Position numbers and translations under genes: made by a program. From a virus: 35,663 bases of DNA. Below are positions 1-35,663 of the stretch, one piece after another (position 1 is the stretch's first letter; each line of letters opens with the position of its first letter). The stretch spans positions 1 to 35,663 of IMG/VR virus record IMGVR_UViG_3300030382_003455; one strand, written 5' to 3'. The notes under the pieces were generated by a model. It had not been told where the DNA came from, searched no databases, and saw nothing but the letters and a program-made list of their open reading frames with translations.

Positions 1-327
1 ATTTGATATATCCCATATATATGCCATAATATCTGCAAATATTCTACCAACCTTATTATCGGAATCATCTCTTCCTGTAGATTGGAATTTTGGTTTATTT
101 GCAGTAAGAAGTGCTTTTGCCTGTTCTACTGCTGGATATATTATATTATCTACAATTGGAACCTGAGAACGCTTAGAGAGTATATTTTTGTGTTCAGCCT
201 TCCATTGCTGGTTATTACGGAACTCATCGTCTTCCATAGCCTGTGTAGACCAGGTTGCCCTGCCCTCATGATAATTATCCAATAGGCGTTCGGATTTCTT
301 TACTTCTGGATGCTTTTCAATTGCCAT
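1..327 (-). CDS. Portal protein, N-terminal part (cut by window edge)
   Basis: The frame is open from an ATG at 325-327 to the left edge, giving 109 residues. It reads MAIEKHPEVKKSERLLDNYH, then a stretch with W-S-T-Q-A-M-E-D-D-E-F and QQW, then VPIVDNIIYPAVEQ and LTANKPKFQ, and ends near FADIMAYIWDISN. This pattern (an acidic E-D-D-x-F-x-x-x-Q-W start, an N-x-I-x-P helix, then a 'K-P-x-F' strand) is typical of P22-type portal proteins, the dodecameric ring through which DNA is packaged and ejected. It lies 98 nt downstream of the large terminase on the same strand, the usual place for a portal gene. No clear SD precedes the ATG. The family call rests on remembered sequence style and position. 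Confidence 0.72.
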   Translation of the reverse strand, partial: MAIEKHPEVKKSERLLDNYHEGRATWSTQAMEDDEFRNNQQWKAEHKNILSKRSQVPIVDNIIYPAVEQAKALLTANKPKFQSTGRDDSDNKVGRIFADIMAYIWDISN

Positions 328-379
328 ATGGTATGTGAGACAACATTGTAGGCTTAACTATACAATATTGCACATTATT

Positions 380-421
380 GGGGATGATTTTAAGAAGTTG
401 AGCTTCCAGCTCTCAACCCCC
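380..421 (-). other. Nested hairpin between terminase and portal
   Basis: GTTGAG (397-402) pairs with CTCAAC (412-417), and GGGG (380-383) can pair with CCCC (418-421) outside it. It fills the 98-nt gap between the terminase stop and the portal start. On the minus strand the inner hairpin is followed by TTCTTAAAA, a poor terminator tail, so partial termination or mRNA processing is as likely as full termination. Confidence 0.4.
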
Positions 422-425
422 TTTA

Positions 426-1913
426 TTAAGCTATTTGCCAGTCACCAAATAAATTGTATCGTTTTTTGGTAAGTAGTGGAACATCTTCTACTTCATGATA
501 AGGTGAGTATGATCCCTTATTAGCATAATAAAGCCCATCTAATAAGTCATCATGCTTGCCTCTTGGGAATAACAGGAGTTCATCCATCAGTTCCTGCTGA
601 TCTTGATGTATGTACATTTGTTTTCTTGCAAATATTGGCTGAAGAGACTCCAGCCTGTTGCTTTTAGAGTTTCTAGGGTTTTCTCTTATATTGAGGCCAG
701 GTATAAACATATTCTCTTCTTTTGAGCGTTTAATCACATATTCACGAAGCATCTCCTGATATCCAACAGATTCAATACGGGTCTTCTCAGATCGGTAACG
801 CCTGTAATTATTTACAATTGCCTCTGCAAGGTCTAGGGGTGTTGCATGCTTGCGGTAGTAAGGCAGAGAGAAACGCCTGTTTTCGTTATCTACTGCTAAA
901 TTATATATTACAGAATAATCTGCGGTTTTCTTTACACTCGATGCAGGATCTACCCCAGTAAACACATTTATAGGAATCACATCTTCACATGAGACACCAT
1001 CCAATGTTTTTAGCCTCAAATAGCTATTATCGTTCTTTCGGAAGAAATCTCCCTCATAGAACCTGAAATCATCCGCTTTAAAGAGCTGATCTTCATCTCC
1101 TACGATTTCACAGGCATATTCACGGTAAAACACCGAAAGTCGGTTAATAGACTCCAATTCCTTCTTTTTTTCAAGAAGTTTGTCAATTCCCCACCATTCT
1201 TCCCATAATGCCTTATTATTCTCGAAATCTGGCTTAAACACCATATTATCCCAACCGTGCATATCTTTCAGTGTCTCCACTAAACACCTCTGGTGCTGAG
1301 GAGTGCCAATTATGACAATTCTCCCTTTTCTGGGGTCAAGTGACGGTACTGCACTCTGTAATAGCCATCTAAGGTTATTTTCCATAGCTTCTGCAGTTTT
1401 GGTATTATTTTCATCTTCGGGGTCATCTACAATAATAAGTGTAGGTCTTTGGTTACCTACCTTGATTCCTCTGATCTGCTGGCCTGTTCCCTTACAAATA
1501 ATCATAGAACCGTCTTTTAGCTCTATTTCTGATTTTGACCAGCTTTTAGCACTATGCTGACCCCAATAACCGAACAATGACCTAAATGTATCCGAATAGT
1601 CCATAGTGTCCTTTAAGAGCCCTAAAAGCTTTACTGCATGATCCTGAGTTCTGGATACCAGTACAATCAGTTTCTGACCTTTGCCATACATTAGGTGATA
1701 AAGGGGGAATATGCCCCCTACAAGCGAGGATTTAGCATGACCCCTAGGTGCTACTATGTTCATCTGCTTTATGTCTATATTCAGGAGTTTTTCAGCTATA
1801 TCATAATGGAAGGATGGAGAATCGGCTGAAAACATATTTGGCATGCATACCTTACCAAACAATATCATATCGTGTTTAAGTTTTTGGAGTATCTGTACTT
1901 GTTTATCTGCCAT
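426..1913 (-). CDS. terL: Terminase large subunit
   Basis: This is the packaging motor: an ATPase that drives DNA through the portal plus a nuclease that cuts the concatemer. At 495 aa it has the usual length. The ATPase Walker A-like segment VAPRGHAKSS is at about residues 54-63 and Walker B with catalytic acids is LIIVDDPED at about 159-167. The RNase H-like nuclease shows a first acidic motif, TGVDPASSVKKTADYS, around residue 320, and a late motif, FPRGKHDDLLDGLYYA, about 30 residues from the C-terminus. The ATG sits directly after the TAG stop of the preceding 52-aa ORF, with only a weak SD (GGGGTCAG), which suggests translational coupling. The portal follows downstream and a small-terminase candidate lies upstream. 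Confidence 0.95.
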   Translation of the reverse strand: MADKQVQILQKLKHDMILFGKVCMPNMFSADSPSFHYDIAEKLLNIDIKQMNIVAPRGHAKSSLVGGIFPLYHLMYGKGQKLIVLVSRTQDHAVKLLGLLKDTMDYSDTFRSLFGYWGQHSAKSWSKSEIELKDGSMIICKGTGQQIRGIKVGNQRPTLIIVDDPEDENNTKTAEAMENNLRWLLQSAVPSLDPRKGRIVIIGTPQHQRCLVETLKDMHGWDNMVFKPDFENNKALWEEWWGIDKLLEKKKELESINRLSVFYREYACEIVGDEDQLFKADDFRFYEGDFFRKNDNSYLRLKTLDGVSCEDVIPINVFTGVDPASSVKKTADYSVIYNLAVDNENRRFSLPYYRKHATPLDLAEAIVNNYRRYRSEKTRIESVGYQEMLREYVIKRSKEENMFIPGLNIRENPRNSKSNRLESLQPIFARKQMYIHQDQQELMDELLLFPRGKHDDLLDGLYYANKGSYSPYHEVEDVPLLTKKRYNLFGDWQIA

Positions 1914-2072
1914 CTAGTAATCTGACCCCATTAAACTGTGCATTGCTCCATCAGTTACTTTTAACCCCATATCTTTTGCAACAACTTTCATTACACTCAT
2001 AAAGGATAAAAGCTTCTTCTCGTTCTTTGATTCAATAACAACCAGCTTTTTATGCTTCTTTGAGTTCTTCAT
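1914..2072 (-). CDS. Small hypothetical protein (52 aa) between terminase genes
   Basis: This short frame fills the gap between the small- and large-terminase genes. It begins MKNSKKHKKLVVIESKNEKK and ends MHSLMGSDY. The ATG overlaps the last 23 nt of the upstream gene and is preceded by AAGGA at a good distance; the TAG directly abuts the terminase ATG. The product is lysine-rich at the N-terminus and mostly helical in character. I do not recognise a family. Tight packing, a good SD and the lack of any other use for this gap support it as real; a role in packaging is only inferred from position. Confidence 0.6.
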   Translation of the reverse strand: MKNSKKHKKLVVIESKNEKKLLSFMSVMKVVAKDMGLKVTDGAMHSLMGSDY

Positions 2073-2829
2073 AGGGCAATTCCTTCTTCTGCGACATTTT
2101 CAGGCTCTTTTTCTCTTCTTTTGCTATTTTATCAAGAATTGTACTTGTCATGTCAATCTGTACTGTATCTGTCTGCATAGACTTCTTAGGGAGCATATCC
2201 ATGATTCTTACAAACTGTTCAGCTCCTCGCAGCATATTTGATGCATCTTTGTTCTCTTTGGCTATATCAATACCATCAATAATCATGTCAAGTACATCCC
2301 CCTGAGAGATGTTTCTGTCCTTTAAAGCTTTCTGTATCTCGTCATCGAGCATTTTTTGTATCCTTTCCTGTTTAAATAGCCTTTTGGCGGTCAAATCAGG
2401 CCTCTCCTGATCTTTTCTGTATATCTTGCCCAGTAGTTCCCAATTTATCCTATCGCCATTCAGCATCATCTCAGCGTACACCTTGACCATATTCTTAGTT
2501 CTGGTCTTTCTGGCTTCCTGTTCGTCCCATGTAAGGGTTCCAACCTGTGTATACTGTCCTGTATCACGGTGAGGTACGTATTTTAGCTCCCTTGCCCCTC
2601 CAAGCCACTGCCTGCCGTACGGAAATGTCACCTGTTCATTGGTTTTAAACTGTTTTCTGTAGATACATTCAGCAATATATCCGTCATCACTTATACCAAA
2701 GTCACCTTCCCGGCATTTCCGCCAAGAACTGTATTTTATTTCCCTATTATTTGCTTCCTCTTCGGAATAAACGGGATAAGTGACATCTTGGTAGTTATTT
2801 TTCTTAAATTTTCTTGTAATATAGTCCAT
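2050..2829 (-). CDS. Terminase small subunit-like protein
   Basis: This 259-aa protein is encoded just upstream of the large terminase. The N-terminal third is rich in aromatic and charged residues (GGARELKYVPHRDTGQYTQV). The C-terminal half is helical, with a segment around residues 150-215 (QERIQKMLDDEIQKALKDRN, then GDVLDMIIDGIDIAKENKDA, then MLRGAEQFVRIMDML). That layout, a helix ending in '...L..A...a......nalraaE...k...ml', resembles the oligomerisation part of Terminase_2-type small subunits, which recognise DNA for packaging. The large size and unusual N-terminus mean it could be a fusion or another DNA-recognition protein. It is the first gene left of the repeat-rich control region. 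No SD is evident at the ATG (2827-2829). Confidence 0.55.
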   Translation of the reverse strand: MDYITRKFKKNNYQDVTYPVYSEEEANNREIKYSSWRKCREGDFGISDDGYIAECIYRKQFKTNEQVTFPYGRQWLGGARELKYVPHRDTGQYTQVGTLTWDEQEARKTRTKNMVKVYAEMMLNGDRINWELLGKIYRKDQERPDLTAKRLFKQERIQKMLDDEIQKALKDRNISQGDVLDMIIDGIDIAKENKDASNMLRGAEQFVRIMDMLPKKSMQTDTVQIDMTSTILDKIAKEEKKSLKMSQKKELPYEELKEA

Positions 2830-2960
2830 ACGGTAGTAACAGTAACGGTAATAACAGTAAAGTATATAAATTATACTGTTGCATTCAGTATCAGTTTAGT
2901 ATAATTTACTGTTACTATAAGTAACAGTATAAAAGTAACAGTTACTATATACTGTTACTT
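2830..2960. promoter_or_regulatory. Repeat-rich control region (AGTAACAGTA/TACTGTTACT cluster)
   Basis: AGTAACAGTA or its complement TACTGTTACT occurs at 2835-2844, 2907-2916, 2920-2929 and 2950-2959, with shorter copies (TAACAGTAA at 2852-2860, TACTGTT at 2874-2880, AGTAACAGT at 2934-2942). TACTGTTACT-ATA-AGTAACAGTA (2907-2929) is a perfect 10-bp inverted repeat with a 3-nt centre, and AGTAAC-A-GTTACT (2934-2946) is a second palindrome. TATAAT-like hexamers occur on both strands (+ 2900-2905, - 2875-2870), but I see no convincing -35 boxes. The cluster lies immediately before the leftward packaging genes and near the start of the rightward block, so it is a likely multi-site operator, switch or replication-protein site. 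Confidence 0.6.
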
Positions 2961-2972
2961 AATCCATGCACT

Positions 2973-3206
2973 TTAATCGTATTCTATATGCGATACTCCT
3001 CGTTTTTTTTCCATCCAGCCCTCAGTTTCAATAACCTTCATTAAAATACCCTCCTCTGCACTGAAAATACCTATCAGTTTCCAAGTAGTTTCCTCCTTTA
3101 CAGACTCCACTAACTCAAATTGACCAGTTTCAATGTTCAGACGCTCTATTTTCGGGATTTTCATCAACCGAAGATAACTAATGAAACAGGGATTCTCTAC
3201 GCCCAT
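2973..3206 (-). CDS. Small hypothetical protein (77 aa)
   Basis: The frame encodes a charged protein rich in beta-type residues (KIPKIERLNIETGQFELVES ... LIGIFSAEEGILMKVIETEG). It lies inside the control region on the leftward strand, between the repeat cluster and the rightward promoter candidate. The annotated start gives MGVENPCFIS; an internal ATG at 3162-3164 would give a 63-aa product starting MKIPKIERL. Neither start has a good SD, so the start is uncertain. I recognise no family. Its place beside the repeats would suit a small regulator, but nothing in the sequence (no clear helix-turn-helix) shows that. Confidence 0.42.
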   Translation of the reverse strand: MGVENPCFISYLRLMKIPKIERLNIETGQFELVESVKEETTWKLIGIFSAEEGILMKVIETEGWMEKKRGVSHIEYD

Positions 3207-3216
3207 TCTTGAAAAA

Positions 3217-3246
3217 TTGCTGTAGACTGCGTGTGTGTAATATACA
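3217..3246 (+). promoter_or_regulatory. Candidate rightward promoter
   Basis: TTGCTG (3217-3222) and TATACA (3241-3246) are spaced by 18 nt, a plausible sigma70-type pair. Initiation would fall around 3253, just before the stem-loop at 3261-3338 and about 150 nt before the first rightward gene. Both boxes deviate from consensus (an alternative -10 is TAATAT at 3238-3243), so this is a candidate only. Confidence 0.35.
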
Positions 3247-3260
3247 GTATCCCTACCCCC

Positions 3261-3338
3261 GTCGCTTCAGGCGGTGCCGGACCTACATTTAGTTGAAAAA
3301 ACACGTTGAGTTGTATCAACCGTCACCACCTGAGCGAC
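3261..3338 (+). ncRNA. Structured leader element at head of rightward block
   Basis: GTCGCTTCAGGCGGTG (3261-3276) pairs with CACCACCTGAGCGAC (3324-3338): 14 base pairs with one bulged T and one C-A mismatch. Inside, GTTGA (3305-3309) pairs with TCAAC (3316-3320). The arms are GC-rich, unlike the surrounding AT-rich DNA. It would form the 5' leader of the first rightward transcript. The strand is inferred from the downstream gene. Confidence 0.5.
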
Positions 3339-3400
3339 GCCCTCGTCGATATAAGGCATAGTACTATATTATGTCTAAACAAACAAACAAAGGACACATC

Positions 3401-3781
3401 ATGAATACATTTAGATTCGAATGTTATGTCGAAGATCTCGTATCAAGAGTCATCGATGGCATAGCCCGCATGGTTAAGCAAGGTTTTACCACTATTCCAC
3501 TAGCTGATAAGTGGGAGAATCTTCCGACCGCTGATAAGGCGAAGATTATACACGGTACTGATCGTATATCACAACGTGATGTAGAACCAGATGATGCCCA
3601 AGCGACACTTGACAAGATGGATGCCTTTGCGTCTATGTTCGGTCTTAAGGGACATGCCCAGTATAACAAGAAGACCAAATTCGCTTGGTGCAACAAGAGA
3701 CCAGACTCTAATGTCTCTTTCGATGCAGTATTGGAGCATAACGATGAGTTGTTGCAGATGCTGGCAGATATGCCACGATAG
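3401..3781 (+). CDS. Hypothetical protein, first gene of rightward block
   Basis: The start was set at 3401 because AAAGGA lies 6 nt before it; an in-frame ATG at 3371 has no SD. The 126-aa product begins MNTFRFECYVEDLVSRVIDG and contains a predominantly helical, charged stretch (WENLPTADKAKIIHGTDRIS) and a C-terminal acidic helix (VLEHNDELLQMLADMPR). I do not recognise a family. It is the first gene after the control region, the position of immediate-early host-takeover genes in many phages, but that role is inference. Its codons are visibly more GC-rich (ATC, GTC, GAC, AAG) than those of the genes that follow, so it may have been acquired separately. Confidence 0.75.
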   Translation: MNTFRFECYVEDLVSRVIDGIARMVKQGFTTIPLADKWENLPTADKAKIIHGTDRISQRDVEPDDAQATLDKMDAFASMFGLKGHAQYNKKTKFAWCNKRPDSNVSFDAVLEHNDELLQMLADMPR

Positions 3782-3792
3782 AGTCCTGGCTC

Positions 3793-3846
3793 TTGCGGGA
3801 ACAGTTGTAAGGGGTGTCATCACGATACCCCTTTAAATCCCTGCAA
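3793..3846 (+). ncRNA. Nested hairpin element after first rightward gene
   Basis: AAGGGGTGT (3809-3817) pairs with ATACCCCTT (3825-3833; 9 pairs, one G-U) around a 7-nt loop. An outer stem TTGC-GGG (3793-3799) pairs with CCC-T-GCAA (3839-3846; 7 pairs, one bulge). No T run follows, so a simple intrinsic terminator is unlikely. Confidence 0.5.
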
Positions 3847-3893
3847 AAAAAAGACGCATAAATTATGTCAATTAAGAAATATGAGTGATAGCA

Positions 3894-4076
3894 ATGGAAA
3901 ATAACAGAGCTGAAGATATCAGAAATATGTCTGATGATGAAATACTTCTTGCATGGTTCATTATTATAAAATCATGGGAAAATGAATCTACCTGTGAACA
4001 TTCTCCAGTAGGAAGATGGGAAAAAGAATGGTATCAAGATTGTATCTATTTTGAAGTACAACGAAGGCATATATAA
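3894..4076 (+). CDS. Small hypothetical protein (60 aa)
   Basis: The product begins MENNRAEDIRNMSDDEILLA and is acidic and aromatic (WFIIIKSWENES; WEKEWYQDCIYFE). I chose the ATG at 3894; a GTG at 3885 in frame would add MIA. A 7-codon reading frame (ATG at 3881) overlaps the start and could be a leader peptide or chance. The SD is weak (GAG). No family is recognised. The following ATG overlaps its stop as TAATG, but that frame is better explained by a structured RNA. Confidence 0.6.
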   Translation: MENNRAEDIRNMSDDEILLAWFIIIKSWENESTCEHSPVGRWEKEWYQDCIYFEVQRRHI

Positions 4077-4087
4077 TGGATAAATTT

Positions 4088-4176
4088 GGAGAGTTGCAAC
4101 ATTGGAGCAAATTAGTGGGTGTGATCCTGAATATAAAGGGATCTGTAATCTGTTCCCCCATTGCTTGTGGCTCTCC
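4088..4176 (+). ncRNA. Structured RNA element (first of a trio)
   Basis: GGAGAG (4088-4093) pairs with CTCTCC (4171-4176). Inside it AGCAA (4106-4110) pairs with TTGCT (4161-4165), TGGG (4116-4119) with CCCA (4157-4160), and GATCC (4123-4127) with GGATC (4139-4143) as the terminal hairpin. Four nested helices in 89 nt are hard to explain by chance. A 50-aa frame crosses it (4076-4228) but has no SD and no recognisable product. Confidence 0.55.
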
Positions 4177-4223
4177 ATTATTCAGAGTTGTCTGTCTCAT
4201 TTATTACAGACAAAGATTTAAAC

Positions 4224-4322
4224 TATGAACTATGAAAGTGGTGTAAGTAACCGAAAGGTGAATCGCCATAACTTTAAGGTCAACGTAACCTTTTAAAGCT
4301 GTTTTAATGCGGGTAGTTCATA
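4224..4322 (+). ncRNA. Structured RNA with GAAA tetraloop arm
   Basis: The closing helix is a perfect 9-bp pairing of TATGAACTA (4224-4232) with TAGTTCATA (4314-4322). It encloses an arm TGGTG/CGCCA (4239-4243/4264-4268) capped by ACC-GAAA-GGT (4250-4259, a GNRA tetraloop) and an arm CTTTAA-GGT/ACC-TT-TTAAAG (4272-4280/4288-4298). The multi-branched form with a GNRA loop is typical of a folded functional RNA. I do not recognise the class. Confidence 0.6.
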
Positions 4323-4326
4323 AGAT

Positions 4327-4444
4327 TTGGGGGTGGAGAACTGAGTATCAAGGAAAGATATGCTCAAGCCTAATTAACTTGAGTTTCTCGCTTATCGGTT
4401 AACCACGATAAGAGAAGTGGGTTTGATTCCCGCCCCCCTAACCA
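4327..4444 (+). ncRNA. tRNA-like structured RNA with encoded CCA
   Basis: The 3' part resembles a tRNA: a stem-loop GTGGG-TTTGATT-CCCGC (4417-4433) with 5 pairs and a 7-nt T-loop-like loop, directly followed by an acceptor-like strand CCCCCTA (4434-4440) and ACCA (4441-4444). CCCCC pairs with GGGGG (4329-4333), and T4334 G4335 follow as in tRNA positions 8-9. Other helices are CTTATCG/CGATAAG (4391-4397/4406-4412), where a long variable arm would be, and CTCAAG/CTTGAG (4363-4368/4378-4383). Against a working tRNA: T instead of invariant C at position 56, a mismatch in the acceptor stem, about 118 nt length, no proper D arm and no 7-nt anticodon loop. It may be a decayed tRNA or a tRNA mimic. 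Confidence 0.5.
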
Positions 4445-4469
4445 TTATTACAAAACAAAGGAGTCCGAA

Positions 4470-4688
4470 ATGAAACATCTAATCAAACTTGTATTAGCTA
4501 TGTTAGGTAATACACATATTGGTTATTCAGGTAAAACAGGAGTTGTTTACTACAATGACAGGAATGGTTTTCCTCAAAGATTAATGTTAAACCTGGATGG
4601 AATAAGAACCCCCAAAGAAACATATTATAAATTATGTCAATTGGCAAAGGTTAGTCCTAGTAATTTTTATAAACAGAATCATAAATAG
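4470..4688 (+). CDS. Small hypothetical protein (72 aa)
   Basis: The start ATG is preceded by AAAGGAG at good spacing. The product begins MKHLIKLVLAMLGN, a short hydrophobic-basic start, followed by a soluble part with GKTGVVYYNDRNGFPQRLML and a C-terminal helix ending SPSNFYKQNHK. The hydrophobic part (about 12 residues) is too short for a confident membrane segment. No family is recognised. It follows the tRNA-like element with only 25 nt between, so the element lies in its leader. Confidence 0.7.
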   Translation: MKHLIKLVLAMLGNTHIGYSGKTGVVYYNDRNGFPQRLMLNLDGIRTPKETYYKLCQLAKVSPSNFYKQNHK

Positions 4689-4704
4689 CATAGGAGTAAA
4701 TATT

Positions 4705-4845
4705 ATGATAGAACTATACGCTGAGACATTACGTTTCTGGCATTTTATTACACCGTACCACAATATCATAGAAGTACGGAAGTCTAACTTTAGCAATTAC
4801 ATATCTGCTAAAGCCAGAGCAAGAGAAAAGGCAGCTACGTGCTGA
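4705..4845 (+). CDS. Small hypothetical protein (46 aa)
   Basis: The ATG at 4705 has AGGAG 8 nt upstream and lies 16 nt after the previous stop. The product begins MIELYAETLRFWHFITPYHN, continues IIEVRKSNFSNYISAKARAR and ends REKAATC. It has an aromatic N-terminal half and a basic, helical C-terminal half. No family is recognised. An intrinsic terminator follows shortly after the stop, which makes it the last gene of a short rightward unit. Confidence 0.6.
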   Translation: MIELYAETLRFWHFITPYHNIIEVRKSNFSNYISAKARAREKAATC

Positions 4846-4866
4846 TCCTTATTTCTGTCCTGTTGT

Positions 4867-4912
4867 ATCTGTTACTTGGGTGGCTGGTTGTCACCCATTT
4901 AACGGATTTTTT
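4867..4912 (+). terminator. Intrinsic terminator
   Basis: ATCTGTTA (4867-4874) pairs with TAACGGAT (4900-4907; 8 pairs, one G-U). GGGTG (4878-4882) pairs with CACCC (4892-4896) above a 3x3 internal loop, and a run of six T residues (4907-4912) follows. This is the best-formed rho-independent terminator in the window and splits the rightward block after the first four genes. Confidence 0.72.
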
Positions 4913-4968
4913 CAGAAACACTTAAATAGAAATAGATATAAAGGATGGCTTTCAAAAAGGAGTTAACA

Positions 4969-5592
4969 ATGAAATGCAAAATAGAATCCTGTAATAATCA
5001 TGCTGAAAAAAGAGCTTTAGAACCATCAGATGAACAAAAATGGCTCTTAAATGCAGATTGGAATTATTATTATATATGTGACAAATGTGAAGACAAAGGA
5101 TGGAAATATAATACTGTAAGCGATGAATATTATTTTAGACCAGCTCATCGAGTTAAAGTAATTTTAAATTTAAAAGAGTCCAAAATGGATAACAAAGATG
5201 ATTCAGTACCATGTTTCGATTCAAAAGGTAATGAGTCCGAATTTGAAAATGATATGAAAAAGCTTGAAGAAGATGGAGTTCTTGAAATAGTAGAAATGCC
5301 ACCACGTGATTTTGAATATGATGAATATGGAAGAAAGTTCTCAAGAATAAAACGATATCCGCCATTCGGCTGTAAGAAATGTTCTGATAATTGTTATAAT
5401 GCATGTAAAACCCTTAGAGATGCTGGTTATAAAATTGAGATAAAAAGAACAAAAACGACTATGATAGAATTTAAAAGAGTACGTGATGTAACAGTTGAAG
5501 AACATGGTATTAATAAGCCTTACAAAGGTGTTTATGCCTGTGTTGTTTGTGGACATGAAGAAATAATGGACAATAGTTTGGAAGAATCTTAA
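4969..5592 (+). CDS. Cysteine-rich putative zinc-binding protein
   Basis: The start was set at 4969 because AAAAAGGAG lies just before it; an ATG at 4945 has its SD too close. The 207-aa product has three cysteine clusters: C-x4-C (MKCKIESCNNH) followed by YYICDKCEDKGW near the N-terminus, GCKKCSDNCYNAC in the middle and YACVVCGHEE near the C-terminus. These would suit two or three zinc-binding knuckles, common in small phage nucleic-acid-binding or takeover proteins. The centre is acidic (GNESEFENDMKKLEEDG). An internal ATG preceded by AAAAGAG (MDNKDDS) could start a second, shorter product. No specific family is recognised. Confidence 0.72.
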   Translation: MKCKIESCNNHAEKRALEPSDEQKWLLNADWNYYYICDKCEDKGWKYNTVSDEYYFRPAHRVKVILNLKESKMDNKDDSVPCFDSKGNESEFENDMKKLEEDGVLEIVEMPPRDFEYDEYGRKFSRIKRYPPFGCKKCSDNCYNACKTLRDAGYKIEIKRTKTTMIEFKRVRDVTVEEHGINKPYKGVYACVVCGHEEIMDNSLEES

Positions 5593-5620
5593 ATAATTAG
5601 TTGCAGGAGACTGTAGCTAT

Positions 5621-5671
5621 AAAACACAAGGGGTGTGAGCTGATAATAGCAATATCATCCCTTAGTGTTTT
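5621..5671 (+). ncRNA. Long hairpin element in leader
   Basis: AAAACAC-AAGGG (5621-5632) pairs with CCCTT-A-GTGTTTT (5659-5671): 12 pairs and one bulged A. TGATA (5641-5645) pairs with TATCA (5653-5657) inside. It ends 3 nt before the GAAAGGG ribosome-binding site of the next gene, so opening or processing of the stem could affect that site. Confidence 0.55.
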
Positions 5672-5687
5672 GAAAGGGAAATACAAT

Positions 5688-5942
5688 ATGAAATATAAAA
5701 TTTTTGTTAGTGGCGCTATGTATGAAGATATCATTGATAAATATGATATACTTTGTGCTAAATATTACTCATTGATAAAAAGAGAACGTAAAACACGGAA
5801 TCTTCTTTATAAAGCTCAAGAAATAATGACACGGCTGAGAAATAGACAGCATCAAATATATTCTTGTGATTGCGGACGAATGAATAAGTCTGTAATAAAT
5901 TCTTTCTTCAGTGATGTAACATCTTTAAAAAAACAAAATTAA
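5688..5942 (+). CDS. Small hypothetical protein (84 aa)
   Basis: The ATG at 5688 follows GAAAGGGAAATACAAT. A longer frame from a TTG at 5601 would have to be translated through the hairpin and is rejected. The product begins MKYKIFVSGAMYEDIIDKYD and has a basic, probably coiled helical middle (LIKRERKTRNLLYKAQEIMT) with a C-D-C pair (SCDCGRMNK). No family is recognised. Confidence 0.65.
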   Translation: MKYKIFVSGAMYEDIIDKYDILCAKYYSLIKRERKTRNLLYKAQEIMTRLRNRQHQIYSCDCGRMNKSVINSFFSDVTSLKKQN

Positions 5943-5954
5943 AAGGAGAATAAT

Positions 5955-6287
5955 ATGTTATATGCATTTAATAATTGCGAGTTTACCAAAATCAATTTAG
6001 ATAAAGCACCTAACCATGATTATTTAATCAAAGGTAAGTGGTTTGATACTGGTAAAAATCATGAAGTTGTAGTTAAAGCACCGGATTTATTTAAATATCA
6101 TCAAGGTGAACTAATACAAAATTGTTTCCCTTATTTATCAAATAAAGATAGGGAATTTTTGATTAGTGGAACATGGTTAGAAGAAGATATTTGTAAATAC
6201 TCTATGATGGAAAATGGTTTCTGTTCCGGTTGGGATGTAGATGCTGAAGATGGAGGACCTTTCATAGTAAAATGCGAATGTAAATAA
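5955..6287 (+). CDS. Hypothetical protein (110 aa)
   Basis: AAAAGGAG precedes the ATG and only 12 nt separate it from the previous gene, so the two are co-transcribed. The product begins MLYAFNNCEFTKINLDKAPN. It has a mixed sheet-type composition with conserved-looking Trp and Gly positions (DYLIKGKWFDTGKNHEVVVK; LISGTWLEEDICKYSMMENG) and ends in an acidic stretch. The two 'G-x-W' repeats, about 50 residues apart, hint at a duplicated beta element. No family is recognised. Confidence 0.7.
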   Translation: MLYAFNNCEFTKINLDKAPNHDYLIKGKWFDTGKNHEVVVKAPDLFKYHQGELIQNCFPYLSNKDREFLISGTWLEEDICKYSMMENGFCSGWDVDAEDGGPFIVKCECK

Positions 6288-6297
6288 TTATAATAAT

Positions 6298-6379
6298 AAA
6301 GACGGGTGTGTACCCAGAGCATAAACAGTCAGGCTGGGGTCTATCCATAAGAACAGATTCTGAACTGTGTTCCGTCTTT
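6298..6379 (+). ncRNA. Branched structured element in leader
   Basis: AAAGACGG (6298-6305) pairs with CCGTCTTT (6372-6379; 8 pairs). Inside, ACAGT-CAG (6325-6332) pairs with CTG-A-ACTGT (6360-6368; 8 pairs, one bulge), and GGGT-GTGT-ACCC (6304-6315) forms a small hairpin that overlaps the base of the outer helix, so two forms may compete. It fills the whole gap before the next gene and ends 6 nt before its AAGGAA site. Confidence 0.55.
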
Positions 6380-6397
6380 TAATTAAGGAAATACAAT

Positions 6398-6844
6398 ATG
6401 AACGAAAAAACAATTCAGGTAAAAGTAGATGAATATGGATATATGAATGTTGGTGATGTTACTATTGCTAAGAAAAAAGATAATATTGATTTATTTTTGA
6501 AGTTTTATACTGGTATTCAATGGATAGCATTTAAAAACAGTTATTATGAAGAAACTATGAAATTAGAGTTTCCAAATGAATTTTATACAGCTATAACATC
6601 TGTTCCAAAATATAGAATATTTGACAAATATACCAAAATAGGTCATATCTTTCCTAGAGAGAGTGACAATGGTTGGAGATATTTAGCTTTAGTTATACCA
6701 AAAAAGAACAAAAAAACTATGAAAAAATATAATCAGCTATATTATATAACTAATAATATTGATCACAATTATCATGTCTATAAACCAACATTAATATTAA
6801 AGAAATCTAATTATCAGAAATATTCTCAATACAAAATTATTTAG
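6398..6844 (+). CDS. Hypothetical protein (148 aa)
   Basis: The ATG follows AAGGAAATACAAT. The leader GGAAATACAATATGAA is identical to that of the gene at 5688. The product begins MNEKTIQVKVDEYGYMNVGD and is lysine- and tyrosine-rich, with alternating hydrophobic residues that suggest a beta-rich fold (DNIDLFLKFYTGIQWIAFKN). The C-terminal third is very basic (KKNKKTMKKYNQL), which would suit nucleic-acid binding. No family is recognised. Confidence 0.7.
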   Translation: MNEKTIQVKVDEYGYMNVGDVTIAKKKDNIDLFLKFYTGIQWIAFKNSYYEETMKLEFPNEFYTAITSVPKYRIFDKYTKIGHIFPRESDNGWRYLALVIPKKNKKTMKKYNQLYYITNNIDHNYHVYKPTLILKKSNYQKYSQYKII

Positions 6845-6852
6845 GAGAAATA

Positions 6853-7080
6853 ATGCCATTACATACAAATGAATGTCAACATAAAGTATATTTAGGGTCA
6901 GATAAATCAGCTGACTACTATTTATATATTGATGATGCTGATATGTTAGCTATTTGTAAAAGAACTGGTCATCTTGGAGATTATGAAACAATACCATCAA
7001 AGACCTTTTTCCCATCAAAGACTAATGAAAAATTCTTAAAAGAATTGAAATCAATAGTATCATTTAGAGGTACACGATGA
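6853..7080 (+). CDS. Small hypothetical protein (75 aa)
   Basis: TTAGGAG precedes the ATG, only 8 nt after the previous stop. The product begins MPLHTNECQHKVYLGSDKSA, reads as a compact beta-rich protein (YYLYIDDADMLAICKRTG) and ends in a short basic tail. No family is recognised. Its stop overlaps the start of the next tiny ORF (ATGA). Confidence 0.68.
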   Translation: MPLHTNECQHKVYLGSDKSADYYLYIDDADMLAICKRTGHLGDYETIPSKTFFPSKTNEKFLKELKSIVSFRGTR

Positions 7081-7178
7081 TGATAACAATAATAACAGAT
7101 TATATTGTATTAATATTGCTATTAATAATGGCTATTTATTCAATACGGTATATCTTTCCAAAAAAGGAAAACTTATGA
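7077..7178 (+). CDS. Tiny single-span membrane protein (33 aa)
   Basis: The frame reads MMITIITDYIVLILLLIMAI then YSIRYIFPKKENL. An almost continuous hydrophobic segment (residues 2-21) is followed by a basic tail, so one membrane span with the C-terminus inside is likely. Its start overlaps the preceding stop and its stop overlaps the following ATG, both as ATGA, which indicates translational coupling and supports it despite its size. The function is unknown. Confidence 0.6.
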   Translation: MMITIITDYIVLILLLIMAIYSIRYIFPKKENL

Positions 7179-8818
7179 ACATACCAATAAGCAGCATTAC
7201 TCTTGTTAGTAATGTGAGAAATAAAATAGATACCAAAAGTGACGAATGGAAGTCATTTAAGGAATCAGTAAATAATAAAGGCATTTTAACTGCTCTTTCA
7301 GTTTATGAAGAAGATGGTGAATATTACCTTCTTTATGGACATCGCAGATTAAAAGCATTACAGGAATTAGGTAAAGAAACTGCTCCTGTTTGTGTATTTG
7401 ATAAACCAAATGGCGATCTTTCAAGTAAACAGATAGATGAAAATCTGATGCGTGAAGATCTATCACTCTTTGATGAAGTGATGGCTTTTAGGGGCATGAC
7501 AGATAATATGAGTACAGTACAGGATGTAGCTGATAAATTTGGTCATAACTTTAATTATGTACGCAAAAGACTCAACTTGGCTAATCTTACTCCTGCTCTT
7601 TTAAGACCAGATGTTGTAACTGATGACAGTATGAATAGTCTTCTCAAATTTGCATCAAATTCTAAAAAGATGCAGAATCGTGCTATTGAATGGTCTATGA
7701 AAAGGGAAAAGAAAACAAAATCTAAAGTTATTAAACAGCATTTTGTTGAAGGAGGATGGAGTACTAATAGTCCATATCAATTTCCTGATCTTAAAACAAA
7801 TAAACTAGAATACAGTGATTTTGTTGATTTCGTAGATGGCAAGGAAAACCTTCAATCAATGGAAGAAGAGTATGGATATAAACATCCAAAGACAGATACC
7901 TTATTTGATGAATTTTATTCTGAAGATTATTGCAATGAACCAGATTTCATCAAATTTGCTTGTTCGAAAGTTAGTCCTGGCATTTATAAGGCAATTTATG
8001 AAGATGGCATACCTGTTAAAAAGCTCGATCAATATCACAAAGATGTTGATAGATACTCTTATGATACATTGTTTAAACATAAGTACTCTTCCAAAAAAAT
8101 GGAACAGGCACTATCTGCAGTTGATCTAAGAGAGGCTCCATATTATATCACAGTTAAGAAAAGAATCAAAACAGAGAAATCTGATACAATTCAAGTAGAA
8201 CGTGATAAATATTATGGACAAACTAAGAAATTAGGTAGAACACTCGCTAAAGATTATGTTGACTACCTTGTTTTGAAATTCTTAGCACCTACTAAAAGTG
8301 ATAGTAATAATGTTACTGGTTCTAATCCAGGCATACTTAAATGGACATTTAGTGAAATGACTCAATTAGATGATATATCTATCAACGCTTACAATACTAC
8401 AGGTTTTAATCTTGAAAGTATAAAGAAAGTTGTTGTTGATAAATACGGTAAAGAGAATCTACATATGAGATCATTGTTAGGGTTGGAGATTGTAAATACT
8501 CTTATTATTGAATCTATCTACTCTGCTTCATTTAAATCTTTAAATAAGTTTGCAAAGATCATTAATGCTAAAACGCTTAAAGATTGGTTTAACGACCAAT
8601 ATGCGGAAGGTGATGAACAGTTTGTAACTAATGTTTTAAACTGTTTTACTACCAAAAACCTGAGCAAAATCAGTAAGGGTAAGAAATCTGATGTTGTTCA
8701 ATACGCTGTACAGAATAATTCTCCATTTCCTTTTAAAGATGTGTTTACATCTAAAGAAAGTGATTGGACTGATATATCTGTAAAGTACCACTATCTAGAT
8801 AGAAAAACTCTATATTAG
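7175..8818 (+). CDS. ParB-like nuclease-domain protein (547 aa)
   Basis: The N-terminal 150 residues fit the ParB/Sulfiredoxin-like domain and the following helix-turn-helix. SITLVSNVRNKID is the opening motif, GILTALSVYEEDGEYYLLYG leads into GHRRLKAL (the nucleotide-contact G-H-R-R box), then IDENLMREDLSLFDE matches the E-N-x-x-R-x-D-L box, and VADKFGHNFNYVRKRLNLAN is a KorB-type helix-turn-helix. The remaining 400 residues are unfamiliar and twice the length of a plain ParB. ParB-like phage proteins act in DNA binding, nicking or gene regulation; here it precedes the replication genes. It carries no visible partner ParA, so plasmid-type partition is not supported within the window. Confidence 0.85.
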   Translation: MNIPISSITLVSNVRNKIDTKSDEWKSFKESVNNKGILTALSVYEEDGEYYLLYGHRRLKALQELGKETAPVCVFDKPNGDLSSKQIDENLMREDLSLFDEVMAFRGMTDNMSTVQDVADKFGHNFNYVRKRLNLANLTPALLRPDVVTDDSMNSLLKFASNSKKMQNRAIEWSMKREKKTKSKVIKQHFVEGGWSTNSPYQFPDLKTNKLEYSDFVDFVDGKENLQSMEEEYGYKHPKTDTLFDEFYSEDYCNEPDFIKFACSKVSPGIYKAIYEDGIPVKKLDQYHKDVDRYSYDTLFKHKYSSKKMEQALSAVDLREAPYYITVKKRIKTEKSDTIQVERDKYYGQTKKLGRTLAKDYVDYLVLKFLAPTKSDSNNVTGSNPGILKWTFSEMTQLDDISINAYNTTGFNLESIKKVVVDKYGKENLHMRSLLGLEIVNTLIIESIYSASFKSLNKFAKIINAKTLKDWFNDQYAEGDEQFVTNVLNCFTTKNLSKISKGKKSDVVQYAVQNNSPFPFKDVFTSKESDWTDISVKYHYLDRKTLY

Positions 8819-8828
8819 ATAAAACGAG

Positions 8829-8897
8829 ATTTGAGATGCCAACGGCCTATAAGGTCAAGTCCCTGTTGCAGTCTGTCGGAGTCAGACCATCTCAAAT
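8829..8897 (+). ncRNA. Three-way-junction structured element
   Basis: ATTTGAGATG (8829-8838) pairs perfectly with CATCTCAAAT (8888-8897; 10 pairs). One arm is CAAC/GTTG (8840-8843/8865-8868) enclosing GGCC-TATAA-GGTC (8844-8856). The second arm, GTCTG-TCGGAGT-CAGAC (8871-8887), abuts the closing stem directly, as a T arm abuts the acceptor stem in tRNA. The loop sequence is not a tRNA T-loop. A further inverted repeat ACTGCAG-AA-CTGCAGT follows (8907-8922). Confidence 0.62.
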
Positions 8898-8994
8898 TTT
8901 CTTCAAACTGCAGAACTGCAGTGGGGTTTACCCATAATTATGAAACTAATACTGGATAAAAATATACAGTATGCTTACTTTAAAAGGAGTTAAA

Positions 8995-9321
8995 ATGCAA
9001 ATAAAAGACCTTCTTAATCTTGATGCTAGAAAGAAACTTATTGAGCTGTCAATATGGAATCATGCGACAGATATTGACCTTCAAAGAAAACTTGTTAAAG
9101 GCAAATTCTACGCTGAAGAAATCATAAAAATAAGATTAATGACCAAACAGGATATCTCTAATTATTTAAGAGATATTGATGATCTAAAAGGGGTAAAAGA
9201 AGCCCGTAAAGTAAAAGATCCGTATTTTTATCGTCAATTCGATATAAAGGTACGTACTCAAATTGAATTATATAGTTATGCATACAATCGTATGCTGCAT
9301 CTTACACCAGTGAAGAAATAA
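8995..9321 (+). CDS. Hypothetical protein (108 aa)
   Basis: The start was set at 8995 because AAAAGGAG lies just before it; an ATG at 8971 has none. The product begins MQIKDLLNLDARKKLIELSI and is helical and strongly charged (FYAEEIIKIRLMTKQDISNY; LKGVKEARKVKDPYFYRQFD). It resembles a small helical DNA- or protein-binding protein, but no family is recognised. It lies alone between two structured elements. Confidence 0.68.
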   Translation: MQIKDLLNLDARKKLIELSIWNHATDIDLQRKLVKGKFYAEEIIKIRLMTKQDISNYLRDIDDLKGVKEARKVKDPYFYRQFDIKVRTQIELYSYAYNRMLHLTPVKK

Positions 9322-9327
9322 TGAGAC

Positions 9328-9386
9328 AGGCTCTTGGTAGTTAATCACGCTTCCTTACCCCTTCCGCATACTGAAACTGAGAGCCT
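9328..9386 (+). ncRNA. Nested stem element after 8995 gene
   Basis: AGGCTCT (9328-9334) pairs with AGAGCCT (9380-9386; 7 pairs), and AGTT (9339-9342) can pair with AACT (9375-9378) inside. The enclosed part is pyrimidine-rich (CTTCCTTACCCCTTCC) and shows no further stem. It starts right after the previous stop codon. It is the weakest of the elements but the same in position and style. Confidence 0.42.
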
Positions 9387-9404
9387 TCTCTAACAATTAT
9401 TAAT

Positions 9405-9647
9405 ATGATAATAGACAATACAAAATGTCCTTATTGCGATGCAGATACAGTAATCAGAGAATACCCTGAGTATGAAGATGAACGTGAAGGTATTTTCCAT
9501 CCTTATGAAGTGGTTATAACCTGCACCGGAAAGCATAAAGGCAAACAACTAGACATAGCAGATTGGTATGATGCCAATCCAGATATAGATACAGATATTA
9601 TTCAAAAATACACTCAGGAGGATCCAGAAATTGTTGTGCATAGATGA
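9405..9647 (+). CDS. Small putative zinc-ribbon protein (80 aa)
   Basis: The product begins MIIDNTKCPYCDADTVIREY. The CPYC knuckle near the N-terminus and a later single Cys before a CHKGKQ-like segment (VITCTGKHKGKQLDI) suggest a half or degenerate zinc ribbon. The rest is acidic (EDEREGIF; NPDIDTDIIQ). The ATG has no SD; the leader reads TTATTAATATG. It overlaps the next gene by 17 nt. Confidence 0.62.
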   Translation: MIIDNTKCPYCDADTVIREYPEYEDEREGIFHPYEVVITCTGKHKGKQLDIADWYDANPDIDTDIIQKYTQEDPEIVVHR

Positions 9648-9846
9648 AATGCGAGAAGCTTGGACAGATATGTTTACACATATTGATGATCTTGTTGAGA
9701 TAATAACTGATAAATATCCCGATTTCAAAAAACATGTTAAGTACGAAAAATTCCAAAAAGCAGTACGTATGACTACGAAACTCGATACAATTCTTACAGA
9801 AGCTCAAGAAATATCGAATAAAAAACAAACTAAGATACCATTTTGA
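9631..9846 (+). CDS. Small hypothetical protein (71 aa), TTG start
   Basis: A strong AGGAGG (9616-9621) sits 9 nt before TTG at 9631, while the first in-frame ATG (9649) is 27 nt away, so the SD favours the TTG start. The product begins MLCIDEMREAWTDMFTHIDD and is acidic and helical (LVEIITDKYPDFKKHVKYEK). No family is recognised. Its stop overlaps the following TTG start (TTGA). Confidence 0.6.
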   Translation: MLCIDEMREAWTDMFTHIDDLVEIITDKYPDFKKHVKYEKFQKAVRMTTKLDTILTEAQEISNKKQTKIPF

Positions 9847-10118
9847 GCGACACCGAATTGGATTTTATTGTTGATAGAGCATGTAATAATGCTTTTCCAC
9901 TTTTGGATGAACTTGACAGAACTAATGAAATGGAAGATATAGACCTAATTAATGCTTTAAAAGATGATTTTGGATATCCTGATAATCTTGCCGAAAGAGT
10001 ATTTGATGCTTGGCAACTGAAGAAAGAAACCAAGATAATAAAAGCATTAAAGAAACCTCATCCCGCACATAGAGGCAGGATGAAAATTTTAGAAACATTT
10101 ATTAAGGAAGTTTTATGA
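9843..10118 (+). CDS. Small hypothetical acidic protein (91 aa), TTG start
   Basis: The frame starts at TTG overlapping the previous stop and ends overlapping the next gene's ATG, a coupled arrangement on both sides. The product begins MSDTELDFIVDRACNNAFPL and is acidic and helical (LDRTNEMEDIDLINALKDDF), with a basic C-terminal end (KKPHPAHRGRMKILETFIKE). No ATG occurs early in the frame. No family is recognised. Confidence 0.58.
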   Translation: MSDTELDFIVDRACNNAFPLLDELDRTNEMEDIDLINALKDDFGYPDNLAERVFDAWQLKKETKIIKALKKPHPAHRGRMKILETFIKEVL

Positions 10119-10846
10119 AAAACAAAATGATGTTGCATTGCGGTGGCAAAGAAGTTGGCTTTGAAGAGCTGGCTGCCGTCCCACTTCCAGAAGAAACAAA
10201 CACTTATGTTCCTGTTTCTTTTGCAGATATAGTTAATAATACAAAAATGGTAGCTGATGATTTACTTAAAGGCTATGAATACGATAGTTCACAATATGCA
10301 TTAGCTGGTAAAGACCAAAGGTTTTTTGGTGTACATTTTTATAAAGGTGATGATTTTGATGATCAGACACCTCAAATGCATCAAGCAATTGGTATGAGAT
10401 CAAGTTATGACAAATCTATGGCAAACGGCATTTGTGCAGGTGCTAGAATATTTGTCTGTGATAATATGTCTTTCTTTGGTGAAATCACTATAATGAGAAA
10501 GCATACTAAAAACGTGATACAGGATCTACAAGATGAACTTGTAAAAGCTCTTTATCGTGCTAATCATAGTTTCTTAAATCTTGTTGAAGATGCTGATATT
10601 ATGGCAGATAAACCCTTAACTAACAATAAAGCTTATGAATTTATTGGAAAGTTATATGGTCATAATGTATTAAAACCAAGACAGCTTGCTGAAACATTTC
10701 GTCATTGGAAAAACCCTCCATATGAAGAATTTCAGGATAAGAATATGTGGTCATTGTATAATGCTTGTACTGAATCTTTGAAAAGTACACCACCTAACAG
10801 AATCCTTGAACAGCACATAAAGTTGCATAAATACGCTACTGCGTAA
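10115..10846 (+). CDS. DUF932-like phage protein (243 aa)
   Basis: The product contains VPVSFADIVNNTKMVADDLL early, FGVHFYKGD and AIGMRSSYDKS in the middle, then GICAGARIFVCDNMSFFGE, which matches the central 'R-V-x-C-x-N' region of DUF932 proteins (found in phages and plasmids). Later helices (WKNPPYEEFQDKNMWSLYNA then CTESLKSTPPNRILEQHIKL) fit the family's C-terminus, where a 'W-x-x-Y-N-A-x-T-E' motif is common. The biochemical function of the family is not established; it often sits beside recombination and replication genes, as here. Translation is coupled to the upstream gene. Confidence 0.75.
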   Translation: MKNKMMLHCGGKEVGFEELAAVPLPEETNTYVPVSFADIVNNTKMVADDLLKGYEYDSSQYALAGKDQRFFGVHFYKGDDFDDQTPQMHQAIGMRSSYDKSMANGICAGARIFVCDNMSFFGEITIMRKHTKNVIQDLQDELVKALYRANHSFLNLVEDADIMADKPLTNNKAYEFIGKLYGHNVLKPRQLAETFRHWKNPPYEEFQDKNMWSLYNACTESLKSTPPNRILEQHIKLHKYATA

Positions 10847-10853
10847 CTCCTCG

Positions 10854-10954
10854 GGGGCTGGGTATTACTATATCGGACTTCGCATTTGTTAATGTAAGAC
10901 AGTTGATTATCTACAGCTATGCACACACATCAACTGACCCAGCCCCTGTTTTTT
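10854..10954 (+). ncRNA. Three-way-junction element ending in a T run
   Basis: GGGGCTGGGT (10854-10863) pairs perfectly with ACCCAGCCCC (10937-10946). CAGTTGAT (10900-10907) pairs perfectly with ATCAACTG (10929-10936), stacked directly on it, and TTAC (10865-10868) pairs with GTAA (10894-10897). TG and six T residues (10949-10954) follow. The GC-rich closing stem plus T run could terminate transcription and would give a discrete RNA of about 100 nt. This is the most convincing of the elements. Confidence 0.68.
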
Positions 10955-10957
10955 AAT

Positions 10958-11125
10958 ATGGATATACAAATACACAAAGCTATAAAAAGCTTTGCTAAAA
11001 GACAATTAAATCTTGATTCATCTGCTGCTAGAAAGCTTTTAACAGATACAATAATAAAATCTATTAAAACTAAATGCTGGTATTTGAATCTGAATACATA
11101 CAATGGAAAACTAAAAGATGAATGA
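10958..11125 (+). CDS. Small basic hypothetical protein (55 aa)
   Basis: I chose the ATG at 10958, right after the structured element; an ATG at 10919 lies inside the element. Neither has an SD, so the start is uncertain. The product begins MDIQIHKAIKSFAKRQLNLD and is basic and helical (SSAARKLLTDTIIKSIKTKC). No family is recognised. It overlaps the start of the annealing-protein gene by 8 nt, which suggests coupling. Confidence 0.5.
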   Translation: MDIQIHKAIKSFAKRQLNLDSSAARKLLTDTIIKSIKTKCWYLNLNTYNGKLKDE

Positions 11126-11951
11126 AACAAACATATATAACGTATATGATATACTAAGACTTGAAGACTATAAACCTTTTATAGAAACAAAAGATGCTGG
11201 CAAATTTAGTGCAGACTATCTTTCATGGGCAGTAGCCTGGGATAAGCTTAAAAAGAATTTCCCATATGCTAATTACTCAGTAAAAGAATATAACGTAACT
11301 ATTGCTGGCAATGAACTAACTCTTCCTTATATGATTCTACCAAACCAATCTGGAATGGTAAGGGTTGATTTAAGGGTAACAGATTCTGGTGGTGATGATC
11401 ATAGACACACAGAAATACTTGCTATTAGAAATAATAGAATGCAGGCAGTTACTGATCCAGATTCATGTCAAATTGAAAATACTATAAGACGATGTGTTGC
11501 AAAAGGTGTTTCTATGATGACAGGATTTGGTGTAGAACTATGGTTTGGTGAAGACATCAAAGATCTTGATTATCAAAAAACAAGACATCTCACAGGTGAA
11601 GAAGTTGTTGCTGGCGGTGCTACACAAGATCAAACGCTTAAACTGGATACTTTAATGAGAGACAGAAATATTCCTGATACTGATAAAAAAGTAATAGCTG
11701 ATCACAAAGCTAAAGGCTGGAATCTGACTAAACTTCATGCTCAAGTAATTATTGATGATGCTAAAGAAGGTATTAGGCTGAATAAACCACCAACAAAAAC
11801 AAAATTAAATAATGTCAAAAAACTTATAGAAACTGTTGATGTTGGTGACACTAAACGTAAAGAACTTTTAGATTTTCTAGCTGCTGATGGCTTGAATAAT
11901 GGAAAGTTAGAACAACTTGAAACAAAACTAAATAATAAATTGGAGAACTAA
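11118..11951 (+). CDS. Single-strand annealing protein, Sak3/DUF1071 type
   Basis: The 277-aa product has the family hallmark FSADYLSWAVAWDKLKKNFP (about residues 29-49), a beta strand region ending MVRVDLRVTDSGGD, then AIRNNRMQAV and a helix with IENTIRRCVAKGVSMMTGFG (about 121-140) followed by VELWFGEDIKDL. These match DUF1071/Sak3 annealing proteins, which bind single-stranded DNA, anneal complementary strands and drive phage recombination. The C-terminal 100 residues are a charged helical tail (DTLMRDRNIPDTDKKVIADH; TKLNNVKKLIETVDVGDTKR) resembling a RecT/Sak accessory or interaction region. An SSB-like gene follows at once, the normal partner of such proteins. Confidence 0.85.
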   Translation: MNETNIYNVYDILRLEDYKPFIETKDAGKFSADYLSWAVAWDKLKKNFPYANYSVKEYNVTIAGNELTLPYMILPNQSGMVRVDLRVTDSGGDDHRHTEILAIRNNRMQAVTDPDSCQIENTIRRCVAKGVSMMTGFGVELWFGEDIKDLDYQKTRHLTGEEVVAGGATQDQTLKLDTLMRDRNIPDTDKKVIADHKAKGWNLTKLHAQVIIDDAKEGIRLNKPPTKTKLNNVKKLIETVDVGDTKRKELLDFLAADGLNNGKLEQLETKLNNKLEN

Positions 11952-12551
11952 ATGGGTTTTGAAATAACTAAAAATGGAAATAATAACTCAGACTGGCCTA
12001 AAGGCGTATATATTGATCATATAGAAGTAAGCAAGATTGAAAATGCTGAAAATAAGTATGATTATGATATTTCTATACGTGTTGAAGGAACAATGCCAGA
12101 CAAACCAGCCTTGAAATATCCTACTTCATTTTACATAAATGGCAATCATGCAAAGGATAAAGGCGTTGCATCGGATTTCGGTTCTAGTAATTCAAATCCT
12201 CCTGTAAAAAACGGATCATGGAAGATACGTCATTTTCTTACAGAACTTGGTGTAGAAAATAAATCACCTATGACTGATGATTTTTCTGGTCTTAACGATG
12301 ATTGTATCCGTGATTGTATTGGCAGACATGTATATATACTGCAATATGAAACTACAGGTACAAATAAAAACGGTAATCCTAAAAGGAATACATGGTTTTA
12401 CTATGCATCTAAAGAAAAAGGAATTAAACATCTTTTAGATAAATGGAATGCTCAGAAGACACCTCCTCAAAACTATAATAGCTCACCAAGTGAGAAAATA
12501 GCTAATATGTGGAATAGTAAACCTTCTGGCGATGATACTCCAGATTTATAA
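11952..12551 (+). CDS. Putative single-stranded DNA-binding protein
   Basis: It directly follows the annealing protein (stop and ATG adjacent, GGAGAA as SD). The 199-aa product has a beta-rich body (WPKGVYIDHIEVSKIENAEN; YDYDISIRVEGTMPDKPALK; HVYILQYETTGTNKNGNPKR; WFYYASKEKG), then a low-complexity Asn/Pro/Ser linker and an acidic, hydrophobic tail, SGDDTPDL. A beta-barrel-like body plus disordered linker and acidic tip is the layout of SSB proteins, whose tip recruits partners. I see no sequence-level family match, so DUF669-type or another OB-fold protein is possible. Confidence 0.55.
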   Translation: MGFEITKNGNNNSDWPKGVYIDHIEVSKIENAENKYDYDISIRVEGTMPDKPALKYPTSFYINGNHAKDKGVASDFGSSNSNPPVKNGSWKIRHFLTELGVENKSPMTDDFSGLNDDCIRDCIGRHVYILQYETTGTNKNGNPKRNTWFYYASKEKGIKHLLDKWNAQKTPPQNYNSSPSEKIANMWNSKPSGDDTPDL

Positions 12552-12871
12552 TGATGCAGTTTCATTTCGATAAAGTAGGCGTACCTAAAACAAGAGTAAG
12601 AACTACACTCAATTGTGAAGATTTTATTGTTGAGTGGTTAGGGAACTTGCCTGATGGTACAGTCATTGGTTCACATGATATACAAGATACAACTCGTCAG
12701 TGGATTTTAAACATATATGGAAAGACATTCAATGCAGATACTCTGAATAGAAAGTTCAGGGGAATTAGGAATGACAAAAAATATATGCTTGATAATGCTG
12801 GGATAATACTTAATGAATTTAATACCAAAAGCAGAGAAACAAAGTGGCAGGTAAGCTTCACAACTACGTAG
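12551..12871 (+). CDS. Hypothetical protein (106 aa)
   Basis: The start overlaps the SSB-like gene (TAATG). The product begins MMQFHFDKVGVPKTRVRTTL, then FIVEWLGNLPDGTVIGSHDI and a basic helix region (LNRKFRGIRNDKKYMLDNAG). The second half resembles a small winged-helix fold (short helices followed by RETKWQVSFTTT), which suggests DNA binding, but this is weak. It overlaps the primase-helicase start by 28 nt. Confidence 0.6.
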   Translation: MMQFHFDKVGVPKTRVRTTLNCEDFIVEWLGNLPDGTVIGSHDIQDTTRQWILNIYGKTFNADTLNRKFRGIRNDKKYMLDNAGIILNEFNTKSRETKWQVSFTTT

Positions 12872-14700
12872 AAATAGCTTCTGGTCATATTACAAATAGA
12901 GGTAGGGCGGATTTATTATCGAATCTGCCCAACCTTATTGGCAATACAGAAGAAAAACACGAGTTATACCATAGTTGGTATTCTTTCGATAAAGATATAA
13001 AAAGGCATTTAAACGATAAAAATGCAAGTATCAGTTCTTTTAAGGGTTCTTACTATCTCGATGAAATAATACTGGATTTGGATAGACCAAAGAGTATGGG
13101 AGAAAAAGGATTTTTAGATTTTCTCAGATACTTTGTTGGTACAAATCTCACAGAAGATTTGGGAATAAAGGATGGACACATAAAAATATGGTTTTCAGGA
13201 ACTGGATTTCATATAGTAATACCAAATCTTTTTGGCTTTACATCATCTGTTACGCTTCCTTTATCAGTAAAAAGTACACTTGAAGATGTATTTCCTGATT
13301 GTGATTCTATTTATGATGGTTCAAGACTAATCCGCGCTCCTTACAGCTACAATGCAAAAAGCGGTTTATTTAAAATACCATTAACTAGAGAAGATGTATT
13401 CTCTCTCACAATAGATGAAATCAAAGAAAAAGCAAGTATTTTACCTACTGATTTACCGGCTATAACAAATGATATGTTCTTTAATTCTTTTGATAAAGTT
13501 GATGATCTATATCTAAAGAAATATTTGAAACTATATTCAGAAATAACCTCTAGCTATGCATCAATCAAAAGATCGGCATTTGATATTGATCCCAGTTCTG
13601 TTACTACTTGTATGCAGACAGTTCTTTCAAAAGCTCCGATACCGGGTGAAAGAAATGATTCAATGATGAGACTGGCTTCATGGATGCGTAGGAACGGTAT
13701 GCCTAAACAGATTGTTTATAATACTTTATCTGAATGGTCTGGAAATGATTCCGAAGCGAAGACGACAACAGAAAGTGAATTTGAAAAAGGTTACAATTAT
13801 TGGTGCAATGACTATATCATGTCAAAACATTGCGATCCTAAATGTATCCATTTCAAACGCAAAGATTATTCTTTAGCACTTGAAACATCAGAAGATCTTA
13901 CAAGAAGATATGTGAAGTTTGTTAAAGAAGGAATATCTAAAAAAGCTTTCAACTTTAGAGATATCTATCGTATGAACCATGATTTTTGGGTAATGCCTGG
14001 AGAATTAGTTATCGTATTGGGTGATACCGGTATGGGTAAGTCAACTTTTGTTTCTAATCTTTGTATTTCACTTAGAACTAAGAAGATAATGTATCTTTCT
14101 TTAGAGAATAATTGGCATTTAACTAATAAACGTCTTATTCAAATGGGACATGGTTACACACAGGCTGAAGCAAATGATTATTGTAATGAAGTTGATGAAA
14201 ATGATCCTAATGATCCGATTTTAAAGAGTCTTTACACTCCTTATGATCATATTGTATTTGGACATGTCCCACCAGACATAAACAAATTACAAGAAGAAGC
14301 AGCATATCAAAACCCTGATATTATTTTAGTAGACCCTACTGATGAACTTCATGTTAATAATGTTTATAACGAATTTGAACGCATGAACCAAATCATTGTT
14401 AAACTAAAAGAAATAGCAACAAATCAGAGTTGTATTGTTATAGCTGTACATCATATCAATAAAGAATCTGCTAAAAACGGTATTATAGATATACATTCAG
14501 CAAAAGGCACAAGTACTGTTGTCCAAAAAGCTGATAAAGTACTGACAATAAACGGTGATGAGAATCATCCTCAAAGAATGCTTTATTCAGAAAAGAATAG
14601 AGATGGAGGCAAACTAAAACTGATGTTTGAATTTAACAAAAAACTAATGTTATTTGATCAAACTGATTCGCTGGCTTCTGTAGCTATACCAGAAGTTTGA
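12844..14700 (+). CDS. AEP primase-DnaB-type helicase fusion (618 aa)
   Basis: The N-terminal half is an archaeo-eukaryotic-type primase: motif I EIILDLD (residues 74-80), motif II WFSGTGFHIVIP (116-127) and motif III DGSRLIRAPYSYNAKSG (158-173). A helical segment (IPGERNDSMMRLASWMRRNG) resembles PriCT, and CDPKCIHF is a possible metal site. The C-terminal half is a RecA-fold helicase: Walker A LGDTGMGKST (392-401), Walker B IILVDPTDE with Asp near 497, then VIAVHHINKES and SAKGTSTVVQKADKVLTI as in DnaB/gp4-type helicases. The enzyme would unwind and prime at the phage fork. GTG at 12844 is chosen; the first internal ATG lies after the catalytic motif. Confidence 0.88.
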   Translation: MAGKLHNYVEIASGHITNRGRADLLSNLPNLIGNTEEKHELYHSWYSFDKDIKRHLNDKNASISSFKGSYYLDEIILDLDRPKSMGEKGFLDFLRYFVGTNLTEDLGIKDGHIKIWFSGTGFHIVIPNLFGFTSSVTLPLSVKSTLEDVFPDCDSIYDGSRLIRAPYSYNAKSGLFKIPLTREDVFSLTIDEIKEKASILPTDLPAITNDMFFNSFDKVDDLYLKKYLKLYSEITSSYASIKRSAFDIDPSSVTTCMQTVLSKAPIPGERNDSMMRLASWMRRNGMPKQIVYNTLSEWSGNDSEAKTTTESEFEKGYNYWCNDYIMSKHCDPKCIHFKRKDYSLALETSEDLTRRYVKFVKEGISKKAFNFRDIYRMNHDFWVMPGELVIVLGDTGMGKSTFVSNLCISLRTKKIMYLSLENNWHLTNKRLIQMGHGYTQAEANDYCNEVDENDPNDPILKSLYTPYDHIVFGHVPPDINKLQEEAAYQNPDIILVDPTDELHVNNVYNEFERMNQIIVKLKEIATNQSCIVIAVHHINKESAKNGIIDIHSAKGTSTVVQKADKVLTINGDENHPQRMLYSEKNRDGGKLKLMFEFNKKLMLFDQTDSLASVAIPEV

Positions 14701-14891
14701 TGAAATATTTATTCAGAATGCAGTATCAAGATTCAGAAGAGGGCTTAGGTCTTAGAATTATACTGTTTACGATTATAAATATGTTTGTCGGATATCATTC
14801 AGTAAAAGGTGAACATCTAAACCTTGGTTTAGGACTGGGACCAATGGAAATAAGTTTAACACTTCACAGGTGGACAAACTGGCTGCCATGA
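14700..14891 (+). CDS. Small hypothetical membrane-associated protein (63 aa)
   Basis: The ATG overlaps the helicase stop (TGATG) and its stop overlaps the next ATG (ATGA). The product begins MKYLFRMQYQ and has one hydrophobic stretch, GLRIILFTIINMFVGYH, long enough for a membrane span, followed by a Gly/Leu-rich part (LNLGLGLGPMEISLTL). It may be a single-span membrane protein. No family is recognised. Confidence 0.55.
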   Translation: MKYLFRMQYQDSEEGLGLRIILFTIINMFVGYHSVKGEHLNLGLGLGPMEISLTLHRWTNWLP

Positions 14892-15190
14892 GTCATCCAA
14901 GTAAACAAAAAGGTAATCGTTTCGAAAATGAACTGGTAGCTCTCGCTAAAGCATGGGGGCTATCAGCTCAAAGAGCATGGGGATCTAATGGTAAAGCTAT
15001 GGGTTGTCATGAAGAAGTTGATTGCAAAATTGAAGAATACACTATTCAGGCAAAGCGTAGAAAATCTATTGCCAAGTTTTTAAAGTGTGAACATACAGAT
15101 ATAGTGGCATTTAGAGAAGATCGCGGGGAAACCTACGCTTTAATGCCATTCGATACATTTTTAACATTAATAAAGAAATTGAAAGGATGA
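14888..15190 (+). CDS. Holliday-junction resolvase-like nuclease (Hjc type)
   Basis: This 100-aa protein has the PD-(D/E)XK arrangement of archaeal Hjc-like resolvases. GNRFENELVALAKAWGL supplies the first Glu, RAWGSNGKAMGCHEEVDCKI supplies the catalytic Asp, and EYTIQAKRRKS supplies the Q-x-K (E/Q-x-K) pair. These enzymes cut four-way junctions formed by recombination or replication. The ATG at 14888 overlaps the previous stop as ATGA; a GTG at 14870 would add six residues. Position next to the primase-helicase and annealing protein suits a recombination-dependent replication module. Confidence 0.78.
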   Translation: MSHPSKQKGNRFENELVALAKAWGLSAQRAWGSNGKAMGCHEEVDCKIEEYTIQAKRRKSIAKFLKCEHTDIVAFREDRGETYALMPFDTFLTLIKKLKG

Positions 15191-15192
15191 TA

Positions 15193-15453
15193 ATGCAGGT
15201 TATAGAAAAGGAAATTACACAAAAGATTTATCTTATTGGTACTGGTTTTCAAATAAGAGAACTAGAAATAATAGCTGAATCTTTATATACGACTGATCGA
15301 GATAGCCAATTGTTAAAAGATGTTAATCATCTTATTAAAGAAGGTGTTGCAGAAATAGCGAAACTACAGTTTCCACCTAAAAATAATAAACCAACTGAAG
15401 AACAAATGCTGAATGCCAATAACGGTAATTGTTTAACAGGAGACTGTGATTAA
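15193..15453 (+). CDS. Small hypothetical protein (86 aa)
   Basis: GAAAGG lies 6 nt before the ATG at 15193; an ATG at 15187 overlaps the previous stop but sits directly on the SD. The product begins MQVIEKEITQKIYLIGTGFQ, is helical and charged (LYTTDRDSQLLKDVNHLIKE) and ends in a Pro/Asn-rich tail with two Cys (GNCLTGDCD). No family is recognised. Confidence 0.65.
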   Translation: MQVIEKEITQKIYLIGTGFQIRELEIIAESLYTTDRDSQLLKDVNHLIKEGVAEIAKLQFPPKNNKPTEEQMLNANNGNCLTGDCD

Positions 15454-15459
15454 TTAATA

Positions 15460-15548
15460 TTGAGGCTCTGATTTTGAAATTAAATAACATGGCTATGTTG
15501 AGGCATAGTATAGTTTCAAATGAAAGGTTGGCACTATGAGAGTCTCAA
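15460..15548 (+). ncRNA. Long nested hairpin element
   Basis: TTGAGGCTCT (15460-15469) pairs with AGAGTCTCAA (15539-15548; 10 pairs, one G-U). TTTGAAATTA (15473-15482) pairs with TAGTTTCAAA (15511-15520; 10 pairs, one G-U), and CTATG (15493-15497) pairs with CATAG (15504-15508). Both G-U pairs favour folding as RNA rather than as a DNA cruciform. It begins just after a gene end, in a 213-nt gap that holds no gene. Confidence 0.6.
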
Positions 15549-15563
15549 GTTTTCAGTGATGGA

Positions 15564-15654
15564 ACTCTGGGGAGAGTCTCACACTAAAGAAACCTGCGGG
15601 GGCAGACAATAGGCAACAGATCCTAGGTGAGCCGACCTTTGCCCCTTACGGTTT
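15564..15654 (+). ncRNA. Second structured element in the same gap
   Basis: A hairpin ACTCT-GGGG-AGAGT (15564-15577) is followed by a larger stem: AAACC (15590-15594) with GGTTT (15650-15654), a 4x4 internal loop, then GGGGCA (15599-15604) with TGCCCC (15640-15645). The final pairs lie against the GAAAGG ribosome-binding site of the next gene, so the element is that gene's leader. Confidence 0.55.
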
Positions 15655-15666
15655 GAAAGGAAAAAT

Positions 15667-15756
15667 ATGGGAATTTTATCTACAATGTGTTTGCTTGTAC
15701 TATTAGCGATTTTAGCTATAGTTACTATGGCATTAAGAAATATGAAAGGAGACTAA
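15667..15756 (+). CDS. Tiny single-span membrane protein (29 aa)
   Basis: The frame reads MGILSTMCLLVLLAILAIVT then MALRNMKGD, a hydrophobic segment covering residues 3-22 and a basic tail. GAAAGG precedes the ATG at good spacing, and its last codons contain the GGAG that serves the next gene. One membrane span is likely. The function is unknown. Confidence 0.55.
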   Translation: MGILSTMCLLVLLAILAIVTMALRNMKGD

Positions 15757-15759
15757 AAA

Positions 15760-15984
15760 ATGTTAGTATCAACTTGCTGTAGTGCGCCATTTTATGAACC
15801 AGGTTGGCCCGATAATGATATATGTTCAGAATGTAAGGAACATGCAGGTGCATTAGATGATGATGATGATTCAGAACCTGTTGAAAAATATTATCCAGAA
15901 AATCATGTCAACTGGGGTTCATTAGGAACTGGCTTTGCTCAAAAAGATATAAAAAAGGGCATCCAAAAAGACCCTGAATGTTAA
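15760..15984 (+). CDS. Small zinc-ribbon-like phage protein (74 aa)
   Basis: GGAGACTAAAAA precedes the ATG. The product begins MLVSTCCSAPFYEPG, then DNDICSECKEHAGALDDDDD. The paired Cys-Cys followed by C-x2-C-K-E-H is a recurring small phage zinc-ribbon arrangement ('TCCGA...CsxCKEHa'); its function is unknown. The middle is strongly acidic and the C-terminus Lys-rich. Confidence 0.7.
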   Translation: MLVSTCCSAPFYEPGWPDNDICSECKEHAGALDDDDDSEPVEKYYPENHVNWGSLGTGFAQKDIKKGIQKDPEC

Positions 15985-16179
15985 ATGAAAGTCGCAACTA
16001 GAAAACCAAGACAGAGATTTAGAGGAAGATTAAAATTTTGTTCTGAATGTTCTTATGTATGGGAAACATCTTCAGAAGGAGTTTGTGTTAGATATGGCAA
16101 CATGCCTACATACGGACTTCCAAGAATCACTTGTAAAAACTGTAATAAAAACTTAACTAAAAGGAAACAACATGACTGA
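15985..16179 (+). CDS. Small basic zinc-binding protein (64 aa)
   Basis: The product begins MKVATRKPRQRFRGRLKFCS and carries two C-x2-C knuckles: FCSECSYVW and ITCKNCNKNLT, the pattern of a zinc ribbon. The very basic N-terminus suits nucleic-acid binding. The ATG abuts the previous stop without a good SD, so coupling is likely. No named family is assigned. Confidence 0.62.
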   Translation: MKVATRKPRQRFRGRLKFCSECSYVWETSSEGVCVRYGNMPTYGLPRITCKNCNKNLTKRKQHD

Positions 16180-16393
16180 AACAGTACAATGGTACGCATG
16201 GGAAATACTAACAGGATCAGAAACCAATGCATGGTTTTTAATGATGTCAGTATTTACTTTCACCTGCTTAACTTTTATTGCTACAAATATAGGCATTAGA
16301 AGCGGTATACATAGAATACAAAAACATTTAGGTATAAAAGTACCTAAAGAAGACACTTCTTTTTTAAGCAAGGTACGTAACTGGTTTAATTAA
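16172..16393 (+). CDS. Small membrane protein (73 aa)
   Basis: AAAAGGAAAC precedes the ATG, which overlaps the previous gene by 8 nt. The product begins MTETVQWYAWEILTGSETNA, has a clear membrane segment WFLMMSVFTFTCLTFIATNIG (about residues 21-41) and a basic C-terminal part (GIHRIQKHLGIKVPKEDTSF). One span with a cytoplasmic tail is likely. No family is recognised. Confidence 0.65.
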   Translation: MTETVQWYAWEILTGSETNAWFLMMSVFTFTCLTFIATNIGIRSGIHRIQKHLGIKVPKEDTSFLSKVRNWFN

Positions 16394-16674
16394 TGGGTAA
16401 TGTTTTTGAATCAATAATTCCACCTGAAGAATATCAAAATCAGATAGAAAAACAATCCTTTGATATAATGGCTAATGAGTTGATTATTGAACAATTAAAA
16501 ATGGCATTGATAAACATAAAGAAAGATATACGATCTATACAGTTTTATGAACCCGATGATTACAACCTTGATACAATATGCGAGAATATAGACCAAGCAC
16601 TTCAAGGTAAATATCCAGAAAAGTTCAAACTGCCTGCAAATATTAATAATGAAAAGATAAATGTTCATACTTGA
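16393..16674 (+). CDS. Hypothetical protein (93 aa)
   Basis: The start overlaps the previous stop (TAATG). The product begins MGNVFESIIPPEEYQNQIEK and is helical and acidic (QSFDIMANELIIEQLKMALI), ending in a disordered Lys/Asn tail. It may form a coiled coil. No family is recognised. Confidence 0.62.
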   Translation: MGNVFESIIPPEEYQNQIEKQSFDIMANELIIEQLKMALINIKKDIRSIQFYEPDDYNLDTICENIDQALQGKYPEKFKLPANINNEKINVHT

Positions 16675-16801
16675 TATTGCAGAATGGATAGCAAATCTGT
16701 TTATACTTGGGATAGCTGCCTGTATATGGGTTGTAGCTATTTTCGGATGTATGCTGATAGTCGTCACAATTATAGACGGATATAAAAAAGCAAAGATATA
16801 A
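16661..16801 (+). CDS. Tiny membrane protein (46 aa)
   Basis: The frame begins MFILDIAEWIANLFILGIAA and continues CIWVVAIFGCMLIVVTIIDG YKKAKI: about 35 nearly continuous hydrophobic residues and a basic end, enough for one long or two short membrane spans. The SD is weak (GAAAAG). It overlaps the end of the upstream gene by 14 nt, as its neighbours do. Confidence 0.55.
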   Translation: MFILDIAEWIANLFILGIAACIWVVAIFGCMLIVVTIIDGYKKAKI

Positions 16802-16819
16802 TTTAGCGAAAGATGGTAA

Positions 16820-16851
16820 GGGAGCCTATATGGAGGTAACATATGGCTCCC
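16820..16851 (+). promoter_or_regulatory. Start-codon hairpin: SD in loop, ATG in stem
   Basis: GGGAGCC (16820-16826) pairs with GGCTCCC (16845-16851), then after a bulged T ATATG (16828-16832) pairs with CATAT (16840-16844). The 7-nt loop GAGGTAA (16833-16839) carries most of the GGAGG ribosome-binding site, while the ATG (16843-16845) lies in the 3' arm. Twelve base pairs around a translation start would control initiation of the following gene. Confidence 0.72.
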
Positions 16852-17157
16852 AAAGAGGAACTACAGGAATACAGGGATAAAAGACGGGCAAAAATATTAG
16901 ACCTTATTTATTATTTCGGAGAAGATGCTGATGATTGGATAGACCTAAAAAGAATAGCTATTGATAAAGTAATAGATAGCTGGCGGGGAAAAGTTTCAAC
17001 TAAATATCCGCCCTATCTTTGTTTAAAGTGTAAAAGATACTGGTCTTATATGCTAAACATACGGAAACAGAAAACTATTACATATTTATCAAGAGATATC
17101 TTTGGTGGAATAAGGTGCAATAAAAAAAACTGTAAGGATTGTAAAGATGAATCCTAA
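16843..17157 (+). CDS. Hypothetical zinc-binding protein (104 aa)
   Basis: The product begins MAPKEELQEYRDKRRAKILD. It has a helical, acidic first half (LIYYFGEDADDWIDLKRIAI) and a basic second half with CLKCKRYWSY and CNKKNCKDC, a likely four-Cys metal site. Its first codons form the 3' arm of the hairpin that presents its SD. No family is recognised. It overlaps the next gene by 11 nt. Confidence 0.68.
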   Translation: MAPKEELQEYRDKRRAKILDLIYYFGEDADDWIDLKRIAIDKVIDSWRGKVSTKYPPYLCLKCKRYWSYMLNIRKQKTITYLSRDIFGGIRCNKKNCKDCKDES

Positions 17158-17542
17158 AAAACTGGCAAAACAAGAATGTGCAAATTTTTGGGATGGTAAC
17201 TGCTTATCCATAACCATTACTTCAAAATTAGAACAGTATGTTGATAATGATCTACCAAAGGGCAGATGTATTGTTGATACAAAAAACTGTAAATATTTTG
17301 AAGACATTATTATTAGGCAAATAAGAAACAATAAAAACTCTACACCGCAAGAAGAAAAAGCTATTATAAAATATGAAGAGATGCTAATGGCATCCAGTGC
17401 ATTGAGAAAGTGCAATGAATGTCATAGAAAATATCCTTCATCCTTTCATAATGAGAAGTATTGCAGTGACTGTAAAAAGAAAAGAAAGCTAAAGTCTAAC
17501 CGAGAGTACAAGAATAGACTTAAAAGTAGGAAAAGTACCTAG
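17147..17542 (+). CDS. Cysteine-rich zinc-binding protein (131 aa), last rightward gene
   Basis: The N-terminal part, ECANFWDGNCLSI ... GRCIVDTKNCKYFED, is a C-x7-C...C-x6-C-x-x-F arrangement often seen in small phage proteins of unknown function. The C-terminal part is a second ribbon, RKCNECHRKYPSSFHNEKYC SDCKKKRK, close to the 'C-x-x-C...k-Y-C-s-x-C' ribbon used in phage DNA-binding proteins, and ends in a Lys/Arg-rich tail (KSNREYKNRLKSRKST) that would bind nucleic acid. AAGGA lies before the ATG. The gene ends the rightward block. Confidence 0.72.
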   Translation: MNPKKLAKQECANFWDGNCLSITITSKLEQYVDNDLPKGRCIVDTKNCKYFEDIIIRQIRNNKNSTPQEEKAIIKYEEMLMASSALRKCNECHRKYPSSFHNEKYCSDCKKKRKLKSNREYKNRLKSRKST

Positions 17543-17642
17543 TCTATCTTCAACAATATAAGGCTTTAAAAAACAGAAATTGCACTTAACGATAGTAAGT
17601 ATCAATATTGCAAAAAACGGGGTTACTTTGTGGACATTTAAA

Positions 17643-17711
17643 GAGAGTCAACGGGCGATTAGAAAGGAAAGGTGTACATGCAATTCATCGCCAGATGATC
17701 GCCCAACTCTC
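17643..17711 (+). ncRNA. Structured element in convergent region
   Basis: GAGAGT (17643-17648) pairs with ACTCTC (17706-17711) and GGGCGAT (17653-17659) with ATCGCCC (17698-17704), separated by a 4x1 internal loop: 13 pairs. TCATC-GCCA-GATGA (17685-17698) is an inner hairpin sharing one base with the outer stem. It lies 100 nt beyond the last rightward gene, inside the 258-nt convergent gap, which holds no gene. Confidence 0.58.
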
Positions 17712-17741
17712 ATTTGATGTTCTAAAGACGGAGGCACAACT

Positions 17742-17767
17742 TGTCTGATGTGTCTGACCATCAGACA
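17742..17767. terminator. Candidate convergent terminator hairpin
   Basis: TGTCTGATG (17742-17750) pairs perfectly with CATCAGACA (17759-17767) around an 8-nt loop that repeats the stem sequence (TGTCTGAC). It lies between the ends of two convergent transcription units, but no T run follows in either direction, so the terminator call is positional. Confidence 0.45.
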
Positions 17768-17800
17768 CAAATGTAAGGATGTAAGGAAAAAAGTATATTA

Positions 17801-20800
17801 TTAAGCGGCATTCTTCAACTCTTCTTGTTCTTTTTCAGCCTTTTTCTTTTTCTGTGCAACTCTATGAATAGGAATCCCTGTCATTTGTTCAACCCACATT
17901 TCAGGAACTTCATAAGTTTTTACAACACTTCTGGCTAAACGCCCAAATGGAGCCCATGTCCATAGATGATAATCTAAAAACGGTTCCCAATCATTATTTA
18001 TCAATGCTTTAGTAGGTCCGAGTATTAACCGCATTGATGGACCAGTTATTGTAGATAAAGGAGCAAGAGCTGGATGAGGCCATTGATTAAAAAACGCACG
18101 CTCTCTATGCTTTTCATCTCCAAATACCCAATCAGCAGTATCCTGCATATAAGACATAGGCGGAGGTAAAGCTGAATCAAATATAGATGATACGAATATC
18201 TGAGCTAAAGCAAAAGTTAATAAATCTGCCGTAAGTTGTCTTTGCAGTCTTTGACCCGGCAAAGTATTAATATCAAAACCATGCACTTTAGCTCTTTGCC
18301 ATGCAAGTCTTCTAAATTTTATAGAGTTCCATGCAAAAGGCATAAAACGAGTAAATATCTTTCCTGTAGATGTTCTTGAAAAAGCTGGTCTTGCACTACC
18401 ATGATATAAAAATTGCGTAGCCTCTACTCCCTTTACAGCCATTTTTATAAGGTATGGATTATTATATTCCATTGTGGGCAGTATCTGTGAAAGAGTTTCA
18501 CGGGAACTAAGATAATGGGTAAGAAATGAATCCCTACGCAACATTCTTTCCGACTTACGCATGAACCAAGCACCCGCATCAACTACTGCTTTATTTACAC
18601 CATGTTTTTTAGCTATATCATATAACGACTGATCAGGCATATTATAATCTTTTTTGAGTTCATCAGTAAACTCTGCAAGAAAGCCTTTCATTTTCTTACC
18701 CCTGAATCCTCGCTCTAAAGATGCTTCAGAAACAATAAAAGATTCTAATGCTCCAGATTCTTCAGCAAATCTGTTTACCCAGGTCATTATATTTTCAGGA
18801 GTAGCCTCAGTACCGTCTTTTAGTTTTCCTCCTTTAAATATACTATATAAATGTGATGGGCTTTTTGCCTTAGTAAAATGCCTTAAACCACTTGATGAAA
18901 TAGTATTTATATTACCACCCATCAAGTTGCCAATAGCAGTTTTTGGATGAGACAGTAATGATATAAGAGACCATTTAGCTTCAAACGCACCAAAACTTTG
19001 AACCGTTTTTCTTAAAACATACTTTCTTGCCTGTTCAGTTTTTGGCAATTCCTTTAATTTTGGAATAAGACTATCCTCAAATGATGGCAATTTAGGTGTG
19101 TCTTTTCCACCTAACTTAAAAGCAACTTTTTCTAACATATTTGACCATACTTCATCTGAAAGCCAATAATAAGCAGTTTTCCTTACTTTCTTACGCTGTT
19201 CATTTTTACGTACTAATTCTTTCTTTCTGTTATATTCATCAATTTGACCTGCGGATATCTCAGGATCTGGAATAGCTTCTAATGTTTTAATGTCTTTTTT
19301 AACTCTCTTCAATTCTTCATCATTCATACCAATCATCTGTTCATTAAAGACACTTGGATATCCCATAACGTCCCGAGCGTACATCTTCATAAAATTTTCC
19401 CACTCTTGTAAATGATCTTTATTATGAAGAGGATTATTTTTAGTAAAGTCACTTATTCTATCGTTAGCAACAATAGCAGTAAGATTTTTATAAAAAGATG
19501 ATACCCATTGGTTAGAATAGGCTTCTATCACATCAAAATCTAAAGAAAACCCAGGCATGGGAGTATCACCACGAGCTTTACCAGATCCCGGTTTGCTATT
19601 AAACCCCATAGTATCTCTTAAAAAGCCTCTATCTGTATGGTTTGCAAGCAGCCATGCCATTGCATGTTCACTTGCTCCACCATCTTCACTAGCCCTATTT
19701 CCTAAAAAGCTTTCATATGCCTGTTCCTGTAATCCAACTATACGATCTACAAGCGTTTCTCTTGTAATCTCACCTTTTCTTAATAAAGTCATATCACCAT
19801 CTACGGTTCTAAGAAATAACGGTTTTATAGAATAGTTTTCATCGGAAATAACAGAATTTTCTGCAACATCATCTGCAAGCCTTTGAGCTTCAACTTTTAC
19901 TTTACCAAGTTGTTCACTTATAAATTCACGTACTTGCCTTCGGCTTTTTCTAGTTGCATTATGCATCATTTGAGGCCAGTATTCAAATGCATTACTTCTA
20001 CTCGCTCTATTTGAACCAACATACCCTATGGGTTGAAAAGCTGTATTTCTCCATACTCTATTACCCTGATCGTCCATATCAAATCGTTTACGTGTCCGTT
20101 CACGTATCTTAGTTGCTTCAGGACTATCTGGCTTAATTTTTAACTCAGCTATACGAGCCTCAAGCATAGTCTCATATTGTATTCTATATAGAGTCTCTGC
20201 TGATAAAGATGTTTGTTCTATCAGATTGGTTATATAATCCTTACTGCCAAATGCTGCAGGCTCTAATAAAAACTTCTGTACTCTTTTAAAGTTCAGTCTA
20301 CCGCTTGGAAGAAATTCAATTATGTCATCATATTTTTTATATATATGCTCATCATCTATCTGAGACCAAAAGGTCTTCCCGGTTTTATCTGTAGCTATAA
20401 TCCATTTATTATATGTTTCTTCTAAAAATTTACCATGACTTTCACCTATCCAATCAACAATTTCTTCAGCAGTTTTCTCAATAGATTTGCCTTCTTCAGT
20501 TACACGATATTTCTCACCTTTGAGAGACTCAAACTCCGCAGACTGTTCTGCCCAAATTCTATCATAGAACTCCTGACGTAAAGCCTGAGATTCTTCACTA
20601 CCTTGTGTACCGGCACCACTATCCCTTAACATTTTTGCAACTGCTATTCTATGAAGTTTAGCAAATTTAGTTGTACCGTCTTCAAGACCTAGAATTTGAT
20701 CCCTTAAATTATAAAACCTTTGAATATCTTCTTGATTCCTCTCCAGCTCAATATTTTCCATTGTGTATACTTGACCAAAAGATTCACTCAAATATTTAAA

Positions 20801-23800
20801 TGTACTAAATGGAACTCTTATATCAAGGAGATCACTTCTGCCTTTCTTGTCTTTATATAATAGATACTGCTTATAAGTTTGGCTCATATCAAAGGTAAGC
20901 TGTTTTTCGCCAACCCTGTCAGGAAATAAATAATAATATGCTTTTTTCAGTCTTGAAGTATCAGCACCCTCAACACGGATTGATCTAATAAACTTCTGAA
21001 ACCCGCGTATATCATCATAAGTTGCTTCTGATATTGGCTTTGCAAATCCTTTTGATTCTTGTTGATAAACACCAAAATACTCTTCCATAAATAATGTTGC
21101 TTCAGGAGGAAGTTTTTTAAAATCCTCATGCAGGGTTCTCATTACTTTAGGTATATCATCAGGAACTTGTGACTTTTCTACTAATTCAGGTTCAACATCT
21201 TTAAATTTGTCACCAAGCAGTCTTTCAAGTTCCATTTTCGCTTCGACTTCTCTCTGCCTTGGCGTAATACCTTCTCCAGATTTTACCTTTTCAGGAGACA
21301 TTTCTTCAGCCATAGCCCTATCTATTGCTTTTAAAGGCTCATCTGAACGTATCATATCCCAAGTTTTGCCAAATCCGCTCATGAAGTCTCTTTTAATTCT
21401 TTCAGGAACTTCATTTGATTCAAGAGGAAAGCGGTTAAAACTTGTTTTGTTATACCATTTACTAAAATTATCTAGTACACCTTCCCAATACGCTATACTG
21501 TTTTCATTTTTATATTTTACAGTTTTGTCTATATCTTTTGCGATTTTAGGACGTTCAGGCTTTTTCTTTTCATTGGTAAGCCATGTTCTGATTTCATTTC
21601 TTGTAGCATCAGATGACCGTGTTTGATTATACAGAGAACTTGTCATATAATAATAAAAATAGTCTAATGCCAACTTTTCATCTATTCCGTATTCTTTAGC
21701 CTGTTTGTAGATTGCACGTTTACGTTTTTTAAGAGTATCATTGCCCTGCTGTAATGTCTGTTCCGAAGGAATCATCCTACGGGTATTCCCTTTTCTTGAA
21801 CGATTATAATCAACTTTCGTTTGGACGGCTAAACGGGATATTTCCTTTAAAAACGGAAAAGCACTATCGCTTTGCCCAGCATCATTCATAGCATTAACAA
21901 GCAATTCCCCTCTTTTAGATACCACAATTGCACTGTATAAATCCATAGCATCATTAAACAATAACTTTGCTTCTTTCGCAGGATCCATTGGTCTAACAAC
22001 TTTATCTCTCCACATTTTATCAAACAATTTCTGATAACGACTATCAAGGCTTTTATCTCTCTTCATACCCATTATCTTTAATAAAGAAAAATCAATCTGC
22101 CCACCAGTATTTTTATTACGTTCAACTAAATCTTTATTTTTAGGATCTTGATGAAACTTTGCCATTCTTGCGTCTACTTCTTTATAATCAGTTTGTAAAT
22201 ACACTGGAGTAATTTGCAGTTTCTCACGAACAATATAATCACGTATAGATTTATCCTGCGTTAATAACTTATTAAAATCAGTTATAAGTTTCCGCCATTG
22301 TTTATTGCCCTTATTATATTTTACCTTTATCTTATTTGATGCCATCTTATTTGCCAGATGAAACAAAGAGTTCATTCTGTATTCCGAACTCTTGGCATTG
22401 TCCATAGCAAACTGAACTTCATCAATACTCCACGGTCTATTAGAATAATAGTTTCTACCAAACAATTTTTCATTTACATTATATAAATCACCGTATTTTG
22501 TACTTTGCAACATCTTAAAATCAATTTTACTTTGCCCACCTTTTGAATCTATATATACTGCTCTTGTAAATGCTTTTTCTAAAAGTAAATCTCTTATTTC
22601 TGTAGCTGGTAATATATTCCAATATTCAGAACTATCAGCAGTTCTCTGTCCAGCCTCTACTGCCCATTTTCTATATCCTGTATCAGGATCAGTTAATTTC
22701 CTTTTATTAGTTTCCAGCATGATAAACCCATCTTTCTTACCATCTGTAAATACATCAAGTTTTACTCTGCCATTGTTTGGCTTTGAAACAACATCAGCAG
22801 TAACATAATTAAGAAAAGTTTTAGCATTTACAACAGTTCCCATAGCTTCTTTACCCTCATATGCAGCCTTTCCTACTTTACGCAATGCAAAGGGCATATA
22901 CTGACTTAAACGGCTACTGAATATTTCTTCAGTAATTTTATCTGGGAATGTACTGCCAAATGCATCATTTGCTTTTTCATCTTTACTAGGCAATGCAACC
23001 AACTTACCTTTCATTTTTATTTCTAATTCATTGGCATTGCTTTTTATTCCGTCACGAAAAGCCTTTGGTAAACCTTGATAAAAAAATACTGTATCTCCAT
23101 CAACATCTGCACCGTCAATATAGAAATGATCTTTAGGATGCATATATACGCCATGATCAGCCATTTTACTTCCATTCTCAATAAATCCGTCAAACCTAAG
23201 TATTCTAGTACCGGCAACTGCACCAGAAGGAACACGCATTAATGCCATTTCAAGAGTATCTGCTATTAATTTCTTTTCCTTACCTTTAGCACTCTGATAT
23301 TTTAATAATGCCCATTCAAGGCTTACTTCCGTATTTGTATCCAGCCACTTTATTTTCATCCCTCTATAACTATGACCCAGCATAAATGTACCGGACTTAA
23401 CTTTGCCGTGCCTTAACTTAGTAATAGGATCATTACCAGCTACCCAGCCTTTTGCACTGTTTTTCCATTTAGGATACATAAATTTTGTTTTTCTGTATCT
23501 TTGTACCATAGCTTGATATAATTCTGGTTCTGCCATAGCTACTAAAGGATCGAAATATGTATACTTTGCCCATCTTTGAAGTCTGTTTGTATAATCGCTT
23601 ATTTCTAAAAGTTCTTCTTTTTGACCGAATGAATCTTCATATTCATTAAAGCTAGTTTCCCTTGCCATTTCCGCAAGAAGTTCTTTATATAATGGATGTT
23701 TCGGATTATTAATAAGGTAAACAAATTGGGCATCCCCTATATCTTTAATATTGAAATTCTTAGGAATAGGTGCTTTTTCATTGCTTTTTAATGTTTCTAC

Positions 23801-26800
23801 AACAGAATTAGCTACAGGGTCACCATCTATAATAGGATCAAAAGCTTCACGCATTAAAGAATCAAATGCTTCTTTTGGAACCTGTAATTGATTTAATAGA
23901 ACATGAAATTGTTTTTTAATAGTCTGTTGCTTCAAAGCATGAGAATCTTCTCTTACTCCATAATCTAAACGGAGATCTGATAAGTTTATTTTTATTGTCT
24001 TAGGGTTTTTTACCTTTACTTTAGTTCCTTTCCAATTCCCGTCTTTATCTTTTTTTCTTTTAGTAAATTCGTAAGACAGATTGCCATTTTTATCCTTTTT
24101 TGCCTTACCATGATAGACATGTTCTTCATTAGGAACTATTTTGGCACCAGCCAAGGTTACAATACCCCTGTTTTTAGCACCCATAGCTGTATCATATTCA
24201 GGATGCGATGGATGGACGCCAGCCTTTATTATAAAAAGTCTTCCATCTATCCATGCTGCCACTGATGGCTTCATTCTTGATGTACTGGGATCAAATCCGT
24301 TTACTTCTAATAGTCTTTTATATAAATCAGTGTGAAGAGTAAGCCATCCATCTATTTCGCTCTCATAAAGCTTTTCAACATAACTATCTCTCCCAGTACG
24401 CATTCTATATTTTTCATGCGGTATACCTACAGTATTAGTAGTATGAGTCCCACTAGGCATCTCATCAATAGCAATGAACTCTATAGTACCATCTGGAGTT
24501 ATATCCCTGAATTTCTCTATATGTTTCTGAGGCATACCCTTACTTGCTATAATACCTTCATACTTCACGCGCTTCATAGCATTGCCAAATTGAGCATTAG
24601 GCTCATATAAGAAATTAGATAAAGTAGCTTTCTTATAAAGCGTTTCCATTTTTTCTCTTATAGGAGCGTCTACTGTTTGGTTATCAGATAACTCATCAAC
24701 CCAATTTTCCATATCACGCTTAAAAAACAAATCAGCTTTTTTATCTATTGTTCTGAATGTCTTCATGTAGGTTTTCCACATTCTGTCTAATGCACTAAGA
24801 TCAGTTAATCCAGTTCTTGGATCATCTAATGCTGTTACATTTTTATGATACGGATATACACGTTCAACGCCATTATCTTTTACAGGAATTTTTAAATAAC
24901 GATTACCATTATCAAGTTTACTTTGAAAATCATACCAATCAGCTCCAGACATTACTGGAACACGTTCTCTTAGATTGTGATCCCATCTTTGATCATACGG
25001 TTTATAAATCTCGTTAAAAAACTCTGCTTCCTTAAATTCAATTATCTTTAAGTTTCTAGGAAATACAGTTTCTTTACTTACAGGATCAATAAATTCATTA
25101 GTATTTTCATTATATATATAGTTTTTTGCGTTTGCAAACTCTATTTTTGATTTAACGGGATCAAAACCTTTAATATCTATACGTATAATATCTTTTCCAG
25201 CATTCGGTGAATACTGTTTAGTAGCTATCCAATGATTCCATTCTTTTTCAATTTCATTAGATTGCTTACCAATTCTTTCATCTAAAAGTTTATCTTTAAA
25301 ATATATTTCATCTGAAGGAGGAGGTCTAAAATTGGCATTATATTTACCTTGCCTATTATGGCGGGTATTCTCACCAAGTTTCATATTCATAGTATCGAAA
25401 TATAAGTACGGATATAATTGTTCATTTTGCAAACGATTAAAAACACCAAGCAACTCCCGTTCTACCCGTTCAGACGGAATATAATCTGGATGTTTAACCC
25501 TTATCTCATCTATAAATTCTTCATATGAACTTGTTTTCTTAATAGACGTATTAAATACATCAACAATATTTTGCAATATCTCGTCAGGCTGATCTTTTTT
25601 ATTATTATCGAATATTTCTTTTGCCAGGTCTTTTATTTTGTAAGGTATATCTAATTCTTGCTGTTCATCTGGAGGTCTTTCCATATTTTTCAAATCAATG
25701 CCTTCTCTGGCATCAGGAAGTGAATCTTCACGCCCCTGAACAATATCAAATAAAAGTTTTGTATTACCGTTTTGTATCTCTTCTCTTTGCGTATCTGACA
25801 GACTATCTAAAACCTCTTGAGCTTTTTCACTTAAACCTGTTTTTACTTCAGGATCTTTAATTTTCTTATCTATTTTATCAACTTCTCTTAAAAAATTTTC
25901 ACGTGCCTCAGAAGACCCTTCTATCTTATCTTCTAATAAAGATTTAATGACATCTTCTTTCCCCATCCTCTTATTAAACTCATACATCTCTAAAGCATCA
26001 TTAAAATCAAGTTCTCGATCTAATTTAAACGATTGTCGATTCCTTCTATAAATCCAGTTATCTTGAGAATCTTTATTAAGCAATGTTGCTTTTGATGGTG
26101 AAAGATCAATAGCCTGTCTACCTATATCACTATATTCTTTCAATATATCTTTTGCTTCAGTTATGTCTTCTTCGGTACCGCCTTTTTTACGAATAATTTC
26201 TTCTGCCTGAATAGAGTTTAGATTGAGTTGTTTTGAATTTTTAAAACCGATTTGTTTTGCACGTTTATCTAATTCCGATACTTTCTCGTTAAGCTGATCT
26301 GGTAAATTTTTAACATCACTTAATTCAGTTGCTACCTCAGTTGCAACTGATACATCTCTGGCAACATTAAAATAATCCTCAAGCTCCTTCAATGCCCGAC
26401 CTTTTGCTAATGCCTGGTCTTCTTCAGTAAGAGTATCAGTCTTACGTTTCATTTTCAAATGCGCTTCTGCTATTTCTGTATCTTGTTCCAATTTCCTTCT
26501 TAAATTAGCCATTTGTACGGACGCTTCAGTTACTTCTTCGCCTTCTTTAGCCTCTTGTTCAAACATTTCTAGTTGGCCCATACGACCATCATATTTTTGA
26601 CCTATATGCTGTTTATAATGCCATTTAACATAATCTTGAGATTCTTTATCTAATATAGAAAACTCTTCCTGATTAAGCATATCAAGGTCTTTTCCATGAT
26701 GTTTTTCACCATACATTTCGCCTTTCTTATCGTAAAAAGAACCTATATAGTTCCTAGCAGCTTTTACCTTAGCACTTGGATGAGTTGCACCGAAAAAACC

Positions 26801-27649
26801 GCCTAATATATATTCATACATTTGAACTGCAGTGGGTGCGCCTTGAGCGGTAGCTAAACCACCTTGTAAACCAGCACCTAATCCTCCCTTAACAACAGTA
26901 TTAAACCACCATTTCTCAGCACCACTTCTAACTGCTGGATTAGAATGACCCAACATCTTTCCCATATTCACAAAATTCCCTATAGTACCAAACGCTCCCC
27001 CAAACATTGCCCCATGTACAACAGAGTTTAATGCAACATCTGTTCCTTCCCATACACTACTAACCCCGGATGCAATACCAAGTGATGCGGCACTTTCATA
27101 TATATCTGCTCCAATACTGCCTTTTTTTAGATAACTGTTTACATTTATGCCAGCTTTGGTAATTAAAGGGTTTAGTCCTTTTTTTATAACAGGTTCAGCA
27201 ACCCTGAAAGGAATTGATTTAGCTACTGGAGATTGAAGGAATTTGCCAACTGTAGCAAGACCGCTGATTACTTTTTGAGAGCGTGATGCCTGTACTGCAC
27301 CTAATCCAAGCCTTGCAAGGCCAGTAGCACCGCCAGTAACAATAGAACCTAATAACGCAGGTGCAAAACCAATTAAATGCCCCATACTGTGCGCTATTTG
27401 TTCTCCTGGAGCTTCAGGATCCTCCGCCCAGCCTCCAAATGCTAGTGGACCAAGAAGTCCTTCAGAAAAACCAGATACAAATTGATTTAAATAACTGCCT
27501 TGTTTCTGTTCCTCTACATCCATATTCCTCTGAAAAGGAATATCGTATTCGCTAGAGTATTTCTCTACTTCATCTAAAAGATTGTCACTAAATAACCAAG
27601 GATTGGTATTATATAGAGATATCTGTTGTTCAAGTTCATGCGGACTCAT
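17801..27649 (-). CDS. 3282-aa giant virion protein with RNA polymerase DxDGD core
   Basis: Seen: hydrophobic segments lie at about residues 92-118 (LIGFAPALLGSIVTGGATGL) and 186-230. RVPSGAVAGTRILRFDGFIE begins at 1472 (R-x-P), MHPKD at 1503-1507, and ADVDGDTVFF at 1514-1523 with the three acids at 1515, 1517 and 1519. A possible beta-like barrel, AAWIDGRLFIIK followed by GAKNRGIVTLAG, lies near 1130-1165. The C-terminal 400 residues carry LLSHPKTAIGNLMGG and TQFLYHGSARPAFSRT. Known: R-x-P...H-P...N-A-D-F-D-G-D is the Mg-binding catalytic barrel of beta-prime, also present as DxDGD in QDE-1-like and crAss-like phage polymerases; the terminal modules recur in large ejected phage proteins. Inferred: a virion-packaged RNA polymerase injected with DNA. 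The ATG has no clear SD. Alternative: a structural giant keeping a polymerase relic, but intact acids argue against that. Confidence 0.72.
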   Translation of the reverse strand: MSPHELEQQISLYNTNPWLFSDNLLDEVEKYSSEYDIPFQRNMDVEEQKQGSYLNQFVSGFSEGLLGPLAFGGWAEDPEAPGEQIAHSMGHLIGFAPALLGSIVTGGATGLARLGLGAVQASRSQKVISGLATVGKFLQSPVAKSIPFRVAEPVIKKGLNPLITKAGINVNSYLKKGSIGADIYESAASLGIASGVSSVWEGTDVALNSVVHGAMFGGAFGTIGNFVNMGKMLGHSNPAVRSGAEKWWFNTVVKGGLGAGLQGGLATAQGAPTAVQMYEYILGGFFGATHPSAKVKAARNYIGSFYDKKGEMYGEKHHGKDLDMLNQEEFSILDKESQDYVKWHYKQHIGQKYDGRMGQLEMFEQEAKEGEEVTEASVQMANLRRKLEQDTEIAEAHLKMKRKTDTLTEEDQALAKGRALKELEDYFNVARDVSVATEVATELSDVKNLPDQLNEKVSELDKRAKQIGFKNSKQLNLNSIQAEEIIRKKGGTEEDITEAKDILKEYSDIGRQAIDLSPSKATLLNKDSQDNWIYRRNRQSFKLDRELDFNDALEMYEFNKRMGKEDVIKSLLEDKIEGSSEARENFLREVDKIDKKIKDPEVKTGLSEKAQEVLDSLSDTQREEIQNGNTKLLFDIVQGREDSLPDAREGIDLKNMERPPDEQQELDIPYKIKDLAKEIFDNNKKDQPDEILQNIVDVFNTSIKKTSSYEEFIDEIRVKHPDYIPSERVERELLGVFNRLQNEQLYPYLYFDTMNMKLGENTRHNRQGKYNANFRPPPSDEIYFKDKLLDERIGKQSNEIEKEWNHWIATKQYSPNAGKDIIRIDIKGFDPVKSKIEFANAKNYIYNENTNEFIDPVSKETVFPRNLKIIEFKEAEFFNEIYKPYDQRWDHNLRERVPVMSGADWYDFQSKLDNGNRYLKIPVKDNGVERVYPYHKNVTALDDPRTGLTDLSALDRMWKTYMKTFRTIDKKADLFFKRDMENWVDELSDNQTVDAPIREKMETLYKKATLSNFLYEPNAQFGNAMKRVKYEGIIASKGMPQKHIEKFRDITPDGTIEFIAIDEMPSGTHTTNTVGIPHEKYRMRTGRDSYVEKLYESEIDGWLTLHTDLYKRLLEVNGFDPSTSRMKPSVAAWIDGRLFIIKAGVHPSHPEYDTAMGAKNRGIVTLAGAKIVPNEEHVYHGKAKKDKNGNLSYEFTKRKKDKDGNWKGTKVKVKNPKTIKINLSDLRLDYGVREDSHALKQQTIKKQFHVLLNQLQVPKEAFDSLMREAFDPIIDGDPVANSVVETLKSNEKAPIPKNFNIKDIGDAQFVYLINNPKHPLYKELLAEMARETSFNEYEDSFGQKEELLEISDYTNRLQRWAKYTYFDPLVAMAEPELYQAMVQRYRKTKFMYPKWKNSAKGWVAGNDPITKLRHGKVKSGTFMLGHSYRGMKIKWLDTNTEVSLEWALLKYQSAKGKEKKLIADTLEMALMRVPSGAVAGTRILRFDGFIENGSKMADHGVYMHPKDHFYIDGADVDGDTVFFYQGLPKAFRDGIKSNANELEIKMKGKLVALPSKDEKANDAFGSTFPDKITEEIFSSRLSQYMPFALRKVGKAAYEGKEAMGTVVNAKTFLNYVTADVVSKPNNGRVKLDVFTDGKKDGFIMLETNKRKLTDPDTGYRKWAVEAGQRTADSSEYWNILPATEIRDLLLEKAFTRAVYIDSKGGQSKIDFKMLQSTKYGDLYNVNEKLFGRNYYSNRPWSIDEVQFAMDNAKSSEYRMNSLFHLANKMASNKIKVKYNKGNKQWRKLITDFNKLLTQDKSIRDYIVREKLQITPVYLQTDYKEVDARMAKFHQDPKNKDLVERNKNTGGQIDFSLLKIMGMKRDKSLDSRYQKLFDKMWRDKVVRPMDPAKEAKLLFNDAMDLYSAIVVSKRGELLVNAMNDAGQSDSAFPFLKEISRLAVQTKVDYNRSRKGNTRRMIPSEQTLQQGNDTLKKRKRAIYKQAKEYGIDEKLALDYFYYYMTSSLYNQTRSSDATRNEIRTWLTNEKKKPERPKIAKDIDKTVKYKNENSIAYWEGVLDNFSKWYNKTSFNRFPLESNEVPERIKRDFMSGFGKTWDMIRSDEPLKAIDRAMAEEMSPEKVKSGEGITPRQREVEAKMELERLLGDKFKDVEPELVEKSQVPDDIPKVMRTLHEDFKKLPPEATLFMEEYFGVYQQESKGFAKPISEATYDDIRGFQKFIRSIRVEGADTSRLKKAYYYLFPDRVGEKQLTFDMSQTYKQYLLYKDKKGRSDLLDIRVPFSTFKYLSESFGQVYTMENIELERNQEDIQRFYNLRDQILGLEDGTTKFAKLHRIAVAKMLRDSGAGTQGSEESQALRQEFYDRIWAEQSAEFESLKGEKYRVTEEGKSIEKTAEEIVDWIGESHGKFLEETYNKWIIATDKTGKTFWSQIDDEHIYKKYDDIIEFLPSGRLNFKRVQKFLLEPAAFGSKDYITNLIEQTSLSAETLYRIQYETMLEARIAELKIKPDSPEATKIRERTRKRFDMDDQGNRVWRNTAFQPIGYVGSNRASRSNAFEYWPQMMHNATRKSRRQVREFISEQLGKVKVEAQRLADDVAENSVISDENYSIKPLFLRTVDGDMTLLRKGEITRETLVDRIVGLQEQAYESFLGNRASEDGGASEHAMAWLLANHTDRGFLRDTMGFNSKPGSGKARGDTPMPGFSLDFDVIEAYSNQWVSSFYKNLTAIVANDRISDFTKNNPLHNKDHLQEWENFMKMYARDVMGYPSVFNEQMIGMNDEELKRVKKDIKTLEAIPDPEISAGQIDEYNRKKELVRKNEQRKKVRKTAYYWLSDEVWSNMLEKVAFKLGGKDTPKLPSFEDSLIPKLKELPKTEQARKYVLRKTVQSFGAFEAKWSLISLLSHPKTAIGNLMGGNINTISSSGLRHFTKAKSPSHLYSIFKGGKLKDGTEATPENIMTWVNRFAEESGALESFIVSEASLERGFRGKKMKGFLAEFTDELKKDYNMPDQSLYDIAKKHGVNKAVVDAGAWFMRKSERMLRRDSFLTHYLSSRETLSQILPTMEYNNPYLIKMAVKGVEATQFLYHGSARPAFSRTSTGKIFTRFMPFAWNSIKFRRLAWQRAKVHGFDINTLPGQRLQRQLTADLLTFALAQIFVSSIFDSALPPPMSYMQDTADWVFGDEKHRERAFFNQWPHPALAPLSTITGPSMRLILGPTKALINNDWEPFLDYHLWTWAPFGRLARSVVKTYEVPEMWVEQMTGIPIHRVAQKKKKAEKEQEELKNAA

Positions 27650-27663
27650 ATTTTACTGTTTTA

Positions 27664-29352
27664 TTAGTAACCAGATGGAGGATTCATATCCCATTTTGAT
27701 GGAGTTCTAAGCATCATCATTAAACTTCTTATGTCACCAAGTTTTGCTTTAGCGTCTTTTTTAGTAGACATACTTTCACCCCAATTGTAGAATTGGCTTC
27801 CAGATAACTCTTTTTCATAATTCTCAAGTACTTTAAAAAGTTGATCTTTTTTAGGAACCATAGTTGATACTTCTTTATCTTTACTAAACCAGCCACCTTT
27901 TTCAACAGTAACCTCGTCTGGTATGTTTCTAGCAATTCTTACAGCTTCTGATAAAGCGGGAAGATTTTTACCAACTTGATCTAATACATCTTGTTCTTTA
28001 TAATTTATTCCAAGAATACCAGAAGTTTTACCAAGACTAAAAGGACTTGCTAAGAAATTAAAACTCTGCCTTTCCGCTTCGCCTTTCATTTTTATATTGA
28101 GAATACTTCTTAAAACATCTCTCTCAAAATTAACATTTCCCAATTCTTTGGCTTGTTCAAACTTTTGTTCAGCTATCCCCGTTTGATGTTCTTGATCTTC
28201 TATTTGTAAAGCCATTTGCTGATTTGCTCTATCAAGTTGAAGTTCCGTATTATACATAAATTGATTTTGATCTCTAGTATTTCTACCTTGTTCAAGCATA
28301 ACCTGAATTGCTTCACGTGATTCTAAATCAAGATTAAGTCTTTTAAACGCTTCTCCCTCTACATATTGAGTTAATTCTTTTTTAGCATCAATACCTACTA
28401 ATTGACGCTTATTTAAATTACTTTGAATAAATCTCTGCATAACATTATCGTTAAGCAAACTCTCTTTTAGCCTTTCCATTTTTGCTTCATTATCCAACCC
28501 AGCAAGATTTTCTCTGGATGTTAACTGTTCCACAATACGATCCATAGCACCTGATTCTTTTACTTTAGTAATAAACTCATTACTTTGTATCTGTTTTACC
28601 ATGCGTGCCAATGACCCGTCTTCTTTCATTTTCGTAATGTTTACTCTGGTTCCAAGTTCCTTTTCCAGTCGTTTCATGGCTTCAGTATGAGATAAATTTG
28701 CTAAATCTAAACGAGTGGAGAGGTCTTTTGCCTGTCTTCCGTCCAGTCCGCCTTCAATAAGCGTTCTTTCAGTTCTTGCCCACGCTAATTTTTTATCCGT
28801 TTCTTCTCTTCGAGCGTTAATATTATCTAAATTCCGTTTTTCAGCAGATGTGGTTTGGATTTTAGTAACATCTTTTCTTCCTATTATCTCCTGTTGAGAT
28901 ATATCCTTTGAAATACCGCCCTGGAGTTCTATCTCTTGCTTTTTCTTTTCACTTCTCTTTTCTATAAGATCTATATCTACTGCTCCTTTCTGTACTATAT
29001 GTTTAGACCCTATATCACCTTTCTGTGTTATATGTTGAGATCCTACTGCACCTTCCTCTGTTATATGTTTAGACCTTACTACACCTTTCTCTTTTATATG
29101 ACCTGTCTCTACCTTTCCAGCTGCTTCTATCTGTTCTAATTCCTGGGTTCCCCTAATACCAGCAGCTTCAATAGTAGTTCTATTTCTTTCATCTGCTATA
29201 TCCTTCTGAACTTTTAACTGAGCAGAAAGAACTTCAAGTTGCTGTTCTCTATTCTTCTTATCACTTACCGCTCTTTGAAAACGATCTTTTTCACCGAAAG
29301 TATATCCAGTGAACCTTTGTTGCATCCCCGGAGGATTTATTCCTGTAGCCAT
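27664..29352 (-). CDS. Coiled-coil internal virion (ejection) protein (562 aa)
   Basis: It is almost wholly helical and charged. Residues about 59-135 form seven 11-residue repeats of hendecad type (VRSKHITEEGA, VGSQHITQKGD, IGSKHIVQKGA). The middle is a long Gln/Glu/Lys-rich helix (QFMYNTELQLDRANQQMALQ) and the C-terminal 120 residues look globular (LASPFSLGKTSGILGINYKE). GAGGT precedes the ATG, and 14 nt separate it from the giant-protein gene. Short-tailed phages commonly encode two or three adjacent internal proteins that leave the capsid and form a trans-envelope channel; the helical repeat and the position support that role here. No family-level match is claimed. Confidence 0.6.
   Translation of the reverse strand: MATGINPPGMQQRFTGYTFGEKDRFQRAVSDKKNREQQLEVLSAQLKVQKDIADERNRTTIEAAGIRGTQELEQIEAAGKVETGHIKEKGVVRSKHITEEGAVGSQHITQKGDIGSKHIVQKGAVDIDLIEKRSEKKKQEIELQGGISKDISQQEIIGRKDVTKIQTTSAEKRNLDNINARREETDKKLAWARTERTLIEGGLDGRQAKDLSTRLDLANLSHTEAMKRLEKELGTRVNITKMKEDGSLARMVKQIQSNEFITKVKESGAMDRIVEQLTSRENLAGLDNEAKMERLKESLLNDNVMQRFIQSNLNKRQLVGIDAKKELTQYVEGEAFKRLNLDLESREAIQVMLEQGRNTRDQNQFMYNTELQLDRANQQMALQIEDQEHQTGIAEQKFEQAKELGNVNFERDVLRSILNIKMKGEAERQSFNFLASPFSLGKTSGILGINYKEQDVLDQVGKNLPALSEAVRIARNIPDEVTVEKGGWFSKDKEVSTMVPKKDQLFKVLENYEKELSGSQFYNWGESMSTKKDAKAKLGDIRSLMMMLRTPSKWDMNPPSGY
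28977..29109 (-). repeat. Hendecad repeat within the 562-aa protein
   Basis: This segment encodes four clear copies of an 11-residue unit of the form S-(K/Q)-H-I-x-x-(K/E)-G-x-(V/I)-G, and the adjoining segments hold three weaker ones. Codons differ between copies, so the repeat is old or selected at protein level and not a recent slippage. Eleven-residue periodicity gives a nearly straight, right-handed coiled coil. Confidence 0.65.
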
Positions 29353-29383
29353 ATTTTTACCTCAATTTTTTTAATTCAATGGA

Positions 29384-30127
29384 TTATACATTATATTCAG
29401 GATTATCATTATACATTGTCTGGCCTCCACCCATCATCGCACTAAATAGACCTCCAGCTGCAAGACTAGCGCCACCAGTTAAAGCCGCAGCACCTATATC
29501 ACCTGCAAAACCCATTACAGAGTTCCAGTAAGCTGATTGTGCATTCTGATTCTGAATTGACTGATTATATTGTGACTGTCTTAAGTACTGGTTATAAGCA
29601 TTTTCAGTTTGAGCATTTTGCATACTTACATTTAAAGTTCTATCATCAATCCCAGAAAGTAACCCGCCAGCCTGCCCATATATTTGTCCTGCTGTACCAT
29701 AAGCAGTATTAGCCAATCCTCCAAAAGTCCCAGCATGGCCAAGACCAGTGCTTTGAATACCCGTGAACCCTTTTCTCATTTGTTCACCAGCTGTATTCAT
29801 TGTAGCTGATCCTAAAAGAGAAGACATACCACCTTGACCAACTCCTCTAGATGCAAGAGCCTGATTCATGCCTACTCTGGTTTGAGCAGCAGTATCTCCA
29901 ACACCTTTCCTTAATTCTCCAAACATTCGTTGATAATATGCTGAACCTGGATCAAGCATTTGACGGTAAGCTTGAGAAAATTCACCTCCCAATCTTTTCT
30001 GTTTTCCAGCTGTATCTTGTAAATCTCCAATGCCTCTCAATAACCCAGAACTTGGGCTATATGATGCATATGACGGATCGAATGAAAAATCTTGTTGTAT
30101 ATCGTCAGGGTATCCAAATAATCCCAT
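29384..30127 (-). CDS. Gly/Ala/Gln-rich internal virion protein (247 aa)
   Basis: The product begins MGLFGYPDDIQQDFSFDPSY and has FSQAYRQMLDPGSAYYQRMF, then ALASRGVGQGGMSSLLGSAT, long Gly/Ser/Gln tracts, a Gln/Asn-rich helix (QYLRQSQYNQSIQNQNAQSA) and a C-terminal Gly/Ala hydrophobic helix (GDIGAAALTGGASLAAGGLF). This composition and the 'ALASRG' segment recur in ejection or pilot proteins of marine podovirus-like phages, comparable in role to T7 gp14 or P22 gp7. The C-terminal helix could enter a membrane. AGAGGT serves as SD. It is the first of the three consecutive candidate ejection genes. Confidence 0.6.
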   Translation of the reverse strand: MGLFGYPDDIQQDFSFDPSYASYSPSSGLLRGIGDLQDTAGKQKRLGGEFSQAYRQMLDPGSAYYQRMFGELRKGVGDTAAQTRVGMNQALASRGVGQGGMSSLLGSATMNTAGEQMRKGFTGIQSTGLGHAGTFGGLANTAYGTAGQIYGQAGGLLSGIDDRTLNVSMQNAQTENAYNQYLRQSQYNQSIQNQNAQSAYWNSVMGFAGDIGAAALTGGASLAAGGLFSAMMGGGQTMYNDNPEYNV

Positions 30128-30141
30128 AATCTTTACCTCTT

Positions 30142-30402
30142 TTAGTTATCCTTAAAGTCCATTTCTGTAAATACCCATCCATCATTGGTTCTGCCTTGTA
30201 TTTCATAATCACCATTGGATGCCTGTACAATTCTTATATCACCTAATTTGCCTTCAAACCTATTAGGTTCTTCAGCAACAATTTTTTTATTAACAGCATT
30301 AATAACTTCATTTATATCTTCATATAATTTTGCTAAAACACGATTTAAAGTAGGAATATCAGTGTCCGTTAAAACTAATGGTCTTTTTTTAGATATACTC
30401 AT
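30142..30402 (-). CDS. Small hypothetical virion-region protein (86 aa)
   Basis: The product begins MSISKKRPLVLTDTDIPTLN, has a helix (VLAKLYEDINEVINAVNKKI) and a C-terminal beta part (LGDIRIVQASNGDYEIQGRT NDGWVFTEM). A short coiled coil followed by a beta hairpin ending in 'G-W-x-x-x-x' is common in small phage tail-attachment or head-to-tail proteins. The ATG overlaps the upstream gene's stop by 1 nt. No family is assigned with confidence. Confidence 0.62.
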   Translation of the reverse strand: MSISKKRPLVLTDTDIPTLNRVLAKLYEDINEVINAVNKKIVAEEPNRFEGKLGDIRIVQASNGDYEIQGRTNDGWVFTEMDFKDN

Positions 30403-33400
30403 TATTGGTCTGCCATTATAATCTTACGTCTATAAATAGTGCCAAGTGCATCTACTGTACTTGTCTGTCCTTTTAAAAACCATTGCATATATTTAGCACT
30501 TTTTGTATCTGTAGTAAAATTTGTAACTGAACCACTCTCTACAACATTACTACCATCTAACTGGACGTAAAGCCCAGCTGATGCATGTCCTAAAGAACCG
30601 CTTGGAGATCCAGTAATATTATAATTATTAAATCTTTTATATTGAGTATCTTGACCTAAAGTTATTTTTTTACTATGCCAATCCCATGCTTTTACATTTA
30701 CAGGATCGTTCATTATTGTATACATTAAACTATTACAACTTGCAATTAATTCACCATTTTTTCCAATAACAATACTTTTAGGCTCTGCAGTTTCTTGAGA
30801 ACCGCCATATATTTGGAAATTTCGCCATAAATCCCATCGTTTTTTTATAACATTGTAAGTCCAAGTCGGATATAATCCACTAGAAGTTTTAAATACTATA
30901 ATAAAACTTTTCATTTTATTGGAAAATGATATTAATGGACTGTATGTGGTATCTATAGTTTGCCAACTATAAGTAGTATCACCTCTTGATATGGCTATAG
31001 ATATAGGATCTGCAGTTCTTCCATTATGTAAATAAATATGTCGCCCATCAGCAAAACACATCCCATGATCCGAAACGGCAATTGAACTTTGAGATAGGCA
31101 ACCAACGCCTTCAATAGTGTCCTCTATATATAAATTATTAGGTTCTATTCTATACATATTATTTTCATCAAAAGCATATAACCTACCATTAAAAGATTTT
31201 AGTGCAGTTGGAGAAGTCGGCAAAATTAAGAAATCATTGATCCAATTAAACTGATCATAATTATATGGTTTTGATTTAAAAAGATAATTAGTTGCATCCT
31301 TGATTAATGAATGATGACATTTCGCTACAAATAAATGACTATTTAAATCTGTTGATAAACTATAGTTTGGAATAGTGAAATCAAGTACTTCAGATATTCC
31401 TGTTCTTGCTTCATAACTTGAACCATCTACATGATTATCAATAAATACTTTGGTTCTTGTTGTTCCCCAGGTTGCATCAGTAGAATATTTCCAACTCACA
31501 TCAAGATCAAATGATTTTACCATTCTGTAAAACCCTGTTGGCTTAGTATCACCATCTGTTGCACTTTCTGCCCTATATAAAATAACTCCAGTTACCCTTG
31601 AACTAAGAGAATCTGTATATAAATCAAAAGTAACTTGAACATTTTTGGCTTCGGGAGTATCTAATTGCCATTCTATCCCCAATGGACTTTCCTGATAGCC
31701 ATCATATATAAATGATACTTTATACCAATATTCTTTAGTAGCAATAAAAGACCCAGCTGACATACCTGTTTGAGATAATGTTAAATCTAATGGCGCTTGC
31801 TGTCTTTTTGTCCATCCAGTAAAAGTAGTTGTATTAGTACTGCTTAAAGTTGCTAGTTTTCCATTATCGGTTCCAGAATTAAGAAAAAGCTCATAAGTAA
31901 AACCAGTATCAGAGCAAGAAATAATAGCATCTTTTACTTTAGCTGCATCTGTTGCATAGATAAGCGTTCCAACACTTGCCGCTCCAGATGCAAACCTATA
32001 AACAGTTTCATCACTATTGTGAGATGAAAAACCATCACTTGTAGCGTACCAATGGTTTAATACCATAGTAGAACTAACTGATGGTGTAGGATCAACATAT
32101 TTCCAATGTTCTAATTTTGTATCATTACTAGTGACTCCAGTAGATCCAGCTCTGTTTACCCCTACAATAATTCTGTCATTAGTTGCATGACCACTATCAT
32201 GACTGTATATAGATGTAATATTATCCCACGAAGTTTGTAAAGATGCATTTGTCAAATCTGTGCCATCACCATACTTACCAATAACATCAGTAGCACTTGC
32301 ACCAGTTTTTAATCGAACTGGAAACCATTTTGTTTCATCTATATCGTTACTTGCATAAGTAGTTATATGATAAACTGGAGCATAATCATTTTTCACAAAA
32401 TTCATTACAGGTCCATTCATATCTACAACCTGATGAGGAACTGCAGCTCCTGTTGTTGCATTATTTAAACAATTTATACCCAATCTGTAAGTCTGATTAT
32501 CATCTACTACAAATTCACAAATCCACCCCACCCAAGCAGTATCATTAGCCTTTATTAATGATGCTTTTGTATAAGGAATAATAGCCGCATTAGCAGGATA
32601 ACTATTACTTGGTGCTGTACCTTGACTGGTAGTATTGCTATCGTACCATGCTCCAATTTCTAAAGCATCGGAACCGCGCAATGTACTCTTATAGCCTTGC
32701 CATGGAGTTCTATCTGTAAATGTTAAGGTTCCAGCAGTCCCGGTAGGAGCAGTCGCATTTTGAAGTAAACCTCTTCCAACAGCAGTAGTTGGAGCATTAA
32801 CCTGTCCTTCTCCATGAAAAGTATGTCCACCCGATTTAGCCAGCCATATATGCCAGGTACTTGCTGCACCTGTTTCTATAATATCAGTAAAATCATGACT
32901 AGTTTCAGTTCCAGCTTGAGTTATTCCATAGGTTTTTGAAACAGTATGGGTAGTAGATGATACGTCAATCCAAATAAGTGAATCATTGTCGTCTACTATC
33001 ATTAGCAAATTATTATGATCCAAAGCAAGTGCTTTTGTATTTGTAAAAACTAAATTAGAAACATATACAGGGTAATCAACATCGTCTTTATCAATATAGT
33101 AAAGATAATTTCCATCAAAAGATATTCCATAAATATAATCTCCATATTCAACTGTTTTATGAAATGATGGAAAAGTAGTAGGAGAATGTAATTCCGCATC
33201 TGCCTTAACTAAGCTAGTTGATGCAGCCACTCCAAATTGTCCTCGACTTTCAAATCCGCACCAGAGCGGTTTATTTGCAGAACCGTTTCCCATTCCAATA
33301 TGAACTTCTTTATTATTTTTCACCATAGACGGAATACCGGTAACAGATTCAGCAGATGAAGAAATATCAGCTCTTATTGGAGTTTCTGGCAAATCATAAA

Positions 33401-33914
33401 GATCATCAACTTTTTTTATTTTATTATCACTATCTTGGTAATACACAATATGATGAGTACCATCATTATTTATCATTACAGCTCGATCAGCTATATAATT
33501 CCCGCCAGTTCCTTCATATACTAATGTATCATTAACAATAGTCCCAGCTCCAGTCCATCCAGAACAACCAGTAAGTCTTTCTGTTCCTGAATCATTACCT
33601 GTATAAGTTAATTTTTGGCTATTACCTAAAGAATCTGTAAATATGATAGTACCTGAAGCAGCAAAATCAGCTGAATCATCTAAGCCTAGTATTGTCGACC
33701 CATTTGCCAAATTACTACTTATTGGATTGCTATCGGCCCCAGTTTCAATAACATACCTAATCTCATCATACGGTATCCCTTTTAAAACACCGTCTTCAGC
33801 CATAGGATCTATATTCAAACTGTAGGTTGCAGCATCTTCTGCTAAATCAGTATCAACTGGAGTCGTTACTGTACCAACATGGAAGTTTTTTATCTCATGT
33901 AACCTCTTAGCCAC
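30402..33914 (-). CDS. Tail nozzle/stem-like protein (1170 aa)
   Basis: The product begins MAKRLHEIKNFHVGTVTTPV and consists mostly of beta-rich repeats suggestive of propeller blades (HHIVYYQDSDNKIKKVDDLY; YIYGISFDGNYLYYIDKDDV; LDHNNLLMIVDDNDSLIWID). The C-terminal third has FNWINDFLILPTSPTALKSF, LYAFDENNMYRIEPNN, VGCLSQSSIAVSDHGMCFAD and IYLHNGRTADPIS, resembling the 'settings/GC...s.v...g..fl...G' blades of T7 gp12/P22 gp10-type nozzle proteins. At 1170 aa it is longer than T7 gp12 (794 aa). A central Thr/Ser/Asn-rich stretch (DRTPWQGYKSTLRGSDALEI) may be an inserted domain for host contact. Position between the ejection genes and lysis genes suits a tail part; a fibre function is possible. 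Confidence 0.55.
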   Translation of the reverse strand: MAKRLHEIKNFHVGTVTTPVDTDLAEDAATYSLNIDPMAEDGVLKGIPYDEIRYVIETGADSNPISSNLANGSTILGLDDSADFAASGTIIFTDSLGNSQKLTYTGNDSGTERLTGCSGWTGAGTIVNDTLVYEGTGGNYIADRAVMINNDGTHHIVYYQDSDNKIKKVDDLYDLPETPIRADISSSAESVTGIPSMVKNNKEVHIGMGNGSANKPLWCGFESRGQFGVAASTSLVKADAELHSPTTFPSFHKTVEYGDYIYGISFDGNYLYYIDKDDVDYPVYVSNLVFTNTKALALDHNNLLMIVDDNDSLIWIDVSSTTHTVSKTYGITQAGTETSHDFTDIIETGAASTWHIWLAKSGGHTFHGEGQVNAPTTAVGRGLLQNATAPTGTAGTLTFTDRTPWQGYKSTLRGSDALEIGAWYDSNTTSQGTAPSNSYPANAAIIPYTKASLIKANDTAWVGWICEFVVDDNQTYRLGINCLNNATTGAAVPHQVVDMNGPVMNFVKNDYAPVYHITTYASNDIDETKWFPVRLKTGASATDVIGKYGDGTDLTNASLQTSWDNITSIYSHDSGHATNDRIIVGVNRAGSTGVTSNDTKLEHWKYVDPTPSVSSTMVLNHWYATSDGFSSHNSDETVYRFASGAASVGTLIYATDAAKVKDAIISCSDTGFTYELFLNSGTDNGKLATLSSTNTTTFTGWTKRQQAPLDLTLSQTGMSAGSFIATKEYWYKVSFIYDGYQESPLGIEWQLDTPEAKNVQVTFDLYTDSLSSRVTGVILYRAESATDGDTKPTGFYRMVKSFDLDVSWKYSTDATWGTTRTKVFIDNHVDGSSYEARTGISEVLDFTIPNYSLSTDLNSHLFVAKCHHSLIKDATNYLFKSKPYNYDQFNWINDFLILPTSPTALKSFNGRLYAFDENNMYRIEPNNLYIEDTIEGVGCLSQSSIAVSDHGMCFADGRHIYLHNGRTADPISIAISRGDTTYSWQTIDTTYSPLISFSNKMKSFIIVFKTSSGLYPTWTYNVIKKRWDLWRNFQIYGGSQETAEPKSIVIGKNGELIASCNSLMYTIMNDPVNVKAWDWHSKKITLGQDTQYKRFNNYNITGSPSGSLGHASAGLYVQLDGSNVVESGSVTNFTTDTKSAKYMQWFLKGQTSTVDALGTIYRRKIIMADQ

Positions 33915-34668
33915 TTATTACTTTTCCTCCATATGTAGTAATACCATCGTTTATATCCAAAACTGTTAAGTTAAAGTTGCCATTATGAAAAATATCAACT
34001 ATCCCAACATTATGTGTCCAATTTGTAGGACGTCCTTTTAAGTAACCTTTTGTCATATCAGTTAAGCATCCCATTGAATATGCCATATGTGGTCCTGAGA
34101 TGTGGGTGATGACTGCTTTTTGGCAATCGTGGGTATGCCCATAGATGATGTTGCATCCCATTTGTAAGGCGTGAGTTCTTGCATGGGCAATTCCCACATA
34201 GTGTCCTCCGTGGTAAGCATATAACTTGCTTCCAAACACTTTAAAGATTTCACCATAGGGATGCCACTCATAACCACGTTCGTCGAGCTTAAAGGCTTTT
34301 CTTGATCCATAATGTTCAAGGTACGGGTTCTCTTCCACAAAGTAGTCGAACCAGATTTCATGGTTTCCTTGAGCAACTTGTTTTTTCTTACAACCAACTT
34401 TTTTAAGGACTTCATCAATACGGTCAAGACCTTGATTCCCCTCTGAAATTTCTTGATCAATAAATGGAAGCTGGTACTCAAGAGGCGGACGCTTTCGCCT
34501 TTTCCATTGCCAATGCGAAACAGATTCACCATCAATGAAATCCCCCAGCAGTAGAAATGCTGTTGGTTTTACTTCCTTTACAACATTTAATGCGCATTTT
34601 AGAGCTTTTTCGTTTTGATTTGGAAAGTGAATATCTGGGAATACAATTACAGTTTCTTTGATTTTCAT
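33907..34668 (-). CDS. Calcineurin-like metallophosphoesterase (253 aa)
   Basis: All metal-binding motifs are present: PDIHFP (D-x-H), LLLGDFIDG (G-D-x-x-D), QGNHEIWFDYF (G-N-H-E), AYHGGHYVG and IIYGHTHDCQ (G-H-x-H). The family hydrolyses phosphomono- or diesters with two metal ions. Single-domain versions occur in many phages; the substrate is unknown and could be nucleic acid or nucleotide. GAGAGGG precedes the ATG. It overlaps the nozzle gene by 8 nt and lies between it and the endolysin, so it is expressed late. A DNA-processing, superinfection or host-nucleotide role is open. Confidence 0.88.
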   Translation of the reverse strand: MKIKETVIVFPDIHFPNQNEKALKCALNVVKEVKPTAFLLLGDFIDGESVSHWQWKRRKRPPLEYQLPFIDQEISEGNQGLDRIDEVLKKVGCKKKQVAQGNHEIWFDYFVEENPYLEHYGSRKAFKLDERGYEWHPYGEIFKVFGSKLYAYHGGHYVGIAHARTHALQMGCNIIYGHTHDCQKAVITHISGPHMAYSMGCLTDMTKGYLKGRPTNWTHNVGIVDIFHNGNFNLTVLDINDGITTYGGKVISG

Positions 34669-34694
34669 TAAACCCTCTCATTGTGCTTCCACCC

Positions 34695-35093
34695 CTAATC
34701 TTTTATCTCAAAATGAACTAAATCATCAAAATTATTATCTTTTGTCGTTCTGGCATTTTTACTAAGACTGGAATCAGACCAGTCGCCTCCCCATCTTATG
34801 TCAATACCCATCTTAGACGCGACTCCAAGAACAAAACCTCCAAGATAATGAAAATCATCACGGCTATTCCAATCAATTGGATATGGAGCTATATCCACAG
34901 CCTTACCATCTACATGTTTACCAAACTTTGTTTTGCTCTTTCCTTGTGCAACAAGTTCATTCTGCCTTTCCTGACTACGTACACCTTCAATTACTGTTAT
35001 ATCAAAATACTTTACTACTTCATTCAATACATTTATAAGTTTACTATTTACGCCTTTTAGTCTTTCCCGACTTCTTTTTCCGAACCTTGGCAT
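34695..35093 (-). CDS. Endolysin: M15-family L,D-peptidase
   Basis: This 132-aa zinc peptidase matches the VanY/T5-endolysin type. LRKGV-like start (RERLKGVNSKLINVLNEVVK), VIEGVRSQERQNEL, then KFGKHVDGKAVDIAPYP (His and Asp metal ligands) and the C-terminal DLVHFEIK (third ligand His). These enzymes cut L-alanyl-D-glutamate or similar bonds in peptidoglycan stem peptides. AAAAAAGGAAAAAAA is the SD. No signal peptide or membrane anchor is seen, so it needs a holin; membrane-type small genes lie just upstream. The 77 nt between it and the next gene hold nothing recognisable. Confidence 0.9.
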   Translation of the reverse strand: MPRFGKRSRERLKGVNSKLINVLNEVVKYFDITVIEGVRSQERQNELVAQGKSKTKFGKHVDGKAVDIAPYPIDWNSRDDFHYLGGFVLGVASKMGIDIRWGGDWSDSSLSKNARTTKDNNFDDLVHFEIKD

Positions 35094-35170
35094 TTTTTTT
35101 CCTTTTTTTTGGTGGTCTACTTACTTTTGATATACTTCTATAAGCCATTTAAAACAAGTCCCATTTAGTA

Positions 35171-35329
35171 TTAATCAAATTTGTTCATAACATCTTTTAT
35201 CTCAGCAAGCATCTTATCATCCTTTTTAGACGGTGTTACTGATACTATTATATCAAGGATTTTTAACATAAAGGCTTTTGCGCCCTTTTTCTTGACTTGT
35301 TTTCTTACCCAACTGGATAACATACTCAT
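35171..35329 (-). CDS. Small basic helical protein (52 aa) in lysis cassette
   Basis: The product begins MSMLSSWVRKQVKKKGAKAF and continues MLKILDIIVSVTPSKKDDKM; it ends KDVMNKFD. AAAGGAG precedes the ATG. It has a basic helix followed by a hydrophobic, amphipathic stretch, and shares the 'V-T/M-S-P-S-x-K-D-D' segment with its upstream neighbour, so the two may be related or duplicated. It may help in membrane lysis. No named family. Confidence 0.6.
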   Translation of the reverse strand: MSMLSSWVRKQVKKKGAKAFMLKILDIIVSVTPSKKDDKMLAEIKDVMNKFD

Positions 35330-35478
35330 TTTTTCTCTCCTTTTACCATTTTAGTAAGCCCCTGGACAACAACATCAAGCAAAATGTCATCTTTATCACT
35401 TGGTGACATCTTTACCAATTTTTCCAAGACCATAAAACCAAGTAAAACCCATTCCCAATTTTGTGATAACCATTCCAT
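35326..35478 (-). CDS. Small membrane-associated protein (50 aa) in lysis cassette
   Basis: The product begins MEWLSQNWEWVLLGFMVLEK and continues LVKMSPSDKDDILLDVVVQG. A short Trp-rich hydrophobic N-terminal segment of about 14 residues is followed by SPSDKDD. Similar short proteins ('NWEWVLLGFMVLEK.VKMSP') often sit beside phage holins. It overlaps both neighbours by 1-4 nt (ATGA and TAATG), so the three lysis-region genes are coupled. Confidence 0.62.
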   Translation of the reverse strand: MEWLSQNWEWVLLGFMVLEKLVKMSPSDKDDILLDVVVQGLTKMVKGEKK

Positions 35479-35663
35479 TATATTACCCTCATTATTATTG
35501 ACACTATTACAGGCATGATAAGGATGCCAATAGAACCAACCGTAGTTATTTTAGTTAGATTAGTTTTATTATCCTGTACCTGCCCATTTATTTTTTCAAT
35601 GTGCTTCTCAACACGCTGTAACGTTTTAAAGATACTTATCTGACGTTCCTCTAATTTAACAAG
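35478..35663 (-). CDS. Holin-like (XhlA-type) protein, C-terminal part
   Basis: The frame is open to the right edge. Its last 61 residues are LVKLEERQISIFKTLQRVEK, then HIEKINGQVQDNKTNLTKIT and a membrane segment (GSIGILIMPVIVSIIM) ending RVI. A Leu/Lys-rich coiled coil followed by one C-terminal membrane span is the layout of XhlA-like holin-associated proteins. It lies at the head of the small lysis genes. The N-terminus is outside the window. Confidence 0.6.
   Translation of the reverse strand, partial: LVKLEERQISIFKTLQRVEKHIEKINGQVQDNKTNLTKITTVGSIGILIMPVIVSIIMRVI

What the first reader, a model, noticed from the sequence alone, without database searches (positions are those of the whole stretch)
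23093..23237. Multisubunit-type RNA polymerase catalytic signature inside a 3282-aa phage virion protein
Residues 1472-1523 of the giant protein reproduce the order and near-exact spacing of the beta-prime catalytic barrel: R-x-P, a Gly-containing loop, H-P, eight residues, then A-D-V-D-G-D. In cellular beta-prime the gap between H-P and A-D-F-D-G-D is seven residues. All three Mg-binding Asp are present. Known phage virion polymerases are T7-type (N4) or DxDGD enzymes of crAss-like phages; here the core sits in a much larger protein with ejection-type ends, in a phage with a different gene layout. This could be a separate lineage of packaged polymerases.
Basis: partly seen in the sequence, partly recalled or inferred. 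Interest (0 to 1): 0.92.

Follow-up and report, generated by a model that had tools for sequence, protein, structure and literature searches.

The report
Giant phage ejection protein with RNA polymerase
A family of uncultured short-tailed phages builds one giant protein (about 3,000 amino acids) that carries, in its middle, an RNA polymerase of the same fold as the polymerases that crAss-like phages pack into their particles and eukaryotes use in RNA interference, and that is probably injected into the host with the phage DNA to start phage transcription.

Summary
The finding holds and goes well beyond a motif. The 3282-aa ORF has R-x-P...H-P-x8-A-D-V-D-G-D where stated. Full-length relatives exist in IMG/VR: 9 loci of a close subfamily, at least 248 of a distant one. 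In 63 of 63 loci fetched by the C-terminus alone and reaching the core, all three Asp are kept; R1472, P1474 and two upstream Lys (K1142, K1170) are also invariant; H-P is not. An AlphaFold2 model of residues 960-2140 (pLDDT 84) matches single-chain two-barrel RNA polymerases in the PDB: crAss phi14:2 virion RNAP (E 9e-8), QDE-1, RDR2. R-to-Asp spacing in the larger subfamily (39) equals that of nine crAss RNAPs. The gene ends a late ejection-type cassette in a podovirus with a P22-like portal (relatives about 46-51 kb). The layout mirrors N4 gp50 (RNAP at about 1000-2100), but with an unrelated core. A provirus-like copy in a Bacteroidetes MAG has crAss-type DxDID. Best reading: a two-barrel virion RNAP inside an N4-like giant ejection protein, a lineage not found in named phages. 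Packaging and activity are inferred, not shown; the second barrel is only suggestively confirmed.

The parts
17801..27649 (-). Giant protein, 3282 aa; last gene of the late block; N-terminal part, two-barrel RNAP core, C-terminal part
   Evidence: ORF; full-length relatives 48-56% identical, 2,800-3,400-aa second subfamily
21230..24772 (-). Residues 960-2140, modelled RNAP core
   Evidence: AF2 pLDDT 83.7, pTM 0.74; Foldseek PDB top hits 6vr4 E 8.6e-8, QDE-1 5e-7, RDR2 2e-4
23795..24412 (-). Residues 1080-1285, proposed beta-like barrel (DPBB-B) with invariant K1127, K1142, K1170 and K1246
   Evidence: invariance; isolated model pLDDT 78.6, best PDB hit 6vr4 but only E 0.65, prob 0.84
23228..23236 (-). 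R1472-x-P1474
   Evidence: 54/54 in alignment
23135..23140 (-). H1504-P1505, not invariant
   Evidence: H 49/54, P 35/54
23093..23107 (-). D1515-x-D1517-G-D1519, proposed Mg-binding catalytic loop of the beta-prime-like barrel (DPBB-A)
   Evidence: 54/54; 63/63 core-covering loci chosen by C-terminus
22787..22894 (-). Residues 1586-1621, 36-residue helix after the catalytic barrel, proposed bridge helix (G1599, V1607 conserved)
   Evidence: secondary structure of model, conservation, Gly pattern shared with several crAss RNAPs
27314..27376 (-). Residues 92-112, hydrophobic N-terminal segment
   Evidence: hydropathy
17855..19012 (-). Residues 2880-3265, most conserved C-terminal module, with hydrophobic 3139-3162
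   Evidence: hhalign between subfamilies E 2e-89, 40% identity
27664..29352 (-). 562-aa protein, proposed second ejection protein
   Evidence: position; relative in G001, gene of similar size in second-subfamily loci
29384..30127 (-). 247-aa Gly/Gln-rich protein, proposed first ejection protein (gp7/gp14-like by position)
   Evidence: synteny with the 253-501-846 aa trio of P22-like podovirus MW202674
30402..33914 (-). 1170-aa late virion protein upstream of the cassette
   Evidence: conserved in G001, G002, G005
426..1913 (-). Large terminase
   Evidence: phrog_38 E 1e-79; 67-86% identity in relatives
1..327 (-). Portal protein, cut by contig start (P22-like, phrog_156)
3191..3310 (+). Conserved non-coding block at the divergent early/late junction, candidate promoter region
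   Evidence: alignment of four relatives; function untested

Best explanation
The giant protein is a virion-carried, single-chain RNA polymerase of the two-barrel (double-psi beta-barrel) class, embedded in a podoviral ejection protein. How it most likely works: (1) it is made late with two smaller partners from one cassette and packed inside the capsid [inferred from gene order]; (2) on infection it leaves through the short tail with its partners, its N-terminal and C-terminal parts helping to form or anchor the DNA conduit in the cell envelope [inferred by analogy with N4 gp50/51/52 and P22 gp7/20/16]; (3) residues about 1080-1900 fold in the cell into a polymerase whose beta-prime-like barrel holds Mg through D1515, D1517, D1519 and whose beta-like barrel supplies lysines (K1142, K1170) [fold and invariance shown by prediction and alignment; chemistry inferred]; (4) it transcribes the early block (ParB-like, Sak annealing protein, primase-helicase, resolvase genes) from the entering DNA before or without host polymerase [inferred]. 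No other polymerase-sized non-structural gene is seen in the nearly complete relatives.
For: All 15 PDB matches with E<=1e-3 are single-chain two-barrel RNAPs, and cellular RNAP largest-subunit chains follow; viral library hits are unnamed proteins and crAss-like RNAPs. D-x-D-G-D, R-x-P and K1142/K1170 are invariant across giants that are mostly 16-20% identical to the window over the core, in loci chosen without using the motif (63/63). The motif region matches the YonO-like profile (24 columns, P 7e-5) and the crAss profile (58 columns, P 0.002, reversed control 0.7), with the same R-to-D spacing of 39 in the second subfamily, the provirus and nine crAss RNAPs. The gene is last of a late cassette after proteins of about 250 and 400-560 aa in both subfamilies, and near the end of the late block in the provirus, the same order and place as the 253/501/846-aa trio in a P22-like podovirus. 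Portal is P22-like. N4 gp50 has RNAP at 998-2103 of about 3,500 residues and an ejection cassette gp50/51/52 (PMC12633501).
Against: No virion proteomics or activity. Sequence similarity to known RNAPs is confined to the catalytic motif; HMMER finds none. TM-scores are low (0.26 by query). No promoter for it was identified.
Confidence: 0.82

Rival explanations
1. It is a two-barrel RNAP but not injected: it is made in the infected cell and transcribes other phage genes, like YonO or P23-45 gp64.
For: Packaging was not tested; YonO-type phage RNAPs of about 900 aa carry a similar motif.
Against: The gene lies at the end of the late structural block after ejection-type genes, not in the early block; the protein is three times YonO's length, with long conserved N- and C-terminal parts; the known giant fusions (N4, crAss, P23-45) are virion proteins (PMC12633501, PMC7886860, PMC10770324).
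Confidence: 0.1
2. It is a former RNAP that now serves only as a structural ejection protein.
For: Most of the chain is not polymerase; enzymes can be turned into structural proteins (general knowledge).
Against: Asp triplet, R-x-P and Lys residues are invariant at mostly 16-20% overall core identity, which decay would not keep; the motif stretch is among the more conserved of the core.
Confidence: 0.05
3. The barrels belong to another nucleic-acid enzyme (primase or DNA polymerase of PolD type) or a template-independent synthase.
For: PolD also uses two double-psi barrels (PMC10770324); no DNA polymerase gene was recognised in the relatives.
Against: No PolD chain appears among the best 50 PDB matches; RNAPs fill them.
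Confidence: 0.02
4. The motif is a chance match without polymerase homology.
For: DxDGD alone is expected 0.06 times in such a protein, and unrelated ORFs with HPx8ADxDGD turned up in the IMG/VR scan.
Against: Invariance and fold match.
Confidence: 0.01

Closest known systems
Virion RNA polymerase gp66 of crAss-like phage phi14:2 (PDB 6VR4; annotated gp077 in KC821624) and other Crassvirales RNAPs
   Same: Best fold match (E 8.6e-8), R-to-D spacing of 39 as in the larger subfamily, R-x-P and DxDxD, giant late-block proteins, Bacteroidota host for one relative
   Different: Sequence detectably alike only over about 58 columns; DxDGD instead of DFD[IV]D except in the provirus; phage has other TerL, portal and capsid families, about half the genome size, one giant instead of several
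N4 gp50 virion RNA polymerase (Schitoviridae)
   Same: About 3,300-3,500 aa, RNAP in the middle at about 1000-2100 between N-terminal and C-terminal parts, in a cassette with two smaller proteins, podovirus
   Different: N4 core is T7-type; here a two-barrel core. No T7-type profile hit
P23-45 gp96 tail-tape-fused virion RNAP
   Same: Two-barrel RNAP fused to a giant virion protein, found by a lone DFDGD
   Different: RNAP at the N-terminus of a tail tape protein of a long-tailed phage, with a metallopeptidase domain; a second RNAP gene is present; here neither is seen
QDE-1 / RDR2 family and YonO (phrog_4291)
   Same: Fold (QDE-1 E 5e-7, RDR2 2e-4); motif profile similarity to YonO-like proteins
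   Different: Not virion fusions; length about 900-1,100 aa; R-to-D spacing 46-52 in YonO-like proteins

Membership tests
Two-barrel single-chain RNA polymerases | DxDxD catalytic loop with R-x-P upstream | tested here: met
   54/54 aligned giants and 63/63 independent loci for the Asp triplet; provirus has DxDID
Two-barrel single-chain RNA polymerases | Overall fold similar to QDE-1/crAss RNAP | tested here: met
   Foldseek top 15 PDB hits, E 8.6e-8 to 4e-4
Two-barrel single-chain RNA polymerases | Second (beta-like) double-psi barrel with catalytic lysines | tested here: inconclusive
   Invariant K1142 and K1170 in a beta-rich region; isolated model hits 6vr4 first but E 0.65
Two-barrel single-chain RNA polymerases | Bridge helix after the catalytic barrel | tested here: inconclusive
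   36-residue helix at 1586-1621 in the model; similar Gly pattern in six of nine crAss RNAPs; no superposition possible
Two-barrel single-chain RNA polymerases | DNA-templated RNA synthesis | not testable with these tools
   needs protein
Crassvirales virion RNAP (gp66 family) | Detectable sequence homology along the polymerase | tested here: inconclusive
   hhalign P 0.002 over 58 columns, reversed control 0.7
Crassvirales virion RNAP (gp66 family) | Encoded by a phage with Crassvirales TerL, portal and capsid | tested here: not met
   phi14:2 TerL/portal/MCP match phrog_6681/6547/11589; this group's match phrog_38/156/1328
N4-type virion RNAP (Schitoviridae gp50) | T7-type polymerase core | tested here: not met
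   fold is two-barrel instead; PF00940 no hit in seven records (whose control rang nowhere)
N4-type virion RNAP (Schitoviridae gp50) | Giant chain with central RNAP and ejection cassette | tested here: met
   core about 1000-1950 of 3282; cassette order; comparison from PMC12633501
P23-45-type tail-tape-fused RNAP | RNAP at the N-terminus of a tail tape measure protein | tested here: not met
   RNAP is central; P22-like portal and no tail-tape family hit
Virion RNAPs in general | Protein present in the virion and delivered to the host | not testable with these tools
   gene position only

The most novel reading that the evidence does not exclude
A widespread, unnamed group of podoviruses with P22-like portals, including at least one provirus-like member in Bacteroidota, uses an N4-style giant ejection protein whose polymerase core is crAss/QDE-1-type. 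Either the N4 design arose twice from unrelated polymerases, or the core was swapped within a conserved ejection frame. The provirus with DxDID and crAss-equal spacing would mark this group as a sister or source of the Crassvirales virion RNAP.
Probability: 0.55. Interest if true: 0.78.

Novelty: new variant of a known kind. Interest (0 to 1): 0.68.

Why it matters
Virion RNA polymerases of the two-barrel class are known from crAss-like phages, from P23-45 and its relatives and, as multi-subunit enzymes, from phiKZ-like phages. This adds a compact podovirus lineage (relatives of about 46-51 kb), common in public viral contigs (at least 257 loci) and absent by sequence from named phage records, in which a single ejection protein appears to carry the whole enzyme. 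It offers a single-chain enzyme for structural work, a direct test of whether transcription by an ejected polymerase evolved more than once on the same ejection frame, and a possible link between crAss-like and other two-barrel RNAPs.

Tried and rejected
Sequence searches of Pfam, PHROGs and PDB with the giant protein and with its profile gave nothing useful; the Pfam DUF6824 hit is far below cut-off. Searches of 50,697 phage records with core and C-terminus of both subfamilies gave none. The first profile scan of genome contigs found nothing; the second found the provirus-like copy. A first regex seemed to show loss of the motif in many relatives; this was the varying H-P, not the Asp. The provirus seemed to lack the motif until DxDID was allowed. 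Skulduggery's giant protein (3,695 aa) has no DxDxD, so giant proteins of such phages do not carry it in general. A repeated early promoter motif was looked for and not found; only one conserved non-coding block stands out. Membership in Crassvirales was considered because of similar late gene order and rejected on marker families. A comparison with gp66 as a single sequence was uninformative.

Full report
Check of the observation. The ORF at 17801-27649 (minus) is open for 3282 codons and holds R1472-V-P, G1480, G1488, H1504-P1505 and A1514-D-V-D-G-D1519. The window is an IMG/VR virus record of 35,663 bp. By composition alone the whole composite is expected about 1e-7 times in this protein, though DxDGD by itself 0.06 times.

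Relatives and the Asp test. Close full-length relatives (48-56% identity) came from IMG/VR. A degenerate DNA scan for HPx8ADxDGD found two further kinds of protein: giants of 2,700-3,400 aa with RVPMDSxSGA...HPRTMxALGGADLDGDKAF, and proteins of about 900 aa of the YonO kind; the one tested matches phrog_4291. The giants are homologous to the window's over the C-terminus (hhalign E 2e-89) and core (E 1e-32) and belong to at least 248 loci. I then used the C-terminus, not the motif, to collect loci: in all 63 that reach the core the triplet DxDGD is present (one row was missed by a regex that demanded K or T next, and has ADVDGDQ). In an alignment of 54 giants, D1515, D1517, G1518, D1519, R1472, P1474 and G1480 are identical in all; K1142 and K1170 are identical in all that have the position; H1504 and P1505 vary.

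Fold. AlphaFold2 on residues 960-2140 with 52 aligned sequences gave pLDDT 83.7 and pTM 0.74. The 15 PDB chains with E<=1e-3 are all single-chain two-barrel polymerases: crAss phi14:2 virion RNAP 6vr4 (8.6e-8), QDE-1 entries, plant RDR2; cellular RNAP chains follow at E about 0.005-0.04. In the viral library the best are unnamed proteins (1.7e-30) and crAss-like RNAPs. A 36-residue helix at 1586-1621 sits where the bridge helix would be. The upstream beta-rich region with K1142 and K1170 was modelled on its own; its best PDB match of 350,542 chains is again 6vr4, but E is 0.65. I count the second barrel as likely, not shown. No coordinates were available to me for superposition.

Relation to known polymerases. 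Profile comparison with YonO-like proteins aligns 24 columns at the motif. Against nine crAss RNAPs 58 columns align, P 0.002 (reversed control 0.7), and the distance from R to the first Asp is 39 in the larger subfamily, in the provirus and in all nine crAss proteins; it is 43 in the window's subfamily and 46-52 in YonO-like proteins. So it is folded like, and probably works like, the crAss/QDE-1 branch; by marker genes the phage is not a member of Crassvirales.

Gene context. Relatives G001, G002 and G005 (47, 51 and 46 kb) show one plan: an early block on one strand (ParB-like, Sak annealing protein, primase-helicase, RusA-like resolvase) and a late block on the other: proposed small terminase, TerL, portal (724 aa, P22-like), capsid, further late genes, endolysin, phosphoesterase, about 1,100 aa, 86 aa, 247 aa, a 310-562-aa protein, giant. 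The second subfamily has a comparable end of the late block and a convergent early block. A P22-like podovirus, MW202674, ends its late block with 253, 501 and 846 aa proteins in the same place. N4's gp50 has its RNAP at residues 998-2103 of about 3,500 and works with two smaller ejection proteins (PMC12633501). From this I infer that the giant is the third ejection protein. No other gene of polymerase size appears outside the structural block in these relatives; the T7-type profile gave no hit, though its control was silent.

Host. A contig of a Bacteroidetes MAG (JAHISV010000010.1) carries TerL (50%), portal (49%), capsid (46%) and a 2925-aa giant with RVP...HP...ADLDIDK, with a tRNA-Ser and genes of bacterial (Bacteroidetes-like) type on the left. 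It is provirus-like; the right boundary lies at or beyond the contig end, and a binning error was not excluded. This suggests Bacteroidota hosts for at least part of the group; for the window itself the host is unknown.

Verdict. A two-barrel RNA polymerase core in a giant podoviral ejection protein: well supported as to fold and conservation, inferred as to packaging and activity. It is a new variant of a known kind (virion RNAPs), combining the N4 layout with a crAss/QDE-1-type core. Literature searches of open papers found no description of it, but subscription papers and supplements were not searchable.

Noticed in passing
L230/L233-L235 (G009 contig C3, about 92,000-142,620): Provirus-like relative in a Bacteroidetes MAG beside tRNA-Ser (91,715-91,804), with a tyrosine-recombinase-like ORF at the contig end and a giant protein with DxDID instead of DxDGD.
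   Followed up: partly
window 2830-2965: AT-rich cluster of TAACAGTA/TACTGTTA repeats just upstream of the proposed small terminase gene, clearest here and in G005, looser in the other relatives; could be binding sites for the phage's ParB-like protein or a regulator.
   Followed up: partly
window 3191-3310: Non-coding block conserved in four relatives (TTGAAAAATT...GTAGAnTGnGTG...CCCCC...GTTGAAAAA) at the divergent early/late junction.
   Followed up: partly
L107 4262-12364 (-): 2701-aa ORF with R-W-P...HPESIVGKMQADHDGDN in its C-terminal part, possibly another giant protein with a two-barrel polymerase core, of a different sequence family.
   Followed up: no
L124 9472-11142 (+): 557-aa ORF with NRNPSLHRG...HPATNVAAFNADYDGDQM, close in pattern to a split beta-prime subunit.
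   Followed up: no
L008-L126: Most hits of the HPx8ADxDGD scan are YonO-like proteins of about 900 aa (one tested: phrog_4291, named RNA-dependent RNA polymerase, with an N-terminal resolvase-type HTH); they appear common in viral metagenomes.
   Followed up: partly
G007 (record behind L209): 88,986-bp record holds two large terminase genes of this group (81% and 67% to the window), perhaps a joined or chimeric assembly.
   Followed up: no
L231: Fragment in an Ignavibacteriae MAG encodes a short piece of the giant protein's C-terminal module, perhaps a prophage remnant.
   Followed up: no
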